Assembly: GCF_004216665.1 (NCBI RefSeq)
Contig: NZ_SGWY01000002.1
Span: 162,685-226,684 of the forward strand
Source of the DNA: Agromyces ramosus
Lineage (GTDB): Bacteria > Actinomycetota > Actinomycetes > Actinomycetales > Microbacteriaceae
DNA: 64,000 bases
Direction: 5' to 3'
Part shown: in pieces, positions 1-64,000 of the stretch
Numbering within the stretch: position 1 is the first letter of the stretch
Layout: each line of letters opens with the position of its first letter
The notes under the pieces: model-generated
Told to the model about the DNA's origin: nothing
Seen by the model: only the letters and a program-made list of their open reading frames with translations
Databases searched by the model: none
Translations under genes and position numbers: made by a program

Positions 1-1775
1 ATGCGCTCGTCGAGGAGTCGCTCGATTCCCAGGGCGCGGTAGCCGAGGTCCCAGTCCTGCGTCAGCATGGGTCCGCCGTTGCTCACCGCGTTGTTGGCGG
101 TCACGATGTAGCCGCGCGCGGGGTTGAGCACCGACGGCAGCTGCTCGAACGGGACCGTCCCCGTCCAGCCGTTGGCGCTCGTCCAGCCCGGCAGCGGCAC
201 CGTGCCGTCGCCGGTCGCGCGCACGGGGATCGTTCCGGGGGCCTGGTAGCCGATGTTGCCGTCGACGTCGGCGTAGACGAGGTTCTGGGCGGGGACGTCG
301 AAGAGCGAGGCGCCCGCCCGGAAGGCGTTCCACTCCTGTGCGCGGTTCACGGCGAAGACGGCCTGCGGCGTGGTCCCCGGCGTCAGGGCGGTCCACTGCA
401 GGGAGAGCTCGTACTCGCCGTCGGGCTCGCCGGTCGCCGCGGGGTAGCCCTCCGCGACTGCGGCGAAGTCCGAGCCGATGTCGGTGACGATCGGTCCGCG
501 GGCCGTCGAGCGCACCGTGACGGTCACGGGGTCCCCGCCAGCGACCTCGATGGTCTCCTCGCGCACGGTGAGGGGCGCCATGGCGCCGTCGAGCTCGTAC
601 GTGTCGCCGTCGACGCGCTCGAGGAAGAGATCGGCGACGTCGGGTCCGAGGTTCGTGAATCCCCACGCGATGCGCTGGTTGTGGCCGATGATGATGCCCG
701 GCAGGCCCGAGAACGAGTAGCCGCCGACGTCGAAGGTGCAGTCGTCGCGGAGCTCCGCGCAGTGCAGCCCCATCTGCGCCCAGATCGACGGCATCGCCGG
801 CCCGAGGTGCGGGTCGTTCGCGAGCAGGGGCGTGCCCGACTCGGTGAGGGCGCCCGACACGACCCACGAGTTCGAGCCGAGGTCGCCGCCCTCCGGCCCG
901 AGGAGCTCGGGCACGCTGTCGAGGAGCACCCTGAGCGAGGCGAGGGGCGCCGCGACGGCCGCGGCGATCGCGGGGTCGGATGCCGCGGCGCCGGCGTCGG
1001 GATCGGCCTCGGGCGCCGGGGGCGCGACGTCGACCGCGGCGGGAGCGGCAGCCGGCGCCCCCTCGACGATCGTCGGCATGGAACCGAACGCGAATCCGGG
1101 ATGCAGGCGCGCCACCTCCTCGGGCGGCAGCTCCGCGGCGAGCAGCGCCCGGTCGATCTCGTCGCCCAGGTTCGACCGGAGGTCCCATGCCATGGCCTTC
1201 AGCCACGCGATGGAGTCGACTGGCGTCCACGGCTCGGGGGTGTAGCCCGGGTTCTGCATGGCGAGCAGGGCGTACTCGAGCGAGAGATCCGCGCCGTCGC
1301 GCTGCGCGAGGTAGGCGTTCACGCCCTCGGCGTACGCCTCGTAGAACGCGCGGGAGGTCGGGTCGAGCAGCGCATACTCCTGCTCGGCGATCCCGCGCCA
1401 GTCCAGGGTGCGGATGAAGGCGTCGGTGGCGACCTGCGACGCGCCGAACAGCTCGGCGACGCGGCCGGCCGTGACGTGCCGGCGGAAGTCCATCTCCCAG
1501 AACCGGTCCTGCGCGTGCACGTAGCCCTGGGCGAAGAAGAGGTCGTGGTCGGTCTCGGCGACCAGCTGCGGGATCCCGGCGTCGTCGCGGTACACCGTGA
1601 CGGTCGCCGTGAGCCCGGGCACGTCGATGCGTCCGCTGGTCGTCGGGAAGGAGCGCTGCACGGTCCACCAGCCGAATCCGGCCGCGGCGATGCCGAGCAC
1701 GAGCACCGTGATGAGCAGGGCGGTCAGGAAGGCGAGGCCTCGGTGCCTGCGGGTGCGCGGTGCGTCGGTACCCAC
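1..1775 (-). CDS. Penicillin acylase family protein (N-terminal part; cut by window edge)
   Basis: Ntn-hydrolase of the penicillin/cephalosporin acylase family, which hydrolyses side-chain amides (acyl-homoserine lactones, beta-lactam side chains or other N-acyl amines). About 591 residues are visible and the frame is open to the left edge, so the C-terminus is missing. Residues 15-37 form one membrane/signal segment. The alpha-chain motif VHAQDRFWEMD is at about 86-96. An Ala/Pro/Asp-rich spacer lies at about 235-275, where the propeptide would be, and the beta chain should begin at the nucleophile Ser301 in GSNSWVVSG. AND-PHLG and GLPGIIIGHN motifs follow. The GTG start is preceded by AAGGAG four bases upstream. 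It lies 84 bp after dapD on the same strand. The substrate cannot be read from sequence. Confidence 0.9.
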   Translation of the reverse strand, partial: MGTDAPRTRRHRGLAFLTALLITVLVLGIAAAGFGWWTVQRSFPTTSGRIDVPGLTATVTVYRDDAGIPQLVAETDHDLFFAQGYVHAQDRFWEMDFRRHVTAGRVAELFGASQVATDAFIRTLDWRGIAEQEYALLDPTSRAFYEAYAEGVNAYLAQRDGADLSLEYALLAMQNPGYTPEPWTPVDSIAWLKAMAWDLRSNLGDEIDRALLAAELPPEEVARLHPGFAFGSMPTIVEGAPAAAPAAVDVAPPAPEADPDAGAAASDPAIAAAVAAPLASLRVLLDSVPELLGPEGGDLGSNSWVVSGALTESGTPLLANDPHLGPAMPSIWAQMGLHCAELRDDCTFDVGGYSFSGLPGIIIGHNQRIAWGFTNLGPDVADLFLERVDGDTYELDGAMAPLTVREETIEVAGGDPVTVTVRSTARGPIVTDIGSDFAAVAEGYPAATGEPDGEYELSLQWTALTPGTTPQAVFAVNRAQEWNAFRAGASLFDVPAQNLVYADVDGNIGYQAPGTIPVRATGDGTVPLPGWTSANGWTGTVPFEQLPSVLNPARGYIVTANNAVSNGGPMLTQDWDLGYRALGIERLLDER

Positions 1776-1859
1776 GTCACTCCTTCGTGATGCGCATGGC
1801 GACGGCCGCCGACGGGCGGCCTGAGCACACCACTGTAGTCGACGGTGCCCGAGCCCGGG

Positions 1860-2825
1860 TCAGGCGTGCAGCGCCGCGTTCAGCGCCACCCCGTCGCCCG
1901 TGCGCGAGAGCACCTCGACCTGCCCGTTGAGCGAGTTCCGACGGAACAGCAGGTTCGGCACACCCGAGAGCTCGACGGCCTTCACGGTGCGCCCGGCCTC
2001 GCCGGCGCCGCCCACGACGACGACCTTGGTGCCGGCCGTGACGTAGAGGCCGGCCTCCACGACCGAGTCGTCGCCGATCGAGATGCCGATGCCCGAGTTC
2101 GCGCCGAGGAGGGCGCGCTCGCCGATCGCGACCTTCTGCGTGCCGCCGCCCGACAGCGTGCCCATGATCGACGCGCCTCCGCCGATGTCGCTGCCGTCGC
2201 CGACGATCACGCCCTGCGACACGCGCCCCTCGACCATCGAGGTGCCGAGCGTGCCGGCGTTGAAGTTCACGAAGCCCTCGTGCATGACCGTGGTGCCCGG
2301 GGCGAGGTGGGCGCCGAGGCGCACGCGCGAGGCATCCGCGATGCGCACCCGCTCGGGCGTGACGTAGTCGAGCAGGCGGGGGAACTTGTCGAGCCCGATC
2401 GCGTGGATGCCGGCGCGCTGCAGCGCGGGGCGGAGCCGGTCGAAGTCGGCCGGATGCACCGGGCCCGCGTTCGTCCACACGACGGCGGGCAGGTGCGCGA
2501 ACACGCCGTCGAGGTTCACCTCGTTCGGACGCACGAGCAGGTGCGAGAGGACATGCAGCCGGAGGTATGCATCCGAGGTGCCCGCGGGTGCCGCGTCCAG
2601 GTCGATCTCGACGGTCACGGGCTCGACCGTGACCGCACGGCGCTCATCGCGCCCGGCGAGCATCCTCAGGTCGACCGGGAGTGCGGACGCCCCGCCGACC
2701 TCGCCGAGGGCCGGCGAGGGATACCACGTGTCGAGGACGGTGCCGTCGCCGGCGATCGTCGCCAGGCCGTGGCCCCACGCGACGCGACGGGCAGGGGAGG
2801 AGGCGGTGTCGGTGGTGGCGGGCAT
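1860..2825 (-). CDS. dapD: 2,3,4,5-tetrahydropyridine-2,6-dicarboxylate N-succinyltransferase
   Basis: Succinylates tetrahydrodipicolinate in the succinylase branch of the diaminopimelate/lysine pathway, using succinyl-CoA in the cytoplasm. The 321-residue product has the actinobacterial DapD layout: a divergent N-terminal domain (AWGHGLATIAGDGTVLDTWY near the start), then a left-handed beta-helix with isoleucine-patch turns (GTTVMHEGFVNFNAGTLG, GDGSDIGGGASIMG, GISIGDDSVVEAGLYV). It is divergent from dapE, the next-but-one step, across a 98-bp region that carries both promoters. The ATG lies 6 nt after a TACGCT -10 box, so it is probably leaderless. Confidence 0.96.
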   Translation of the reverse strand: MPATTDTASSPARRVAWGHGLATIAGDGTVLDTWYPSPALGEVGGASALPVDLRMLAGRDERRAVTVEPVTVEIDLDAAPAGTSDAYLRLHVLSHLLVRPNEVNLDGVFAHLPAVVWTNAGPVHPADFDRLRPALQRAGIHAIGLDKFPRLLDYVTPERVRIADASRVRLGAHLAPGTTVMHEGFVNFNAGTLGTSMVEGRVSQGVIVGDGSDIGGGASIMGTLSGGGTQKVAIGERALLGANSGIGISIGDDSVVEAGLYVTAGTKVVVVGGAGEAGRTVKAVELSGVPNLLFRRNSLNGQVEVLSRTGDGVALNAALHA

Positions 2826-2831
2826 GCCTCC

Positions 2832-2917
2832 AGCGTATCGGCGCGCGGCCGGCGCGAGGCATCCGTGACGCCCGCGGGCACCGCTCGCACGGGCGCCGCC
2901 GACGCCGTCCGTAGACT
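2832..2917. promoter_or_regulatory. Divergent promoters of dapD (-) and dapE (+)
   Basis: On the minus strand, TACGCT (2832-2837) stands 6 nt before the dapD ATG. On the plus strand, TAGACT (2912-2917) stands 6 nt before the dapE ATG. Both imply leaderless mRNAs. A GGCATCCG copy of the window-wide word lies between them near 2857. No convincing -35 hexamer was seen. Confidence 0.6.
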
Positions 2918-2923
2918 CGTGGC

Positions 2924-4024
2924 ATGCCGAATCCCGCCTCGCCCCGGCCCCTCCTCGACCTCACCGCCGATTCGGTCGCGATCACGCAGGCGATCTGCGA
3001 CGTGCCGAGCGTCTCGGGCGATGAGACCACGCTCGCCGACCTCGTCGTCGAGGCACTCGCGGATGCCGCGCACCTCGAGGTGATCCGCGACGGCGACACC
3101 GTGGTCGCGCGCACGAACCTCGGCCGCGAACGACGCGTGGTGATCGCCGGGCACCTGGACACCGTGCCGATCAACGACAACCTGCCGACGCGGTTCGAGA
3201 CCATCGACGGCGAGCGCTACCTGCGGGGACGGGGGACCGTCGACATGAAGGGCGGCGTGGCGGTGCAGCTGAAGCTCGCGCTGGAGCTCTCCGAGCCCAT
3301 CGTCGACCTCACGTGGATGTGGTACGACCACGAGGAGGTCTCAGCCGAGCTGAACGGCCTCGGGCGGCTCGCGCGGCACCGCCCCGACCTCTTCACGGGC
3401 GACTTCGCGATCCTCGGCGAGCCGTCGAACGGGCAGGTCGAGGGCGGATGCAACGGCAACCTGCGATTCGAGCTCCGCGCCTACGGGCTGCGCGCGCACT
3501 CCGCCCGCAGCTGGGTCGGCGACAACGCGATCCACCGCCTGGCGCCCGCGATCGATCGACTGGCGGCCTACGAGGCGGAGACGATCGAGGTCGACGGACT
3601 CGCCTACCGCGAGGGCCTCAACGCGGTCGGCGTCACCGGAGGGGTCGCCGGCAACGTCATCCCCGACGAGGCGATGCTGCACGTCAACTACCGCTTCGCG
3701 CCCAACCGCACCGTCGCCGAGGCGATCGAGTTCGCGCGTGCGATGTTCCCCGAGTACGAGCTCACCGTCGTCGACGCGGCCGAGGGCGCACGCCCGGGCC
3801 TCGACGCGCCGCTCGCGCAGCAGTTCGTGCGGGCCGTCGGCGCCGAGGCGCGGCCCAAGTACGGCTGGACGGATGTCGCGCGCTTCAGCGCACTCGGCAT
3901 CCCCGCGGTCAACTTCGGCCCCGGCGACCCGCTGAAGGCCCACGCCGACGACGAGCGCGTCGCGACCGACCAGGTCCTCTCCTGCGAGCGCGCGCTGCGC
4001 GCCTGGCTCACCGGCGCGGCCTGA
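2924..4024 (+). CDS. dapE: Succinyl-diaminopimelate desuccinylase
   Basis: Metallopeptidase M20 enzyme that hydrolyses N-succinyl-LL-diaminopimelate to LL-DAP and succinate. It has 366 residues, the usual DapE length. Visible are the first metal motif GHLDTVP (about 73-79), the GRGTVDMKGG motif with the bridging Asp (about 102-111), the catalytic Glu in HEEVSAELNGLG (about 136-147), and the C-terminal NFGPGDPLKAHADDE motif with the His ligand. The ATG is 6 nt after TAGACT (leaderless). It is divergent from dapD. The following membrane-protein gene begins 11 bp after its stop, so the two are probably cotranscribed. Confidence 0.96.
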   Translation: MPNPASPRPLLDLTADSVAITQAICDVPSVSGDETTLADLVVEALADAAHLEVIRDGDTVVARTNLGRERRVVIAGHLDTVPINDNLPTRFETIDGERYLRGRGTVDMKGGVAVQLKLALELSEPIVDLTWMWYDHEEVSAELNGLGRLARHRPDLFTGDFAILGEPSNGQVEGGCNGNLRFELRAYGLRAHSARSWVGDNAIHRLAPAIDRLAAYEAETIEVDGLAYREGLNAVGVTGGVAGNVIPDEAMLHVNYRFAPNRTVAEAIEFARAMFPEYELTVVDAAEGARPGLDAPLAQQFVRAVGAEARPKYGWTDVARFSALGIPAVNFGPGDPLKAHADDERVATDQVLSCERALRAWLTGAA

Positions 4025-4035
4025 GGGCGGCCGGG

Positions 4036-5265
4036 ATGACCTCCGCGCCGATCGAACGCGAGCGCGACCCGTTCCGCGCGACGCGCTCCTCGCCGAGGGT
4101 GCGCTGGCGACTCCTGCCGTGGTGGGGGAAGGTCGCGCTCGTGTACGTCGCCGCGCGCGCCGTGACGACCGGCTTCGTGCTCGCCCTGGCGAGCGTGCAG
4201 GGCGCGAACCCGTGGACGGCGGCGCGGCCCGGGTACTTCGAGTACGCCAACATGTGGGACGCGCGGTGGTACCAGATCGTCTGGCTCGCCGGTTACCCCG
4301 CCGACCCGCCGCTGACACGCGGCGGCCAGGTGGCCGAGAACGCGTGGGCGTTCCTCCCGGCGTATCCCGCCCTCGTCGGCGTGCTGACCTGGCTGGCCGT
4401 GCCGTGGAACGTCGCGTCGGTGGTGGTCGCCGTGGCCGCGGGACTCGGCGCCGCGCTGGTCTTCCACCGGATCATGTCGAGATTCCTCGAGCCCGACCGG
4501 GCACTCTTCGCGGTCGTGCTCTTCTGCGTGGCCCCGGTGTCGCCGATCCTGCAGTTCGGCTACGCGGAGTCGCTCGGATTCCTGTGGCTGGCGCTCGCGC
4601 TCCTGCTGCTCGTCGAACGCCGGTACGCGTGGCTCTTCCCGGTGATCCTCGCCTGGTCGTTCACGAGGCCGGGGGCGCTCGCCTTCGCGCTGGCCCTGGC
4701 CCTGCACTGGGCGTGGCGGTGGTTCCATCGCGGACGCGACCCGTTCCCGGTGCGCGAGCGGGTGCTCGCCGCGTCCGTCGCCGTGTTCTCGGGTCTCGCC
4801 GGGCTCTCGTGGGTCGGCATCGCCTGGGTCGGCACCGGCGACCTGCACGCGTACACCGACACCGAGCTCGCATGGCGCTCCGCCTACATCGGCTACCACG
4901 AGCTCGTGCCGTTCACGGCCTGGTTCCAATCGGGGGACTGGTGGCTCGGCCAGCCGCTCGGCACGATCGCGGTGGTCGCGATCATCGCGGCCTTCGGGCT
5001 CTTCATCGCGTCGCCCGCCGTGGGTCGGCTCGGACCCGACATCCGGATCTGGTCGATCAGCTACGGGCTGTACCTGCTGGCGGTGTTCTTCCCGCAGTCC
5101 AGCACCTTCCGCATTCTCGCGCCGCTCTTCCCACTGCTCGGCGCGTTCGCCCTGCCGAGGGCTCGGTGGTACCGGTGGGGCCTCGTCGTGCTCTTCCTCG
5201 TGCTCCAGGTCGGATGGCTTCTCATCTGCTGGGGCATCGACGGCCGCGATTGGACTCCACCCTGA
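4036..5265 (+). CDS. Polytopic membrane protein, mannosyltransferase-like (GT-C fold)
   Basis: 409-residue integral membrane protein with about ten hydrophobic segments. It has the features of prokaryotic PIG-V/GT-C glycosyltransferase relatives: an early loop YANMWDARWYQIVWLAG (about 67-83) with acidic-aromatic residues, then FLPAYP and an APVSPILQFGYAESLGFLWLA-type segment. Such enzymes transfer sugars from polyprenyl-phosphate donors on the outer face of the membrane; acceptor and donor here are unknown. Translation probably couples to dapE, 11 bp upstream, although no pathway link is evident. The open frame extends far upstream inside dapE, so the ATG after the dapE stop was chosen. The family call is moderate; the membrane nature is clear. 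Confidence 0.8.
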   Translation: MTSAPIERERDPFRATRSSPRVRWRLLPWWGKVALVYVAARAVTTGFVLALASVQGANPWTAARPGYFEYANMWDARWYQIVWLAGYPADPPLTRGGQVAENAWAFLPAYPALVGVLTWLAVPWNVASVVVAVAAGLGAALVFHRIMSRFLEPDRALFAVVLFCVAPVSPILQFGYAESLGFLWLALALLLLVERRYAWLFPVILAWSFTRPGALAFALALALHWAWRWFHRGRDPFPVRERVLAASVAVFSGLAGLSWVGIAWVGTGDLHAYTDTELAWRSAYIGYHELVPFTAWFQSGDWWLGQPLGTIAVVAIIAAFGLFIASPAVGRLGPDIRIWSISYGLYLLAVFFPQSSTFRILAPLFPLLGAFALPRARWYRWGLVVLFLVLQVGWLLICWGIDGRDWTPP

Positions 5266-5306
5266 TGAGCCACGGAATCGAGCGCGGCGGGTGGCCCTTC
5301 GCGCAT

Positions 5307-5324
5307 GCTTCCCGCGATGGAAGC
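5307..5324 (+). terminator. Weak hairpin after the dapE operon
   Basis: GCTTCC-cgcgat-GGAAGC, followed by GTTGTCC. The stem is short (6 bp, possibly 7), so this is only a candidate terminator between the membrane protein and the DUF3117 gene. The rest of 5266-5407 holds the DUF3117 promoter (GATAAT at 5372-5377). Confidence 0.3.
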
Positions 5325-5407
5325 GTTGTCCACAGACTCACCGCGATTTCCCAGCGCCGCTCGGCATGGCAGATAATGGGAGTGTCAGCCACGAAAGGGG
5401 TAGCTCA

Positions 5408-5581
5408 ATGGCGGCCATGAAGCCACGCACTGGAGACGGGCCTATGGAGGCTGTGAAGGAGGGTCGCCTCATCATCGTGCGGGTTCCGCTCGAAGGCGGT
5501 GGTCGCCTCGTCGTCTCGGTGAACGACGCTGAGGCCAAGGAGCTCTACGACGTCCTCGGCGGCGTCGTGAACCCCGCCTGA
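5408..5581 (+). CDS. DUF3117 domain-containing small protein
   Basis: 57-residue protein beginning MAAMKPRTGDGPMEAVKEG. It matches the short, strongly conserved actinobacterial DUF3117 family almost end to end; no biochemical function is established. The sequence predicts a compact beta-rich fold (RLIIVRVPLEGGGRLVVSV) followed by a helix (DAEAKELYDVLG). The ATG is preceded by GAAAGGGG eight bases upstream and by a -10-like GATAAT at 5372-5377, so this message has a leader of roughly 25 nt, unlike most of its neighbours. It stands alone and faces the convergent methyltransferase gene, whose end is 1 bp away. Confidence 0.92.
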   Translation: MAAMKPRTGDGPMEAVKEGRLIIVRVPLEGGGRLVVSVNDAEAKELYDVLGGVVNPA

Positions 5582-5582
5582 G

Positions 5583-6215
5583 TCAGGCGCCCAGCTTCAC
5601 GATCTGCAACAGGCCGTCTCCCGCAGGGGAGACGGCCGTTGCCACCGCTGAGGAGCCCGCGAGCTCGGTGATGAGCTCGCGGAATGCAGTGGCGGCATCG
5701 TCCCGGCGGGCGGGGTCGGCCACGCGTCCCTTCCAGAGCGCGCGGGCGACGAGCACCGAACCACCGGGCTTGGCCAGGCGCAGGCCGTGCTCGACGTACT
5801 CGATCACCGACGGGGCATCCGCATCGATGACGACGACGTCGTATGAGCTCTCGTTCATGCGCGGGAGCACCTCGCTCGCGCGACCGGCGATCAGGCGCAC
5901 CCGCGCGGGGGCGATGCCCGCGTCGGCGAAGTGCTCGCGCGCGTGCTGCTGGTACTCGTTCTCGGTGTCGATCGACGTCAGCATCGCGCCGCGCACCGTC
6001 TGCAGCATCCAGAGTCCCGACACGCCCACGCCGGTGCCGACCTCGATGATCGATTCGGCGCGCGCGGCGGCCGCGATCACGGCGAGCTGCGCTCCGACGG
6101 CGGGGGACACCGGTTCGATGCCCAGCTCGAGCGACTGCTGGCGCGCCTTCACGACGGCATCGGTCTCGACGACCGACTCGTCGACGTACTTCCAGTTCAG
6201 GTCTCGATCGGACAC
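5583..6215 (-). CDS. O-methyltransferase (class I SAM-dependent, type 3)
   Basis: 210-residue SAM-dependent O-methyltransferase, like the catechol/caffeoyl-CoA type. Motif I IIEVGTGVGVSGLWML binds SAM; SIDTENEYQQHAREHF, the motif YDVVVIDADAP and GGSVLVARALW follow. The start used is the GTG at 6215, giving VSDRDLNWKYVDES, preceded by GGGAG. The ATG six codons upstream at 6233 is an alternative. TAGGCT at 6247-6252 would give a short leader. It is divergent from tatB, an arrangement also found around M. tuberculosis Rv1220c-Rv1224 (memory). Substrate unknown. Confidence 0.9.
   Translation of the reverse strand: MSDRDLNWKYVDESVVETDAVVKARQQSLELGIEPVSPAVGAQLAVIAAAARAESIIEVGTGVGVSGLWMLQTVRGAMLTSIDTENEYQQHAREHFADAGIAPARVRLIAGRASEVLPRMNESSYDVVVIDADAPSVIEYVEHGLRLAKPGGSVLVARALWKGRVADPARRDDAATAFRELITELAGSSAVATAVSPAGDGLLQIVKLGA
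5612..5637. terminator. Hairpin at the DUF3117/methyltransferase convergence
   Basis: An 11-bp perfect stem, GGCCGTCTCCC / GGGAGACGGCC with loop GCAG, lies inside the last codons of the methyltransferase and 30 bp after the DUF3117 stop. It could end transcription from the left while being translated from the right. There is no U-run, as is usual in high-GC actinobacteria. Confidence 0.5.
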
Positions 6216-6246
6216 GTGCGCTCCCGGGGACATCTCTCGACCCCCA

Positions 6247-6299
6247 AGCCTACGGGCCTCGTGCATGCGGCGTTCGCACGCCTCGCCGCCGACTATCCT
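6247..6299. promoter_or_regulatory. Divergent promoters: methyltransferase (-) and tatB (+)
   Basis: TAGGCT on the minus strand (6247-6252) gives the methyltransferase a leader of about 25 nt. TATCCT on the plus strand (6294-6299) lies 6 nt before the tatB ATG, which implies a leaderless tatB mRNA. Confidence 0.55.
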
Positions 6300-6305
6300 G
6301 TAGGA

Positions 6306-6692
6306 ATGTTCGGTCTGACGTTCGAGAAGCTCCTCATCATCGGGGTGATCGCCGTCTTCCTGCTCGGGCCCGAGCGTCTCCCGCACTACGCCGCCCAGCT
6401 GGGTCGGTTGGTGCGCTCAATGCGCGACATGGCGACCGGCGCGAAGGACCGGGTGCGCGAGGAGATGGGCCCCGACTTCGACGTCGACTGGAAGAAGCTC
6501 GACCCGCGCCAGTACGACCCGCGCCGCATCATCCGCGAGGCACTCACCGACGTCGACCCGTTCGCCGAACCCGAGAAGCCCGTCGTCGCACGCGCGGCCG
6601 TGAACGAGAACTCCGCCTACCTACAGCACAAGCGCAAGCGGGAGGCACTGGGCGCGGGCGAACCGGCCCCGTTCGACTCCGAGGCGACCTGA
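6306..6692 (+). CDS. tatB: Sec-independent protein translocase subunit TatB
   Basis: 128-residue TatA/B family protein of the twin-arginine export system. Residues 1-20 (MFGLTFEKLLIIGVIAVFLL) form the single membrane helix, followed by the GPERLPHYAAQLGRLVRSMR hinge and amphipathic helix typical of TatB. A charged tail contains DWKKLDPRQYDPRRIIREAL. Length and hinge sequence favour TatB over TatA. The ATG is 6 nt after TATCCT, so probably leaderless. No tatA or tatC is in the window. Nearby genes (methyltransferase, mrp, and HtrA further on) recur near tatB in mycobacteria. Confidence 0.92.
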   Translation: MFGLTFEKLLIIGVIAVFLLGPERLPHYAAQLGRLVRSMRDMATGAKDRVREEMGPDFDVDWKKLDPRQYDPRRIIREALTDVDPFAEPEKPVVARAAVNENSAYLQHKRKREALGAGEPAPFDSEAT

Positions 6693-6783
6693 GGCACCGG
6701 GCGGTCGCGTCGGGCGCTGACTCCGCGCATCGCCGCAGGCCCCCGTGGCACGCACACGAGGCGCGCGAGCGAGGACGCCCGGG

Positions 6784-8334
6784 TCAGCGGCGCCGGATCA
6801 CCCGCAGCGCGCGTGCGAGCAGCAGGAACGGCCCCACCATGACGCCGAAGTCCCTGCCGGAGCGCGGCAGGGGAATGAGCCCGGTCGCCGTCGACACGGT
6901 GACGGGATCCACGAACCGCAGCAGGCCCTCGGGTCCGTTGCGTCGACCGAGGCCGGAGGCCTTCACTCCGCCCATCGGGGCGTCGACCGACCCGAAAGTG
7001 CCGCGGTAGCCCTCGTTGACGTTGACGCTGCCGGCCTCGAGCGCGTCGGCGACGCGGCGCCCGCGGCGTCGGGAACGTGTGAGCACCGACGCGTTCAGCC
7101 CGTATTCGCTGGCGTTCGCGGCGAGGATGGCCTCCTCCTCGCTGTCGACGAGGTAGAGCGACGCCACCGCCCCGAACGTCTCCTCGGCGTAGGCGCGCAT
7201 CTGCGGCGTGACGCCGGTGAGCACCGTGGGCTCGAAGAACCAGGGCCCGATCTCGGGTCGGGCGCGGCCGCCCACGAGCACCTCGGCCCCCTTCGCCACG
7301 GCATCGTCGAGGTGTCCCTCGACGCGCTCGAGCTGGGCGGCGCTCGCGAGCGACCCGAAGTCGCTGCCGTAGTCGAGCGACGACCCGAGGCTGGCCGACC
7401 CCAGCCGCTCGACGAGTGCGCTCGTGAACGGCCCCGCGACCTTCCGCTGCACGTAGATGCGCTCGACCGAGACGCACAGCTGGCCCATCGCCGAGAAGCA
7501 CGCGTACGCGGCATCCGCTGCGGCCTGCTCGGGGTCGACGTCGTCGAGCACGATCATCGCGTTCTTGCCGCCGAGCTCGAGCGAGGCGCCGACGAGGCGC
7601 CGGCCGGCCTTCTCCCCGATCTTGCGCCCGGTGGCGGTCGAGCCGGTGAAGCAGATGTAGTCGACCTGGTCGGTGAGCGCCTCGCCGACCTCCGAGGCCG
7701 GGCCGGCGACGACGGCCCACACCGCCTCGGGCACGCCCGCGTCGATGAACGCGCGGCGCAGCGCGAGGATCGTGAGCGCGCCCTGGTCGTCGGCCTTCTG
7801 CACGACCGCGCAGCCGGCCGCGAGGGCGGGCACCACGTCCATCGCCGCGAGGCTCAGCGCGTAGTTCCACGGCGTGATCACGCCGACGACGCCCTTCGCG
7901 CGGTAGCGCACGCGGGTCGTCGACGCCAGCGGCACGCCGGCCCGTCGGCGGCGGCCGCGCAGCACCCGCTTCGCCGACAGGGCGTTGTACCGCGTCACGG
8001 ATGCGGCCTGGTAGAGCTCCTCGAGCGCCTGGCCGCGGGTCTTGCCGCTCTCGAGCTGCACCAGGTCGAGCAGCAGCTCGCCCCGGTCCATCAGCAGGTC
8101 GTGCGCCCGCAGGAGCACGCGACGGCGCTCGGCGAACCCGGCGCGCGCCCACGCGAGCTGCGCGAGCCTGGCCCGCGCGACCGCATCGCGCACGTCGTCG
8201 GCGCTCGAGCGGGGGAGCTCGTGGAGCGTCTCGCCGGTCGAGGGAGTGGGTACTCCGACCGTCTCGGACCCTGACGCGACGACGTCGTCCGTGAGGCGCG
8301 AGAACAGTTCGGGACCGGCCGTGGGGGCGTGCAT
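6784..8334 (-). CDS. Aldehyde dehydrogenase, succinate-semialdehyde dehydrogenase type
   Basis: 516-residue NAD(P)-dependent aldehyde dehydrogenase resembling actinobacterial GabD2. Landmarks in order: VVGVITPWNYALSLAAMDV (cofactor and oxyanion Asn), the Lys of VVQKADDQGA, FTGSTATGRKIGEKAGRR, the general-base Glu in LELGGKNAMIVLDD, the catalytic Cys in SAMGQLCVSVERIYV, and ETFGAVASLY. The expected reaction is oxidation of succinate semialdehyde or a similar aldehyde to the acid; specificity is inferred. The ATG is 7 nt after TAGACT. It is divergent from an MFS transporter gene with a palindrome between the promoters, so the two sides may be co-regulated. Confidence 0.9.
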   Translation of the reverse strand: MHAPTAGPELFSRLTDDVVASGSETVGVPTPSTGETLHELPRSSADDVRDAVARARLAQLAWARAGFAERRRVLLRAHDLLMDRGELLLDLVQLESGKTRGQALEELYQAASVTRYNALSAKRVLRGRRRRAGVPLASTTRVRYRAKGVVGVITPWNYALSLAAMDVVPALAAGCAVVQKADDQGALTILALRRAFIDAGVPEAVWAVVAGPASEVGEALTDQVDYICFTGSTATGRKIGEKAGRRLVGASLELGGKNAMIVLDDVDPEQAAADAAYACFSAMGQLCVSVERIYVQRKVAGPFTSALVERLGSASLGSSLDYGSDFGSLASAAQLERVEGHLDDAVAKGAEVLVGGRARPEIGPWFFEPTVLTGVTPQMRAYAEETFGAVASLYLVDSEEEAILAANASEYGLNASVLTRSRRRGRRVADALEAGSVNVNEGYRGTFGSVDAPMGGVKASGLGRRNGPEGLLRFVDPVTVSTATGLIPLPRSGRDFGVMVGPFLLLARALRVIRRR

Positions 8335-8341
8335 GTCGCAC

Positions 8342-8384
8342 AGTCTAGGTCAATTGACCCACTTCGCCGCCGGGTGAGTACACT
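8342..8384. promoter_or_regulatory. Divergent promoter region, aldehyde dehydrogenase / MFS operon
   Basis: Minus-strand -10 TAGACT (8342-8347) lies 7 nt from the dehydrogenase ATG. Plus-strand -10 TACACT (8379-8384) lies 6 nt from the MFS ATG, with a good -35 TTGACC at 8354-8359 (19-nt spacer). Both transcripts are predicted leaderless. Confidence 0.6.
8348..8359. promoter_or_regulatory. Candidate operator palindrome
   Basis: GGTCAATTGACC is a perfect 12-bp palindrome. It touches the minus-strand -10 box and includes the plus-strand -35, so a protein bound here would cover both promoters. It is AT-rich against this background. No regulator gene adjoins it. Confidence 0.5.
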
Positions 8385-8390
8385 GCCTCC

Positions 8391-9761
8391 ATGACCGCAC
8401 CGGAGCGATCCCTGTCCCGCGGCGTCGTGACCCGGTATGCGATCGGCTCGATCGGCACCGGCGGCTTCGCGACGCTGCCCGGCCTGGTGCTCGTGTTCTA
8501 CCTCACCGACACGCTCGGCGTGACCGCCCTGGTGGCGGGCCTGGTCGTGACCGCCGCCAAGGTGTGGGACGTGCTCATCGACCCGTGGATCGGCGAGCGC
8601 AGCGACCGCATGCTCGCCGCGACCGGCACGCGTCGTACGTGGATGCGGGTCGGCGCGCTCGCGCTGCCGGTGGCCTTCATCGTGACGTTCGCGGTGCCCA
8701 CGGGCCTCGCGCCCGCGGCATCCGGCACCTGGGTGTTCATCGCGTTCCTGGCCACGGCCACGGCGTTCAGCCTCTTCCAGGTGCCGTACATCGCCCTGCC
8801 CGCCGAGCTCACCGACGACTACGATGCACGCACGCGGCTCCTGACGTGGCGCGTGGTGGTGCTCAGCGTGTCGATCCTGCTGTTCGGTGCGGGCGGACCG
8901 CTGCTGCGACGGGCGGGCGGCGACGACGAGGCGCTCGGCTACCTCGTCATGGCGGTCGTGGCGGGACTCGTCATCGGTGCCGGGATGTTCGTGGCGACGT
9001 CCACCGCGCCGCGCGGGATCGCCGCGGGCGAGCGTGCACGGCGGAGCATCCGCGCCGGCTACGCCGAGGGCATCGCCGCACTGCGTCGCAGCCGCCCGTT
9101 CCGCGACCTGCTGTCCGCCTTCGTGCTGCAGGGCCTCGCCACGGGGGTCATGCTCGCCGGCGCCAACTACGTGGCCGTCTGGGTGCTCCATTCCGAGGAC
9201 GCCCTGACCTTCCTCTTCCTCGCCCTCATCGCCCCGGCGGTGCTGTGCGCCCCGCTCTGGGGCCGGCTCGCCGCCCGCATCGGCAAGGAGCGCGGATACG
9301 TGCTCGCGAGCGCCCTGTTCGCGGTCGCCGCGGCGAGCCTCGTGGGGATGCTCTGGGCACCGGGGCCGTGGGTCTACGGGCCGGTGGCCGTCGCCGGCGC
9401 CGCCTACGCCGGCATGCAGTCGCTGCCCATGGCGATGCTGCCCGACGTGATCTCGCACGATGCACGACGGCACGGCGAGGGCCGCGCCGGCAGCTTCGGC
9501 GGCGTGTGGACGGCGGGGGAGACCGCGGGCATGGCCCTCGGCGCGACGCTGCTCACCGTGGTGCTCGCCCTGACCGGGTACGCAGAGTCCACCGGGTCGG
9601 CCGTCGTCACCCAGCCCGGCGCTGCCGTCGTGGGCATCATCGTCGCCTTCAGCCTGCTGCCGGCGGCGCTCGTCGTGCTCAGCCTCGTGCCGCTCGGGAT
9701 GTACCCGCTGCGACGCCGTGACATCGAGGCGGATGCCGCGGCCGAAGCGGTCGCGCGGTGA
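8391..9761 (+). CDS. MFS transporter, GPH-like (sugar/cation symporter type)
   Basis: 456-residue transporter with about 12 membrane segments. The N-terminal half carries VWDVLIDPWIGERSDRM, the loop-2 signature of the glycoside-pentoside-hexuronide:cation symporter subgroup (like MelB), followed by FQVPYIALPAELTDDYDART. Substrate unknown. It starts at ATG 8391, leaderless after TACACT. The stop overlaps the GTG of the next gene by 4 bp (GTGA), so it forms a translationally coupled pair with a PLP lyase. A plausible role is import or export of that enzyme's substrate or product. Confidence 0.85.
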   Translation: MTAPERSLSRGVVTRYAIGSIGTGGFATLPGLVLVFYLTDTLGVTALVAGLVVTAAKVWDVLIDPWIGERSDRMLAATGTRRTWMRVGALALPVAFIVTFAVPTGLAPAASGTWVFIAFLATATAFSLFQVPYIALPAELTDDYDARTRLLTWRVVVLSVSILLFGAGGPLLRRAGGDDEALGYLVMAVVAGLVIGAGMFVATSTAPRGIAAGERARRSIRAGYAEGIAALRRSRPFRDLLSAFVLQGLATGVMLAGANYVAVWVLHSEDALTFLFLALIAPAVLCAPLWGRLAARIGKERGYVLASALFAVAAASLVGMLWAPGPWVYGPVAVAGAAYAGMQSLPMAMLPDVISHDARRHGEGRAGSFGGVWTAGETAGMALGATLLTVVLALTGYAESTGSAVVTQPGAAVVGIIVAFSLLPAALVVLSLVPLGMYPLRRRDIEADAAAEAVAR

Positions 9762-11296
9762 CCGCGTTCCGCCGGGATCCGGCCGACATCCTCGCCGAGC
9801 TGGGCCGGCTGCGAGCGGGCGACGCACCGACGCACGGCGGACGGGTGCTCTCGTACGTCTACGATTCCGGCGAGGCCGAGCTCGACGAGCTCGCCGCGGC
9901 GGCGGCTCGGCTCGTGCAGCCGGTGAACGGGCTCGACCCGACCACGTTCACGTCGGTGGCCGCGATGGAATCGGGGCTCGTCGGCTTCGCGCGCCGGGTG
10001 TTCCACGGCGAGCGCGACGAGGGCGGGGTCGTCGTGGGCACGATCACGTCGGGCGGCACGGAGAGCTGCCTGCTCGCCGTCAAGACCGCGCGCGACGTCT
10101 GGCGAGCGGCCCGCGCCGGGACGCCGCGCGTGCCGCGCCTCGTCGCGCCGGTCACCGTGCACGCCGCGTTCCACAAGGCGGCGGAGTACTTCGGACTCGT
10201 GCTCGACCTCGTGCCGGTCGATCCGGCCACCGGGGCCGCGACGCCGTCGGCGATCGAGCAGCGGCTGGGCGACGACGTCGCGCTCGTGGTGGTGAGCGCG
10301 CCCTCGTACCCGTTCGCGACGCTCGACCCGGTCGCCGACGTCGCGGCCGTCTGCGCGCCGCGTGGGATCGCCCTGCACGTCGACGCATGCATCGGCGGAT
10401 TCGCGCTCGCCTTCTGGCCGGACGAGCTGCCCGCGTGGGACCTCGCCGTCCCCGGCGTGACCAGCCTCTCGGCCGACCTGCACAAGTACGGCTACGCGCC
10501 GAAGGGCGTCTCCGTGCTGCTGACCCGCGGTCGGGATCGCCAGCGCCACCAGTACTTCGCCACGACCGCGTGGCCCGGGTACCCCGTCGTCAACCCGACG
10601 ATGACGGGCTCCAAGCCGGCGGGGCCGCTCGCGGCCGCGTGGGCGATCGTCGAGGCGCTGGGCGAGCCGGGCTTCGCGGAGCTCACCGGCCGGGCTGCTC
10701 GCGCGACCGGCGTGCTCCGCAGCACGCTCGACGGGATCGAGGGGCTCCGGGTCGTCGGCGACCCGACCGGTCCGCTGCTCGCGGTCGCCGCCGACGAGGG
10801 CCTCGCGCCCGAGCATCGCGTCGATCCGCACCACTGGGCGGATGCCGCGCGCGAAGCGGGCTGGCAGCTGCAGCTGCAGCCCGGCCTCACCCAGGCCGAC
10901 GGCACGCGCCTGCCGCATACGACCCACCTCACGGTGACCCCGGTGACCGAGACGGTGGCGGCCGAGCTCTCGGTGTCGCTCGTCTCCGCGGCCGATGCGG
11001 TGCGCGGGACTCCGCCGGTGGACGGCGACGCGCTGGTGGCGGGGCTCGCGACGCAGGTGCCCGGGGGCGCCCAGGGCCTCGTGGCCGCGGCATCCGCCGG
11101 GCTCGACTCGGAGGCCGCGGCCGGACTGCTCGCGGCGTTCGGGCTGCTCGGCGGGCAGGGCGCCGAGCGCGCCCTGCCCGACCGGCTGGCGCCCGTGCTC
11201 GCGCTCGTCGAGGCGCTGCCGGGGCCGCTCACCGAGCGATTGCTGGTGGAACTCCTCGCGAGGGTGGTCGAGCCGCCCGCCGCGGCATCCGACTGA
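9758..11296 (+). CDS. PLP-dependent lyase/decarboxylase, sphingosine-1-phosphate-lyase-like
   Basis: 512-residue fold-type I PLP enzyme of the group II decarboxylase superfamily, closest in motifs to sphingosine-1-phosphate lyase. VGTITSGGTESCLLAVKTARD (about 88-108) binds the cofactor phosphate, HVDACIGGFALAFW has the cofactor Asp, SADLHKYGYAPKGVSVLL contains the Schiff-base Lys, and MTGSKPAGPLAAAWA follows. A lyase-type C-terminal extension runs after about residue 410. It would cleave a phosphorylated long-chain amino alcohol or decarboxylate an amino acid; which one cannot be told from sequence. The GTG overlaps the MFS stop. It converges on a small membrane protein 7 bp away. Confidence 0.85.
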   Translation: MTAFRRDPADILAELGRLRAGDAPTHGGRVLSYVYDSGEAELDELAAAAARLVQPVNGLDPTTFTSVAAMESGLVGFARRVFHGERDEGGVVVGTITSGGTESCLLAVKTARDVWRAARAGTPRVPRLVAPVTVHAAFHKAAEYFGLVLDLVPVDPATGAATPSAIEQRLGDDVALVVVSAPSYPFATLDPVADVAAVCAPRGIALHVDACIGGFALAFWPDELPAWDLAVPGVTSLSADLHKYGYAPKGVSVLLTRGRDRQRHQYFATTAWPGYPVVNPTMTGSKPAGPLAAAWAIVEALGEPGFAELTGRAARATGVLRSTLDGIEGLRVVGDPTGPLLAVAADEGLAPEHRVDPHHWADAAREAGWQLQLQPGLTQADGTRLPHTTHLTVTPVTETVAAELSVSLVSAADAVRGTPPVDGDALVAGLATQVPGGAQGLVAAASAGLDSEAAAGLLAAFGLLGGQGAERALPDRLAPVLALVEALPGPLTERLLVELLARVVEPPAAASD

Positions 11297-11303
11297 CGGT
11301 CGC

Positions 11304-11729
11304 TCAGGCCGGGCCGAACCGGATGCTCGCCACGGCCAGCTCGCCGTCCTCGTCGGCCCGGACGATGCAGCGGACGGTGCGGCGCTCCGATTCCCCACCC
11401 TCGCTGTAGGCCACGGAACCCTGGGTTCGGTACTCGGTGTCGTCGACCTGCTCAACCTCGGAGAACAGGGGCATGTCGGTCACCTCGCGGTCCCGTGCCT
11501 CGAGCTCGGCCCGTACGCCCGACAGGCAGATCGAGCGGGCGACGTCGGCGGGTTCGGGCAGCGGCCACAGTGCGATCACCAGGGCCGCGACGATGCCGGC
11601 CAGCACGAGTGCGGGAACCGCGATGCGCACCCACAGCGGCACGCGGCTGAACCAGCCTCCCTGCTGCGGCGTGGTGGGCGACGGCGTGCGGTCGTCGGGA
11701 GGCGTGCGATCGTCGGGAACGGACCCCAT
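11304..11729 (-). CDS. Small membrane-anchored protein of unknown function
   Basis: 141 residues. The N-terminus is Pro/Thr/Asp-rich and contains a repeated DDRTP, followed by one hydrophobic segment (about 30-52, WVRIAVPALVLAGIVAALVI). A roughly 85-residue outside domain has two Cys (SICLSGVRAEL and RTVRCIVRADE), which could form a disulfide. I do not recognise a family. It lies 26 bp downstream of a lipoprotein gene on the same strand, so the two may share a transcript and act at the cell envelope. Confidence 0.75.
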   Translation of the reverse strand: MGSVPDDRTPPDDRTPSPTTPQQGGWFSRVPLWVRIAVPALVLAGIVAALVIALWPLPEPADVARSICLSGVRAELEARDREVTDMPLFSEVEQVDDTEYRTQGSVAYSEGGESERRTVRCIVRADEDGELAVASIRFGPA

Positions 11730-11755
11730 GCCTCGGATGATACTGGATGGATGGC

Positions 11756-12646
11756 CTACCCGGCGGGAAGCGCGAGCCCGCAGCGCTCGCCGTAGTACTG
11801 GTACAGCTCCGCCTTCAGCGTGGCGCCCGACGAGCGATCCAGGCGACCGGCGCGTCCGTCGGACGTGCGGATCTCGAACGGGAGGATCGTGCCGCGCTTG
11901 TCGTCGGCGATCGCATGGGCGTCGCATCGTGCGGGCCGCACGTCGAGCGAGATCGTCTGCGGCGCGTCGCCGGCGGAGATCTCGACCCCGACCGGCCAGT
12001 CGACCCCGCCCTCGGCGTTCAGGAGCGTCGTGCCGTACACCCGGTCGATCACGAACGAGCCCGAGCCGGATGCCGCCGGCGTCACCAGGACGTCGATGAC
12101 GGCCCGCCGGTCGACCCCCGACCCGATGGCCCGGAGGTGCTCCGGCACTGCGATCGTCGCCACGGTGTCCACCGATTCCGCGAGGCAGTCGGCGTCGGCG
12201 ACGCGAGCCAGGGTGTCGAACGGATCGTCGGGGGTGAGCTCGCCCGCGGCGGGGCCGTCGGGGGTCGTCGCGTCGACGTGGAGCACGGCCGCGCCGGCCT
12301 CCGCGCCGCACTCGGCCGGCGGCAGCGGGAGCCGGATCGCGAGGGCGTCGCCGGGCGGCAGCTCGAACGCCTCCTCGCGCACGAGCGCGGTCGCGAGCGT
12401 CGGCGCCTCGAGCTCGAATCCGTCGATCGTGACCGCCTCTCCGCCGGTGTTCTCCACGCGCACCACGAGCCGGCGCGCCTCCACGTCGAGCCGGCCCTGC
12501 TGGAGGCGCACCTCGAGTCCGTCGGGCAGCGCGGCCGGCTTGAGCTCCGCGGGCGCCGCGCACGCGACGAGCAGCAGGGGCACGGTCGCGAGGGCGGCGA
12601 CGAGCGCGAGCGGACGGACGCGGCGGGCGCGCGGCATCCGGCTCAT
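11756..12646 (-). CDS. Putative secreted lipoprotein
   Basis: 296 residues with a lipoprotein signal peptide: basic n-region (MPRARRVRP), hydrophobic core LALVAALATVPLL and lipobox LVAC, placing the lipidated Cys at about residue 25. The mature part reads as two Ig-like/beta-sandwich segments (VRVENTGGEAVTIDGFELEAP; VLHVDATTPDGPAAGEL) with scattered Cys pairs. No enzymatic motif is visible. The ATG is 4 bp after the mrp stop on the same strand, so it is probably the tail of the MgtE_N/DUF1003/mrp operon. An in-frame ATG at MPRARR, three codons later, is an alternative start. Confidence 0.8.
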   Translation of the reverse strand: MSRMPRARRVRPLALVAALATVPLLLVACAAPAELKPAALPDGLEVRLQQGRLDVEARRLVVRVENTGGEAVTIDGFELEAPTLATALVREEAFELPPGDALAIRLPLPPAECGAEAGAAVLHVDATTPDGPAAGELTPDDPFDTLARVADADCLAESVDTVATIAVPEHLRAIGSGVDRRAVIDVLVTPAASGSGSFVIDRVYGTTLLNAEGGVDWPVGVEISAGDAPQTISLDVRPARCDAHAIADDKRGTILPFEIRTSDGRAGRLDRSSGATLKAELYQYYGERCGLALPAG

Positions 12647-12650
12647 CGGG

Positions 12651-13826
12651 TCACCGCACCGAGAGGTCGAGCCGGCGGCCGCCGAGCGAGCGGGGGAGGG
12701 CGGCCAGGTGCGCGGCGACCTCCTCGATCGCGCGCGCGGCCGGATCGTCGGGCGCCGAGACGACGACCGGCGTGCCGGCGTCACCGCCCTGGCGCAGCGC
12801 GATGCTGAGCGGCACGCTCGCGAGGAGCGGAACGGGCGCCGGATGGCCCTCCGAGAGGCGCTCGGCGACGACTGCGCCGCCGCCGGCGCCGAACAGCTCG
12901 ACCATGCCGTCGGGTCCCGCGAACCCGGACATGTTCTCGACCACGCCGACGATGCGCTGGCCCGTCTGGCGCGCGACGACGCCCGACCGCTCGGCCACGT
13001 CGGCAGCGGCGGGCTGCGGGGTCGTGACGACGACCACCTCGGCGTTGGGCAGCAGCTGGCCGAGCGAGATCGCGACGTCGCCCGTTCCGGGCGGCAGGTC
13101 GACGAGCAGCATGTCGAGGTCGCCGAAGTACACGTCGGTGAGGAACTGGTTCAGCGTGCGATGCAGCATCGGGCCGCGCCACGCGACGGCGACGGATGAC
13201 GCGCGCCCGCCGGGCTCGGCCGGCTCGACGAACATCCCGATCGAGATCACCTTCACGCCGTGCGCGACGGGCGGCAGGATCATCTCGTCGACCCTCGTCG
13301 GCCGGGGGGCGTTCCCGTGCTCGTCGACGAGGCCGAGCAGGCCGGGGATCGAGAACCCGTGCACGTCGGCGTCGACGAGTCCGACCGAGAGGCCGCGTGC
13401 GGCGAGCGCCACGGCGAGATTGGCGGTGATCGTGGACTTGCCGACGCCGCCCTTGCCGCTCGTGATCGCGATGACGCGGGTGAGGCTGCCGGGACCGAAC
13501 GGATTGCCGCGTGCGGCACGCCCGCCGCGCAGGCGTTCCGTCAGGGCGGCGCGCTGCTCGGGGGTCATCACCGAGAGGGTGACGTCGGCATTGCCCGGCC
13601 CCGCGACGGTCTCGGCCGCCTGCCGGACGTCGCGCTCGATGCGGTCGGAGGCGGGGCATCCGACGATCGTCAGCCGGATGACGACGTGCACGCGCCCGCC
13701 GGCGGCCGCCGACACCGACTCGACCATGTCCAGCTCGGTGATGGGCTTGCGGATCTCCGGGTCGATCACGCCCGCCAGCGCGACGAGCACCCCCTGCTCG
13801 AGTGCCGCGGCGTCAGCGGGCGGCAT
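12651..13826 (-). CDS. mrp: Mrp/NBP35 family ATP-binding protein (Fe-S cluster carrier type)
   Basis: 391 residues: an N-terminal MIP18/DUF59 domain (about 1-95, EQGVLVALAGVIDPEIRKPI) followed by a deviant-Walker P-loop ATPase (ITSGKGGVGKSTITANLAVA) with LVDADVHGFSIPGLLG and LLVDLPPGTGDVAISL. Mrp/ApbC proteins carry Fe-S clusters. The C-terminal CxxC that bridges a cluster in ApbC is absent here (VVENMSGFAGPDGMVELFG), as I recall for mycobacterial Mrp, so cluster binding should not be assumed. Its start overlaps the DUF1003 gene by 14 bp. Confidence 0.93.
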   Translation of the reverse strand: MPPADAAALEQGVLVALAGVIDPEIRKPITELDMVESVSAAAGGRVHVVIRLTIVGCPASDRIERDVRQAAETVAGPGNADVTLSVMTPEQRAALTERLRGGRAARGNPFGPGSLTRVIAITSGKGGVGKSTITANLAVALAARGLSVGLVDADVHGFSIPGLLGLVDEHGNAPRPTRVDEMILPPVAHGVKVISIGMFVEPAEPGGRASSVAVAWRGPMLHRTLNQFLTDVYFGDLDMLLVDLPPGTGDVAISLGQLLPNAEVVVVTTPQPAAADVAERSGVVARQTGQRIVGVVENMSGFAGPDGMVELFGAGGGAVVAERLSEGHPAPVPLLASVPLSIALRQGGDAGTPVVVSAPDDPAARAIEEVAAHLAALPRSLGGRRLDLSVR

Positions 13827-14334
13827 GCTCCGGCTCCTCCTCCGCGGGCCGGTCGAGCTCCTCGATCATCGCGCGGAGCTCGGCGCGGATGAAGTCCTTC
13901 GAGGCGAGCTCCTTCACGGCGAGCCGCAGGGCCACGACCTCCCGGGCGAGGTACTCGGTGTCCGCGAGGTTGCGCTCGGCGCGCTGCCGGTCCTGCTCGA
14001 TCTGCACCCGGTCGCGGTCGTCCTGCCGGTTCTGGGCGAGCAGGATGAGGGGCGCGGCGTACGAGGCCTGCAGCGAGAGCACGAGCGTCAGCGCCGTGAA
14101 CCCGATCGCGATGGAGTCGAATCGCAGGTTCTCGGGCGCGAACGTGTTCCACGCCATCCAGGTGATCGCGAACACCGTGAGCCCGAGCAGGAAGCCCGGG
14201 GTGCCCATGCCCCGCGCGACCCACTCCGTGAACCGGCCGAAGCGGTCGTTGTCGCCCGATCCGCGGAAGGGCGCAGATCGGCGCATGCCTTTCGGGGTGT
14301 CGAACCGGCGGTCCTCGACGTCAACGCGTGCCAT
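13813..14334 (-). CDS. DUF1003 membrane protein
   Basis: 173 residues with two membrane helices (about 47-65, GFLLGLTVFAITWMAWNTF; about 73-94, AIGFTALTLVLSLQASYAAP) joined by a short loop. A charged helical C-terminus (QNRQDDRDRVQIEQDRQ, ELRAMIEELDRPAEEE) is probably coiled coil in the cytoplasm. This is the DUF1003 layout; function unknown. AAGGAGG lies seven bases before the ATG. It overlaps the MgtE_N/CBS gene by 14 bp upstream and mrp by 14 bp downstream, so the three are tightly coupled. The same trio occurs around M. tuberculosis Rv1229c-Rv1232c (memory). Confidence 0.9.
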   Translation of the reverse strand: MARVDVEDRRFDTPKGMRRSAPFRGSGDNDRFGRFTEWVARGMGTPGFLLGLTVFAITWMAWNTFAPENLRFDSIAIGFTALTLVLSLQASYAAPLILLAQNRQDDRDRVQIEQDRQRAERNLADTEYLAREVVALRLAVKELASKDFIRAELRAMIEELDRPAEEEPEHAAR

Positions 14335-15649
14335 CTCCTGCCCTCCTTCCGTGCGGGATCGGGATGCTTCCGGTGGTGAGCTGGGCCCGTGCCGCGGCGC
14401 GGCGGCCCACTTCGGTCTCATCGGGATGACTTCGCCAGTCATCGGGCAGGAGGTAGTCGAGCACGTCGTCAATCGTCACCACCCCGACGAGTCGATGCTT
14501 CTCGTCGACCACCGGCACCGAGACGAGGTCGTAGCTCGCGAGGATGCGGCTCACCTCGGCGGCGGAGGTGTCGGCGGTCACGGGCTCGAGCCCCTGGTCG
14601 ATGAGCGTTCCCAGGCGCTCGTGCGGCGGGTAGCGGAGCATCCGCTGGAAGTGCACCATGCCGAGGAAACGGCCGGTGGGCGGTTCGTACGGCGGCAGGG
14701 TGACGCACACCGCGGCACCGAGGGCTGGCGGCAGGTCGTGGCGGCGGATGAGGGCGAGCCCCTCGGCGACCGTCGCGTCGGCCGAGACGATGATCGGCTC
14801 GGTCGTCATGAGGCCGCCGGCCGTGTCGGGGCCGTAGGAGAGCAGGAACCGCACGTCGTCGGCCTCTTCGGGCTCCATGAGCTCGAGGAGGTGCTCGCCG
14901 CGTTCCTCGGGCAGCTGCGCGATGAGGTCGGCGGCGTCGTCGGGCTGCATGTGGTCGAGCACGTCGGCGGCGCGGTCGTCGCCGAGCCGCGCCAAGATGT
15001 CCACCTGGTCGGACTCGGGCATCTCCTCGAGCACGTCGGCGAGGCGGTCGTCGGAGAGCTCCTCCGCGACCTCGTGCCGCCGTTGGGCGGGGAGGTCGAG
15101 CAGGGTGTTGGCGAGGTCGGCCGGCTTCAGCTCGGAGTAGGTGGCGATGAGCTGCTCGGCGGACTGCGCCTCGCCGCTGGCGTTCAGCTCGCGCACCTCA
15201 CGCCACGTGACGTAGGCGGACTGTCCCTTCGAGAAGGGCGACGCGCCCTTCGGGCGTCGCACGAAGAGCTGGTCGACCTCCCACTCGCCCGGTTCCTTCT
15301 CCTCGATCGCGACGTCCTCGATCGTGGCCTCGCCCGACCCGTCGTTGAAGGCGACCTTCCGGCCGAGCATCTCGGCGATCACGCGCACCTCGCCCCCGCG
15401 CTGCTCGAAGCGCCGGAGGTTGATGAGGCCGGTCGTGATGATCTGGCCCCCGCCGATGGACGTGACGCGCCCGATCGAGACGAACACGCGGCGCTTGCCG
15501 GGGATCTCGACGATGAGGCCGATCACGCGCGGAGGGTCGCTCTTGCGGTACACGACGAGGACGTCGCGCACCTTGCCCACCCGATCACCGGCGGGGTCGA
15601 AGACGGCGCACCCGGCGAGTCGGGCGACGAAGACTCTCGTGGCGCTCAC
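14321..15649 (-). CDS. MgtE N-terminal/CBS domain protein without a membrane domain
   Basis: 442 residues. N-terminal beta-rich PRC-barrel-like part (about 1-150), MgtE intracellular N domain of helical repeats (about 160-290; RLADVLEEMPESDQVDILA, RAADVLDHMQPDDAADLIA), then a CBS pair (about 290-410; GLMTTEPIIVSADATVAEG, VSVPVVDEKHRLVGVVTIDD). MgtE uses these domains to sense Mg2+, but the five-helix channel is missing, so this is a soluble sensor or partner rather than a transporter. The DUF1003 membrane protein encoded 14 bp in overlap is a candidate partner. The GTG is 6 nt after TAAGTT (leaderless). Confidence 0.88.
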   Translation of the reverse strand: MSATRVFVARLAGCAVFDPAGDRVGKVRDVLVVYRKSDPPRVIGLIVEIPGKRRVFVSIGRVTSIGGGQIITTGLINLRRFEQRGGEVRVIAEMLGRKVAFNDGSGEATIEDVAIEEKEPGEWEVDQLFVRRPKGASPFSKGQSAYVTWREVRELNASGEAQSAEQLIATYSELKPADLANTLLDLPAQRRHEVAEELSDDRLADVLEEMPESDQVDILARLGDDRAADVLDHMQPDDAADLIAQLPEERGEHLLELMEPEEADDVRFLLSYGPDTAGGLMTTEPIIVSADATVAEGLALIRRHDLPPALGAAVCVTLPPYEPPTGRFLGMVHFQRMLRYPPHERLGTLIDQGLEPVTADTSAAEVSRILASYDLVSVPVVDEKHRLVGVVTIDDVLDYLLPDDWRSHPDETEVGRRAAARAQLTTGSIPIPHGRRAGDGTR

Positions 15650-15655
15650 GCTACC

Positions 15656-15719
15656 AACTTAGCCCCCGGAGCCGGGAACCCGGCCCTCTCGGCGACCGCT
15701 CGGACGCGCGTGGGAGAAT
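15656..15719. promoter_or_regulatory. Divergent promoters: MgtE_N/CBS operon (-) and stress protein (+)
   Basis: TAAGTT on the minus strand (15656-15661) and GAGAAT on the plus strand (15714-15719), each 6 nt from a GTG start, with 52 bp between the boxes. Both transcripts are predicted leaderless. Confidence 0.55.
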
Positions 15720-15725
15720 GGCCGC

Positions 15726-16484
15726 GTGAGCAACCCATCCCCGTTCGGCGGCCGCACGGCCCGCGCGTTCCCGAGCCTCCCGAAGGGCGAGACCGTCGCG
15801 AGCTTCGAGACCTATCCCGAGGCGCAGGCGGCGGTCGACAAGCTCGCGAAGGCGGCCTTCCCGGTGAAGGAGCTGGCGATCGTCGGCACCGACCTCACGA
15901 GCGTCGAGCGCATCACGGGCACGCTCAGCTGGGGCCGCGCGGCGGGGGCCGGCGCGCTCTCCGGCGCCTGGTTCGGCACGTTCCTCGGGCTGCTGTTCTT
16001 CATCTTCGCGCCCACGGGCGCCTCGTTCGGCATCCTGATCTCGGCCGTGCTCATCGGTGCCGGATTCGGCATGATCTTCAGCGTCGTCTCGTACTCGGTC
16101 AACCGGCGCCGGCGCGACTTCACCTCGGTCAACCAGGTGCTCGCGACGCGGTACGCGATCATCGCCGAGTCGGCCCACGTCGACCGGGCGCGTTCGGTGC
16201 TCGGCGTCGATTCGCCGTCTCCAACGGCGTGGCGGCCCCCCGCCACCGCGCCGACCGCCGATCCATCGTCGCGTCCGATGAGCTACGGCGAGGCGACGGA
16301 TGCCGCGCGCAAGGCGGCTGCGGCCGAAGCCGCCGGTGCGGCCGGCACTGCGGCACGCGAGCGGCCCCGCTACGGCGAGTACGCGCCCGCGGAGGAGACG
16401 AAGGCCGCGCAGCCGGTCGACACCGCGACATCCGGGCGTCCCTCGTCCGACGGCGACGCCGCGACGCCGCCGTCGGAGCGCTGA
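15726..16484 (+). CDS. General stress protein, YflT-like
   Basis: 252 residues. The N-terminal YflT/general-stress domain (GETVASFETYPEAQAAVDKL, FPVKELAIVGTDLTSVERI, about 20-65) is followed by a Gly/Ala-rich hydrophobic hairpin of two helices (about 70-120) and a low-complexity Ala/Pro/Arg tail from about 155. The family is associated with general stress in Firmicutes and with Rv1234 in mycobacteria (memory); no activity is known. GTG start after GAGAAT, leaderless. It is divergent from the MgtE_N/DUF1003/mrp operon, so the set may respond to a common ionic or envelope stress. Confidence 0.82.
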   Translation: MSNPSPFGGRTARAFPSLPKGETVASFETYPEAQAAVDKLAKAAFPVKELAIVGTDLTSVERITGTLSWGRAAGAGALSGAWFGTFLGLLFFIFAPTGASFGILISAVLIGAGFGMIFSVVSYSVNRRRRDFTSVNQVLATRYAIIAESAHVDRARSVLGVDSPSPTAWRPPATAPTADPSSRPMSYGEATDAARKAAAAEAAGAAGTAARERPRYGEYAPAEETKAAQPVDTATSGRPSSDGDAATPPSER

Positions 16485-16531
16485 GGCTCGGGCACCCCCA
16501 CGCCTGATCGCCCCGCGGCGACCGGCGCCGC

Positions 16532-18094
<1,563 letters not shown>

Positions 18095-18101
18095 GTCGTC
18101 C

Positions 18102-18107
18102 ATTCTC
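18102..18107 (-). promoter_or_regulatory. -10 box of the aminopeptidase gene
   Basis: GAGAAT, 7 nt before the ATG at 18094. It is the same variant box that precedes the stress-protein gene at 15714. Confidence 0.45.
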
Positions 18108-18168
18108 GCATTGCCGGCCGAGCGGATGCCGCGCGCCCGTGATCGCCGTCGGTGACCGGTGCGCGCGC

Positions 18169-19188
18169 TCAGCCGGCGGGGGAGAGCGTCGCGACCACCG
18201 GCCGGTGGTCGCTGCCGGCGTCGTCGACCTCGCCCACGACCCGGAAGGCGTCGACTCGCCAGTTCGGGGTCGCGAGCACGTGGTCGATCGGGCTGCCGAC
18301 GAGTTCGGGCAGGTCGGTGGGCCAGGTGCCCAGTCCGCCCGCGCCGCCTGCGACCGCGGCGTCCCGGCAGCGGCCGAGGTCGCCGCCGTCGACCCCGCGA
18401 CCGGCGAAGTGGTCGACGGTCGCGTTGAAGTCGCCCGCCATGATCACGTCCTCGCCGGTGCACTGCCCGGCCAGCCAGTCGAGGTCGCTGCGCCAGTTGC
18501 GCAGTTCCCACCGGATCGGCGCCACCGCGTGGACGGCCACGATGCGGGGGCCCTCGCCGTCGACCGGCTCGGCGACGATCGACGGCAGCGTGTTCGTGTT
18601 GCCCGGCGGGCCGGGCACGAGTTCGGAGACGACCTCGTAGTCGCCGAGCTCGGGCGAGATGAGGATCGTCGTCGAGCGGGCCTTCGCGACCTCGTCGAAC
18701 GCGACGGTGTGCACCCACATCGGGCTGCCGCCCTCGCGCATCGCGATCGCGACCTCCTCGCCGAGCGGGGCGGTGGTCTCGGGCAGCACCACGACGTCGG
18801 CGCCCTCGTCGAGCGCGAGGCCGGCGACCGTCGACGCGTCGGGCACCTCGCCGAGCGTATTCCAGCCCAGCACGGTGACGGATGCCGCGTCCCCGGCCGC
18901 CGTCGAGCCGCCGGTGCCGCGCGCGGCGACGATCGCGACGTTGCCGGCCGCGAACAGGGCGAGCACGACCGCCATCCCGATGCCGAAGGTGCGCGTGGGC
19001 CTGGGGATGGCGAAGAGCATGAACGCGAGGGCGGCGACGAAGGCGCCCACCGCCGCCGCGCCACGGAGCGCGACGACGTGGGCGGCCACCCATTGGTTCT
19101 GCAGCCCGACGCCCTGCGGCCACAGCAGCACGGCGGCGAGGAGGGCGGTGCCGAGCACGAGGGCCCAGCAGACGATGCGGGGGAGCAT
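18169..19188 (-). CDS. Endonuclease/exonuclease/phosphatase-fold membrane protein
   Basis: 339 residues. Three hydrophobic segments occupy about 1-90, then an EEP-fold domain outside the membrane: SVTVLGWNTLGEVPDAST (metal site Asn), ADVVVLPETT (Glu), IVAVHAVAPI, DVIMAGDFNATVDHF (catalytic Asp and Asn) and the C-terminal AGSDHRPVVATL (Asp-His pair). All core residues are present, so it should be an active metal-dependent phosphodiesterase or nuclease, probably acting on an extracellular nucleic acid or phospholipid headgroup; the substrate is unknown. ATG is 7 nt after TAGGGT. It is divergent from the PHP gene. Confidence 0.88.
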   Translation of the reverse strand: MLPRIVCWALVLGTALLAAVLLWPQGVGLQNQWVAAHVVALRGAAAVGAFVAALAFMLFAIPRPTRTFGIGMAVVLALFAAGNVAIVAARGTGGSTAAGDAASVTVLGWNTLGEVPDASTVAGLALDEGADVVVLPETTAPLGEEVAIAMREGGSPMWVHTVAFDEVAKARSTTILISPELGDYEVVSELVPGPPGNTNTLPSIVAEPVDGEGPRIVAVHAVAPIRWELRNWRSDLDWLAGQCTGEDVIMAGDFNATVDHFAGRGVDGGDLGRCRDAAVAGGAGGLGTWPTDLPELVGSPIDHVLATPNWRVDAFRVVGEVDDAGSDHRPVVATLSPAG

Positions 19189-19195
19189 TCCACCC

Positions 19196-19303
19196 ACCCT
19201 AGGCGAGGGGCGCGGTCGCGATCCGGGACGCGGCCGTCGAACCGCTGGGAGTCGCCGGTGAGGATGCCACGACGGATGCCGCGACGGATGCCGCGACTAG
19301 CAT
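19196..19303. promoter_or_regulatory. Divergent promoters: EEP-fold gene (-) and PHP gene (+)
   Basis: TAGGGT on the minus strand (19196-19201) is 7 nt from its ATG. TAGCAT on the plus strand (19298-19303) is 6 nt from its ATG. Three 12-bp direct repeats fill the space directly upstream of the plus-strand -10. Confidence 0.55.
19262..19297 (+). repeat. Three tandem 12-bp repeats in the PHP gene promoter
   Basis: GGATGCCACGAC at 19262-19273, then GGATGCCGCGAC at 19274-19285 and 19286-19297, ending at the base before the TAGCAT -10 box. A 12-bp period puts copies slightly more than one helical turn apart. The unit contains the window-wide word. They occupy the -35 region, so a protein bound here would affect initiation. 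Confidence 0.85.
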
Positions 19304-19309
19304 GAGGGG

Positions 19310-20179
19310 ATGTCCGAAGCCCCCGCCGTCGTCGGCGAAGCCGACCTGCATGCGCACTCGACGGTCTCGGACGGCACGGAGGCGCCCGCGGTGCTCATGG
19401 CCCAGGCCGCCGCGGCCGGACTGTGGGGCGTCGCCCTCACCGATCACGACTCCACGAGCGGCTGGGCCGAGGCCGCGGCGGCCGTGCCCGAGACGGGCGT
19501 CGTGCTCATTCCGGGCATGGAGCTCTCCACGCGCGAGGGGTTCATGAGCGTGCACATGCTCGGCTACCTGGTCGATCCGCTCGACGAGGCCCTGCTGGCC
19601 GAGACCACGCGCATCCGCGAATCGCGGGTGACGCGGGCCGAGGAGATCGTGCGACGTATCGGGCGCGACTACGACCTCAGCTGGGACGACGTGCTCGCCC
19701 AGACCACGGAGGGCACCACGATCGGACGCCCGCACATCGCCGACGCGCTCGTCGCGCGCGGGTTCGTGACGACGCGGTCCGCCGCGTTCGCCGGCATCCT
19801 GCATCCCCGCTCGGGGTACGCGCAGCCGCACTACGCGCCCGACCCGCTCACCGGCGTCCGGCTCATCCGCGCGGCCGGCGGGGTGCCGGTCCTGGCCCAC
19901 CCGGGCACCAGGGGCGCGGAACGCGTGATCCCGCCCGAGCGCCTCGCGCGCCTCACCGACGCCGGGTTGTTCGGCCTCGAGGTCGACCACCCGGAGAACC
20001 GCGACGACGCGAAGCGGCGCCTGCGGGGGCTGGCGCGGCGATTCGGGCTCGCCGTCACCGGCTCCAGCGACTACCACGGCACGGGCAAGCCCAACCGGCT
20101 CGGCGAGTGCCGCACGGCATCGGAGGTCGTCGAGCGCATCATCGCCGAGGGCCGCGGCTCGGCGCCCGTCACCCCGTAG
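19310..20179 (+). CDS. PHP domain phosphoesterase (RNase AM/YciV-like)
   Basis: 289-residue PHP-family metal-dependent phosphoesterase. The four motifs are visible: DLHAHSTVSDGT (about 12-23), ALTDHDSTSGW, PGMELST with the Glu ligand, and the later GVPVLAHPGT, GLEVDHPEN and VTGSSDYHGTGKPNRLG. Relatives hydrolyse 3',5'-nucleoside bisphosphates or act as 5'-3' exoribonucleases on short RNA, so a role in RNA or nucleotide turnover is likely. The DEAD-box RNA helicase gene ends 75 bp away, convergently. Start is leaderless, 6 nt after TAGCAT. Confidence 0.9.
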   Translation: MSEAPAVVGEADLHAHSTVSDGTEAPAVLMAQAAAAGLWGVALTDHDSTSGWAEAAAAVPETGVVLIPGMELSTREGFMSVHMLGYLVDPLDEALLAETTRIRESRVTRAEEIVRRIGRDYDLSWDDVLAQTTEGTTIGRPHIADALVARGFVTTRSAAFAGILHPRSGYAQPHYAPDPLTGVRLIRAAGGVPVLAHPGTRGAERVIPPERLARLTDAGLFGLEVDHPENRDDAKRRLRGLARRFGLAVTGSSDYHGTGKPNRLGECRTASEVVERIIAEGRGSAPVTP

Positions 20180-20206
20180 GACGGGCCCGACGGGAGCACG
20201 GTGCGG

Positions 20207-20247
20207 CGCGGCATCCGTTGCGGTGACGCTGCAGCGCGGATGCCGCG
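20207..20247. terminator. Bidirectional terminator-like hairpin made of two inverted copies of the 11-base word
   Basis: CGCGGCATCCG (20207-20217) and CGGATGCCGCG (20237-20247) form a perfect 11-bp stem with a 19-nt loop between the convergent PHP and RNA-helicase genes. Confidence 0.6.
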
Positions 20248-20254
20248 TGCGGGC

Positions 20255-21739
20255 TCACGCCGCGGGTGCGGCGCCTCCGGCGGTGCGGGGTCCGCGACGA
20301 CGACGGCGACGCGCGGGCGCCGCGTTGCCGTCGTGGTGCTCGTGGCCCTTGCCGTCGTGCGTGCCGGTGCCGGGCTCCTTGACGGCCTCGACGGCCGAGT
20401 CGGCCGTCTCGCCGATCGCGCCGGACTCACCGGCGGGCTGGCCGCCGCGGGTGCGACGACGCGACCGCGACCGCGGTGCCCGTTCGGCGTCACCCTCGGC
20501 GCGACCCTCGCTGCGGCCGGCCGTGCTCGCGCGCGTCGGCGCCGCAGTGGGGGCCGGCTTCAACCGACCCTTCGTGCCGGCGGGGATGTCGAGGTCGGAG
20601 AACAGGTGGGGCGACGAGGAGTACGTCTCGACGGGCTCGGGCTGGCCGAATTCGAGGGCGCGGTTGATGAGCGCCCACTTGTGGAGGTCGTCCCAGTCGA
20701 CGAACGTCACCGCGATGCCGGTCTTGCCGGCGCGTCCCGTGCGTCCCGCTCGGTGCAGGTAGGCCTTGTCGTCGTCGGGGATGGTGTGGTTGATCACGTG
20801 CGTCACGTCGTCGACGTCGATGCCACGCGCCGCGACATCCGTGGCGATGAGCACGTCGCGCTTGCCGGCCTTGAACGCGGCCATCGCCCGCTCGCGCTGG
20901 TCCTGGTTCAGGTCGCCGTGCACGGCCGCCGCGTTGAAGCCGCGGTCGTTGAGCTCCTCGACGAGCTTGGCGGCCGCACGCTTCGTGCGCGTGAAGATGA
21001 TCGTCTTGCCGCGACCCTCGGACTGCAGGATGCGGGCGATCACCTCGTCCTTGTCGAGCGAGTGGGCCCGGTAGACGAGGTGCTTGATGTTCGCCTGCGT
21101 GAGGCCCTCGTCGGGGTCGGTGGCCCGGATGTGGATCGGACGCGTCATGAAGCGGCGCGCGAGGGCGACGATCGGTCCGGGCATGGTGGCCGAGAACAGC
21201 ATGGTGTGCCGCACGGCCGGCGTCTGCGCCATGATCTTCTCGATGTCGGGGAGGAAGCCGAGGTCGAGCATCTTGTCGGCCTCGTCGAGCACCATCTCGC
21301 TCACGTTCCTGAGCGAGAGGAGGCGCTGCGACGCGAGGTCGAGCAGGCGCCCCGGCGTGCCGACGACGATCTGGGCGCCGGCCTTGAGCTGTTCGATCTG
21401 GCCCTCGTACGCCTTGCCGCCGTAGATCGAGACGATCTTCGTGGGCCGGTTGGAGGCGGCGAGCACGAGGTCCTCGGTCACCTGCACGCAGAGCTCGCGG
21501 GTCGGCACGACGACGAGCGCCTTGACGCCGCCCTCGGGGTCGTCGCCGAGGCGCTGGATGATCGGGAGGCCGAACCCGAAGGTCTTGCCGGTGCCGGTCT
21601 TCGCCTGGCCGATGATGTCCTGGCCCGCGAGGGCGAGGGGGATGGTCTGCTCCTGGATGGGGAAGGCATCGATGATGCCCTTCCCGGCGAGGGCGTCGAC
21701 GATGTCGGACGCGACGCCGAGGTCACTGAAAGTGGTCAA
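20255..21739 (-). CDS. rhlE: DEAD-box ATP-dependent RNA helicase
   Basis: 494 residues. Q motif (about 3-30, FSDLGVASDIVDALAGKGI), motif I AKTGTGKTFGFGLP, PTRELCVQV, TPGRLLDLA, VLDEADKML, FSATMPGP, then helicase domain 2 with IIFTRTKRAAAKL, ATDVAARGIDVDDVTHVIN and HRAGRTGRAG. The last 110 or so residues are basic and Gly/Ala/Arg-rich (RSRSRRRTRGG), a likely RNA-binding tail. Members remodel mRNA or ribosomal RNA. The TTG start gives MTTFSDLG, which matches the family N-terminus. It is divergent from the ferritin-like gene, as around M. tuberculosis Rv3210c-Rv3211 (memory). Confidence 0.93.
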   Translation of the reverse strand: MTTFSDLGVASDIVDALAGKGIIDAFPIQEQTIPLALAGQDIIGQAKTGTGKTFGFGLPIIQRLGDDPEGGVKALVVVPTRELCVQVTEDLVLAASNRPTKIVSIYGGKAYEGQIEQLKAGAQIVVGTPGRLLDLASQRLLSLRNVSEMVLDEADKMLDLGFLPDIEKIMAQTPAVRHTMLFSATMPGPIVALARRFMTRPIHIRATDPDEGLTQANIKHLVYRAHSLDKDEVIARILQSEGRGKTIIFTRTKRAAAKLVEELNDRGFNAAAVHGDLNQDQRERAMAAFKAGKRDVLIATDVAARGIDVDDVTHVINHTIPDDDKAYLHRAGRTGRAGKTGIAVTFVDWDDLHKWALINRALEFGQPEPVETYSSSPHLFSDLDIPAGTKGRLKPAPTAAPTRASTAGRSEGRAEGDAERAPRSRSRRRTRGGQPAGESGAIGETADSAVEAVKEPGTGTHDGKGHEHHDGNAAPARRRRRRGPRTAGGAAPAA

Positions 21740-21860
21740 TATTCTGCCTGTCGGTAGTGCGGGAAACGTGGTGCGCCCTGCTTCTACCTCAGGCGCACGG
21801 CCGCGGGTCCAACGCCCACGTGCACACCCAGCCTAACCGAGACTGCCTGAGAGCCTCGGA

Positions 21861-21866
21861 TAGGCT
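21861..21866 (+). promoter_or_regulatory. -10 box of the ferritin-like gene
   Basis: TAGGCT, 6 nt before the GTG at 21873. This spacing decided the start over the GTG at 21867. Confidence 0.5.
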
Positions 21867-21872
21867 GTGTCC

Positions 21873-22589
21873 GTGGTGTTCTGGACGAATCGGCGAGGTC
21901 CTCGCCCCGAGACGCCGCGCCTGCGCCCCCGCGTCATGCCCACCGAGCTCGCGAAGGTCGACTTCACCGAGCTGGTGCCCGAGCCGGTGCCCTTCCTCGG
22001 GCAGGCGGCGTACATCCAGCTCGAGTTCTTCGAGAGCCTCGCGAAAGCCGTGGCGACCGCACCCACGCTGCCTTCCAAGGAGGGGCTGAGTGCCGCGGCC
22101 GGCGTCGCACTGCGCAAGCACCACGCGCTGATCGCCGAGCTCCGCCGCCTCGGCGTGGAGCCCGACGACGTGATGGCGCCGTTCGCGCCGGCCACCGACC
22201 GCTTCCGCCAGGCGAGCGCCGGCGCCGACTGGTACGAGCTCCTGCTCGGCATCCACGTCACCGCGGGAATGCTCGACGGCTACTTCTCCCGCCTCGCCGA
22301 GGGACTCCCCGTCGACCTCGGCGCCCGCGTGCGTGCCATCCTCGACGAGGAGGGCGCTGCGCTCGTGCTCGAGTCGGAGCTTCGCGCGGCGATCGGCGCC
22401 GACCCGGCGCTCGCCGACCGCCTCGCGCTCTGGGGGCGCAGCCGGGTGGGCGACACGCTGCTCATCGCGCGATCGGCGCTGCGCGCCTCCGAGGCACCCG
22501 ATCGGGCGGGCCAGCAGGTCGAGCCCGTGTTCACCGAGCTCATCGCCGACCACACCCGCCGCATGGACGCCCTCGGCCTGACGGCCTGA
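21873..22589 (+). CDS. Ferritin-like fold protein (tRNA hydroxylase MiaE-like)
   Basis: 238-residue all-helical protein. It resembles the actinobacterial ferritin-like family usually compared with tRNA-(ms2io6A)-hydroxylase MiaE. Helices carry QLEFFESLAKAV (Glu in helix 1), ALRKHHALIAELRRLG (helix 2), a middle Glu/His region (GADWYELLLGIHVTAGMLD), and EPVFTELIADHTRRMDALGL at the end. The Glu and ExxH-like pairs suggest a di-iron site, but ligands cannot be assigned with certainty. It neighbours an RNA helicase (divergent) and DUF3107. Substrate unknown. Confidence 0.78.
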   Translation: MVFWTNRRGPRPETPRLRPRVMPTELAKVDFTELVPEPVPFLGQAAYIQLEFFESLAKAVATAPTLPSKEGLSAAAGVALRKHHALIAELRRLGVEPDDVMAPFAPATDRFRQASAGADWYELLLGIHVTAGMLDGYFSRLAEGLPVDLGARVRAILDEEGAALVLESELRAAIGADPALADRLALWGRSRVGDTLLIARSALRASEAPDRAGQQVEPVFTELIADHTRRMDALGLTA

Positions 22590-22685
22590 CTGCGCCCGCC
22601 GCGCGGCGCCCGTGGGCGCGGGTGCGCGCGACGGGTCGGGAGCGCGACCGGCCGCCTGCCGGCATCCGGTGCGTCGGAGGCGCCG

Positions 22686-22997
22686 CTAGGCGCTGCGCTC
22701 GTTGGCGCCCGGGCGCGCGAGCCGCTCGAACAGCGCGGCGTCGCCGCGCTCACGCCGCGGGCCGATGAGCCAGGCGGTGGCCACGGAGGCGAGGCCCGCC
22801 GCGACGAGCGAGACGACCCAGATCCAGCCGCCGTCCCACGCCCAGCCGAGCCATGTCAGCGCGACCCAGACGACCGCCGCGACGCCCGCGCCGACGGCCG
22901 GCACGAGGGCGCTGCCGTACGTGTGCCGCCGGGGCAGCGAGTAGCGGGCGGCGAGGCCGAGGATCGCGCCGCCCAGGACGACGAAGAGGAGCTCCAT
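22686..22997 (-). CDS. Small membrane protein of unknown function
   Basis: 103 residues with three hydrophobic segments (about 2-18, 27-51 and 58-78; ELLFVVLGGAILGLAARY, LVPAVGAGVAAVVWVALTWLG, WIWVVSLVAAGLASVATAWLI) and a short charged C-terminus. I do not recognise a named family, although similar proteins accompany DUF3107 in related genomes as I recall. It begins 2 bp after the DUF3107 stop on the same strand, so it is translationally coupled to it. The 96 bp between its stop and the convergent ferritin-like gene hold GC-rich imperfect repeats but no clear hairpin. Confidence 0.8.
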   Translation of the reverse strand: MELLFVVLGGAILGLAARYSLPRRHTYGSALVPAVGAGVAAVVWVALTWLGWAWDGGWIWVVSLVAAGLASVATAWLIGPRRERGDAALFERLARPGANERSA

Positions 22998-22999
22998 CG

Positions 23000-23224
23000 T
23001 CAGGCGACGAATCCGACGCGGCGGGACTCCTCCGAGCCGATCTCGACGTACGCGAGGGCCGCGGACGGCACCACGTAGACGGTGCCCTTTTCGTCGGTGA
23101 GCTTCAGGAGCGGGGACTGCCCGGCCAGGGCGGCCGCGACCGCCTGCTCCACCTCCGCCGCCGACTGCGAGGTCTCGAATCCGAGTTCACGGGGGGAGTT
23201 CTGGATGCCGATGCGAACGTCCAC
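23000..23224 (-). CDS. DUF3107 domain-containing protein
   Basis: 74-residue protein: MDVRIGIQNSPRELGFET, an amphipathic helix (SAAEVEQAVAAALAG), then LLKLTDEKGTVYVVPSAALAYVEIG. This is the whole actinobacterial DUF3107 family domain (TB9.4/Rv3208A in M. tuberculosis, from memory). No function is established. The beta-alpha-beta pattern suggests a small dimeric fold. The start is GTG with AAAGG six bases upstream. It is divergent from adnA by 92 bp and first in a two-gene operon with the small membrane protein. Confidence 0.92.
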   Translation of the reverse strand: MDVRIGIQNSPRELGFETSQSAAEVEQAVAAALAGQSPLLKLTDEKGTVYVVPSAALAYVEIGSEESRRVGFVA

Positions 23225-23304
23225 TGTGCGCCTTTCTGCCGTTGCTGAAACACTACGACACGGGCCGCGCCGGTCCGTACGCGTTCACTGTCGGCGGAAC
23301 GCGT

Positions 23305-23310
23305 TACCGT
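23305..23310 (+). promoter_or_regulatory. -10 box of the adnAB operon
   Basis: TACCGT, 6 nt before the adnA ATG; leaderless. Confidence 0.5.
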
Positions 23311-23316
23311 TCAGGC

Positions 23317-26300
23317 ATGCCCGGCACCGCGACCCTCCTGCACCCCGTCGCGACCCTCCTCGACGGCGAGCACGCGGCGGTCTTCGGAGCCCCGGGCAGC
23401 GGCAAGACGCGGCTCGTCGTCGAGCTCGTGGCCGACCGGGTCGAGCGGCTGGGCTACGCCACCGACGAGGTGCTGGTGCTGTCGGCCACGCGAGCGTCGG
23501 CCACCGCCCTGCGCGACGAGCTCGCCGTGCGGCTGGGGATCACGACGCGCGGACCCCTCGCACGTACGGCCAACTCGGTGGCGTTCCAGCTCGTGCGTGC
23601 CTTCACCGGCGAGCCCGTCACCCTGCTCACGGGCGCCGAGCACGACCAGATCGTGGGCGAGCTCCTCGAGGGCGGCATCCGCGACGGCTTCGGCCCGGAC
23701 TGGCCCGACCCGCTCACGCCCGAGGTGCGTGCGCTGCGCGGATTCCGCTCGGAGCTGCGCGACCTCATGATGCGGGCGGTCGAGCACGGCGTCGACGCCG
23801 CGACGCTCGCCCGCCTCGGCGAGCGGGCGTCGCGCCCCGAATGGGTCGCCGCCGCCGGATTCCTCGCCGAGTACGCCGAGGTGAAGGAGCAGCTGCGCGC
23901 CACCCAGTTCGACTCGGCCGAGCTCGGCGCGTTCGCCGCGGCGATCGTGCGGCGCAGCACGGTCGACCCCGGGGCATCCGGCGCGCTCGGCACGCTCGCG
24001 GGACTTCGGCTCCTCGTCGTCGACGACGCCCAGGAGGCCACCGAGGCGACGGCGGCGATGCTGGGGGCGTTCGCCGCGCGTGGCGTCGCGGTCGTCGCGT
24101 TCGGCGACCCCGACATCGCGAGCAACGGCTTCCGCGGGGGCCGGCCCGAGCTGCTCGGCTCGCTGGGCGTCGTGCTCGACGGCGCCCCGGTGCGTCGCGT
24201 GGTGCTCGACGGCGTGCATCGCGGCCGCCCCGCCGTGCGCGAGGTCGTCCGGTCGGTCACGGCGCACATCGGCACGGCGCTCGGCGGCTCCCACCGGCAG
24301 GCGCCGCTCGTGCCGGCGGGTGAGGCCGGCTCGGCGGGCCCCGACGGCGACCCGCTCGCACCGCTCCTCGGCATCGAGGCGTCGTCGCACGCGGCCGAGT
24401 GCCAGTCGGTCGCGGGGCTCCTGCGCGAACGCCACCTGCTCGACGGCGTGCCGTGGTCGTCGATGGCGGTCGTCCTGCGATCGGGGGCCGACGTGCCCGC
24501 GTTCGAGCGCGGACTCGCGCTCGCCGACGTGCCCACCGCGGGCGACGCCGCGCGCACCGCGCTCCGCGATGCGCCGGCGGCGGCGTCGCTGCTCACCGCC
24601 GCCTCGCTCGTGCTCGGCCGCGAACGCCTCACCCCCGAGGTCGCCGTGGAGGTGCTCACGGGCCCGCTCGGCCGCCTCGACGGAGTCGGCCTCCGACGTC
24701 TGCGGCTCGCGCTGCGACACGAGGAGCTCGCGGCCGGCGGCGCAAGGTCGGGCGACGAGCTGCTCGTCGACGCGCTCGCCGCACCGGGCGGCTTCGAGAC
24801 CGTCGATGCGGCGCCTGGCCGCCGCGCAGCCCGGCTCGCCCGGCTGCTCGCGGCGTCGAAGGGCGTCGCCGAGGCCGGCGGCACGATCGAGGAGGTGCTC
24901 TGGTCGCTCTGGGAGGGGAGCGGGCTCGCGGGCGAATGGGGTGCGCAGGCCAGGGGCACCGGCGTCCTCGCCGAGGAGGCGAACCGGGCGCTCGACGCGG
25001 TGGTGGCCCTGTTCGCGGCCGCCACGAGGTACGTCGAGCGGGAGCCCGACGCACCGGCCGCCCGATTCGTCGACGAGGTGCTGGCGAGCGAGCTCCCCGA
25101 GGACTCGCTCGCTCCGCGGCGCAGCGCCGAGACCGTCGTCGTCGCCACGCCGCCGGCGCTCATCGGCCGGGAGTTCGACGTCGTCGTGGTCGCCGGGCTG
25201 CAGGACGGCGTGTGGCCAAACCTGCGGCCGCGGGGCACGCTGCTGCACGCCGGCCTGCTGCCGCGGGTCGTGGCCGCCGCCCGAGCGGGATCGCCGCTGC
25301 CTACGGCCGAGACCGTGGCCGAGGCCCGCGCGTCGGTGCGCGGCGACGAGTTCCGCCTCTTCGCGCTCGCCGCCTCGAGGGCGCGTCGCCAGCTCGTGCT
25401 GAGCTGCACCGCCAACGACGAGGAGCAGCCGTCCATGCTCATGGCCTTCGCGACCGAGCGGGTGCGGCCCCGGCGTCGGCCGCTGCACCTCCGCGGCCTC
25501 GTCGGCGTGCTCCGACGCGAACTCGTGGCGACCGACGACCCCGAGGCCGCGGCGGCGCTCGCCCTGCTCGCCGAGGAGGGCGTGCCCGGAGCGCATCCCG
25601 ACGACTGGTACGGGCTCGCCGAACCGTCGACGACGGCGCCACTCGTCGACCTCGAGGGCGATCCCGAGGCGCTCGTGGCGGTGTCGCCCTCGCAGATCGA
25701 TCGCGCGGAGGAATCCCCGCTCGGGTGGTTCATCGACCGGGTCGCATCCCCGCCGTCCGGCATCGCCGCCTCGATCGGCACGCTCGTGCACGCCGTCGTC
25801 GAGGAGGCCGGGACGCGCAGCGACGGCGACACGAGCATCGAGGCGCTCTGGTCGGCGGTCGAGGAGCGGTGGCGCGAGCTGCGATTCGAGGCGGGATGGG
25901 TCGCAGAACGCGAGCGCCGAGGCGCACGGCGCATGGCCGAGGGCGCGGCCGACTACCTCGCCCACTTCGACGACGACGGCAAGGTGCTCCTGGGCGCCGA
26001 GGGCCGGTTCACGCTGGTCGTCGACCGGGTGCGGCTCGCCGGCACGATCGACCGCGTCGAGGCCTCGCCCGACGGCACGACCGTGATCGTCGACCTCAAG
26101 ACCGGGCGCACGGCGCCGACCGCCGACCAGACCGCGCAGCATCCGCAGCTCGCCGCGTACCAGCTCGCGGCGCGAGCGGGCGCGGTGCCGAATGCCGGAA
26201 CGCTCGGCGGTGCCAAGCTCGTGTACCTCGCCAAGCCCGTGCGGGCGCTCGCGTTCACCGAGCGTGCGCAGCAGCCGTTCGACGAGGAGGCCGAGACGGC

Positions 26301-26436
26301 GTTCCGGGAGCGCCTCGCATCGGTGGCGCGCACGATGTCGGGCAGCGAGTTCGTGGGTCCGGGCGAGCTCGGCTTCCGCTCCCGCTTCGGGGCGTGGCAT
26401 TACCGCGTGCACCTCGTGCCGGCGGTGTCGGCATGA
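23317..26436 (+). CDS. adnA: AdnA, helicase-nuclease subunit of the AdnAB recombination machine
   Basis: 1039 residues, close to mycobacterial AdnA. The N-terminal UvrD-like motor has Walker A GAPGSGKT (24-31) and a variant Walker B LLVVDDAQEA (about 230-240; DDAQ rather than DExQ, as expected for AdnA). The C-terminal RecB-family nuclease has GTLVHAVVEEAG, the active-site VIVDLKTGRT (about 922-931) and QLAAYQLAA. AdnAB resects double-strand DNA ends for recombination in actinobacteria and replaces RecBCD. ATG is leaderless after TACCGT. The stop overlaps the adnB ATG by 4 bp. An in-frame ATG 25 codons upstream is less likely. Confidence 0.94.
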   Translation: MPGTATLLHPVATLLDGEHAAVFGAPGSGKTRLVVELVADRVERLGYATDEVLVLSATRASATALRDELAVRLGITTRGPLARTANSVAFQLVRAFTGEPVTLLTGAEHDQIVGELLEGGIRDGFGPDWPDPLTPEVRALRGFRSELRDLMMRAVEHGVDAATLARLGERASRPEWVAAAGFLAEYAEVKEQLRATQFDSAELGAFAAAIVRRSTVDPGASGALGTLAGLRLLVVDDAQEATEATAAMLGAFAARGVAVVAFGDPDIASNGFRGGRPELLGSLGVVLDGAPVRRVVLDGVHRGRPAVREVVRSVTAHIGTALGGSHRQAPLVPAGEAGSAGPDGDPLAPLLGIEASSHAAECQSVAGLLRERHLLDGVPWSSMAVVLRSGADVPAFERGLALADVPTAGDAARTALRDAPAAASLLTAASLVLGRERLTPEVAVEVLTGPLGRLDGVGLRRLRLALRHEELAAGGARSGDELLVDALAAPGGFETVDAAPGRRAARLARLLAASKGVAEAGGTIEEVLWSLWEGSGLAGEWGAQARGTGVLAEEANRALDAVVALFAAATRYVEREPDAPAARFVDEVLASELPEDSLAPRRSAETVVVATPPALIGREFDVVVVAGLQDGVWPNLRPRGTLLHAGLLPRVVAAARAGSPLPTAETVAEARASVRGDEFRLFALAASRARRQLVLSCTANDEEQPSMLMAFATERVRPRRRPLHLRGLVGVLRRELVATDDPEAAAALALLAEEGVPGAHPDDWYGLAEPSTTAPLVDLEGDPEALVAVSPSQIDRAEESPLGWFIDRVASPPSGIAASIGTLVHAVVEEAGTRSDGDTSIEALWSAVEERWRELRFEAGWVAERERRGARRMAEGAADYLAHFDDDGKVLLGAEGRFTLVVDRVRLAGTIDRVEASPDGTTVIVDLKTGRTAPTADQTAQHPQLAAYQLAARAGAVPNAGTLGGAKLVYLAKPVRALAFTERAQQPFDEEAETAFRERLASVARTMSGSEFVGPGELGFRSRFGAWHYRVHLVPAVSA

Positions 26437-29400
26437 GCCTCAGCGCACTGCAGATCGCGTCGCGCCTCGGCCTGCACCCGCCCACGGCGGAGCAGCAGGC
26501 CGTGATCGAGGCCGACCCGCACGGCGCGAGCATCGTCGTGGCCGGCGCGGGGAGCGGCAAGACCGAGACCATGGCCAACCGCGTCGTCTGGATGCTCGCC
26601 AACGGACACGTCGGCGTGCCCGAGGTGCTGGGTCTCACGTTCACGCGCAAGGCCGCCGGCGAGCTGGCCGAGCGCGTGCGCGAGCGCGTCGGCCAGCTCG
26701 TCGCCGAGGGCATCGCCGAGGTCGACCTCGATCCGCTCGAGTCCGCCGCGGTCGGCACGTACAACGCGTTCGCGAGCGGCATCTACCGCGAGCACGCGAT
26801 GCTCATCGGCCGCGAACCCGACGCCGCCGTGCTCGGCGAGGCATCCGCGTGGATGCTGGCGCGGTCGGTGTCGAGCACGTCGGCCGACCCGCGCCTGGTC
26901 GAGCTCGACGCCTCGCTCGACCGCGTCACCGGGGCGGTGCTCGCGCTCAGTCGGGCGCTCGCCGAGAACGTGGCCGACAGCCACGACGTGCAGGCGTTCG
27001 CCCGGGACTTCCTCGCGATGGAGGGGCTGCCGATCGAGGCGCCGCGCAAGCGCACCGACTTCGAGTCGTTCACGAGTGCGCTCGGCGTCGTGGGCGCGCT
27101 GCCGCCGCTGCTCGACCTCGCCGACGCCTACGCGGCCGCCAAGCGCGAGCGCGGCTACGTCGAGTTCTCGGACCAGGTCGCGTTGGCGCTCGCGATCTGC
27201 GAGCGGCATCCCGAGGTCGTCGCCGCGCACCGGGAGCGCGCCCGAACGGTGCTGCTCGACGAGTACCAGGACACGAGCGTCGTGCAGACCCGGCTGCTGG
27301 CGACGCTGTTCCGCGGGCACTCGGTGATGGCCGTCGGCGACCCCGACCAGTCGATCTACGGATGGCGCGGCGCCAGCGCCGCCAACCTCGCGCGGTTCTC
27401 GAGCGACTTCGCCGAGGCGGGCGCGGCGGCGGGCGTCTACGACCTCTCGACGAGCTGGCGCAATCCCGCGGTCGTCCTCGATGCCGCCAACGCGATCATC
27501 GGGCCCCTCGACGCGGGGATCCCGAAGGCGCCGCTGGCCCCCGCTCCGTTGGCGAGCGTCGGACGCGTCGAGGCCGCCTGGGCCGAGACGATCGAGGAGG
27601 AGGCCGATCTCGTCGCCCGTTGGTTCGCCGCGCGAGTCCGTGCGCCGGGCGATCGCTCGGCTCGCAGCGGGGCGCTGCTCTGCCGCACCTTCGCGAACGT
27701 CGGCACCTTCACCGAGGCGCTGCGCGCGCACGGCGTGCCGGTGCACGTGCTCGGCCTCGCCGGGCTGCTCGACCAGCCGGTGATCGCCGACCTCGTCTGC
27801 GTGCTGCGGGTGCTGCACGACCCCACCGCCGGCTCCGAGCTCGTGCGCGTGCTCGGCGGGGCGCGTTGGAGGATCGGCCCCGCCGACCTCGCCGCGCTCA
27901 ACGGGCTGGCACGATGGCTGGCCGACCGCGATCTCGGCAGCCGGCGGCTCGACGACGACGTGCGCCAGGGGCTGCGCGCCTCCATCGCGCCCGACGAGTC
28001 GCCGTCGATCGTCGACGCACTCGACTTCCTGCTCACCGCGCCCGACGGGCATACCGCGCTCCGGGAGTTCACCGAGGTGGGCCTCGGTCGGATGCGCCGC
28101 GCGGGCGCCCAGCTGCAGTCCCTGCGCCGCCGAGCCGGACTCGGGCTGGTCGACTTCGTGCACCTGGTCCAGCAGGAACTGCTGCTCGACATCGAGGTGG
28201 CCGCGAACGCGGCGCAGCCGCTCGGCGCTCCCAGCCTCGAGGCGTTCGACGAGCTGCTCGCCGGATTCGCCGACGTCGCCGAGCACCCGACGCTCGGCGC
28301 CTTCCTCGGATGGCTCACCGAGGCGGAGCAGCGCGACCGCCTCGCGCCGCGTCAGGACGAGCCCGAGCCCGGGGCGGTGCAGGTCCTCTCGATCCATGGA
28401 TCGAAGGGCCTCGAGTGGGACGTCGTCGCGATCCCGCGGCTCGTCGACGAGGAGCTGCCGTCCAAGCCCCGCACCACGAAGGGCTGGCTCGCGTTCGGCG
28501 AGCTGCCGAACGACTTCAAGGGTGATCGGGCCGAGCTGCCCGAGCTGCAGTGGCGGGGGGTGCAGAGTCAGTCCCTGTTCGACGAGGCGGTGCGGGCGTT
28601 CGCCGACGAGAATCGCGCACGGCACGCCGACGAGGAGCGGCGACTCGCGTACGTCGCCCTCACCCGCACGCGCTCCGAGCTCCTGCTCACGGGCTCGTGG
28701 TGGGCATCGCAGAAGTCGCCCCGCAAGCCGAGCACGTTCCTGCGCGAACTCGCGCTGGCGGGCATCCTCGATCCCACGGCACTGCCCACCGCACCCGAGG
28801 TGCCCGAGAATCCGCGCGAGGGTGCGGGAGCACGTCGGCGCTGGCCGCTCGATCCCCTCGGCGCTCGGCACGGCGGGGTGCACGCGGCCGCCGACGCCGT
28901 GCGCGCCGCCGCGGAGCGCCCGAGCGGCGCGGGAATCGGCCCCGGGCTGGCCGACGAGCTCCGCCTGCTGCTTGAGGACCGCCGTCGACGATTCGAGGGA
29001 CCCGACGCCCCGGCGATCCCCACCCGCGTCCCCGCATCGCGCTTCAAGGACTTCGTCGACGATCCCGCGGCGGTCGCGGAGCAGCTTCGGCGGCCCATGC
29101 CCCAACGCCCCTACCGCGCGACCCGCATCGGCACGCTGTTCCACTCGTGGGTCGAGCATCGCGCCACGGGCGAGGGCGACGCGCCCGCCATCGATGACGG
29201 GTGGTCGGATCCCGCTGCGCTCGACGTCGAACTGCCCGGCGAGTCGATCGAGGATGCCACGGTCGAGCGCCTGCGCGCCCTGCAGGCCACCTTCGAGGCA
29301 TCCGAGTGGGGCGGGCGCAGGCCCGTCGCGGTCGAACTGGAACTGCACCTGCCCATCGACGAGCACGTGTTCGTGTGCAAGCTCGACGCCGTCTACGACG

Positions 29401-29693
29401 TGCCGCCCGACGGGGAGCTGGCGGCACGCGGCATCCGGCACCAGGTCGTCGACTGGAAGACGGGCAAGGCTCCGCGCGACGAGCGCGACCTCGAACTGAA
29501 GCAGACCCAGCTGGCCCTCTACCGCCTCGCGTACGCGATGTGGGCCGGTGTCGCCCCCGAGACCGTCGACGCCGTGTTCTACTTCGTGGAGGACGACCGG
29601 GTCATCCGGCCCGAGCGGCTCTACGACGAGGCGGCATTGCGCCGTTCGTGGGCCTCGGTCGCGGCTTCGGCGTCGATCCCCGCGGTCGGCTGA
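26433..29693 (+). CDS. adnB: AdnB, lead helicase-nuclease subunit of AdnAB
   Basis: 1086 residues. The canonical SF1A motor has Walker A AGAGSGKTET (about 37-46), FTRKAAGELAERVRERV, Walker B LLDEYQDTSVVQ (about 271-282), VGDPDQSIYGWRGA, SIHGSKGLEWDVV and YVALTRTRSELLL. The C-terminal nuclease has IGTLFHSWVEHR, FVCKLDAVYDV, the active-site QVVDWKTGKA (about 1002-1011) and KQTQLALYRLAY. The intact DExQ motor and nuclease fit AdnB as the main translocase. It starts in the ATGA overlap with adnA. Its last 73 bp are antisense to the end of the APH-fold gene. Confidence 0.94.
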   Translation: MSLSALQIASRLGLHPPTAEQQAVIEADPHGASIVVAGAGSGKTETMANRVVWMLANGHVGVPEVLGLTFTRKAAGELAERVRERVGQLVAEGIAEVDLDPLESAAVGTYNAFASGIYREHAMLIGREPDAAVLGEASAWMLARSVSSTSADPRLVELDASLDRVTGAVLALSRALAENVADSHDVQAFARDFLAMEGLPIEAPRKRTDFESFTSALGVVGALPPLLDLADAYAAAKRERGYVEFSDQVALALAICERHPEVVAAHRERARTVLLDEYQDTSVVQTRLLATLFRGHSVMAVGDPDQSIYGWRGASAANLARFSSDFAEAGAAAGVYDLSTSWRNPAVVLDAANAIIGPLDAGIPKAPLAPAPLASVGRVEAAWAETIEEEADLVARWFAARVRAPGDRSARSGALLCRTFANVGTFTEALRAHGVPVHVLGLAGLLDQPVIADLVCVLRVLHDPTAGSELVRVLGGARWRIGPADLAALNGLARWLADRDLGSRRLDDDVRQGLRASIAPDESPSIVDALDFLLTAPDGHTALREFTEVGLGRMRRAGAQLQSLRRRAGLGLVDFVHLVQQELLLDIEVAANAAQPLGAPSLEAFDELLAGFADVAEHPTLGAFLGWLTEAEQRDRLAPRQDEPEPGAVQVLSIHGSKGLEWDVVAIPRLVDEELPSKPRTTKGWLAFGELPNDFKGDRAELPELQWRGVQSQSLFDEAVRAFADENRARHADEERRLAYVALTRTRSELLLTGSWWASQKSPRKPSTFLRELALAGILDPTALPTAPEVPENPREGAGARRRWPLDPLGARHGGVHAAADAVRAAAERPSGAGIGPGLADELRLLLEDRRRRFEGPDAPAIPTRVPASRFKDFVDDPAAVAEQLRRPMPQRPYRATRIGTLFHSWVEHRATGEGDAPAIDDGWSDPAALDVELPGESIEDATVERLRALQATFEASEWGGRRPVAVELELHLPIDEHVFVCKLDAVYDVPPDGELAARGIRHQVVDWKTGKAPRDERDLELKQTQLALYRLAYAMWAGVAPETVDAVFYFVEDDRVIRPERLYDEAALRRSWASVAASASIPAVG

Positions 29694-30856
29694 GACGCGC
29701 CGGTCGCCGGGGGTGTCGCATCGCCCCAGTCGCTGAGGTCGAGCGGGATCGGCGCGGTGGCGTCCATCGGCAGGGAAGCGCGCTCGCCGGCCTCGCGGCG
29801 CTCGAGCTCGGAGAAGTCGTAACTGTCGGTCAGCAGCGTCGCGCCGCCCTCCCTCGGGAGGCGGTCGCGCGGGGTGTCGTCGAGCATCCGCTCGACGTCG
29901 CCCACGGTGAGGATGGGTCCCGTCTCGGGCGAGAGCGGCTCGCTCGAACGGTCGTGCACGCTGGCCGCGAGCCCGTCGAGCATCGAGACGGCGTCGTCGA
30001 CGATCGCGGCGTCGCGCTGCTCCACGCCGTGGAGGAGCCACCGCGCCAGTTCGAGCTCGCCGTACAGCAGGGCTCGCTGCGGGAGGTGGGCGTCGGCGCC
30101 GCCGCCGCGTCCGTCCACGTAGGCGTCGAGCGCGGCCTCGGCGGATGCCCCGCGCGAGGTGAGGAGCCAGTGCAGGTCGCGGGCGGGGTCGCCGACGGAC
30201 AGGGCCGCCCACCCGACGATCGCCGTCACGGCGTCGCCCTCGACGAGGATCGAGTCGGCGGTGAGGGCACCGTTGACCACGGTGGGCCGGAACCGCCAGA
30301 GCGCTTCGTCATCGGTCGCCTGCTCCCATCGGCGCAGGATCGCGGCCGGGAGACGCCCGGTGTCCGCGGTTCGGCCGATCAGCTCGACGACGCCGTCGCG
30401 TGCCTGGTCGGCGGATTCGCGGGGGAGGCCCGCGTCGCCGACGAACCCGCTCGGCAGCGCATGCACGGCGGCGATGGCAACGCCGACCGCCGTGGCCAGC
30501 GGCGCATGCTCGGTGAGCTCGTCGGCCGTGCGCACCGCACCCGGCAGGAACTCCGTGACGATGGCGCGCGTGCCGTCGATCGGGGCCTGGCCGACGAAGC
30601 CGGGCACCGCGAAGGGCAGGCGGGACCTGATGCCCGGGGTCATCGCGCGGATCGCGACGAGGTCGGCGGACTGCTCCGTCTCGGCGCTCTGCGAGCGCGG
30701 GGCGCGGATCACGAGGTGGCGTCCGTCGACCGAGCGGAGCTCCACGGCGTCGTAGCCCCCGTGGCTGCGGCGCGTGTGCGACCGGGCCGCACGCACCTCG
30801 AGTCCGGGCACCGCCGCCGTGGCCAACGCGGCTAGAGTGAGAGGGGGTCTGGCCAT
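29621..30856 (-). CDS. APH-fold phosphotransferase-like protein, predicted inactive
   Basis: 411 residues: an aminoglycoside-phosphotransferase-type kinase fold (about 15-290) plus a roughly 110-residue acidic tail (VGDVERMLDDTPRDRLPREGG). The fold is recognisable (VTEFLPGAVRTADEL, AIAAVHALPSGFVG, GDPARDLHWLL), but the catalytic loop reads VNGALTADSIL where active enzymes have HGDLHxxNvL, and the metal-binding Asp position reads VGW instead of iDw. Both essential Asp are missing, so it should not phosphorylate; annotation as a resistance enzyme would mislead. ATG is 7 nt after TAAGCT. It converges on adnB with a 73-bp overlap and is divergent from nudC. Confidence 0.82.
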   Translation of the reverse strand: MARPPLTLAALATAAVPGLEVRAARSHTRRSHGGYDAVELRSVDGRHLVIRAPRSQSAETEQSADLVAIRAMTPGIRSRLPFAVPGFVGQAPIDGTRAIVTEFLPGAVRTADELTEHAPLATAVGVAIAAVHALPSGFVGDAGLPRESADQARDGVVELIGRTADTGRLPAAILRRWEQATDDEALWRFRPTVVNGALTADSILVEGDAVTAIVGWAALSVGDPARDLHWLLTSRGASAEAALDAYVDGRGGGADAHLPQRALLYGELELARWLLHGVEQRDAAIVDDAVSMLDGLAASVHDRSSEPLSPETGPILTVGDVERMLDDTPRDRLPREGGATLLTDSYDFSELERREAGERASLPMDATAPIPLDLSDWGDATPPATGASQPTAGIDAEAATEAHERRNAASS

Positions 30857-30863
30857 GGCACAC

Positions 30864-30869
30864 AGCTTA
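30864..30869 (-). promoter_or_regulatory. -10 box of the APH-fold gene
   Basis: TAAGCT, 7 nt before the ATG at 30856; leaderless. Confidence 0.5.
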
Positions 30870-30944
30870 AGCAGGCGAATCCGCCGCGCGGGCGACCGCC
30901 ACGCCTTCCCGCCGACTCCGCCCTGAAGCGCAGAGAGGTGGCCA

Positions 30945-31940
30945 GTGCGCGAACCGACAGCTCCGCCGCTCGCGCGAGCCGCACTCGACCGTGACGGAGC
31001 GGCCCGCGCCGACGACCGATTCCCGGCGCACTTCGACGCCGATCCGGCCGCACGGGTCATCGCGCTCCACCGCGGTCGGGTGCTCCTCGCCGAGCGGGTC
31101 GAGGGCTCCGCGCCGACCCTCGAGTTCCTGCACCCGTCGGCGGTGCTTGGCGAGCGGCTGCGCCTGTACCTCGGGCGCACGCTCGCCGTCGACGCCCGCG
31201 CCGCGGGCGCCGGAGGCGCCGCCGACGACCTGCCCGCCGGCACCCCCGTCGAGGTGCGGGTCTTCGATGCGGATGCCGCGGCACTCATCGAGCCCGAGGC
31301 GGCGCGCTGGGCGGGCCTCCGTGCCGCCGCGCCGGTGCTCGGCGACCGTGACGCCGGGCTCTTCACCGAGGCGCTCGCGCTCGCCAACTGGCACGAGGCC
31401 GCTCCGTTCTGCCCGCGCTGCGGATCGACGACCACGGTCGTGCAGGCCGGTTGGGCGCGCCGCTGCGACCGGGAGGACAACCTGCTCTTCCCGCGCACGG
31501 ACCCGGCGGTGATCGTGCTCGTGACCGATGACGACGACCGGGTGCTGCTCGGCTCCAACGCGCTCTGGGAGCAGCACCGCTTCTCGCTGCTCGCCGGGTT
31601 CGTCGAGCCGGGAGAATCGCTCGAAGCCGCGGTCGTGCGCGAGGTCGGCGAGGAGGCCGGCGTGCACGTCGATCGCGTCGAGTACGGCGGCTCGCAGCCG
31701 TGGCCGCTGCCCGCGAGCCTCATGCTCGGATTCACCGCGCGCGTCGTCGACGGCGCCGCGCCGTCGTCCGCGGCGCCCGACGGCGTCGAGATCCTCGAGC
31801 TGCGCTGGTTCACGCGCGCGGAGCTCGCCGCGGCGGCCGAGGAGATCTCCCTGCCCGGGGGCACGTCGATCGCCAGCTGGTTGCTCGAGCGCTGGTATGG
31901 CGGCCCGATCCCCGAGTCCCGTCCGTGGACGGCGACGTGA
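30945..31940 (+). CDS. nudC: NAD+ diphosphatase / NADH pyrophosphatase (Nudix)
   Basis: 331 residues. N-terminal domain (about 1-145), zinc-ribbon remnant (FCPRCGSTT and RRCDRED, three Cys rather than four), then the Nudix box GFVEPGESLEAAVVREVGEE with the family signature SQPWPLPASLM just after it. This hydrolyses NAD(H) to NMN(H) and AMP and can remove NAD caps from RNA. The GTG start has AGAGAGGTGG just upstream, so this message has a Shine-Dalgarno sequence. The stop overlaps the uvrD2 GTG by 4 bp. Confidence 0.92.
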   Translation: MREPTAPPLARAALDRDGAARADDRFPAHFDADPAARVIALHRGRVLLAERVEGSAPTLEFLHPSAVLGERLRLYLGRTLAVDARAAGAGGAADDLPAGTPVEVRVFDADAAALIEPEAARWAGLRAAAPVLGDRDAGLFTEALALANWHEAAPFCPRCGSTTTVVQAGWARRCDREDNLLFPRTDPAVIVLVTDDDDRVLLGSNALWEQHRFSLLAGFVEPGESLEAAVVREVGEEAGVHVDRVEYGGSQPWPLPASLMLGFTARVVDGAAPSSAAPDGVEILELRWFTRAELAAAAEEISLPGGTSIASWLLERWYGGPIPESRPWTAT

Positions 31941-33811
31941 CCGTGGCATCCGACCCCCTGCTCGCCGCCCTCGACGACGACCAGCGGGTGGTGGCCGAGG
32001 CGCTGATCGGCCCCGTGTGCGTGCTCGCCGGTGCGGGCACCGGCAAGACACGCGCCATCACACACCGCATCGCCTACGGCGTCGCGTCGGGGGCCTACGA
32101 CCCGGCGCGGGTGATGGCGCTCACGTTCACGGCGCGCTCCGCCGCCGAGTTGCGCGCACGGTTGCGGGTGCTCGGCGCCGACGGCGTGCAGGCGCGCACC
32201 TTCCACGCGGCGGCGCTCGCGCAGCTCAATCACTTCTGGCCGCTCGTCGTCGGCGGGTCGGCGCCGCGGCTGCTCGAGTACAAGGGCCGACTGCTCGGCG
32301 AGGCCTCCGAGCGCCTGCGCCTGCGGGTCGACGTGCCGACCCTGCGCGACGTCGCGGCCGAGATCGAGTGGCGCAAGGTGAGCGTGCTCGGGATGGACGA
32401 CTACGAGCAGCGCGTCGCCTCGCGGGGCGCGCCGGGCACCCTCACGCCCGACCAGCTCCTGGCGCTCGTGGCCGGGTACGAGCAGCTCAAGGACGAACGC
32501 CGGATGCTCGACTTCGAGGACGTCCTGCTCGCCACGGCGGGCATGATCGAGTCGGAGCCCTCGGTCGCGATGCACGTGCGGGAGAGCTACCGCCACTTCG
32601 TCGTCGACGAGTACCAGGACGTCTCGCCGGCCCAGCAGCAGCTGCTCGACCTCTGGCTCGGAGGCCGCCGCGACGTGTGCGTCGTCGGCGATGCGAGCCA
32701 GACGATCTACTCGTTCGCGGGCGCGACGCCCGACTACCTCCTCGGCTTCCAGCGGCGGTACGAGGAGGCGACGCTCGTGCGGCTCGAGCGCAACTACCGC
32801 TCGACGCCGGAGATCATCGCGGTCGCCAACCGGCTCATGCGGGGCCGCGCCGGTGCCCTGCAGCTCGAGGCGGTCACCCTGGGGCACGCGGCGACGGCGG
32901 CGGATGCCGCGGGGCCGGCGTCGACCGCGGGGCCGGCGTCGACCGCGGGGGCCACGTCGTCCGCGCGGTCGGCGTCGACCACGGGGTCGCCCGGGCCATC
33001 GGCGCCCGCGCGCGAGCAGCCCGGCGAGGCGGTCGTGCTCGACTACGCCGACGAGCTCGCGGAGGCCAGGGGCGTCGCCACTCGCATCCGGGACCGGGTG
33101 GACGCCGGCGTGCCGCCCGAGACCATCGCCGTGCTGATGCGGGTGAACTCGCAGTCGGCCATCCTCGAACGCGCGCTCGACGAGGTCGGGGTGGGCTCGC
33201 GGGTGCGCGGGGCGGCCCGGTTCTTCGACCGGCCGGAGGTGCGCGAGGCGGTGCATGCGCTGCGCGCCGCGGCGCTCACGATCAGCGGCGAACCGCTCTT
33301 CAAGTCGGTGAGCGACGTGCTGCGTTCGCTCGGCTGGACCGTGCAGGCGCCCGAGGGGCCGGGCGCGGTGCGGGCTCGGTGGGAGTCGCTGAACGCGATC
33401 GCGCGCCTCGTCGACGACGCGCCCGACGGCACCACCTTCCGTGCGTTCGCCGACGACCTCCGCGCCCGCGCGGAGGCCCAGCACGAGCCGACGGTGTCCG
33501 CGGTCACCCTCGCGACCCTCCACTCCGCCAAAGGCCTCGAGTGGGACGAGGTGCACATCGTCGGCCTCACCGAGGGCATGCTCCCGATCGCGTACGCGAA
33601 GGGCTTCGACGCGATCGACGAGGAGCGACGACTCCTCTACGTCGGCATCACGCGGGCACGGCGTCGGCTGACGTTGAGCTGGCCGCGCTCGGGGGGCGCC
33701 CATCGAGGCGAACGGGAGCCGTCGCGGTTCCTCCAGGAGCTCGGCAGCCGCACTCGGGGTGCGGCGCGTGCCGGCGTCGCCGCGGCGGGGCGCCCGGCCG
33801 TTCGCGGCTGA
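31937..33811 (+). CDS. uvrD2: UvrD2-type ATP-dependent DNA helicase
   Basis: 624-residue SF1A helicase: Walker A AGAGTGKTRAIT (about 33-44), FTARSAAELRARL, FVVDEYQDVSPAQQQLL (about 222), GDASQTIYSFAGA, YRSTPEIIAVANRL, LHSAKGLEWDEVHIVGL (about 528), YVGITRARRRL and ending SRFLQELG. Mycobacterial UvrD2 carries an HRDC domain and a tetracysteine tail; neither is evident here. Residues about 320-365 are a low-complexity Ala/Ser/Thr/Pro/Gly insert encoded by tandem repeats. Start is a GTG inside the nudC stop. The last 164 bp overlap the convergent E1-like gene. Confidence 0.9.
   Translation: MTVASDPLLAALDDDQRVVAEALIGPVCVLAGAGTGKTRAITHRIAYGVASGAYDPARVMALTFTARSAAELRARLRVLGADGVQARTFHAAALAQLNHFWPLVVGGSAPRLLEYKGRLLGEASERLRLRVDVPTLRDVAAEIEWRKVSVLGMDDYEQRVASRGAPGTLTPDQLLALVAGYEQLKDERRMLDFEDVLLATAGMIESEPSVAMHVRESYRHFVVDEYQDVSPAQQQLLDLWLGGRRDVCVVGDASQTIYSFAGATPDYLLGFQRRYEEATLVRLERNYRSTPEIIAVANRLMRGRAGALQLEAVTLGHAATAADAAGPASTAGPASTAGATSSARSASTTGSPGPSAPAREQPGEAVVLDYADELAEARGVATRIRDRVDAGVPPETIAVLMRVNSQSAILERALDEVGVGSRVRGAARFFDRPEVREAVHALRAAALTISGEPLFKSVSDVLRSLGWTVQAPEGPGAVRARWESLNAIARLVDDAPDGTTFRAFADDLRARAEAQHEPTVSAVTLATLHSAKGLEWDEVHIVGLTEGMLPIAYAKGFDAIDEERRLLYVGITRARRRLTLSWPRSGGAHRGEREPSRFLQELGSRTRGAARAGVAAAGRPAVRG
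32909..32944 (+). repeat. 18-bp tandem repeat inside uvrD2
   Basis: GCGGGGCCGGCGTCGACC twice in tandem (32909-32926, 32927-32944), with degenerate copies to about 32982. In frame it encodes alternating Ala/Gly-Pro-Ala-Ser-Thr in a linker, so unit-number changes would keep the frame. Confidence 0.85.
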
Positions 33812-34571
33812 GTGTCAGCGAGGCATCCGTCAGCGCGGCCGTGTCGTGCGCGAGACGGTCGTCGATGACGGCGACCGCGAGCGCGGTGACCTGGATCGCG
33901 GCACGGTCGGTGCGGGTCGCGGCGTCGCGACCCGCGAGCTGTGCCGCGATCACGGGCCACGCGGGGTCCTCGTCGCGGCGGGCGAGGTCGAGGCACCGGA
34001 GGCATGGTCCGAGGCCGGGCTCGACGAGCGGGCCGACACGCGCACCCGTGTCGTCGAACACGATGGCGAGGTGCGGCACGTCGCGGCGAAGCCAGGGCAG
34101 GTGGCGCGCCGGGCGCACGGCCCAGGTCGCGGCGATGACGGCCAGCGCCGCACGATCGCCCGGAGTTGCGTCGCTGGCGTCCGGGTCGCCGTCTGCTCGA
34201 TCGGCCTCGACCACGTCGTAGCCGAGCACGGCGAGGTCGGCCGTGAGCCGCGCGCCGACCGCGCCGTCGGCATCGACCACCACGACGGGGGGTGCGGCGT
34301 GGCCGTCGACGGATGCCGCGGGCCGTCGCTGGGGCTCGAACGACGGTCGCAGCGCGGCGAGCAGCCGGTCGACCTCGTCGGGGCGCCCGCCGAGGCCCGC
34401 GCCGATCGTGCGGAGTGTCTCGATGCTCGCGCCATGGCGCAGCGCGGCGATCAGTCCCGTCTCGAGCGCTCCGGCATCGTGGAGCACGACCCGCGCCGCC
34501 GTCGCGCCGAGCTGCAGGTCGGTGGGGGAGCGCCACACGAGGGGGAGTGCCGGGTCGATGCGCGGGACCAT
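33648..34571 (-). CDS. E1-like protein related to TOMM leader-peptide-binding/cyclodehydratase partner proteins
   Basis: 307 residues. A degenerate Rossmann segment (VVVVDADGAVGARLTADL, about 95-112) is followed by LAIVFDDTGARVGPLVEPG and zinc-type motifs GPCLRCLDLARR and, near the end, HPECGC. These C-x2-C plus C-x-C features mark the ThiF/E1-like proteins that bind leader peptides beside YcaO cyclodehydratases, and also orphan actinobacterial relatives. No YcaO or precursor peptide is nearby, so a peptide-modification role is not supported here. It follows the DUF2342 gene by 52 bp on the same strand. ATG lies 6 nt after CATGCT. The final 31 codons beyond HPECGC may be a spurious extension over uvrD2. 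Confidence 0.72.
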   Translation of the reverse strand: MVPRIDPALPLVWRSPTDLQLGATAARVVLHDAGALETGLIAALRHGASIETLRTIGAGLGGRPDEVDRLLAALRPSFEPQRRPAASVDGHAAPPVVVVDADGAVGARLTADLAVLGYDVVEADRADGDPDASDATPGDRAALAVIAATWAVRPARHLPWLRRDVPHLAIVFDDTGARVGPLVEPGLGPCLRCLDLARRDEDPAWPVIAAQLAGRDAATRTDRAAIQVTALAVAVIDDRLAHDTAALTDASLTLSRERPGAPPRRRRHAPHPECGCRAPGGTATAPVRLDGRPPSAASSTSADAVPA

Positions 34572-34623
34572 GCCCAGAGCATGCCCGACCCCCGCGCGCA
34601 CGCGCGCGATCCGTCCACAGGGG

Positions 34624-36000
34624 TCAGGCCCGCGGGTCCTCGCCGTCCTCGCCGGGCGCGGCGGGCGTCTCACCGCGCAGCAGCTGCTCGAGCGCCTGGT
34701 CGAACTCGTCGTCGGCCTCGGACTCGGCCGTGTCGGCGCCGGTGAGTCGTGCGATGAGCCGGCTCGGGTCGTCGAGGTCGGACGACGTGGGCAGCAGGTC
34801 GGGGTGCGCCCAGAGCGCGTCGCGCGCCTCGACGCCCACGGCGTCGGTGACGGCACGCCACAGCGCCGCGGCCTCGCGCAGGCGGCGCGGTCGGAGCTCG
34901 AGCCCGACGAGCGTCGCGAACGCCGACTCGGCCGGTCCGCCCGAGGCCCGGCGTCGGCGGATCGACTCCGCGATCGCGTCGGACTTGGGGAGTCGCGCGG
35001 TGGCGTCGGCCGTGACCGCGTCCACCCAGCCCTCGACGAGGGCGAGCATGGTCTCGAGCCGGTCGAGCGCGGCCTCCTGCGCGCCGCTCTTCGGCCTGAT
35101 CAGCGCGCCGTTCACCACGGCGTCGCGGAGCTCGTCGGTGTTCGAGGGATCGAACCCCTCTGCGAGCTGCTCGAGCCGGTCGGTGTCGATGTCGATGCCC
35201 TTGGCGAACGCGGTGATCGCCGTGATGAGGTGCAGCCGCAGCCACCTGGCGTGCCGGAAGAGGCGCGCGTGCGCGAGCTCTCGGACCGCGAGGTAGAGCT
35301 CGACCTGGTCGGTCGGGATGTCGAGGCCGTCGCCGAACTCGGCGACGTTCTGCGGCAGCAGGGCTGCCCGCCCGTCGGTCTGCAGCGGGATGCCGATGTC
35401 GCCGCCCGAGACCACCTCGGTCGCGAGCTGGCCGACCACCTGGCCGAGCTGCATCGCGAACAGCGCGCCGCCGATGCCGCGCATCATGCGGCTCGCGCCC
35501 TGCATCATCGACTTCAGCTCTTCGGGGGCCTGCTCGCTCATGACCCGGGTGAGGGAGTCGGAGATGCTGAGCGCCACCGGCTCGGCGAGCTGCGACCACA
35601 CGGGCATGGTCGCGGCGACCCATGCCCGGCGGGTGAGCAGCTCGGGGGTCTCGGGGAGGGCCGAGAAGTCGACGACCTCGTCGAGCCAGAGCGAGGCGAC
35701 CTGCAGGGCCTGGTCGAGACGGGTGCGCTCCTCCGGCGTCAGCTGCCGCTGGCCGGATGCGGCGCGCTCCTCGCCCTGGCGCAACGCAACGCTCCAGTCG
35801 ATGCCGTCGCCGCCGCGGTCCATCGCCTGCTGCAGCTGGCCGAAGAGCGCGGCGAGGCTCGCCGGATCGTTGGGCAGTCCGGCGGCGCCCGCGAGTCGCG
35901 ACGGATCGATTCCGCCGGACCCCGAGAGGAGCTCGCGGAGCATGTCGCGGAACTCGTCCTCAGGGTTCTTGTCGCCAGGCTCGTCGTCCCGATCGGCCAC
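34624..36000 (-). CDS. Zinc-dependent metalloprotease-like protein (DUF2342)
   Basis: 458 residues. Acidic N-terminus, Gly/Met-rich region SMMQGASRMMRGIGGALFAMQLGQ (split here at about 160-185), and a metalloprotease-like motif in YLAVRELAHARLFRHARWL (about 238-256) with Glu and His spaced as in HExxH variants. The tail is acidic. These are the features of the actinobacterial DUF2342 (coenzyme F420-associated or hydrolase) family; proteolysis has not been shown. The GTG at 36000 is preceded by GGAGGTGG seven bases upstream; an in-frame GTG at 36024 sits nearly on the predicted transcription start and was rejected. Divergent from the PDZ/Lon gene. Confidence 0.85.
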   Translation of the reverse strand: MADRDDEPGDKNPEDEFRDMLRELLSGSGGIDPSRLAGAAGLPNDPASLAALFGQLQQAMDRGGDGIDWSVALRQGEERAASGQRQLTPEERTRLDQALQVASLWLDEVVDFSALPETPELLTRRAWVAATMPVWSQLAEPVALSISDSLTRVMSEQAPEELKSMMQGASRMMRGIGGALFAMQLGQVVGQLATEVVSGGDIGIPLQTDGRAALLPQNVAEFGDGLDIPTDQVELYLAVRELAHARLFRHARWLRLHLITAITAFAKGIDIDTDRLEQLAEGFDPSNTDELRDAVVNGALIRPKSGAQEAALDRLETMLALVEGWVDAVTADATARLPKSDAIAESIRRRRASGGPAESAFATLVGLELRPRRLREAAALWRAVTDAVGVEARDALWAHPDLLPTSSDLDDPSRLIARLTGADTAESEADDEFDQALEQLLRGETPAAPGEDGEDPRA

Positions 36001-36028
36001 GTGAGCCACCTCCAGTCGCGTCACTTCA

Positions 36029-36075
36029 ACCGTAGCCCCGGCGCACGGGCACGTGTCTGGGAAATGGCCTAGGCT
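36029..36075. promoter_or_regulatory. Divergent promoters: DUF2342 (-) and PDZ/Lon-like protease (+)
   Basis: TACGGT on the minus strand (36029-36034) predicts a leader of about 22 nt with GGAGGTGG. TAGGCT on the plus strand (36070-36075) predicts a leader of about 80 nt. Confidence 0.45.
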
Positions 36076-36161
36076 GGGGCTTCCCGGTGTCCGCCCTTCG
36101 CGAACAACGCCGGCCTCGGCGCTCGCACTCGGCGACTCGGTCGCCCGGAAGGAACCAACGG

Positions 36162-37265
36162 ATGGCCCTCTTCGACGACGACCCGTCGCCGCGCCCGCAG
36201 GGCCGCTCCCGTCGTGAGCGCATCGGCTGGGCCGCCCTCGGCATCGCGGTCGTGATCGGCGTCGGCTTCGCGCTGCTGCCGTCGCCGTACGTGATCGAGC
36301 AGCCGGGCCCCGTCTACGACACCCTGGGCGTCGCGGAGCACGAGGGCGAGGAGGTGCCCCTCATCGAGATCCCCGACGAGGAGACGTTCCCGACCGACGG
36401 CGAGCTCAACCTGCTCACGGTCACCGTGCTCGGGCGCCCCGGGCAGACGCCGAGCTGGCTCGACGTGCTCGGCACGTGGTTCGACCCCACCAGGTCGGCC
36501 GTCCCGGTCGAGGCGATCTTCCCGCCGGGCGTCAGCGACGCCGATCGCGACGCCCAGAACTCGGCCGCCATGGTCGACTCGCAGCAGGACGCCATCGCGG
36601 CGGCCCTCGTCGAGCTCGGCTACGATTTCCCGCGCGACGTCACGGTCGCGGGCGTCCTCGACGACTCCCCGGCTGCGGGCGTGCTCGAGGAGGGCGACGT
36701 CATCGCGGCGGTGAACGGCACCGCGGTCCACTCGGTCGACGAGTTGCGCGCCGCGGTGCGCGAGAACGGCCCGGACGAGCCGGCGAACCTCCGGGTCGTG
36801 CGCGACGGAGTCGAGCAGACGATCGCCGTGACCCCTGTCGAACGCGACGACACCGTCGCGCTCGGCGTCGGCGTCCGCATGGTCTACGACTTCCCGATCG
36901 AGGTCGAACTGCAGCTCGACAACGTCGGCGGACCGAGCGCGGGCATGATGTTCGCGCTCGGCATCATCGACAAGCTGACTCCCGGGCCCATGACCGGCGG
37001 TGAGATCGTGGCGGGCACGGGCACCATCGACTCGGCCGGCGAGGTGGGCCCCATCGGCGGCGTCCGCCAGAAGCTCTGGGGTGCCGAGGATGCGGGCGCC
37101 GACTGGTTCCTGGCGCCCGCCGCGAACTGCGACGAGGTCACCGGCCACGTGCCCGATGGACTCAGCGTGTTCGCCGTGTCGACGCTCGACGAGGCGCGCG
37201 CGATCGTCGAGGCGATCGGCGAGGGAACCGACACCTCCGGCTTCGCCTCGTGCCCCGCGGGCTGA
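36162..37265 (+). CDS. Membrane-anchored PDZ/Lon-like serine protease
   Basis: 367 residues: one N-terminal membrane helix (about 24-44, IGWAALGIAVVIGVGFALLP), a PDZ domain (about 160-235; GVLEEGDVIAAVNGTAVHS) and a C-terminal Lon-type (S16) protease domain. The Ser-Lys dyad is visible in NVGGPSAGMMFALGI (Ser) and IGGVRQKLWGAEDAGA (Lys). It should degrade proteins on the outer face of the membrane. AAGGA precedes the ATG. UPF0182 follows 71 bp later with its own promoter; the same pairing is Rv3194c-Rv3193c in M. tuberculosis (memory). Confidence 0.92.
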   Translation: MALFDDDPSPRPQGRSRRERIGWAALGIAVVIGVGFALLPSPYVIEQPGPVYDTLGVAEHEGEEVPLIEIPDEETFPTDGELNLLTVTVLGRPGQTPSWLDVLGTWFDPTRSAVPVEAIFPPGVSDADRDAQNSAAMVDSQQDAIAAALVELGYDFPRDVTVAGVLDDSPAAGVLEEGDVIAAVNGTAVHSVDELRAAVRENGPDEPANLRVVRDGVEQTIAVTPVERDDTVALGVGVRMVYDFPIEVELQLDNVGGPSAGMMFALGIIDKLTPGPMTGGEIVAGTGTIDSAGEVGPIGGVRQKLWGAEDAGADWFLAPAANCDEVTGHVPDGLSVFAVSTLDEARAIVEAIGEGTDTSGFASCPAG

Positions 37266-37291
37266 ACAGCCGTTTCCAAGGATCGCGACCC

Positions 37292-37297
37292 TAGGAT
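37292..37297 (+). promoter_or_regulatory. -10 box upstream of UPF0182
   Basis: TAGGAT; predicted start of transcription near 37304 and a leader of about 33 nt. Confidence 0.45.
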
Positions 37298-37336
37298 GGA
37301 GTCTCGATCCCACAGCGACCGAACATGAGGCCGAGA

Positions 37337-40249
37337 GTGTCAGCACAGACGCAAGAACCGAGGATTCCGCGCCGCCGAGCGCCGATCGCCATCACGATCG
37401 GGGTGGTCGCCCTGCTGATCATCGCGTTCTTCGTGTTCGTCGGACTCTACGCCGACGTGCTCTGGTTCGACCAGCTCGGATTCCTCAACGTGCTCACCAC
37501 CGAGTGGATCGCACGCCTCGTGCTCTTCCTGATCGGCTTCCTCGCGATGGCAGTGCCCGTCTGGGCCTCGATCCAGATCGCCTACCGCACGCGGCCGGTC
37601 TACGCGAAGCTCAACTCGCAGCTCGACCGCTACCAGGAGGTCTTCGAGCCGCTTCGACGGCTCGCGATGTACGGCATCCCGGTGGTGCTCGGCATCTTCG
37701 CGGGCGTCTCGGCGTCGAGCCGTTGGGAGCTCACGCTCACCTGGCTCAACCGCACGCCCTTCGGCACGAACGACGAGCAGTTCAACTTCGACGTCGGCTT
37801 CTTCGTGTTCGAGCTGCCCTTCTACCGCTCGATCGTGGGCTTCGCCTCCGCGGTCGTGCTGCTGTCGCTGCTCCTCGTGATCGCGACGAACTACCTCTAC
37901 GGGTCGATCCGGGTCAGCGGGCGCGAGGTCGTGATCTCGAAGTCGGCGCGCATCCAGATCGCGGTGACCGCCGGGCTCTACCTGCTGCTCCAGGGCATCA
38001 GCATCTGGTTCGACCAGTACGCCACGGTCACCGAGAACAGCACGCTCATGACGGGTGCCGGGTACACCGATGTCAACGCCGTCATCCCCGGCCGCCAGAT
38101 CCTCGCGGCGATCGCCGTGGGCGTCGCGATCCTGTTCCTCATCACGGCCCTGATCGGGCGTTGGCGCCTGCCCCTCGTCGGCACCGCGCTGCTCATCGTG
38201 TCGAGCCTGATCATCGGCTCGCTCTACCCGTGGATCATCCAGCGGTTCCAGGTCGACCCGAGCGCCCGGTCGCTCGAGGCGCCGTACATCGAACGCAGCA
38301 TCGACGCCACGCGAGCGGCGTACGGCGTCGACGACATCGAGACCATCCCCTTCGAGGCGAAGACGGATGCGGAGCCGGGGGCGTTGCGCGAGGACGCGGA
38401 GACCACCGCGAACATCCGACTCATGGACCCGCTCGTGATCAGCCCCGCGTTCCAGCAGCTCGAGCAGTTCCGCCAGTACTACCAGTTCCCCGACGCCCTC
38501 GACGTAGACCGCTACGAGATCGACGGGGCCACGCAGGACACCGTCGTCGCCGTCCGCGACCTGCAGCTCGCCGGCCTCGGCGACGCCGAGACGTGGTTCA
38601 ACTCGCACATCGTGTACACCCACGGCTACGGTCTCGTGGCCGCGGCGGGCAACCAGCGCTCGGTCGACGGCCAGCCGGTGTTCCTCCAGTCGGGCATCCC
38701 GTCGACGGGTTCGCTCGGCGAGTTCGAGCCGCGCGTGTACTTCGGCGAGGACTCGCCGGCGTACTCCATCGTGGGCGCCCCCGAGGGTGCCGATCCGGTG
38801 GAGCTCGACTACCCCGCCGGCGGCGAGAGCGAGCAGCAGACGCAGACCACGTTCGAGGGCGACGGCGGACCCAAGCTCGACAACGTGTTCACGAAGCTCG
38901 TGTACGCCCTGAAGTTCCAGTCCGAGCAGATCTTCCTCTCCGACGCGGTGAACGACGACTCGCAGATCCTCTACGACCGCGACCCCATCGAGCGCGTGAA
39001 GAAGGTCGCGCCGTACCTCACGCTCGACTCCGACACCTACCCGTCGGTGGTCGACGGCCGGATCGTCTGGATCGTCGACGGCTACACCCTCACCGACCAG
39101 TACCCGTACTCGAACAAGGTGAGCATGAGCGAGGCGATCGCCGACAGCGAGACCCTGCCGCAGTCGCTGCCGTTCGACGAGGTGAACTACATCCGCAACT
39201 CCGTGAAGGCGACCGTCGACGCCTACGACGGCTCGGTGAAGCTCTACGCGTGGGATGACGAGGATCCGATCCTGCAGACGTGGCAGAAGATCTTCCCGGC
39301 CACGATCGAGCCCATGACCGAGATGTCGGGCGACCTGCTCAGCCACGTGCGGTACCCCGCCGACCTGTTCAAGATGCAGCGGGCGGTGCTCGGTCGCTAC
39401 CACGTGACCGACCCGGGCTCGTTCTACTCGCGTGAGGACGCCTGGACGACGCCGAAGGACCCGACCGCGGGCGCGAACACCACGCTCCTCCAGCCGCCGT
39501 ACTACCTGACCATGCAGATGCCGGGGCAGGATGCACCGTCGTACTCGCTGTACTCGACGTTCATCCCCGAGGCGCGTGGCGACCAGAGCCGCAACGTGCT
39601 GCGCGGCTACCTCGCCGTCGACGCCGATGCCGGCGCGACCGACGGCGAGAAGGCCGAGGGCTACGGCAAGCTCAGGCTGCTGACGTTGCCCGAGGACGAC
39701 AACGTGCCGGGGCCGGGCCAGGTGCAGGCCAAGTTCAACAGCGATCCGACCGTCTCGCAGTCGCTGAACCTGCTGAAGCAGGGCCAGTCCGACGTGATCA
39801 ACGGCAACCTGCTCACGGTGCCGGTCGGCGGCGGCCTGCTCTACGTGCAGCCGGTCTACGTGAAGTCCACGGGCAACACGAGCTATCCGGTGCTGCAGAA
39901 GGTGCTCGTCGCGTTCGGTGACCAGATCGCGTTCCAGGACACGCTCGACCTCGCGCTCGACGTGCTCTTCGGCGGCGACTCGGGTGCCGAAGCCGGCGAC
40001 AACGAGGTGGATCCGGGTGCCGAGCCCACGCCGCCACCGGCCGAGGGCGGCGAGCCGACGACGCCCATCGCGCCGAGCGACGAGGTGCAGGCGCTGCTGA
40101 ACGAGGCGAAGGTCGCGCTCCAGAACAAGCAGGCCGCGCTGGCGGAGGGCGACTGGGCTGCATACGGCGCGGCCGATGCGCAGCTCGCCGAGATCATCGC
40201 GCAGCTCATCCAGCTGACGGCTCCCGCATCGGAGCAGGCGGGGCAGTGA
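37337..40249 (+). CDS. UPF0182 family large membrane protein
   Basis: 970 residues. The first 300 or so hold seven hydrophobic segments, including the hallmark ADVLWFDQLGFLNVLTTEW between helices 1 and 2. A large extracytoplasmic region follows (RFQVDPSARSLEAPYIERSI, GGPKLDNVFTKLVYALKF), and the C-terminus has an acidic/Pro stretch (about 890-920) and a helical tail. It belongs to a conserved actinobacterial family of unknown function (Rv3193c-like). The GTG at 37337 has GAGG six bases upstream and was preferred to the ATG at 37325. The stop overlaps the next GTG (GTGA), so a methyltransferase is translationally coupled to it. Confidence 0.92.
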   Translation: MSAQTQEPRIPRRRAPIAITIGVVALLIIAFFVFVGLYADVLWFDQLGFLNVLTTEWIARLVLFLIGFLAMAVPVWASIQIAYRTRPVYAKLNSQLDRYQEVFEPLRRLAMYGIPVVLGIFAGVSASSRWELTLTWLNRTPFGTNDEQFNFDVGFFVFELPFYRSIVGFASAVVLLSLLLVIATNYLYGSIRVSGREVVISKSARIQIAVTAGLYLLLQGISIWFDQYATVTENSTLMTGAGYTDVNAVIPGRQILAAIAVGVAILFLITALIGRWRLPLVGTALLIVSSLIIGSLYPWIIQRFQVDPSARSLEAPYIERSIDATRAAYGVDDIETIPFEAKTDAEPGALREDAETTANIRLMDPLVISPAFQQLEQFRQYYQFPDALDVDRYEIDGATQDTVVAVRDLQLAGLGDAETWFNSHIVYTHGYGLVAAAGNQRSVDGQPVFLQSGIPSTGSLGEFEPRVYFGEDSPAYSIVGAPEGADPVELDYPAGGESEQQTQTTFEGDGGPKLDNVFTKLVYALKFQSEQIFLSDAVNDDSQILYDRDPIERVKKVAPYLTLDSDTYPSVVDGRIVWIVDGYTLTDQYPYSNKVSMSEAIADSETLPQSLPFDEVNYIRNSVKATVDAYDGSVKLYAWDDEDPILQTWQKIFPATIEPMTEMSGDLLSHVRYPADLFKMQRAVLGRYHVTDPGSFYSREDAWTTPKDPTAGANTTLLQPPYYLTMQMPGQDAPSYSLYSTFIPEARGDQSRNVLRGYLAVDADAGATDGEKAEGYGKLRLLTLPEDDNVPGPGQVQAKFNSDPTVSQSLNLLKQGQSDVINGNLLTVPVGGGLLYVQPVYVKSTGNTSYPVLQKVLVAFGDQIAFQDTLDLALDVLFGGDSGAEAGDNEVDPGAEPTPPPAEGGEPTTPIAPSDEVQALLNEAKVALQNKQAALAEGDWAAYGAADAQLAEIIAQLIQLTAPASEQAGQ

Positions 40250-41109
40250 CCGAGTCGGTCGACCTCCGCGGCGGCGACTGGCTCGACGACAACCGCAGGA
40301 ACTGGGACGAGCGCGTCCCGGTCCACCTCGCCTCGGACTTCTACGACCAGGAGCCCCTGCGCCGCGGCGAGGGCGTGCTCGATCCCATCGCGCGCGCCGG
40401 CATCGAGCGGCTCTATCCCGACGGACTCGACGGCGTGCGCGTGCTGCACCTGCAGTGCCACTTCGGATCGGACACGCTCTCGCTCGCGAACCGGGGCGCG
40501 AGCGTGATCGGCCTCGACTTCTCCCGACCGGCGGTCGAGGAGGCGCGGCGGATGGCCGCCGAGCTCGGGGTCGCCGACCGGGCCGGTTTCGTCGAGGCCA
40601 ACGTCTACGACGCGCGCCACGTCCTGCCCGAGCCCGGGTCGTTCGACCTCGTGTTCACGACATGGGGCACGATCGGCTGGCTTCCGGATGTCGCGGAGTG
40701 GGCTCGCATCGTCGCCTGGTACCTGAAGCCGGGGGGCCGGCTCTACTTCGCCGACGGGCATCCTGCCGCATTCGTGTTCGACGGCGACGGCGGCCCCGGC
40801 GGCCTGCCGGGATTCGCATTCCCGTACGCCGAGCCCGATGCGATCGAGTTCGACGACCCCAGCGACTACGCCGACCGCGATGCGCGGATCGAGCATGCCA
40901 CGACGTGGGAGTGGATGCATCCGCTCGACGAGGTCATGGGCGCGCTGCGCGACGCCGGGCTCTCGATCGACGCGTTCACCGAGCACTACCAGGTGCCGTG
41001 GCAGATCTTCCCGGTCACGGTGCCGGTCGGCCAGGGGATGTTCTCCTGGCCGGTCGAGCGGTGGCTGCCCCTGTCGTACGAACTCGTCGCCAGTACACCG
41101 GGCGTCTGA
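40246..41109 (+). CDS. Class I SAM-dependent methyltransferase
   Basis: 287 residues. Motif I VLHLQCHFGSDTLSLANRG (about 65-83), VIGLDFSRPAVEEARR, then FDLVFTTWGTIGWLPDVAEW and LKPGGRLYFADGHP. The opening DDNRRNWDERVPVHLASDFY is typical of a small-molecule methyltransferase group common in actinobacteria. The final 80 residues are aromatic-rich (HATTWEWMHPLDEVMGAL), which suggests a lid over a hydrophobic substrate. It is coupled to UPF0182 by GTGA overlap. Substrate unknown. Confidence 0.88.
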   Translation: MTESVDLRGGDWLDDNRRNWDERVPVHLASDFYDQEPLRRGEGVLDPIARAGIERLYPDGLDGVRVLHLQCHFGSDTLSLANRGASVIGLDFSRPAVEEARRMAAELGVADRAGFVEANVYDARHVLPEPGSFDLVFTTWGTIGWLPDVAEWARIVAWYLKPGGRLYFADGHPAAFVFDGDGGPGGLPGFAFPYAEPDAIEFDDPSDYADRDARIEHATTWEWMHPLDEVMGALRDAGLSIDAFTEHYQVPWQIFPVTVPVGQGMFSWPVERWLPLSYELVASTPGV

Positions 41110-41194
41110 CCCTCGGAGGGCCGTTCGAGCGGGGCGGCGTGACATCCGCATTGGGGACTTGTCGCCCCCGCACCTGCCGAGCACACTGAGCCAC

Positions 41195-41569
41195 ATGAGC
41201 GTGGTCGCCCAGGTGCTCGCTGTCGTCGAGGGGCTCGCCCTCGTCGTCGTCGGGCTCCTCGGGGCGTTCTTCTTCCGGAGCCGGCGCCTCTACGGCTTCT
41301 TCCTGATCGAGCCGCAGGCGGAGGAGGCCGTGCGCCCGTGGGCCGTGTACACGGGCTTCGCGAACATGATCTGGGGGATCGGCGTGCTCACCGGCGTCCT
41401 GGCCGTGAACCTCGGACTCGCCGACGTGGGGCGCACACTGGTCGCCTTCCCGAGCATCGCGATGGTGGTGCTGGCGTTCGTGATCCTGTTCACCGAGCTG
41501 CGCTACTGGAAGAACGTGATCGTGCTCGTGGCGCTGCCGGTGCTCGTGCTCGTGGCGATGGTGGTGTGA
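41195..41569 (+). CDS. DUF1304 small membrane protein
   Basis: 124 residues with four hydrophobic helices (about 5-24, 49-70, 77-98 and 103-124). The family-typical features are VEGLALVVVG, RLYGFFLIEP after helix 1 and AVYTGFANMIWGIG. No function is known. The ATG lies 7 nt after CACACT, a weak -10 variant, so it may be leaderless. It stands between the methyltransferase gene and tRNA-fMet. Confidence 0.82.
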   Translation: MSVVAQVLAVVEGLALVVVGLLGAFFFRSRRLYGFFLIEPQAEEAVRPWAVYTGFANMIWGIGVLTGVLAVNLGLADVGRTLVAFPSIAMVVLAFVILFTELRYWKNVIVLVALPVLVLVAMVV

Positions 41570-41604
41570 GCGCCCACGATTTGGCCGACGTTCGGAGCGC
41601 GTGA

Positions 41605-41610
41605 TAAGTT
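41605..41610 (+). promoter_or_regulatory. -10 box of the initiator tRNA gene
   Basis: TAAGTT inside the 11-bp palindrome GATAAGTTATC (41603-41613), with TTGGCC 18 nt upstream as a possible -35. Transcription would start about 5 nt before the mature tRNA. Confidence 0.5.
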
Positions 41611-41621
41611 ATCTCTTGTGC

Positions 41622-41695
41622 CGCGGGGTGGAGCAGTTCGGTAGCTCGCTGGGCTCATAACCCAGAGGTCGTAGGTTCAAATCCTGCCCCCGCAA
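41622..41695 (+). tRNA. Initiator tRNA-fMet (CAT)
   Basis: A 74-nt cloverleaf. Acceptor CGCGGGG pairs with CCCCGC. The anticodon stem-loop is CTGGG-CTCATAA-CCCAG, and the T arm GTAGG-TTCAAAT-CCTGC. Initiator marks are the unpaired first base (C1 opposite A72) and the three consecutive G-C pairs at the bottom of the anticodon stem. CCA is not encoded (ACCG follows). A strong terminator hairpin comes 7 nt later. Confidence 0.95.
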
Positions 41696-41701
41696 CCGAA
41701 A

Positions 41702-41739
41702 CAGAGGATCCCGGTCTCGTCAGAGGCCGGGATCCTCTG
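41702..41739 (+). terminator. Terminator of the initiator tRNA gene
   Basis: CAGAGGATCCCGG and CCGGGATCCTCTG form a perfect 13-bp stem with a 12-nt loop, followed by CGTTTCC. The rest of 41740-41864 shows nothing except the ltrA promoter at its end. Confidence 0.85.
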
Positions 41740-41864
41740 CGTTTCCGGGCCGGTTCGGTGTGCGTCGACCGACATCCACACGCCGGTCCCGTCCGTCGGC
41801 GTCGGGTATCGGGTGCCACGCCGTCTCCGGCTGCGCTCGGTGGACGACCCCCGCTCGTGTTCCC

Positions 41865-41870
41865 TATCCT
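41865..41870 (+). promoter_or_regulatory. -10 box of the ltrA-like gene
   Basis: TATCCT, 6 nt before GTG 41877; leaderless. This chose the start. Confidence 0.5.
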
Positions 41871-41876
41871 GTTCGC

Positions 41877-43157
41877 GTGTCAGGTTCCGACCCCGTCGTC
41901 GAGTACGTGCGGCCGCACGGCCTCCGACGGATGCTCGGCAGGGATCCGCGGGAGGCGCATCGCCCGGTCACCCCGCTGGAGCTGCTGTTCGACCTGACGT
42001 TCGTGGTGTCGTTCTCTCAGGCGGGCGACCAGTTGGCGCACTACGTCGCGGAGGCGCACATCGCCACGGCCGTGTGGGGATTCGCCTTCGTGCTCCTCTC
42101 GGTGTGCTGGGCGTGGATCAACTTCACGTGGTTCGCGTCGGCGTTCGACACCGACGACTGGTTGCAACGGGTGCTGACGATGGTGCAGATGGTCGGCGTC
42201 ATCGTCCTCGCGCTCGGAATACCCGCGGTCTTCAAGTCGATCGACAGCGGTGGGTCGTTCGACTTCGTGCTCGTGGCGGTGGGGTACGTCATCATGCGGG
42301 TGTCGCTGGTGCTCATGTGGCTGCGCGTCGCCGGGCAGGATCCCGCGAACCGGCGCGTCGCCCTGCGGTATGCGGGCTTCAACGTGCTGATCCAGGCCGC
42401 GTGGCTGACCGTCGCACTCCTCAGGATCGAGGATGGTCCGGTCCTGGTCGCAGTGCTCGTCGTCCTCTGGCTCGCCGAGTTCGCCGGCCATCCGTTCGCG
42501 ACATGGAATGCGAAGGCCGCGGACGGCGCCTGGCAGGGCACGCCGTGGCATGCCGGCCACATCGCGGAGCGGTACGGGCTGCTCGTCATCATCACGCTGG
42601 GCGAGGGAATCCTCGGCACGATCGCCGCGGTCGCCGCGGTCGTCGCGCACGTCGGCTGGAGCAGCGAGGCGGTCCTCATCGTCGTCTCCGGCACGGGCCT
42701 CACCTTCGGCCTCTGGTGGACCTACTTCATCCTCCCGTCCGCGCCGGTCCTCGCCCGGCATCGCGAGCGCAAGTGGGCATGGGGCTACGGCCACATCGTC
42801 GTGTTCGGCGCGCTCGCCGCGGTCGGTGCCGGCCTCCACGTCGCGGCCTACGCCGCGGAGGGCGAGACGAAGATCGGCACGGTCGGCGTCGTGATGTCGG
42901 TCGCGATCCCCGTGCTCGTCTTCTCGCTGGCCTACTTCGTCCTCTGGTCGATCCTCTTCCGCGCCGTCGACGCCTTCCACGTCATGCTCGCGGCCGGCAT
43001 GGCCGCATTCCTGGTCGTCGGCGTCCTGCTCGCCACCGTCGGGGTTCCCCTGGGATGGTGCCTCCTCGTGGTGACGCTGTCGCCGTTCGTCGTCGCGGTC
43101 GGCTACGAGACGGCGGGCTATCGCCACGTCGAGGCCGACGTGCGGCGCGAATCGTGA
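41877..43157 (+). CDS. ltrA: Low temperature requirement protein A (LtrA) family membrane protein
   Basis: 426 residues with about 11-12 membrane helices. The family N-terminus is clear: REAHRPVTPLELLFDLTFVV, then FSQAGDQLAHYV, FVLLSVCWAWINFTWFASAF and ERYGLLVIITLGEGILGTI. LtrA was named for a cold-growth defect in Listeria; the biochemical role is not known. It is leaderless after TATCCT. It converges on the PIN-domain gene, 1 bp away, with no obvious terminator. Confidence 0.9.
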   Translation: MSGSDPVVEYVRPHGLRRMLGRDPREAHRPVTPLELLFDLTFVVSFSQAGDQLAHYVAEAHIATAVWGFAFVLLSVCWAWINFTWFASAFDTDDWLQRVLTMVQMVGVIVLALGIPAVFKSIDSGGSFDFVLVAVGYVIMRVSLVLMWLRVAGQDPANRRVALRYAGFNVLIQAAWLTVALLRIEDGPVLVAVLVVLWLAEFAGHPFATWNAKAADGAWQGTPWHAGHIAERYGLLVIITLGEGILGTIAAVAAVVAHVGWSSEAVLIVVSGTGLTFGLWWTYFILPSAPVLARHRERKWAWGYGHIVVFGALAAVGAGLHVAAYAAEGETKIGTVGVVMSVAIPVLVFSLAYFVLWSILFRAVDAFHVMLAAGMAAFLVVGVLLATVGVPLGWCLLVVTLSPFVVAVGYETAGYRHVEADVRRES

Positions 43158-43158
43158 A

Positions 43159-43557
43159 TCAGCGGAGGAGATCGGCGTACGAGGCGAGCGGGATGAGGCC
43201 GTTCGCGCCGGCGACCAGCTGCTCGTCCTCGGTCACCAGCGCATCCGCCTGGAGGACCGCGACCGCGAGGTACTCGGCCGTGGTCGTGTCGTCCCAACCG
43301 AGTCGCTTCGCGAGCCTCCACGCAGTGGACCTGGAGACCCGGTCGCCGAGCAGCCGGATCTTCAATCCGGCGATCGCCTCGAGCTGCTCGAGCCCCGCCT
43401 TCTCGTCGAGGCTCCCGTCGCGGACCTCCCGGTAGAGCATCGAGAGCGCATGCGAACGCAGGACCGATGGCCCGACGAGTCGGTGGCGTTCATGGGGGCC
43501 CCGGTGCTCGCGAACGAGACGCAGGGCAACGACGGCATCGACGGCGTACCGGATCAT
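43159..43557 (-). CDS. PIN-domain protein (VapC-like ribonuclease), no antitoxin seen
   Basis: 132 residues. The order of acidic residues fits a PIN nuclease: Asp7 in MIRYAVDAVVALRL, Glu in DDTTTAEYLAVAVLQADALV and Asp/Glu in VTEDEQL, ending in the usual GLIPLASYADL. PIN proteins cut tRNA or rRNA when freed from an antitoxin. No small DNA-binding antitoxin frame precedes it: the 119 bp upstream lead to a divergent gene. It may be an orphan or use a distant partner. Confidence 0.8.
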   Translation of the reverse strand: MIRYAVDAVVALRLVREHRGPHERHRLVGPSVLRSHALSMLYREVRDGSLDEKAGLEQLEAIAGLKIRLLGDRVSRSTAWRLAKRLGWDDTTTAEYLAVAVLQADALVTEDEQLVAGANGLIPLASYADLLR

Positions 43558-43662
43558 GCGTCCATCGTGCCAGTGCTCGACCAGGTGGGCTCGCTGGCCC
43601 GTCCGGAGCAGGCCCGCGGATTGGGGGTGTGGAGAGCGCGCCGCCGTGCGCGACCGACCGCA

Positions 43663-43668
43663 TATGCT
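43663..43668 (+). promoter_or_regulatory. -10 box of the exported coiled-coil gene
   Basis: TATGCT, 8 nt before ATG 43677. Confidence 0.4.
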
Positions 43669-43676
43669 CCTCTTCG

Positions 43677-44570
43677 ATGTCCAGCACAGGGAAACTCGCC
43701 GTCGTCGCGCTCGTCGCGCTCATCGCCACCGCCAGCTTCGGGCTCCAAGCCTCCGCGGCCTCCGCATCGGATCGGGCCGCAGCGTCTCGCGCGGCCGAGG
43801 AGCACGAGCGCGAACAGGCGTCCGAGCGCTGGGCCGCGGCGGTCGCGTCTGCTGGGGTGCAGGCTCGTCGGGTCGCGGATGCGGCGGCGGCGGTCATCGG
43901 AGGTTCGGGCGACCTCGCTCGACCCGACGTCGCTAGCGCGCTCGATGCGGCCCTGCGGGCCCTCGACGAGGCACTCGAAGGGCGCGACATCGGAGCCATC
44001 GCGGGGCGACGCGATGAGGTGGCAGAGGCCCTGGGGGTGTTCCGGCAGGCCGTCGCCGACGCCGCGGAAGCGCGGAAGGGCGAGTACTCGTCCGCCGACC
44101 AGGCGGCGAGGGACGAGCTCGACCGGGCCGTCGCGGCCGTGAGGGCGGCCGAAGACCTCGGCGTCGCCGAGATCGGCGTCCTGCGCCGCGCCGCCGACCG
44201 GGTCGTCGGATCGCATCGGGAAGCGGTCGCGGCAGCGGAGGCGGCGGCCGCAGCCGCAGCCGCATCCGCCGCCGCCGCGGCAGCCGCGACGGGGGAGTCG
44301 GGCGAGAGCGGGGGGAGTCCCGCCTCCGGCGCCTCCACGACGCCGTCGGGCCCCCCACCGGGCCTCCGCCGATACCCGACCGAGCTCACGATCGATGCGT
44401 ACGGCGACTACTGGCCCGGTTGCCCGGTCGTCGTCGGCGAATGGGACTGGTGGTACTACGATTCGACGGGCTACGTGGTCGTGGATCCGGGGTATCCGTA
44501 CGACATCGAGGTGATGTCGTACGAAGGGCGTCTCCTCGGCGTGAAGTCCCTCCCGTGCATCATCGAGTGA
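43677..44570 (+). CDS. Exported Ala-rich coiled-coil protein with a C-terminal aromatic domain
   Basis: 297 residues, no family recognised. An N-terminal hydrophobic segment (KLAVVALVALIATASFGLQA) acts as signal or anchor. Long Ala/Glu/Arg helices (about 30-185) suggest a coiled coil. A pure Ala/Glu run (AEAAAAAAAASAAAAAAA) and a Gly/Ser/Pro linker precede a compact C-terminal domain rich in Trp/Tyr with two Cys (YWPGCPVVVGEWDWWYY, KSLPCIIE), which looks disulfide-stabilised. The layout suggests a cell-envelope stalk carrying a binding domain. ATG lies 8 nt after TATGCT. It is followed at 64 bp by a nitrilase gene. Confidence 0.75.
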   Translation: MSSTGKLAVVALVALIATASFGLQASAASASDRAAASRAAEEHEREQASERWAAAVASAGVQARRVADAAAAVIGGSGDLARPDVASALDAALRALDEALEGRDIGAIAGRRDEVAEALGVFRQAVADAAEARKGEYSSADQAARDELDRAVAAVRAAEDLGVAEIGVLRRAADRVVGSHREAVAAAEAAAAAAAASAAAAAAATGESGESGGSPASGASTTPSGPPPGLRRYPTELTIDAYGDYWPGCPVVVGEWDWWYYDSTGYVVVDPGYPYDIEVMSYEGRLLGVKSLPCIIE

Positions 44571-44622
44571 CAGTCGAGCTCGTCACCGGGTGATCCCGTC
44601 GCGGCCGGGAGCGCGCGCCGAT

Positions 44623-44628
44623 TACGCT
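44623..44628 (+). promoter_or_regulatory. -10 box of the nitrilase-family gene
   Basis: TACGCT, 6 nt before ATG 44635; leaderless. Confidence 0.5.
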
Positions 44629-44634
44629 GGCCGC

Positions 44635-45468
44635 ATGTCCGGACACGCCTCGAGCGCCTTCCCGATCGCCGTCGCCCAGTTCGCACCCGGCGCGGACGCC
44701 GAGGCGAACCGCTCCGAGATCACCCGCCTCACGGAGCTCGCCGCCGCGCGCGGCGCGGGGCTCGTCGTGTTCCCCGAGTACTCGAGCTACTTCACGCCCG
44801 AGCCCGGGTGGGACTGGCAGGCGGCGGCCGAGGAGGTTGGCGGCGCGTTCACCGAGCACCTCGCGGCGCTCTCTACCCGGCTGGAGGTGCACGTCGTCGC
44901 CGGCATGATCGAGCGACTCGGCGGTGACGAGCGCCGAGTGGGCAACACGGTCGTGGCCGTCGCCCCGGGCGCAGGCGTGGTCGCCACCTACCGCAAGCTG
45001 CACCTCTACGACGCGTTCGGGCAGCGCGAGTCCGAGTGGGTGGCGCCCGGAGACATCGACGCACCGCAGGTGTTCGAGGCCGGCGGCCTCCGCTTCGGCC
45101 TGCAGACCTGCTACGACGCCCGCTTCCCCGAGGTGACCCGTCGCATCGTCGACGCGGGCGCCGATGTCGTGTGCATGCCGGCCGAGTGGGTTCGGGGGCC
45201 GCTCAAGGAGGCGCACTGGCGGGTCCTCACGACGGCGCGCGCCCTCGAGAACACGATGTACGTCGCCGCCGCCGACCACGCCCCGCCGGTGGGCGCGGGC
45301 AACAGCATGATCGTCGATCCCATGGGCGTGGAGGTCGCCACGATCGGCGAGGCGACGGATGTCGCGATCGCGTGGGTCTCCCGCGACCGCATCGACGCCG
45401 TGCGCCGCGTCAACCCGGCGCTCGCGCTGCGCCGGTTCGACGTGACCGAGCGCATCAGCCCGCGGTGA
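44635..45468 (+). CDS. Carbon-nitrogen hydrolase (nitrilase superfamily amidase)
   Basis: 277 residues with the complete Glu-Lys-Cys triad: VVFPEYSSYF (Glu), ATYRKLHLYDAFGQRES (Lys) and GLQTCYDARFPEVTR (Cys). The motifs fit omega-amidase/Nit-type amidases, which hydrolyse alpha-ketoglutaramate, deaminated glutathione or similar amides. The convergent neighbour is a class I aminotransferase; omega-amidase and a glutamine- or methionine-type transaminase are known partners, so a shared role in ketoglutaramate or ketomethiobutyrate metabolism is plausible. ATG leaderless after TACGCT. Confidence 0.9.
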   Translation: MSGHASSAFPIAVAQFAPGADAEANRSEITRLTELAAARGAGLVVFPEYSSYFTPEPGWDWQAAAEEVGGAFTEHLAALSTRLEVHVVAGMIERLGGDERRVGNTVVAVAPGAGVVATYRKLHLYDAFGQRESEWVAPGDIDAPQVFEAGGLRFGLQTCYDARFPEVTRRIVDAGADVVCMPAEWVRGPLKEAHWRVLTTARALENTMYVAAADHAPPVGAGNSMIVDPMGVEVATIGEATDVAIAWVSRDRIDAVRRVNPALALRRFDVTERISPR

Positions 45469-46672
45469 GCCGCGACAGCCTCGCCGACGCCTCCTCGAGC
45501 ACGTCGTGGCGCTTGCAGAAAGCGAAACGCACGAGGCTGCGGTAGGCGTCCTGCCGGTCGGGATGGACGAACGCCGACACGGGCACGCCGACCACGCCCG
45601 CGCGCTCGGGCAGCTCCCGGCAGAGCACCGCGCCGTCGGAGTACCCGAGCGGTGCGGCATCCGCGACGACGAAGTAGCCGGCGTCGGGGAGCGAGACCGT
45701 GAACCCCGCGGCCTCGAGCCCGGCGGCGAGCAGGTCGCGCTTGTCGCGGAGGGTCGCCGCGGCATCCGCGAACACCGCATCGGGGAGGCCGAGGCCGGTG
45801 GCGATCGCGGGCTGGAACGGGGCGCCGTTCACGAAGGTGAGGTACTGCTTCACCGCGAGCACGCTGGTGACGAGTGCCGCCGGCGCGGTGATCCAGCCGA
45901 TCTTCCATCCCGTGGTGCTGAAGGTCTTGCCGCCCGACGAGATCGAGATCGTGCGCTCGCGGGCGCCCGGAAGCGACGCGATGGGCGTGTGCGGTGCGCC
46001 GAAGGTGAGGTGCTCGTACACCTCGTCGGTCACGATGATCGCATCGTGCCGCCCGGCGAGTCGCACGATCGACGCGAGCACGTCGGCGTCGAGCACCGCC
46101 CCGGTCGGGTTGTGCGGCGAGTTCACGAGGATGATCCGCGTGCGGTCGGTCACGGCGGCCTCGAGCTCGTCGAGGTCGGGCCGCCAGTCGGGGAATCGCA
46201 GCGGCACGGTGCGGTGCACGCCTCCGGCACGGGCGATGAGCGCGGCGTAGGCGTCGTAGTAGGGCTCGAACGTCACGACCTCGTCGCCCACGTCGACGAG
46301 TGCGAGGATCGTCGCCGCGAGCGCTTCCGTCGCACCGGCCGTGACGAGCACCTCGGATGCCGCGTCCACGTCGATGCCGTAGAACCGCCGCTGGTGCGCG
46401 GCGATCGCCTCGCGCAGCACGGGCATGCCGATCCCGGGCGGGTACTGGTTCACGCCGTCAGCGATCGCCTGGCGGGCGGCCTCGAGCACCTCGGCGGGGC
46501 CGTCCTCGTCGGGGAAGCCCTGGCCGAGGTTGATGGCGCCGGTCCGGGCGGCCAGCGCACTCATCTCGGCGAAGATCGTGGCGGCGATCGTGCCGTCGGC
46601 GGCGAGAAGGCCCGCGCCTGCCGCGGTGCGCTGCCACGGCTGCAGGCCGGGTGCGGGGGAGAAGTCGCTCAC
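45455..46672 (-). CDS. Class I/II aminotransferase (kynurenine/methionine aminotransferase-like)
   Basis: 405-residue fold-type I PLP aminotransferase. Substrate-side INLGQGFPDEDGP, NQYPPGIGMPVLREAI, VTAGATEALAA, VNSPHNPTGAVLD, VTDEVYEHLTF and the Schiff-base Lys in SISSGGKTFSTTGWKIGW. The GQGFPD and GKTFSxTGWK motifs fit the YbdL/KYAT subgroup, which prefers methionine, glutamine or aromatic amino acids. The GTG at 46672 is 6 nt after TACGGT and fits the family N-terminus better than the ATG 23 codons upstream. It overlaps the convergent nitrilase gene by 14 bp. Confidence 0.92.
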   Translation of the reverse strand: MSDFSPAPGLQPWQRTAAGAGLLAADGTIAATIFAEMSALAARTGAINLGQGFPDEDGPAEVLEAARQAIADGVNQYPPGIGMPVLREAIAAHQRRFYGIDVDAASEVLVTAGATEALAATILALVDVGDEVVTFEPYYDAYAALIARAGGVHRTVPLRFPDWRPDLDELEAAVTDRTRIILVNSPHNPTGAVLDADVLASIVRLAGRHDAIIVTDEVYEHLTFGAPHTPIASLPGARERTISISSGGKTFSTTGWKIGWITAPAALVTSVLAVKQYLTFVNGAPFQPAIATGLGLPDAVFADAAATLRDKRDLLAAGLEAAGFTVSLPDAGYFVVADAAPLGYSDGAVLCRELPERAGVVGVPVSAFVHPDRQDAYRSLVRFAFCKRHDVLEEASARLSRLTAG

Positions 46673-46678
46673 GCTCTC

Positions 46679-46684
46679 ACCGTA
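46679..46684 (-). promoter_or_regulatory. -10 box of the aminotransferase gene
   Basis: TACGGT, 6 nt before GTG 46672; leaderless. Confidence 0.5.
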
Positions 46685-46841
46685 CGTCAGGGTGGGGCCG
46701 CTACGCTGGCGCACGGACTCGCGGGGCGACGTCATCCGCACTCGGATGACTCACCGCCCGGTGATAGCCGGATCACAGACTTCGCCGATGCCGCACACAG
46801 ACTCGCGCGGGATGCTGGCATGGCTTTGGAAGGAGCACACC

Positions 46842-48521
46842 ATGACCGACACCACTGACGGCCCCACGGGGGAGGCCCGGGAGGGCGATGTCGCCGCGAC
46901 CGCTGCCACGAACGCGGCGCCTGTGAACCCGTCCACCGAGACCGCCGCGGCGACTCCCGCCGCCCCCGCCGAGTCCGCGGCGCCGGTCGCGGCAGCGACG
47001 CCCGCCCCGGCCGCCCCGGCCGCATCGACCGTGCCGGCCGCCTCGGCCGCTCCCGCCGCTCCGACCGAGGGTGCCGGCACCGCCGCCGACCTGCCCGCGA
47101 CCGGCACGGTCTACCAGCCGGGCCAGGCTCCGCAGCCGTACCACGCCCCGCAGCCCACCGCGCCGACCCAGCCCCTCAGCGGCCAGGTGCCGCCTGCCTT
47201 CGGCGGTCCCCGCCCCGGAGAGACCCAGCCGACGGCACCCGTGGCCGGAGCGCAGCAGAACGGCTCCACGACCGCGCAGGCGGCGCCGAAGCCGCGTCGC
47301 GTGGGTCTCGGCGTCGCCGCGGCCATCGTCGCGGCCGCGCTCATCGGCGGCGCATCGGGCGCCGGCATCACGGCGCTCATCGCCGCCAACGAGGCGCCCG
47401 CCTCGAGCGACAGCGCCGACAGCGCGCAGAACATCGTCGTCAACGACAGCGACTCCGTGAACCAGATCACGGCGGTCGCGGCCAAGGCCAGCCCCAGCGT
47501 CGTGACCATCTCGGTCACCGGGGGCCAGGCCGGCGGCACCGGCTCGGGCATCATCCTCTCCGAGGACGGCTACGTGCTCACGAACACGCACGTGGTCACG
47601 CTCGACGGCGCGACCGGCGACCCGGTCATCCAGGTCAAGACGAACGACGGCCACCTCTACGAGGCCGAGCTCGTCGGCACCGACCCCCTGAGCGACCTCG
47701 CGGTCATCAAGCTCACGGATGCCTCCGGCCTCACGCCGCTCGAGTTCGCCGACTCCGACAAGCTCAACGTCGGCGACACGGCCATCGCGATCGGTGCGCC
47801 GCTCGGACTCTCCGGCACCGTGACGAACGGCATCATCAGCGCGCTGAACCGCTCGATCGACGTCGCCTCCTCGGCGGCGCCGTCGACTCCTGACGACTCC
47901 ACCGAGGGCGACGGCGAGGGCGACCAGGGCGACGGGTCGGAGAGCCCCTTCGACTTCTTCTTCGACCTTCCCGACCCCGAGAGCGGCGAGTCGCAGCAGC
48001 CGCAGGCCGCGTCCGGCCAGGTGTCGCTCCCGGTCATCCAGACGGATGCCGCGATCAACCCGGGCAACTCGGGCGGCGCGCTGCTCGACTCCGAGGGCAA
48101 GCTCATCGGCGTCAATGTCGCCATCCTCTCCGCGGGCGGCTCGAGCACCGAGGCCGGCAACATCGGCGTCGGCTTCGCGGTCCCGTCGAACCTCGCCGAG
48201 CGCATCGCGAACGAGATCATCGAGAACGGCGCGGCCACGCACGGCCTGCTGGGCGCGACCGTCACGTCGGCCGAGGCTGACGGCCAGAGCGACATCGTCG
48301 GGGCGCTCATCTCCGAGGTCAGCGCCGGCGGCGCTGCCGAGCAGGCGGGCCTCGCGGCCGGCGACGTCGTCACCGAGTTCAACGGCGTGCCGATCACCGA
48401 CCAGACCGACCTGACCGCCCAGGTGCGCGCGCTCCCGGGCGGCGAGAAGGCCGACATCACCTTCACGCGCGACGGCGAGTCGCAGACCGTGAGCGTCACC
48501 CTCGGCACCTTCGAGGGCTGA
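46842..48521 (+). CDS. HtrA/DegP-like membrane-anchored serine protease with PDZ domain
   Basis: 559 residues. A cytoplasmic Ala/Pro/Thr-rich region (about 1-150) precedes one membrane helix (about 153-180, VGLGVAAAIVAAALIGGASG), then a trypsin-like domain with His in LTNTHVVTLDG, Asp in TDPLSDLAVIKL and Ser in INPGNSGGALLDS, then a C-terminal PDZ domain (about 465-555; AGLAAGDVVTEFNGVPITD). An acidic/Ser insert of about 50 residues sits just before the catalytic Ser loop. It acts in envelope protein quality control. AAGGAG lies six bases before the ATG. A strong hairpin terminator follows. Confidence 0.93.
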   Translation: MTDTTDGPTGEAREGDVAATAATNAAPVNPSTETAAATPAAPAESAAPVAAATPAPAAPAASTVPAASAAPAAPTEGAGTAADLPATGTVYQPGQAPQPYHAPQPTAPTQPLSGQVPPAFGGPRPGETQPTAPVAGAQQNGSTTAQAAPKPRRVGLGVAAAIVAAALIGGASGAGITALIAANEAPASSDSADSAQNIVVNDSDSVNQITAVAAKASPSVVTISVTGGQAGGTGSGIILSEDGYVLTNTHVVTLDGATGDPVIQVKTNDGHLYEAELVGTDPLSDLAVIKLTDASGLTPLEFADSDKLNVGDTAIAIGAPLGLSGTVTNGIISALNRSIDVASSAAPSTPDDSTEGDGEGDQGDGSESPFDFFFDLPDPESGESQQPQAASGQVSLPVIQTDAAINPGNSGGALLDSEGKLIGVNVAILSAGGSSTEAGNIGVGFAVPSNLAERIANEIIENGAATHGLLGATVTSAEADGQSDIVGALISEVSAGGAAEQAGLAAGDVVTEFNGVPITDQTDLTAQVRALPGGEKADITFTRDGESQTVSVTLGTFEG

Positions 48522-48544
48522 TCCCTCGAGGGGGACCACGACGA

Positions 48545-48580
48545 CGGCGGGGCCGGATCGCACGCGATCCGGCCCCGCCG
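48545..48580 (+). terminator. Terminator after the HtrA gene
   Basis: CGGCGGGGCCGGATCG and CGATCCGGCCCCGCCG form a perfect 16-bp stem with loop CACG, 24 bp after the stop. It has no T-run but is the strongest stem in this region. Confidence 0.85.
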
Positions 48581-48617
48581 CATCCGTGTGCTCACATCCC
48601 GCTCAGGGCGCGGCTGC

Positions 48618-48623
48618 TAGGCT
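48618..48623 (+). promoter_or_regulatory. -10 box upstream of the GT2 operon
   Basis: TAGGCT; leader of about 21 nt before ATG 48651, with GTGAGG just before the start. Confidence 0.45.
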
Positions 48624-48650
48624 CGATCGACTTCCGAGCGAGTGAGGAAC

Positions 48651-49703
48651 ATGCCCGATCAGCACCACCCGGCGGCGCCGCCGCTCGTCGGCGTCTCCTA
48701 CGTCATGCCGGTGCTGAACGATGCGACGCACGTTCGGGCGGCCGTCGAGTCGATCCTCGCGCAGGACTACGCGGGCCCCGTCGAGGTGCTCATCGCACTG
48801 GGCCCGTCGATCGACGGCACGGCTGAGCTCGTCGCCGACCTGGCCACCCGGGACGCGCGCGTGCGCGTGCTCGAGAACGAGGTGGGTTCGACGCCCGCCG
48901 GCCTGAACATCGGCATCCGGGCGGCACGGTACCCGGTCGTCGTGCGTGTCGACTCCCACTCGATGCTGCCGGTCGACTACGCCCGGGTCGCGCTCGGCGT
49001 GCTGGAGCGCACCGGAGCCGACAACGTGGGCGGCATCATGGACGCACGCGGCGAGACGCCGTTCGAGCAGGCCGTCGCACTCGCGTACACGACGAAGGTG
49101 GGCCTCGGCGGATCGGCGTTCCACGTCGGCGGCGCCGAGGGGCCAGCCGAGACCGTGTACCTCGGCGTCTTCCGGCGGGCGGCGCTCGAGCGGGTCGGGC
49201 TCTTCGACGAGACCATCAAGCGCGGCCAGGACTGGGAGCTGAACCGCCGGCTCCGCGAGACCGGCGGCACAGTGTGGTTCACGCCCGAGCTCGCGGTGAC
49301 GTACCGGCCGCGTTCGTCGGTCGAGCGCCTCGCCCGCCAGATGTTCTCCACCGGCCTGTGGCGCGGCGAGCTCGCGCGCCGATTCCCGGCGGCGAACGGC
49401 ATCCGCTACTTCATCCCGCCGGCGATGGTCGTCGGCGTCGCCCTCGGCCTCCTGCTCGGCATCGCCGGCATCGTGCAGGCGGCGATGGGTGCGACGCCGT
49501 GGCTGCTGCTCGGCTTCCTCGTGCCCGTGGTCTACCTGCTCTTCGTGGTCGCGGCGACCATCGCCTACGGTCGTGGGCGCAGCGGCGCCGTGGCCGGGTG
49601 GTTTCTCGTAGTCTTGCCGTGCATACACGTCTCGTGGGGAGTCGGCTTCGTGCTCGGATACCTCTCGCTGACGAGCAACATCGCCAAGCACACGGGAAGG
49701 TGA
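48651..49703 (+). CDS. Family 2 glycosyltransferase, ExoA-like, with membrane domain
   Basis: 350 residues. GT-A domain at about 1-250: SYVMPVLNDATHVRAAVESIL, VRVDSHSMLPVDY (metal-binding DSH) and KRGQDWELNRRL (catalytic region with Gln-Asp). Three membrane helices follow to the end. ExoA-like enzymes add sugars to lipid-linked precursors at the cytoplasmic face. It is first in a plus-strand run with a CDP-alcohol phosphotransferase gene (5 bp after its stop), a second GT2 and a CDP-glycerol glycerophosphotransferase-like gene, which implies a surface glycopolymer. Confidence 0.88.
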   Translation: MPDQHHPAAPPLVGVSYVMPVLNDATHVRAAVESILAQDYAGPVEVLIALGPSIDGTAELVADLATRDARVRVLENEVGSTPAGLNIGIRAARYPVVVRVDSHSMLPVDYARVALGVLERTGADNVGGIMDARGETPFEQAVALAYTTKVGLGGSAFHVGGAEGPAETVYLGVFRRAALERVGLFDETIKRGQDWELNRRLRETGGTVWFTPELAVTYRPRSSVERLARQMFSTGLWRGELARRFPAANGIRYFIPPAMVVGVALGLLLGIAGIVQAAMGATPWLLLGFLVPVVYLLFVVAATIAYGRGRSGAVAGWFLVVLPCIHVSWGVGFVLGYLSLTSNIAKHTGR

Positions 49704-49708
49704 CGCGG

Positions 49709-50521
49709 ATGTCACAAGCCGGTCGGGCTCACGCCAGGCCCACGAGCATCGCCGAGCTCCGCGCGGTCGCCCAGCCCCCCGAGGTGCGGGGGCGGCGCAA
49801 CGCGGAGCACTGGACGGCGTCGCTGTACCTGCGCCGCTTCTCGCCGTACCTCACCTGGCTGCTGCTGAAGACGTCGATCTCGGCGAACGGCGTCACGGCG
49901 CTCATGATCCTCGTGGGCTGGTCCACCGCCGCGGCGCTGCTCATCCCAGGCATCTGGGGCGCCCTGCTCGCGGTGGTGCTCGGCCAGCTGCAGATGCTTG
50001 TCGACTGCTGCGACGGCGAGGTCGCCCGCTGGCGTCGCACCTCGTCGCCGGCCGGCGTGTTCCTCGACAAGGTCGGGCACTACACGACCGAGGCGCTCAT
50101 CCCGCTCGCACTGGGCATCCGCGCGGCCGCCTACCCGCTCGAGTTCCCGGCCGACTTCCTGTGGACGACGGTCGGCGCGCTGCTCGCACTCGTCATCGTC
50201 CTGAACAAGGCGCTGAACGACATGGTGCACGTCGCGCGCGCGAACGCGGGGCTGCCGAAGCTGGCCGACACCCACGGCGAGACCGCGCCGCGCGGTGGCC
50301 TGATCGCGAAGCTCCGCAAGGCGGCGCGCTTCCTGCCGTTCCATCGGCTCTACCACTCGGTCGAGCTCACGCTCATCGCGCTCGCCGCGGCCGTCGTCGG
50401 GCTCTTCCTCGGCCAGCCGCTCGTCGACCGCGTCGTGGTCCTCGTGCTGCTGCCGCTCGCGATCCTGTCGGTGTTCGGGCACTTCGTGGCGATCATGGCC
50501 TCACGCCGTGTCCGTTCCTGA
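49709..50521 (+). CDS. CDP-alcohol phosphatidyltransferase family protein with variant active site
   Basis: 270 residues with about six hydrophobic segments. The family signature D-x2-DG-x2-AR-x8-G-x3-D-x3-D is present as DCCDGEVARWRRTSSPAG followed by VFLDKVGHY (about 92-118). The last Asp, thought to be the catalytic base, is His here. A substrate switch or altered mechanism is possible. The family transfers a phospho-alcohol from CDP-alcohol to an acceptor hydroxyl. GGAAGG lies eight bases before the ATG. It overlaps the next GT2 gene by 14 bp. Given the neighbours it probably works in polymer synthesis rather than bulk phospholipid synthesis. Confidence 0.85.
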   Translation: MSQAGRAHARPTSIAELRAVAQPPEVRGRRNAEHWTASLYLRRFSPYLTWLLLKTSISANGVTALMILVGWSTAAALLIPGIWGALLAVVLGQLQMLVDCCDGEVARWRRTSSPAGVFLDKVGHYTTEALIPLALGIRAAAYPLEFPADFLWTTVGALLALVIVLNKALNDMVHVARANAGLPKLADTHGETAPRGGLIAKLRKAARFLPFHRLYHSVELTLIALAAAVVGLFLGQPLVDRVVVLVLLPLAILSVFGHFVAIMASRRVRS

Positions 50522-51428
50522 CCGCGGCGCCGGTTCGCCCGCCGCGCCGCGCCGCCCCCGGGTCGGCGTGGTCGTGCTCACCATGGGCACCCGCCCCGAC
50601 GACCTCGCGCGGGGCATCCGGAGCGTGCTCGACCAGCAGGACGTGGACGTCGACGTGGTGTGCGTCGGCAACGGCTGGGACCCGGCGACCGCCGATCCGG
50701 CGCTGCCGGTGAGCGTGAAGGCCCTGCACCTGCCCGAGAACCTCGGCATCCCGGCCGGCCGCAATCGCGGCGTGCCCGTCGTGCACGGCGACGTGCTGTT
50801 CTTCCTCGACGACGACGCCTTCCTGCCCGATGAGCGATTCCTCGCCGACGGATGCCGCATGCTGGCCGAGCGGCCCGAGCTCGGCCTCGTCCAGCCCCGA
50901 GTCGTCGACCCCACGGGCCTGGTCTCGCCGCGGCGGTGGATCCCGCGCATCCGCAAGGGCGACCCGGCGCACTCGAGCAACGTGTTCTCGTGCTGGGAGG
51001 GCGCGGTGCTCATGCCGCGTGCGGCGTTCGAGGCGACGGGCGGCTGGGCCGACCCGTTCTTCTACGCCCACGAGGGCATCGAGCTCGCCTGGCGCGTCTG
51101 GGACACCGGTCGCGTCGCCTGGTACGCCGGCGACCTCGAGGCGGGGCATCCGGTCATCGACCCTGCTCGGCATGCCTACTACTACCGCCTGAACGCGCGG
51201 AACCGCGTGTGGCTCGCGCGGCGCAACCTGCCGATGGTGCTCGTCCCGCTCTACGTGGGCTCGTGGACGGCCATCCAGGTGCTGCGCTGGGCACGGAATC
51301 CGTCGGCGCTCCGCGCGTGGTTCGGCGGCTGGCGCGCGGGCTGGCGCGAGCACCCGGGGGAACGGCGCCCGATGCGCTGGCGCACGGTGTGGCGCATGAC
51401 GCTCGCGGGCCGGCCACCGGTCGTCTGA
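50508..51428 (+). CDS. Family 2 glycosyltransferase
   Basis: 306 residues, soluble GT-A domain: VGVVVLTMGTRPDDLARGI, GNGWDPATADP, LPENLGIPAGRNRG and VLFFLDDDAFLPD (DDD metal site, about 98-110), then ATGGWADPFFYAHEGIELAWR with the conserved acceptor-side Glu. A basic, Trp-rich C-terminus (RARW-, GWRAGWREHPGERR) may bind the membrane. The rhamnosyl/galactosyl-transferase type is plausible but the sugar is unknown. GTG start inside the end of the CDP-alcohol phosphotransferase gene, so coupled. Confidence 0.88.
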   Translation: MSVPDRGAGSPAAPRRPRVGVVVLTMGTRPDDLARGIRSVLDQQDVDVDVVCVGNGWDPATADPALPVSVKALHLPENLGIPAGRNRGVPVVHGDVLFFLDDDAFLPDERFLADGCRMLAERPELGLVQPRVVDPTGLVSPRRWIPRIRKGDPAHSSNVFSCWEGAVLMPRAAFEATGGWADPFFYAHEGIELAWRVWDTGRVAWYAGDLEAGHPVIDPARHAYYYRLNARNRVWLARRNLPMVLVPLYVGSWTAIQVLRWARNPSALRAWFGGWRAGWREHPGERRPMRWRTVWRMTLAGRPPVV

Positions 51429-51447
51429 CTCCCGGCCACGCCTTCGC

Positions 51448-51453
51448 TACCCT
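51448..51453 (+). promoter_or_regulatory. -10 box of the glycerophosphotransferase-like gene
   Basis: TACCCT, 6 nt before GTG 51460; leaderless, so this gene has its own promoter within the cluster. Confidence 0.5.
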
Positions 51454-51459
51454 TGGACG

Positions 51460-52755
51460 GTGGGAGTGCGGAGAGATGCGCAGCGCGCCGTCAAGCTGGC
51501 CAGGGACATCATGTGGTCGAGGCGCGCCCAGCGGGAGCTGCTGAGGAAGCTCGCCGATCGTCCCCCGTTCGAGCCGCACCGCTTCCGCGTCGGCGTCTAC
51601 TTCGCCGACGGGCGGGTCAACCTCTACCAGCTGCGCCAGTGGTATCGGCCCCTCGCGGAGCTCGCCACGCGGCATCCGGTGCTCATCCTCAGCCGCGCGT
51701 CGGGGTCGGCGCTCGAGCTCCTCGACGAGTCGCCCCTGCCCGTGGCCTACGTGCGGCGCGTCGCGGACCTCGAGCAGGTGATCCAGGAGCAGGACCTGCA
51801 CGTCGTGTTCTACGTGAACCAGAACGCCAAGAACTTCCAGATGATGCGCTACGGGCGCCGTTGGCACGTGTTCATCAACCACGGCGAGTCCGACAAGATG
51901 TACATGACGACCAACCAGTTCAAGGCGTACGACTACGCGCTCATCGCGGGCGACGCGGCGCGGGCCCGGCTCGAGAAGGTGCTCTGGGACTACGACTTCG
52001 ACAAGCGCGCCATCCCCATCGGGCGCCCGCAGGCCGACCACTACCTCGACGGGTCGCCGCTGCCGTACACGCCCGACGACCGCGAGGTGGTGCTGTACGC
52101 GCCCACCTGGGAGGGCGACCGAGGTGCCGCCGCCTACGGATCGATCGCGTCGCACGGCGTCGCGCTCGTGCGCGGACTGCTCGCCACCGGGCGCCATCGC
52201 CTGATCTACCGACCGCACCCGCGGTCCGGAGTGGTCGATCGCCTGTACGGCGCCGCCAATCGCGAGATCATTGCGGCCATCGCAGCCGCGAACGCGGCGG
52301 ACCCGATGGCGCGGCACGTCTACGACGACGGCCCGTCGCTCGGCTGGCAGCTCGCGGCCGCCGACGTCGCGATCGTCGACATCTCGGCGATGGTCTACGA
52401 CCGACTCGCCGCGGGCAAGCCGCTGCTCATCACCCGTCCCGCGAATCCCGAGGCCGAGATCGACACGGGCGGCTACCTCCAGGCGTGCGAGTGGCTCGAC
52501 GCCTCGGATGCGGCGACGATGGTCGAGCGCGTCGACGAGGTCGCCCACGACGCGGCTGCCCTCGCGAGACTCGGCGTCTGGGTCGAGCGGTACTTCGGGG
52601 ACACGACCCCCGGCGTCACGACTGCGCGCTTCCACGCGGCGGTCGACCACCTCATGGCCGAATGGGAGCGGTTCGCCGTGCTGCATGCGGGCGACGGCGA
52701 CATCGACGAGTTCGAGGAGGAGGACGAGGACGAAGCCGAGACGCTCGGCGCCTAG
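51460..52755 (+). CDS. CDP-glycerol glycerophosphotransferase-like protein (TagB/TagF family)
   Basis: 431 residues, GT-B-like fold. The family motifs are VFINHGESDKMYMTTNQFKAYD (N-lobe His), RREVVLYAPTWEG-type strand (here DREVVLYAPTWEGDR), RLIYRPHPRSG (His-Pro of the C-lobe) and AADVAIVDISAMVYDRLAAGKP, then an acidic tail (DEFEEEDEDEAE). TagB/TagF enzymes prime or polymerise glycerol-phosphate in wall teichoic acids; here the donor could be CDP-glycerol or another CDP-polyol. It follows the GT2 genes and precedes, on the other strand, a TagGH-like exporter. GTG leaderless. Confidence 0.88.
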   Translation: MGVRRDAQRAVKLARDIMWSRRAQRELLRKLADRPPFEPHRFRVGVYFADGRVNLYQLRQWYRPLAELATRHPVLILSRASGSALELLDESPLPVAYVRRVADLEQVIQEQDLHVVFYVNQNAKNFQMMRYGRRWHVFINHGESDKMYMTTNQFKAYDYALIAGDAARARLEKVLWDYDFDKRAIPIGRPQADHYLDGSPLPYTPDDREVVLYAPTWEGDRGAAAYGSIASHGVALVRGLLATGRHRLIYRPHPRSGVVDRLYGAANREIIAAIAAANAADPMARHVYDDGPSLGWQLAAADVAIVDISAMVYDRLAAGKPLLITRPANPEAEIDTGGYLQACEWLDASDAATMVERVDEVAHDAAALARLGVWVERYFGDTTPGVTTARFHAAVDHLMAEWERFAVLHAGDGDIDEFEEEDEDEAETLGA

Positions 52756-52842
52756 GGCTCGCCCGACGAACGCGGGCTGCGGTCCTGGCCCCGCAGGGCA
52801 TGGAACCCGTGTCTCAGGACGTGCCCCGACCGCCCGCGGCGC

Positions 52843-53430
52843 TCAGCGCGGCAGGGGGTTCGGCCCGGTCGCCGTGACCAGCCGCTGCGGGACCCAGCCG
52901 TCGACATGGTGGATGCCGTCGAACGTCCCGCCCTGCAGCTCGATCACCGCGCGCAGCGAGTGGCGGTGGAACTTCACGTGGGTGAAGTCCTCGAACAGGA
53001 TGTAGTAGGGCTCGTTCCACGCGTTCTGGAACTGCTGGCCGGTCAGCACCGCCCGATGCCGGCGCGAGAACGCGTCGACCTCCTCGCCGACGACCACGCC
53101 GAAGTGCTCCATGCCCATCTTGTAGACGCGCTGGTGGACCGGCGGGATGAGCTCGATGAGCGGGATCACCTGGCCGTCGAGGACGCGGAGCGGCTCGGCG
53201 AGGAGGATCATGGACATCGGCCGCCCGTTCCACACGCCTTCCATGTTGGCGACGGCGTGGCGTTCGAGCAGGGTCCGCAGGTGGACGTACTGGTCCCACT
53301 CAGGGACGCGGACGGCGAGGTGACCCAGCTCGTACGGCGCGATGTCGATGCCCCGGGCGAGCAGGCGGTCGCGCTGCTGCGCGGCGAACGCCCGATAGTC
53401 CCCGATGATGTCGCCGACCGGATCGGCCAT
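52843..53430 (-). CDS. YecM/VOC-fold family protein
   Basis: 195 residues. The sequence YELGHLAVRVPEWDQYVHLR (about 31-50), MSMILLAEPLRV, RVYKMGMEHFGVVVGEEVDAF and KFHRHSLRAVIELQGGTFDG fits the YecM-type glyoxalase/VOC fold with conserved His and Glu residues placed to bind a metal. No reaction is known. AGGAGG lies just before the ATG. It follows the hydrophobic-protein gene by 28 bp on the same strand. A link to polymer synthesis is not evident. Confidence 0.75.
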   Translation of the reverse strand: MADPVGDIIGDYRAFAAQQRDRLLARGIDIAPYELGHLAVRVPEWDQYVHLRTLLERHAVANMEGVWNGRPMSMILLAEPLRVLDGQVIPLIELIPPVHQRVYKMGMEHFGVVVGEEVDAFSRRHRAVLTGQQFQNAWNEPYYILFEDFTHVKFHRHSLRAVIELQGGTFDGIHHVDGWVPQRLVTATGPNPLPR

Positions 53431-53458
53431 CGCCCTCCTCCTCTCGGCCGCCGCCATC

Positions 53459-54478
53459 CTACGACGAGGACTGCGACGGCGCGTCGGCTCCGGGTGCCGC
53501 CGCATCCTCGTCGGCCTGCTTCTTCGAACGCCCGATTCCGCGGGTCGCCCGCGAGGCGACCGTGCGGAGGCCTCGGCTGGTGGAGAGGGCGAGGTCGCCC
53601 ACGGCGGCGCCGGCGCGCGTGAGCCGCGACGTGGCGGACTGGAGGATCGAGTCGCCCTCGCGTGGTTCGAGCTCGTGCGGCAGCACCTGCGGCGGCGCAC
53701 CAAACGCGAGTCGGGACTGCCGGAGGACCCTGCGGCCGAGGATGTGATTGCCCGCGCCGCCGATCGCCGCGCCGATGCCGAACGGGATGGCCTTGCCGAT
53801 GATGCCGGCGCCGCCGCGCACCGCGAACTGCCGCACGAACACGTGCCGCAGCCGGTCGACCACGGTGCCCATGACCGCCTTCGGCATCGTGTTGGTGATG
53901 AGCTCGCCCCAGTAGGCATTACGGGCGATGCCGCTGCCGGAGGCCTGCCCGGCGAACTGGCGCACGAGGTCGATGCCCTCGTTGCCGAGCATGAGCGTCA
54001 TCACCAGGGCGCGGGCACGATCGGGGTTGTCGATCGCGATGCCGTGCACCTCGGCGACCGACTGCGCGAAGAGTGCGGTGGCCTCGAGGAATCCGGCCGT
54101 CTCGACGCCGGAGAGCACGAGCGTGATGCCGGTGCTGATGCCCGGGATGACGGCCGTGGCGCCGACGGCCGCGCCACCGGTCGTGACCGCGGCCAGGTAG
54201 CGGCGCTCGAGGATCCGCACGATCTGCTCGGGTGTCGCGTTCGGGGAGCGCCGGCGGATGCCGCGCAGGTGCGCCACGACGACGGGCCGCTGGATGGAGA
54301 GCACCGCGTCGATCCCGCGCTCCACGCCGTGGGCTCGCCCGTCGTCATGCGGGGCACCGGCTGCGCCGGCGCCCTGGGACGCCCCCGCGTCCTGTCCCTC
54401 CGCGGTCGACGCCGAGGGCTGCCCCTCGCGAGGGGCGTCTCCGCCCATCGACGTGATCTTGTGCACGCGTTCGCTCAT
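53459..54478 (-). CDS. Gly/Ala-rich hydrophobic protein of unknown function (possibly EcsC-like)
   Basis: 339 residues. A disordered Gly/Ala/Ser-rich N-terminus (about 1-50) is followed by a helical region with several moderately hydrophobic stretches (GGAAVGATAVIPGISTGITL, ETAGFLEATALFAQSVAEVHG, GGAGIIGKAIPFGIGAAIGGAG) and a basic Ser/Arg-rich C-terminus (SRGLRTVASRATRGIGRSKK). The pattern recalls EcsC-type membrane-associated proteins, but I am not sure. Start ATG with TAGGAT 9 nt upstream. It heads a two-gene unit with the YecM-like gene, and a 14-bp palindrome lies about 70 bp upstream. Confidence 0.7.
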   Translation of the reverse strand: MSERVHKITSMGGDAPREGQPSASTAEGQDAGASQGAGAAGAPHDDGRAHGVERGIDAVLSIQRPVVVAHLRGIRRRSPNATPEQIVRILERRYLAAVTTGGAAVGATAVIPGISTGITLVLSGVETAGFLEATALFAQSVAEVHGIAIDNPDRARALVMTLMLGNEGIDLVRQFAGQASGSGIARNAYWGELITNTMPKAVMGTVVDRLRHVFVRQFAVRGGAGIIGKAIPFGIGAAIGGAGNHILGRRVLRQSRLAFGAPPQVLPHELEPREGDSILQSATSRLTRAGAAVGDLALSTSRGLRTVASRATRGIGRSKKQADEDAAAPGADAPSQSSS

Positions 54479-54487
54479 GGTGGGACG

Positions 54488-54493
54488 ATCCTA
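54488..54493 (-). promoter_or_regulatory. -10 box of the hydrophobic-protein gene
   Basis: TAGGAT, 9 nt before ATG 54478, giving at most a 2-3 nt leader. Confidence 0.4.
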
Positions 54494-54550
54494 AGCTCCG
54501 AGGCCGTGAGGTCGCCCGAACCCGGGGGAGGCTCGCGTCGCGTTCCCGGA

Positions 54551-54564
54551 TGCGGTATACCGCA
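54551..54564. promoter_or_regulatory. Candidate operator palindrome
   Basis: TGCGGTATACCGCA, a perfect 14-bp palindrome in the 97-bp gap between the TagH-like stop and the hydrophobic-protein gene. The GTATAC core is rare in this background. The form resembles GntR- or TetR-type operators; no regulator gene is adjacent. Confidence 0.45.
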
Positions 54565-54575
54565 GGCGGAGCGGC

Positions 54576-55352
54576 CTACTTCACCGTGCCGTGGTCGGCG
54601 TTGTAGCGGTCGAGCACCTCGTCGATGGGCGCGTCGAGCACGAGCGCGCCCTTGTCGAGGTAGAGCCCGCGCGTGCAGAACCGGCGCAGGTCGCGTTCGT
54701 TGTGCGAGACGAAGAAGAGCGTGCGCCCGCCCGCCAGGAGCTCGTCGATCCGCCGGTAGCACTTCTCGCGGAACGCCTTGTCGCCGACCGCGAGCACCTC
54801 GTCGACGAGCAGGATCGGCTCCTCGAGCTGGGAGATCACGGCGAAGGCGATGCGCACCTTCATGCCGCTCGACAGGTGCTTGTAGGGCGTGTCGAGGAAG
54901 TCGCCGATGTCGGCGAACTCGATGATCTCCTCGAACTTCGCATCGATCTGCGACCTCGTCATGCCGTGCAGCCCCGCCGTGAGGTACACGTTGTCGCGCA
55001 CCGTCAGGTCCTCGACGAACCCTCCGGTGATCTCGATGAGCGGCGCCACGCCGCCGGTGACCTCGACCGTGCCCTCGTCGGCGATCATCACGCCCGCCAC
55101 CAGCTTGAGCAGCGTCGACTTGCCCTGCCCGTTGCGGCCGACCACGCCGATCGCCTCGCCGGGTCGCACCTCGATCGACACGTCACGCAGCGCCCAGAAC
55201 TCTCCGGGGCGCGTGCGGCGGCGGCGCCCGGCGAGCAGGTCCTTGAACGAGCGTCGGCCGCGCCGATTGCGGCGGAAGCGGATGCCGAGCCCGTGGGCGC
55301 GGATCGCGTGTGTCTCGGTCGCGGCGAGTTCGGCCGCGGCGGCATCCGTCAT
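54576..55352 (-). CDS. ABC transporter ATP-binding protein, polysaccharide/teichoic acid exporter (TagH/Wzt-like)
   Basis: 258 residues. Walker A GVVGRNGQGKSTLLK (about 88-102), Q-loop region GGVAPLIEITGGF, signature LSSGMKVRIAFA, Walker B PILLVDEVLAVGD and switch His in FVSHNERDL. The FWALRDVSIEVRPGEAIG opening and the GLHGMTRSQI stretch are typical of the Wzt/TagH subfamily, which powers export of lipid-linked O-antigen or teichoic acid. It lacks the extra C-terminal carbohydrate-binding domain of some Wzt proteins. AAGGAG precedes the ATG, whose A overlaps the permease stop by one base. Confidence 0.93.
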   Translation of the reverse strand: MTDAAAAELAATETHAIRAHGLGIRFRRNRRGRRSFKDLLAGRRRRTRPGEFWALRDVSIEVRPGEAIGVVGRNGQGKSTLLKLVAGVMIADEGTVEVTGGVAPLIEITGGFVEDLTVRDNVYLTAGLHGMTRSQIDAKFEEIIEFADIGDFLDTPYKHLSSGMKVRIAFAVISQLEEPILLVDEVLAVGDKAFREKCYRRIDELLAGGRTLFFVSHNERDLRRFCTRGLYLDKGALVLDAPIDEVLDRYNADHGTVK

Positions 55353-56152
55353 CAGATCTCCTTCAGCACCTGGCGCACGCTGCCGCGGAACACGAGGAGG
55401 CCGACGGCGAGCAGGGCGACCGACATGAGCGCCGCGATCACGACGTTGAACCAGTCGAGCTCGTCGGGGAAGAATCCCGCGCGGTAGAGGCCGAAGATGC
55501 CCGACAGCGGGTTGAACGCCGCCCAGATGTGCAGCTCGGAGGGCAGGTTCGACACCCCGTAGATGATGGGCGAGGCGTAGAACAGGAACCGGAGGATGAG
55601 CTTGACGGCGCGCTCGAGGTCGCGGAAGAACACCACCAGGGGAGCGACGATGAGGGCGACCCCCACCGTGAGGATCGCCTGCAGCAGGATCGCCAGCGGG
55701 AACAGCAGCAGTTCCCAGCCGACCGTCGCACCGAACACGATGGCGAACAGCGCGAGCACCGGAAGCGACAGCAGGAACTCGATGCCCTTCGACAGCACGA
55801 TGCGATTGACCCAGATGGTGCGGGGGATCTTGGTCGACCGCACGAGCTTGGCGTCCTTCAGGAACGCGCGCGTCGAGTCGGAGACGGCGCCGTTGAACCA
55901 CATCCACGGCAGCAGCGCCGAGAGCAGGAAGACGATGTAGGGCTCGGTGCCCACCGGCCGCTGGAACACCTGCGTGAAGACGAACCAGTAGATGCCCGCC
56001 ATCACGAGCGGATCGAGCACCGACCAGAGGTAGCCGAGCGCCGAGGTCGAGTACCGCACCTTCAGGTCGCGGGTGGTGAGGAGCCAGAGCGAGTGCCGGT
56101 ATCGTGCCCACGGCGTCCGCTGCAGCGGATGCGTGTCGGCGTAGCTCATCAC
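55352..56152 (-). CDS. ABC transporter permease, polysaccharide/teichoic acid exporter (TagG/Wzm-like)
   Basis: 266 residues, six membrane helices, ABC-2 type. The cytoplasmic interface helix SLWLLTTRDLKVRYSTSALGYLW (split over about 17-40) and the LVRSTKIPRTIWVNRIVLSK loop match Wzm/TagG permeases. It forms the exporter with the TagH-like protein (1-bp overlap). The GTG at 56152 is 6 nt after TACGAT; the next codon is ATG, an alternative. It is divergent from a small membrane protein gene. Export would move a lipid-linked polymer made by the 48.6-52.8 kb genes. Confidence 0.93.
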   Translation of the reverse strand: MMSYADTHPLQRTPWARYRHSLWLLTTRDLKVRYSTSALGYLWSVLDPLVMAGIYWFVFTQVFQRPVGTEPYIVFLLSALLPWMWFNGAVSDSTRAFLKDAKLVRSTKIPRTIWVNRIVLSKGIEFLLSLPVLALFAIVFGATVGWELLLFPLAILLQAILTVGVALIVAPLVVFFRDLERAVKLILRFLFYASPIIYGVSNLPSELHIWAAFNPLSGIFGLYRAGFFPDELDWFNVVIAALMSVALLAVGLLVFRGSVRQVLKEI

Positions 56153-56158
56153 GATCTC

Positions 56159-56185
56159 ATCGTAGATGCCGCGCGGCGGTAGGTT
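56159..56185. promoter_or_regulatory. Back-to-back promoters: TagG-like (-) and ECF-type S protein (+)
   Basis: TACGAT on the minus strand (56159-56164), 6 nt before GTG 56152, and TAGGTT on the plus strand (56180-56185), giving a leader of about 40 nt to GTG 56232. The two -10 boxes are only 15 bp apart, so the two transcription units should interfere. Confidence 0.5.
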
Positions 56186-56231
56186 TGATGCAGGCTGGCG
56201 GCGCGTGCCGCGCCCGGTCGGAAGGAACGTC

Positions 56232-56789
56232 GTGCACCGCACCAGTACCCGCGTGCTCCTGAGTTGCGCCGCGATCGGCGTGGGCGGCGGTCTCGTCGCC
56301 GGCCCCTCCGCCTACCTCGCGGCCGCGTTCGCGGCGTTCGGGCCGATCCTGTACGGACTCACGGTGGGCCTGCACTTCCTCCCGAGCGTCGTCGCGCTCG
56401 CCCTGCTGAAGCGACCGGGCACCGCGGTGCTCGCCGGCGTGATCGCCGGGCTCGTCGGCACGGCCTTCGCCCCGTGGTGGATCGGACGCTTCATCGGCAC
56501 CGGCCTGCTCGTGGGCGTGCTGCTCGAGCTGCCGTTCCTCATCACGAGATACCGGCGATGGGATCCGTGGCTGTTCTACGTGTCCGCGGTGTTCTCCGGG
56601 CTCGTGCTGGCCATCGCGGTGTTCATCGGGCTCGGCGCCGAGCACTACGCCTGGTGGGCCTGGGCCATCGCCCTGCCCCTCTGGGTCGCCAGCCCCGTGC
56701 TCTTCACGTGGATCGGCCGGGTGATCGCCGCACGGCTCGCGAGGGCCGGCGTCGCCCAGCTGCCGTCGCGCGAGGCGCGCCCGGGCTGA
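56232..56789 (+). CDS. Six-helix membrane protein, ECF-transporter S-component-like
   Basis: 185 residues, almost wholly hydrophobic with about six helices (GVGGGLVAGPSAYLAAAFAA, ILYGLTVGLHFLPSVVALAL, AVLAGVIAGLVGTAFAPWW, and so on). Size and layout fit ECF S-components, substrate-binding subunits for vitamins or metals. No EcfA or EcfT gene is present nearby, and I see no riboswitch in the 40-nt leader, so the ligand is unknown. AAGGA lies five bases before the GTG. It converges on the nucleotidyltransferase gene with a strong hairpin between. Confidence 0.65.
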   Translation: MHRTSTRVLLSCAAIGVGGGLVAGPSAYLAAAFAAFGPILYGLTVGLHFLPSVVALALLKRPGTAVLAGVIAGLVGTAFAPWWIGRFIGTGLLVGVLLELPFLITRYRRWDPWLFYVSAVFSGLVLAIAVFIGLGAEHYAWWAWAIALPLWVASPVLFTWIGRVIAARLARAGVAQLPSREARPG

Positions 56790-56817
56790 GCGGCGGGCGC
56801 GAGCCGGGCCGGGATGC

Positions 56818-56849
56818 GAAGAGCGGATGCCTCGAGGCATCCGCTCTTC
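56818..56849. terminator. Bidirectional terminator between convergent genes
   Basis: GAAGAGCGGATGCC and GGCATCCGCTCTTC form a perfect 14-bp stem with loop TCGA. The stem contains the GCGGATGCC word in inverted pairing. It lies midway between the convergent S-component-like and nucleotidyltransferase genes. Confidence 0.85.
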
Positions 56850-56867
56850 ACTGCTGTGGTGCGGTGA

Positions 56868-57560
56868 TCACACGAAGTGGTTCGCACGCTCCAGGTCTTC
56901 GGCGAAGTCGACCTCGACCGCATAGAGGTCGGAGATGTCCATCGGCTCGACGAGCATGCCGTTCTTCTCGATCGCGAGCTCGATGCCGCGCTCGAAGTAG
57001 TCCTGGTCGCCGACGCGCCCGAGGTGCGCGAGCAGTGCGGCCTTGTCGCGGCTCGACACGTAGTTGATGCCGACCGCCTCGCCGAGGCCGCCCTTGACCG
57101 TCTTGGAGAGCTCGTTGATGTAGCCCTCGGCGGTGGTCGTGTACTTCACCTCTTCGTCGGACACCTTGGCGGTGTTGACGGTGACGAACGACTGGTCGCG
57201 CGCGATGAACGGCAGCGCGCGGTCGAGGATGCGCGGGTCGAACACGACGTCGCCGTTCATCCACAGCACGCCGCCCGCCTGCGACGCCGCGAGGGCGCGC
57301 ATGAGGCTCTTCGAGGTGTTCGTCTGGTCGTACTCCTCGTTGTAGACGAAGGACGCCTGCGGGAACGCCTCGATGATGTGCTCGAGCTTGTAGCCGACGA
57401 CGATCGTCACGTTGGCGTTGGCGCCGAACGCGTGCTCGATGTTGTCGAACTGCTGGCGCATGATGGTGCGGCCGTCGCTCAGTTCGGTGAGGGGTTTGGG
57501 AAGGGATCGCCCGAGCCGGCTCCCCATGCCGGCAGCGAGAATCACGATCTGGGTGGTCAC
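56868..57560 (-). CDS. NTP transferase, LicC-like (phosphocholine/polyol-phosphate cytidylyltransferase type)
   Basis: 230 residues, nucleotidyltransferase GT-A-like fold: ILAAGMGSRLGRSLPKPLTEL (split; about 7-27) holds the nucleotide loop and the catalytic Lys, VYNEEYDQTNTSKSLMRAL the base-recognition region, and GGVLWMNGDVVFDPRIL the metal Asp. The short length and NEEYDQTN pattern resemble LicC-type cytidylyltransferases, which make CDP-choline, rather than glucose-1-phosphate enzymes. It could supply the CDP-activated polyol for the CDP-alcohol phosphotransferase and TagF-like genes. AAGGAG lies five bases before the GTG. Confidence 0.85.
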   Translation of the reverse strand: MTTQIVILAAGMGSRLGRSLPKPLTELSDGRTIMRQQFDNIEHAFGANANVTIVVGYKLEHIIEAFPQASFVYNEEYDQTNTSKSLMRALAASQAGGVLWMNGDVVFDPRILDRALPFIARDQSFVTVNTAKVSDEEVKYTTTAEGYINELSKTVKGGLGEAVGINYVSSRDKAALLAHLGRVGDQDYFERGIELAIEKNGMLVEPMDISDLYAVEVDFAEDLERANHFV

Positions 57561-57810
57561 TGCATCTCCTTCGGTGGGTCGGATGCCACGGGCGCTCGTT
57601 GCCGAGCGTTCCCCCCACGTTCATCCGGAAGTTCACATATGGACACGCCGTTATGCCGGATCTCAGGATATCGGGTACCACCGTCGCGCGCCTCGCAGGG
57701 TAGGCGGTCGTAGCGGGATCGTGATGCCACGCTCAGGGAATGCACAGGTTCCGCGTCGCCGGGGGACGTCGCAACTGGGTTCGAGGGGTAGGGATTGGTA
57801 GGTTGTCTGC
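57561..57810. other. 250-bp intergenic region between divergent genes
   Basis: The longest gene-free stretch. It holds a small hairpin CGCTCG-ttgc-CGAGCG (57593-57608) in the 5' leader of the nucleotidyltransferase gene, TATCCT-like boxes on the minus strand near 57667-57672, and the TAGGTT promoter of the ABC gene at its right end. It is more AT-rich than its surroundings around 57635-57680 (CATATG, GATATC). No open frame with a start and ribosome site was seen. Confidence 0.6.
57799..57804 (+). promoter_or_regulatory. -10 box of the ABC ATPase gene
   Basis: TAGGTT, 6 nt before GTG 57811; leaderless. Confidence 0.5.
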
Positions 57811-59778
57811 GTGACTTCCGTTTCGCGCTCAACACAGGACGACGAAGCTCCCGAAGGCACCGGCACGGGGGTGTCCGCCGTTCGGGGGTCCGCCGTCGCG
57901 CCGCGCTCGACGGGGAGCACCGCGACGGGCGCCGCGAGCACCGGTGCCGCAGGCTCCCCGAGCGCGTCCGCGGACGACGAGGTGACGCCGGAGTCGGCGC
58001 AGAAGCCGGCGCGCAAGCCCCGTCCGGCGCGCAGCACCGCCGCGAAGGCCGCTTCCGGTGCCGCCGAGCCGAAGCCGAAGCCGACGCCCGCCGACGAGTC
58101 CGAGACGCCGGCATCGAAGCGCACGGCCGCGTCGCGCGCCGCGTCGTCGAAGGCGGCCAGTGCCCGCGGCGAGTCCGCCAGGACGGCGCGCGCCGCCCGC
58201 ACCTCTGCGTCGAGCACCCCCGCGGCACGGAGTCGCGCCGCTGCCGCCGCGACCACGAAGCGGCAGTCCCAGCGTGTCGCCGCGTCGACCACCACCGAGA
58301 CCACCGCGGCCGAGCGGGCGTCCCGCAAGCCGGCCCCCGAGTCCCAGCTTCAGCCCGAGCCGACGGCCGTGGCCGACGCGCCGGTCGCCTCCGCGGCGCC
58401 CGCCGCCCTCGCAGCCCGGGCCGCCGCTGCCCCGGCAGCGTCGGCAGCCGAGGTCGATGAGATCACCCGCGAGCGGCCGGAGCGCAACACGACGTCCACC
58501 GCCGTGCGCGCGGCGGCGGCGGTCGCTGCGGCCGCCATCGCCGACGACGCGATCGCGGAGCCCCCGTCGACGGCATCCCGCTCGGCGGCCGCCGAGTCCG
58601 CTCCCGACGTCGCTCCGGCGGCGGGCGCGGCAGTCGTCGAGCACCAGGTCGGCGCGCCCGTCGACCCGCCGGTGGAGACGACCACGCTCGACGAGGCCCT
58701 GGCCGACGCGGCCGGCGTCGAGGTGGCCGGCGTCGACGCGCCGGAGGAGTACGTCGCGGCGCCGCCCGTCGAGGAGTCCGCGGGCGAGGTCGTCACGGCG
58801 CCGCCCGTCGCGGCCGCCGAGGCCGAGGCGACCCTCGTGCTGCCCGTGGTCGAGCCCGAGACGGCCGACACCGAGGCATCCGTCACCCAGGTGCTCGACG
58901 CCACGACCGACGCACCCGCCGGCGACCAGGCGGTGGCCGTCATCCCGGCGCCGCGCCAGCCCACCCCGCGCAAGAAGCGCACGCTGCGGGTGGCGCGACC
59001 GGCCCCTGGCCCCGATGCCCGTCGGGTACTGGCCATCCAGGGCCTCGTCAAGCGGTTCGGCGACAACACCGCCGTCGACGGCATCTCGCTCGAGGTGCGC
59101 GCCGGGTCGTTCTTCGGCATCGTCGGGCCGAACGGCGCCGGGAAGACCACGACGCTCTCGATGGTCACCGGCCTGCTGCGGCCCGACGCCGGCACCGTGC
59201 GCATCCACGACATCGACGCGTGGGCCGATCCGCGCGCGGCGAAGCAGGCCACCGGCGCGCTGCCCGACCGCCTGCGCCTCTTCGACCGGCTCACGGGCGC
59301 CCAGCTGCTGTACTACTCCGGCGCGCTCCGCGGCCTCGACTCCCGCACGGTGCGCGACCGCAGCGCCGACCTCATCGCCGCCTTCGGGCTCGAGGACGCG
59401 GTCGACCGCCTCGTCGCCGACTACTCCGCCGGCATGACGAAGAAGATCGCGCTGGCCTGCGCCATGATCCATGCCCCGCGGCTGCTCGTGCTCGACGAGC
59501 CGTTCGAGTCGGTCGATCCGGTCTCTGCGGCGAACCTCACCGAGATCCTCGAGCGCTACGTCGCGGGCGGCGGCACGGTGGTGCTGTCCAGCCACGGCAT
59601 GGACCTCATCGAGCGCGTCTGCGATTCCGCGGCGATCATCGTCGGCGGCCGGGTGCTCGCGGCCGGAACCCTCGACGAGGTGCGCGCCGGCCAGACCCTC
59701 GAAGACCGCTTCGTCGAGCTCGCCGGCGGACGCAAGGCAGCGGAAGGCATGGAATGGTTGCACAGTTTCTCCGATTGA
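57811..59778 (+). CDS. ABC transporter ATPase with a 400-residue disordered N-terminal region
   Basis: 655 residues. Residues 1 to about 400 are Ala/Thr/Ser/Pro-rich and without a domain: a basic part first (about 70-180; KPARKPRPARS, ASKRTAASRAASSKAAS), then an acidic part (about 220-385). A KKR patch precedes a normal ATPase domain from about 402: Walker A GPNGAGKTTTLSMV (about 440), signature YSAGMTKKIALA, Walker B LLVLDEPFESVD and SSHGMDLIERV. The YSAGMxKK signature is typical of ABC-2-type exporters. The permease gene overlaps its end by 25 bp. GTG leaderless after TAGGTT; an internal start near the ATPase domain cannot be excluded. Confidence 0.85.
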   Translation: MTSVSRSTQDDEAPEGTGTGVSAVRGSAVAPRSTGSTATGAASTGAAGSPSASADDEVTPESAQKPARKPRPARSTAAKAASGAAEPKPKPTPADESETPASKRTAASRAASSKAASARGESARTARAARTSASSTPAARSRAAAAATTKRQSQRVAASTTTETTAAERASRKPAPESQLQPEPTAVADAPVASAAPAALAARAAAAPAASAAEVDEITRERPERNTTSTAVRAAAAVAAAAIADDAIAEPPSTASRSAAAESAPDVAPAAGAAVVEHQVGAPVDPPVETTTLDEALADAAGVEVAGVDAPEEYVAAPPVEESAGEVVTAPPVAAAEAEATLVLPVVEPETADTEASVTQVLDATTDAPAGDQAVAVIPAPRQPTPRKKRTLRVARPAPGPDARRVLAIQGLVKRFGDNTAVDGISLEVRAGSFFGIVGPNGAGKTTTLSMVTGLLRPDAGTVRIHDIDAWADPRAAKQATGALPDRLRLFDRLTGAQLLYYSGALRGLDSRTVRDRSADLIAAFGLEDAVDRLVADYSAGMTKKIALACAMIHAPRLLVLDEPFESVDPVSAANLTEILERYVAGGGTVVLSSHGMDLIERVCDSAAIIVGGRVLAAGTLDEVRAGQTLEDRFVELAGGRKAAEGMEWLHSFSD

Positions 59779-61328
59779 AACTGCGCCTGCTCGGGAACAT
59801 CTTCCGGCGGAGCCCCTGGCAGGTCGTCGGCATCTCGCTCGGTCTCGTCTACGGGGTCGGACTCGCCGCGCTGCTCTTCATGACGCTGGTCAGCCTGCGC
59901 TTCGTGGGCGATGTCGAGCTCATCCGTGACGTCTTCATCGTCGCGGGGTCGGTGACCGTGGTCGGGTTCATCGTCCTGCCGCTCCTGTTCGGGGTCGACG
60001 ACACGATGGATCCCCGGCGGTTCGCGCTGTTCGGGCTGCCCGACCGCACGCTGGCGTTCGGGCTCGCCGTGGCAGCGATGATCGGCATCCCGGCGCTCGC
60101 GCTCGCCATCGTGCTCGCGGGCACGGTGGTCACGTGGTCGCGCGGCCCCGGCGAGGCGATCCTGGCGATCCTGGCAGCGGCGGTCGCCTTCGGCACCTGC
60201 CTGCTGCTCGCTCGCGTCGCCACGGGCCTGGCCTCGGTGCTGCTCGCCACGCGCCGTGCCCGCGAGGTCAGCAGTGTGCTCGGCGTGCTGCTGATCGTGC
60301 TGCTCTCGCCGGTGATCGTGGTGCTCGCGACCCTCGACTGGGCGAACTCGGGCCTTCGCGTGCTCGAGACCATCGCCGGCGTGCTCGGCTGGACGCCGTT
60401 CGGCGCCGCCTTCGCGGCCCCGGGCGATGCCGCCGCGGGCGACTGGGGACCGGCGATCCTGAAGTTCGGCGTCGCCGTGCTCACGCTCGGCGCCATCTGG
60501 TTCGGCTGGCGGTCACTCGTCGCCCGGATGCTGGTGACGCCCGGCCGCGAGGCGTCGGCGAAGAGCTACCGCGGGCTCGGCTGGTTCGATCGGATGCCGC
60601 ACAACGCCACGGGCGCGGTCGCGGCGCGCAGCATCACCTACTGGTTCCGCGACGCACGCTACTGGGTGTCCATCATCATGGTGCCGATCGTCCCCCTGCT
60701 CGTGATCGTGCCACTCGGCATCGCCGGCATCCCACTCGCGTACACCGCCCTGATCCCGGTGCCCCTCATGTGCCTGCTCCTCGGCTGGTCACTGCACAAC
60801 GACACCGCGTACGACAGCACGGCCGTCTGGCTGCACGTCGTCTCGAGCGTGCGCGGCGCGGCCGACCGGGCGGGCCGACTGGTGCCGGTGCTCATCGCGG
60901 GGGCGCTCGTCATCGGACTCGGCAGCGCGGTCACGGTGTTCGTGCTCGACGACTGGCGGCTGCTGCCGTCGATCGTCGGCGTGAGCACCGCACTGCTGCT
61001 CGGCGGGCTCGGGGTGGGCTCGATCACGTCGGCCAGGTTCCCGTACCCGGCGGTGAAGCCCGGCGACAGCCCGTTCCAGCAGCCGCAGTCGACCGGCGCG
61101 GTCACGGCCCTCGTGCAGTCGATCACGATGTTCGGCTCACTCCTCGTGGCGGCCCCGGCCATCTGGTTCGCGGCGCTGGGGCTCTTCGACGACCCGGCGT
61201 GGCACGCGGCCGCCTTCGCCGCGGGCGTCGGCCTCGGTCTCCTGGTGCTCGCCGCCGGCATCGCGCTGGGCGGTCGCGTGTTCGATCGTCGCGGGCCAGA
61301 GATCGTGGGCGCGGCACTGCGCGCCTGA
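59754..61328 (+). CDS. ABC transporter permease
   Basis: 524 residues, roughly 11-12 hydrophobic segments in two halves with cytoplasmic linker VTPGREASAKSYRGLGWFDRMP (split; about 260-282). Begins MVAQFLRLKLRLLGNIFRR, a basic amphipathic start typical of ABC-2-like permeases. The ATG lies 25 bp inside the ATPase gene, so translation is coupled and the two form one transporter. No substrate clue is visible and no binding protein is encoded nearby, which favours export. Further candidates for start lie only upstream within the ATPase frame region. Confidence 0.85.
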   Translation: MVAQFLRLKLRLLGNIFRRSPWQVVGISLGLVYGVGLAALLFMTLVSLRFVGDVELIRDVFIVAGSVTVVGFIVLPLLFGVDDTMDPRRFALFGLPDRTLAFGLAVAAMIGIPALALAIVLAGTVVTWSRGPGEAILAILAAAVAFGTCLLLARVATGLASVLLATRRAREVSSVLGVLLIVLLSPVIVVLATLDWANSGLRVLETIAGVLGWTPFGAAFAAPGDAAAGDWGPAILKFGVAVLTLGAIWFGWRSLVARMLVTPGREASAKSYRGLGWFDRMPHNATGAVAARSITYWFRDARYWVSIIMVPIVPLLVIVPLGIAGIPLAYTALIPVPLMCLLLGWSLHNDTAYDSTAVWLHVVSSVRGAADRAGRLVPVLIAGALVIGLGSAVTVFVLDDWRLLPSIVGVSTALLLGGLGVGSITSARFPYPAVKPGDSPFQQPQSTGAVTALVQSITMFGSLLVAAPAIWFAALGLFDDPAWHAAAFAAGVGLGLLVLAAGIALGGRVFDRRGPEIVGAALRA

Positions 61329-61346
61329 TCGGGGATGTGCTCCGCG

Positions 61347-61383
61347 GCGGCATCCGCCGACCGGCCGCCCATGCGGCATCCGC
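61347..61383 (+). repeat. Two direct GCGGCATCCGC copies upstream of the DUF3039 promoter
   Basis: GCGGCATCCGC at 61347-61357 and again at 61373-61383, 26 bp apart, the second ending 3 bp before the TAGAAT -10 box. Confidence 0.7.
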
Positions 61384-61386
61384 GCG

Positions 61387-61392
61387 TAGAAT
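61387..61392 (+). promoter_or_regulatory. -10 box of the DUF3039 gene
   Basis: TAGAAT, 7 nt before ATG 61400; leaderless. Confidence 0.55.
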
Positions 61393-61399
61393 CGAGCCC

Positions 61400-61687
61400 A
61401 TGATCGAACGTGCGCACGCGAGCATCGCCGACCCCGACGCGCCCGGCGGTGGCACCTCGGTGCTCGACCGGGAACTCGAGAAGCTCCTCGAAGAGGAGGC
61501 CATCGAGCCGGGCGATCACGAGCGCTTCTCGCACTACGTGAAGAAGGAGCAGATCCTCGAGTCGGCGATCACCGGCAAGCCGGTGAAGGCCCTGTGCGGC
61601 AAGAAGTGGACGCCGGGTCGCGACCCCGAGAAGTTCCCGGTGTGCCCCACCTGCCGGGAGATCTACGAGCGGATGAAGGCGGAGTAA
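61400..61687 (+). CDS. DUF3039 domain-containing protein
   Basis: 95 residues. Charged helical N-half (TSVLDRELEKLLEEEAIEPG), then DHERFSHYVKKEQILESAI and a C-terminal zinc-finger-like part with three Cys (VKALCGKKW, FPVCPTCREIYERM) and His earlier. This is the full DUF3039 family protein of actinobacteria; function unknown. The Cys/His arrangement suggests a structural zinc. ATG leaderless after TAGAAT. It converges on pncB, 4 bp away. Confidence 0.92.
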   Translation: MIERAHASIADPDAPGGGTSVLDRELEKLLEEEAIEPGDHERFSHYVKKEQILESAITGKPVKALCGKKWTPGRDPEKFPVCPTCREIYERMKAE

Positions 61688-61691
61688 CGCC

Positions 61692-63011
61692 TCAGCGGTA
61701 GGTCGTCGGGATCACGGGTTCGCCGCGCCCGAGGCGGAACGCCTCGATCGGCAGCTCCTGCATGGCCTCGGCGCGGTGCGCGCGTGCCGCCCGGGTGCCC
61801 TCGGGGCCGAGGAACGCGGGATCGGCGACGCCGTCGGCCATGAGCTGGACCATGAGCGGGCGCAACCGGCTGCCCGCCTCGAACTCGGCCTCCCCGTCGG
61901 GCCCGTCGCCCACGAAGACGAGCTCCTCGCGTGCGGTGTGCGTGGAGTCGAGGCGGCGTGCCGCGTTCTTGCGCCCGCCGACGCTCGCCTTCTGCGTGGA
62001 GGCCTTGGCGACGGCCACCCACTCGCCCGCGTCGTCGCGCCGGGCGACGAGCTTGTAGACCATCCCGGCCGCCGGGGATCCGGAACCCGTCACCACGGCC
62101 GTGCCGACGCCGTAGGAGTCGACGGGTGCCGCCGAGAGGGCGGCGATGGTGAACTCGTCGAGGTCGCTCGTGACCGTGATCCTCGTGTCGACGGCGCCGA
62201 GGCCGTCGAGCTGCTCGCGGACCGACATGACCACGGTGGGCAGGTCGCCCGAATCGATGCGCACCGCGCCGAGGGAGGTGCCAGCCACGCGCACGGCCGT
62301 CTCGACGCCCTGCGCGATGTCGTACGTGTCGATGAGCAGCGTGGTCGTGGGCCCGAACGCCTCGATCTGCGCCCGGAACGCCGCCTCCTCGGAATCGTGC
62401 AGGAGGGTGAACGCGTGCGCCGCGGTGCCCATCGTGGGGATGCCCCAGGTGCGCCCGGCCTCGAGGTTCGAGGTCGCGTCGAACCCGGCGATGTACGCCG
62501 CGCGTGCGGCGGCGATCGCGGCGCGTTCGCTCGTGCGGCGCGAGCCCATCTCGGCGATGGGCCGGCCGAGCGCGACCGACACCATGCGCGCCGCAGCGCC
62601 GGCGACCGACGAGTCGTAGTTGAGCGTCGAGAGCACCAGGGTCTCGAGCATGACCGCCTCGGCGAACGTCGCCTGGATCGTGATGAGCGGCGAGCCCGGG
62701 AAGTACGCCTCGCCCTCGCGGTAGCCCCAGATGTCGCCGCGGAAGCGGTAGTCGGCGAGCCAGTCCAGCGTGGCGGGCCGCACGATCTCGTTCGTGCGGA
62801 GCCATTCGAGCTCGGCGTCCTCGAACCGGAACCGGTCGATGAGCTCGAGCAGGCGCCCGGTGCCCGCGACGATGCCGTACCGGCGTCCGTCGGGCAGCCG
62901 GCGGGCGAACGCCTCGAAGAGGCTCTCGCGGTGGGCGGTGCCGTCTCGCAGCGCGGCATCCACCATCGTGAGCTCGTATCGGTCGGTGAAGAGCGCAGCT
63001 GAGCCGGTCAC
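61692..63011 (-). CDS. pncB: Nicotinate phosphoribosyltransferase
   Basis: 439 residues. Converts nicotinate and PRPP to nicotinate mononucleotide in NAD salvage, using ATP. Landmarks: LFTDRYELTMVDAALRDG (N-terminus), FPGSPLITIQATFAEA, GSRRTSERAAIAAARAAYI (active-site region with the autophosphorylated-His equivalent further on), GIPTMGTAAHAFTLLHDSEE (HAF motif), LLIDTYDIAQGVETAV, VRIDSGDLPTVV and DLDEFTIAAL. The GTG is 6 nt after TAGGCT. The EamA gene ends 16 bp upstream of it on the same strand, but this gene has its own promoter. Confidence 0.95.
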   Translation of the reverse strand: MTGSAALFTDRYELTMVDAALRDGTAHRESLFEAFARRLPDGRRYGIVAGTGRLLELIDRFRFEDAELEWLRTNEIVRPATLDWLADYRFRGDIWGYREGEAYFPGSPLITIQATFAEAVMLETLVLSTLNYDSSVAGAAARMVSVALGRPIAEMGSRRTSERAAIAAARAAYIAGFDATSNLEAGRTWGIPTMGTAAHAFTLLHDSEEAAFRAQIEAFGPTTTLLIDTYDIAQGVETAVRVAGTSLGAVRIDSGDLPTVVMSVREQLDGLGAVDTRITVTSDLDEFTIAALSAAPVDSYGVGTAVVTGSGSPAAGMVYKLVARRDDAGEWVAVAKASTQKASVGGRKNAARRLDSTHTAREELVFVGDGPDGEAEFEAGSRLRPLMVQLMADGVADPAFLGPEGTRAARAHRAEAMQELPIEAFRLGRGEPVIPTTYR

Positions 63012-63017
63012 ACGGTC

Positions 63018-63023
63018 AGCCTA
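63018..63023 (-). promoter_or_regulatory. -10 box of pncB
   Basis: TAGGCT, 6 nt before GTG 63011; leaderless. It lies in the gap between the EamA stop and pncB. Confidence 0.5.
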
Positions 63024-63027
63024 CTGG

Positions 63028-63918
63028 TCAGGTGTCGGCGATCGGCCGACGTGGAGGCGCGGGCGCGGGCGCTCCGGCGGCGCCCGTGCGGCGGCTTACC
63101 GCGATGACGTTGCCCAGGGAGATGAGCCCCAGGCCGACGAGCTGCCAGGCGGCGAGCGCCTGGCCGAGGACGACGAGCCCCGCCAGTGCGGCGGCGGCCG
63201 GCTGCACGCTCTGCAGCACGCTGAAGAGCTGCTGCGGCATCCGGCGCAGCACGAGCAGGTCGATCGAGTAGGGGATCGCCGAGGAGAGGATGCCGGTGGC
63301 GAGGCCGATGACCGCGACGTGCAGGAGCTCGTCGGGGGCGAGGCCCACGATCGCCACGACGAGGAGCGGCGAGGTGACGACGGCCGCGAGCAGGCTCGCC
63401 AGTGCGGTGCCCTGCACGCCGGGGAGCGTGCGCCCAGCACGACGACTGAGCACGATGTAGGCCGCCCACGACGCGGCCGCGACGAGTGCGAGGAGCACGC
63501 CGACGGGATCGATCCCCGGCACGCTGCCGGTGAGCAGCACGACGCCGAGGCCGGCCATGGCGGCGCAGAGCAGGTCGAGCCGACGGCGCGAGCCGGCGAG
63601 CGCGAGCGCGAGGGGGCCGAGGAACTCGAGGGTGACCGCGAGGCCGAGCCCGATCCGCTCGACGGCGCCGTAGAGGGCGAGGTTCATGCTGACCAGCACG
63701 AGGCCGAGCAGCAGGGCCGGGCGGACGGACCGCCACGTCAGGTCCCGGCGGCGTGGTCGGGCGACGGCGAGCAACGCCACCGCAGCGAAGGCCTGGCGGA
63801 GCGCGACCACCCCGCCCGTCCCCACGAGCGGGAAGATCGTGGCGCCGATCGCCGCGCCGACCTGCACCGACGCCGCACCGCCGACGACCGCGGCCGCTGC
63901 GATGGGTTCCCGTGACAT
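63028..63918 (-). CDS. EamA/RhaT family (DMT superfamily) transporter
   Basis: 296 residues with ten predicted membrane helices in two EamA repeats (about 10-140, ALRQAFAAVALLAVARPRRR; about 145-280, AASWAAYIVLSRRAG and SAIPYSIDLLVLRRMPQQ). Members export amino acids or other small metabolites (RhtA-type). The chosen ATG (MSREPIAAAAVVG) is 7 nt after TAGCGT; in-frame ATGs further upstream at 63960 and 63948 precede the promoter and were rejected. Divergent from a gene that begins at the right edge. Confidence 0.88.
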   Translation of the reverse strand: MSREPIAAAAVVGGAASVQVGAAIGATIFPLVGTGGVVALRQAFAAVALLAVARPRRRDLTWRSVRPALLLGLVLVSMNLALYGAVERIGLGLAVTLEFLGPLALALAGSRRRLDLLCAAMAGLGVVLLTGSVPGIDPVGVLLALVAAASWAAYIVLSRRAGRTLPGVQGTALASLLAAVVTSPLLVVAIVGLAPDELLHVAVIGLATGILSSAIPYSIDLLVLRRMPQQLFSVLQSVQPAAAALAGLVVLGQALAAWQLVGLGLISLGNVIAVSRRTGAAGAPAPAPPRRPIADT

Positions 63919-63925
63919 GTCGGAC

Positions 63926-63980
63926 ACGCTACGCCGAGATTCGTGCATGGAGAAATGCAATCAAGGCACATTGATACGCT
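63926..63980. promoter_or_regulatory. Divergent promoters at the right edge
   Basis: TAGCGT on the minus strand (63926-63931), 7 nt from the EamA ATG, and TACGCT on the plus strand (63975-63980), 6 nt from ATG 63987. GCATTTCTCCATGCAC-type AT-richer sequence between them may hold a regulator site. Confidence 0.45.
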
Positions 63981-63986
63981 GGCTGC

Positions 63987-64000
63987 ATGGATGTGGAGAC
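63987..64000 (+). CDS. Start of a further gene (14 bases visible)
   Basis: ATG GAT GTG GAG AC (Met-Asp-Val-Glu-) 6 nt after TACGCT, the same promoter-to-start spacing as many genes here. EamA exporters are often divergent from a LysR-type regulator, which would suit, but four codons cannot show it. Confidence 0.4.

Follow-up and report, generated by a model that had tools for sequence, protein, structure and literature searches.

Within the window, a 64,000-nucleotide stretch of the Agromyces ramosus genome, ten genes lie between positions 48651 and 57560 (Table 1). The six gene types that an earlier note had placed in these 9 kb were all recovered by profile match, and three genes that it did not mention (encoding the YecM-like, 339-aa and ECF S-component-like proteins) sit among them. 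Among the loci mapped, the YecM-like gene had no match other than the Agromyces window itself; it is probably a passenger, and the ECF S-component-like gene is probably another. The 339-aa protein had no Pfam or NCBIfam match above cut-off. The genes for the phosphotransferase and GT2b overlap by 14 bp. A PF04464 transferase occurs together with a TagG/TagH-type exporter, the combination that marks a tag/tar locus, with the exporter models scoring below their NCBIfam cut-offs. Judged by its genes, the locus is of the teichoic-acid type, and a polymer is its predicted product.

Table 1 Genes of the Agromyces locus, with window positions, profile evidence and presence among 80 named loci that carry a relative of the phosphotransferase
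Gene product	Position	Strand	Evidence	Named loci
GT2a, family-2 glycosyltransferase	48651–49703	+	PF00535, 63 bits	79/80
CDP-alcohol phosphotransferase, divergent subfamily	49709–50521	+	PF01066, 28 bits (cut-off 22)	
GT2b glycosyltransferase	50508–51428	+	PF00535	80/80
TagB-like polyol-phosphate transferase, divergent PF04464	51460–52755	+	24.4 bits (cut-off 22.1); alignment	70/80
YecM-like protein	52843–53430	-	PF06185, 64.5 bits	
339-aa protein without family	53459–54478	-		78/80
TagH/Wzt-like export ATPase	54576–55352	-	Best NCBIfam model of TagH type, 185 bits, below curated cut-off (538)	
TagG/Wzm-like export permease	55352–56149	-	PF01061, 54.6 bits; NCBIfam galactan export permease, 75 bits, below cut-off	
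ECF S-component-like membrane protein	56166–56789	+	PF09819	14/80
LicC-like (MobA fold) nucleotidyltransferase	56868–57560	-	PF12804	

The phosphotransferase gene adjoins GT2b in every one of the 80 named loci, and GT2a and TagB accompany this pair in one relative order at the frequencies given in Table 1. LicC was found in 50 of these loci and TagG/TagH in 54; part of the remainder end at the limit of the fetched stretch or of the contig. The conserved order across relatives shows that the cluster is more than a chance assembly. We also surveyed 199 genomes of the family. The phosphotransferase was counted in 85 of them (10 of 95 genomes were left out because their matches were weak, at 24–43% identity), TagB in 117 (6 of 123 left out, at most 43% identity), and a TarF-like gene, TagF2, in 58 of 86, matches being kept at ≥40% identity and ≥170 bits. 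Examples of excluded TagF2 matches (G141: 40%, 152 bits; G025: 35%, 208 bits) are on a different contig from the phosphotransferase gene or >1 Mb away from it. All 85 phosphotransferase genomes carry the LicC-like gene. Co-occurrence of the locus genes in relatives, which the earlier note had proposed as a check, is thus wide (80 named loci, 199 family genomes), and together with the gene content it supports the view that this is a polyol-phosphate surface-polymer locus without TagD.

Defined as a TIGR01518 match over the curated cut-off, TagD was found in 10 of the 199 family genomes and in none of the 140 LicC-positive ones. TagB, TagF2 or the phosphotransferase is present in 147 genomes, of which 136 carry LicC alone, nine carry TagD alone, two have neither and none has both. 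The TagB/TagF set is common to LicC-type and TagD-type genomes, and because the LicC-like gene takes TagD's place in genomes with that same set, we read its product as a TagD replacement. In the genome of the window, TIGR01518 had no match at 1e-15, and a classical TagD elsewhere was rejected, since the PF01467 matches are NadD and CoaD only. Sub-cut-off TagD-like genes (59–108 bits) are present in 51 of the 140 LicC-positive genomes, 39 of these 51 being phosphotransferase-positive, and are absent from the window's genome; 37 of the 48 genomes with both TagF2 and LicC have no TagD-like match at 1e-15. The TagD/LicC boundary corresponds to one change on the HtrA tree or two on the TagB tree, so Fisher p-values, which ignore relatedness, overstate the association and were not relied on. 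The polyol itself could also change at this boundary.

In other genomes, the slot held here by the phosphotransferase and GT2b is filled by a TagF/TarF-like gene pair (TagF1 and TagF2), and the two modules never occur together. None of the 58 TagF2 genomes contains the phosphotransferase, and the 140 LicC-positive genomes divide into 85 with the phosphotransferase, 48 with TagF2 and seven with neither. Both slot types occur in the same syntenic frame, even within a single genus (L244, L245), and GT2a is present in both types. The swap thus constitutes a natural genetic experiment: one genus, two genomes, the same locus, and a different polymer-building module. It requires at least seven, weakly supported changes on the HtrA tree or four on the TagB tree (two on strongly supported branches); a sign test was rejected because independent pairs are too few. 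The best match of TagF2 is TarF (214 bits, compared to 79 for TarL and 54 for TarB, all below cut-offs), and by this comparison it is clearly TarF-like, i.e., of the CDP-glycerol-using kind. TagF1 scores 81 bits with the ribitol polymerase TarL and 78 bits with TarF, a slight lean that counts against a glycerol reading.

The phosphotransferase is placed in PF01066 by its profile score and by a fold match, and carries the signature D1xxD2GxxAR-x8-GxxxD3xxxH, in which the fourth aspartate, at D3+4, is replaced by histidine; an acidic residue, Glu, stands at D3+8. Across 111 distinct aligned stretches of at least 200 residues (a few genomes appear under two loci, so these are not 111 separate species), the D4 position is His in 102, Ala in nine and Asp in none, while the other seven signature residues are kept in >97%. 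The two other CDP-alcohol phosphotransferase family members of the genome have Asp at D4. The residue lost in this enzyme is the proposed catalytic base of the family, and His or Ala in its place makes phosphotransferase activity itself uncertain. The acid at D3+8 is conserved in all 111 stretches; the idea that the catalytic acid has moved to this position as a new compensation was rejected, since AF2299 aligned with Asp at both +4 and +8. The predicted fold is closest to AF2299 (Z 17.5, rmsd 4.1, 214 aligned) and IPCT-DIPPS, whose pocket is described in excerpts of PMC4634129 as small, hydrophilic and suitable for soluble donors.

The LicC-like protein has a MobA-like fold with the conserved active-site Arg, Lys and Asp of the LicC, PntC and IPCT type; R15, K22, D104 and D218 are invariant in 21 sequences. 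Equating its R, K and D with those of the CpgD active site was done by eye from the motif, unaligned. Its model is closest to the phosphonate cytidylyltransferase PntC, followed by GlmU, LicC and IPCT, and identity over the fold is 22–24% with PntC and 15–16% with LicC. Four loci outside the family were read at ≥44% identity: in three (L074, L076 and L042 of Solidesulfovibrio) LicC has a TagB/TagF-like gene next to it, and in the fourth (L075) no such gene was found beside it, which speaks against our model; matches at 30–33% identity (L064–L066) were left out of this context reading. Among distant relatives of the phosphotransferase/GT2 pair, all seven loci read have a glycerol-1-phosphate-dehydrogenase-like gene beside the pair. 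Together with the TagD/LicC exchange and the TarF-like TagF2, these neighbours indirectly favour glycerol. They point to plain glycerol phosphate, not an exotic alcohol, as the unit from which the polymer is built, and on the gene evidence the LicC-like enzyme is probably a CTP:glycerol-phosphate cytidylyltransferase that makes CDP-glycerol. Of the unusual CDP-polyol polymer suggested in the earlier note, the polymer locus lacking TagD is therefore retained, whereas the different alcohol is weakened by these same three observations.

A different alcohol phosphate (choline, inositol, ribitol, glycerate, or a phosphonate such as 2-aminoethylphosphonate) may nevertheless be activated by the LicC-like enzyme, in which case the polymer would carry that group. 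The proximity of this protein to PntC, in fold and profile, counts against a CDP-glycerol model, and LicC and IPCT are among its next matches. The profiles and structures nearest the phosphotransferase are archaetidylinositol-phosphate synthase/DIPPS models, TagF1 matches TarL and TarF about equally well, and, in the portions of PMC12275187 consulted, related enzymes are reported to act on phosphosugars, phosphocholine, phosphoglutamine and phosphoglycerate. Because TagD takes the place of the LicC-like gene with the same TagB/TagF set, TagF2 is TarF-like, and the ten window ORFs scanned include no other choline, inositol or phosphonate gene, we consider another alcohol somewhat unlikely. It is quite improbable that the phosphotransferase and GT2b account for only a side-branch or lipid anchor (lipoteichoic acid) while another enzyme builds the chain, such as the GT2-PF04464 fusion (an ORF of 1020 aa) in a galactofuranan-type locus elsewhere in the genome (C1:965443-966537), given that their strict exclusivity with the TagF1+TagF2 pair suggests the same step and that the neighbouring TagG/TagH fits polymer export, even though lipoteichoic acids are reported in Agromyces (Gnilozub 1994, as cited in PMC3196553) and actinobacteria are said to be without clear LtaS orthologues (PMC3196553, in part).

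Sequence comparison establishes that the two modules are swapped and exclude one another, that the phosphotransferase never occurs without the LicC-like gene, that the genome of the window has no TagD, and that the phosphotransferase has lost its fourth signature aspartate. The preferred reading, that non-orthologous enzymes have been substituted at two points of a teichoic-acid locus (the LicC-like enzyme for TagD, and the phosphotransferase with GT2b for the TagF pair), has in our estimate close to an even chance of being correct. Under it, the LicC-like enzyme would produce a soluble CDP-alcohol, most likely CDP-glycerol, instead of TagD. A WecA-like enzyme would begin a lipid-linked saccharide, to which GT2a would add a sugar; the earlier note had seen neither TagO nor TagA in the window, and the candidate for this TagO role is a PF00953 protein encoded outside it (C1:246645-247130; 101 bits, below its cut-off). 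The first glycerol phosphate would then come from the TagB-like enzyme in genomes that have it; 15 of the 85 phosphotransferase genomes do not, which counts against the model. Next, the membrane phosphotransferase would use the CDP-donor to place phosphoglycerol on a hydroxyl group of a sugar and GT2b would glycosylate the glycerol, repeated cycles perhaps giving a poly(glycosyl-glycerol phosphate), which TagG/TagH, by family assignment, would export. More tentatively, and as a possibility short of a probability, a phosphotransferase branch without the proposed catalytic aspartate may have combined with GT2b into a teichoic-acid polymerase of alternating action and displaced the TagF family in situ. 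Its donor would then come from a LicC-fold CTP:glycerol-phosphate cytidylyltransferase, the first of its kind.

Under this model, the LicC fold would have an activity new to it, and a large enzyme family would include members with an altered active site. In PMC3196553, lipoteichoic acids are reported from both Agromyces and Streptomyces, clear LtaS orthologues are said to be absent from actinobacteria, and how these polymers are made there is presented as an unsettled question. If true, the model would be one answer to how LtaS-less actinobacteria synthesize wall and lipoteichoic acids of the poly(glycerol phosphate) type. The open PMC literature, covered mostly as titles and the beginnings of abstracts and excluding subscription papers, contained no description of this locus or of the swap, and reported no LicC-fold enzyme that makes CDP-glycerol.

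Compared to the tag/tar wall-teichoic-acid pathway of B. subtilis and S. aureus, the Agromyces locus shares a TagB-like transferase and the TagG/TagH exporter, and sister genomes hold TagF/TarF-like enzymes and, in 10 of 199 cases, TagD. It differs in having a LicC-like nucleotidyltransferase in a genome without TagD, and a CDP-alcohol phosphotransferase with GT2b where a TagF pair is expected. An actinobacterial araM/CDP-alcohol phosphotransferase/GT2/TagGH region is described for Streptomyces in the sections seen of PMC13118837. The corresponding region of genus g90, which we infer to be Streptomyces, has the same phosphotransferase (42–44% identity) and GT2b (45–48%, L067–L069) with adjoining TagG/TagH, whereas its nucleotidyltransferase is different and it contains a glycerol-1-phosphate-dehydrogenase-like gene and DUF5941. 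Eight g90 genomes had no LicC-like match at 1e-15, and the three stretches read have no TagB. A glycerol-1-phosphate dehydrogenase of the Streptomyces-type region was rejected for the Agromyces genome, where the only PF13685 match is AroB.

The di-myo-inositol-phosphate synthase IPCT-DIPPS and AF2299 likewise combine a MobA-like-fold cytidylyltransferase with a CDP-alcohol phosphotransferase, and are the closest or near-closest folds; in Agromyces the genes are separate, an exporter and glycosyltransferases are present, and the fourth signature aspartate is lost. LicC of the pneumococcal lic1 locus and PntC resemble the nucleotidyltransferase in fold, but identity is low and the ten scanned ORFs contain no choline or phosphonate gene. 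Finally, CpgD of Caulobacter is a CTP:phosphoglycerate cytidylyltransferase whose product serves sphingolipid synthesis (PMC12275187, PMC13228409, both seen as extracts). Although its substrate is glycerate and its use is in a sphingolipid, CpgD, compared here by description, is a precedent for a non-TagD fold that activates a three-carbon phosphate.

The candidate teichoic-acid-type locus lies in a genome of 3.84 Mb (six contigs, 99.98% completeness). Facing the genes from GT2a to TagB, the minus strand encodes a YecM-like protein, a 339-aa protein, TagH-like and TagG-like proteins and a LicC-like nucleotidyltransferase, with a plus-strand ECF S-component-like gene between the TagG/TagH-like exporter and the LicC-like gene.

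Coordinates and strands of genes in the candidate locus
Gene	Position	Strand	Remark
GT2a	48651-49703	+	first of four tightly spaced genes
CDP-alcohol phosphotransferase	49709-50521	+	weak Pfam match, above Pfam cut-off
GT2b	50508-51428	+	14-bp overlap with phosphotransferase gene
TagB-like gene	51460-52755	+	weak Pfam match, above Pfam cut-off
YecM-like gene	52843-53430	-	PF06185
339-aa protein	53459-54478	-	no Pfam/NCBIfam family over cut-off

The first-listed 29 named relatives of the phosphotransferase are all from Agromyces (83-94% identity), and the host is accordingly assigned to this genus (Microbacteriaceae). Across 80 named loci, judged as far as each fetched stretch reaches, the order HtrA-GT2a-phosphotransferase-GT2b-(TagB)-339-aa protein-TagH-TagG-LicC is conserved. 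Conserved order and wide co-occurrence in relatives confirm the six-gene cluster proposed in the earlier note, far beyond what a single window could support. The YecM-like gene had no match in any other locus mapped, and the ECF S-component-like gene is present in 14 of the 80 loci, so both look like passengers. The 339-aa protein, despite its lack of a family, is kept in 78 of the 80 and may be an as yet unrecognised component of the machinery that makes the polymer.

The same 199 Microbacteriaceae genomes were searched for five genes: the phosphotransferase (85 genomes at ≥66% identity), the LicC-like gene (140), the TagB-like gene (117 at ≥44% identity), TagF2 (58 at ≥40% identity and ≥170 bits) and TagD, the textbook glycerol-3-phosphate cytidylyltransferase (10 above the curated TIGR01518 cut-off). 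The LicC-like gene accompanies the phosphotransferase in every one of its 85 genomes. Because TagB (≥44% identity) is missing from 15 of these 85, it appears dispensable for keeping the phosphotransferase/LicC-like pair.

Loci without the phosphotransferase and GT2b carry two other PF04464 genes, TagF1 (188 bits) and TagF2 (324 bits). In most loci read, both genes are placed between GT2a and TagB and are encoded on the other strand; GT2a is inverted, with the TagF pair between HtrA and GT2a, in at least nine loci (L082, L099, L101, L104, L110, L112, L121, L122, L131). Both slot types are flanked by HtrA and TagB, and usually also by the 339-aa gene, exporter and LicC. The best model for TagF2 is TarF, a glycerol-phosphate transferase (214 bits; TarL 79, TarB 54), and TagF1 is nearly tied between TarL (81 bits) and TarF (78 bits), all below cut-offs. 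The two modules occur together in none of the 199 genomes. Among the 140 LicC-positive genomes, 85 have the phosphotransferase, 48 have TagF2 and seven have neither (six assemblies of at least 150 contigs and one that is 83% complete). Two congeneric genomes (L244, L245) differ in slot type; L245 has about 8 kb extra before TagH, and TagB is not seen in either fetched stretch. Slot-type changes number at least seven on the HtrA tree (52 rows, poor support) and at least four on the TagB tree (61 rows), two of them on well-supported branches. As far as these trees of the fetched loci indicate, the swap is recurrent, yet with too few changes for a formal test.

TagB, TagF2 or the phosphotransferase is present in 147 genomes; among these, 136 carry only the LicC-like gene, nine only TagD, none both, and two (G155, G176) neither; the tenth TagD genome (G062) falls outside this set. 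Because the TagD rows form a single clade on the HtrA tree and imply two changes on the TagB tree, the split counts as one or two evolutionary changes rather than as 147 separate observations. The division is blurred by a TagD-like gene below the cut-off (59-108 bits), which is found in 56 genomes, 51 of them LicC-positive, and in several sits about 2 kb or less from a second, weak phosphotransferase homologue. In L248 (G165:C1:541575-542755) and L249 (G120:C1:1084686-1085936) the two adjoin, which gives the family a further type of locus and perhaps another CDP-alcohol route. One G155 stretch (L247, G155:C31:20000-39900) holds a TagB-like gene (46% identity), accompanied by HtrA and by the 339-aa protein; GT2a, the slot genes and LicC were not found there, and it is perhaps a reduced locus.

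No TagD-like match at 1e-15 was found in 46 of the 85 phosphotransferase genomes, in 37 of the 48 genomes with TagF2 and LicC, or in the window's own genome, whose only two PF01467 genes, considered as TagD, proved to be NadD and CoaD. Among the TagD-like and LicC-like types covered by the search, only the LicC-like enzyme is seen in such genomes as a candidate for supplying CDP-alcohol to TarF-like enzymes. Elsewhere in the window's genome, a WecA-like initiating enzyme (L095; TIGR02380, 101 bits, below cut-off) is encoded next to ATP synthase subunit genes (assigned by eye). A galactofuranan-type locus (L094, G000:C1:965443-966537) encodes a GT2-PF04464 fusion, the second PF04464 domain, and also a UDP-galactopyranose mutase, an enzyme resembling GlfT2 and a separate exporter of TagG/TagH type; the fusion is likely a second CDP-alcohol user in this TagD-less genome.

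A phylum-wide draw of 296 genomes, which takes in the window's genome and its congeners, gives LicC-like matches (1e-15) in 10 genomes and phosphotransferase matches (1e-8) in 19. A TagB/TagF-like gene directly adjoins the LicC-like gene (≥44% identity) in three of four loci outside the family (L074, L076 and L042 of Solidesulfovibrio carbinolicus); the fourth, L075, has no such neighbour and carries a GT2b-like gene, TagG and TagH, all within 7 kb of the LicC-like gene. Seven loci (L067-L073) carry the phosphotransferase/GT2b pair at 38-50% identity; six of them have a different type of nucleotidyltransferase and five have TagH in the stretch, four of these also with TagG. In all seven the pair adjoins an alcohol dehydrogenase like that of L067, whose best model is glycerol-1-phosphate dehydrogenase (246 bits, below the cut-off of 413); this neighbour again supports glycerol, perhaps as the 1-phosphate. 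One genus (g90) has the phosphotransferase in all eight genomes of the draw and a LicC-like match at 1e-15 in none; it is taken to be Streptomyces, partly from the same gene set described for Streptomyces in the portion of PMC13118837 consulted. In L067, a DUF5941-CDP-alcohol phosphotransferase fusion (L067:7083-8915) that keeps the fourth Asp (motif judged by eye) adjoins the divergent phosphotransferase, and similar genes occur in L068-L071.

These comparisons suggest, at roughly even odds, the following scheme: the LicC-like enzyme would make CDP-glycerol, GT2a and TagB would prime a lipid-linked chain, the phosphotransferase and GT2b would extend it with alternating phosphoglycerol and sugar, and TagG/TagH would export the polymer. 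We infer the CDP-glycerol donor and the module replacement from the swaps; alternation, acceptor and stereochemistry in the extension step are proposals. Less probably, the phosphotransferase/GT2b pair makes an anchor or branch instead of the chain, a reading that gains weight from lipoteichoic acids reported from Agromyces (Gnilozub 1994, as cited in the part of PMC3196553 seen). The earlier suggestion of a different CDP-alcohol (choline, inositol or another) is weakened: the TagD/LicC and TagF swaps and the glycerol-1-phosphate-dehydrogenase-like neighbours make an exotic alcohol less likely than glycerol. The new elements are the two replacements and an altered phosphotransferase signature; searches of an open-access library turned up no earlier account of them.

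The LicC-like structure model (mean pLDDT 77.1) is nearest to PntC, followed by GlmU, HddC, LicC and IPCT among others, and R15, K22, D104 and D218 are invariant across 21 relatives. An enzyme of this kind, CpgD, activates a three-carbon phosphate and has, per its authors, no homology to TagD (PMC12275187, seen in part). The phosphotransferase model (mean pLDDT 77.7) is nearest to AF2299 (Z 17.5, rmsd 4.1, 214 aligned) and IPCT-DIPPS (Z 15.8, rmsd 3.7, 212 aligned). According to the sections of PMC4634129 consulted, eight residues are absolutely conserved in CDP-alcohol phosphotransferases, the fourth aspartate (D4) is the likely catalytic base, and its change to Asn nearly abolishes the activity of a PIP synthase. 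Across 111 distinct aligned stretches of the window-type enzyme, D4 is His in 102 and Ala in nine; the window genome's two other PF01066 enzymes retain Asp. All 111 stretches carry an acid at D3+8, as does AF2299.
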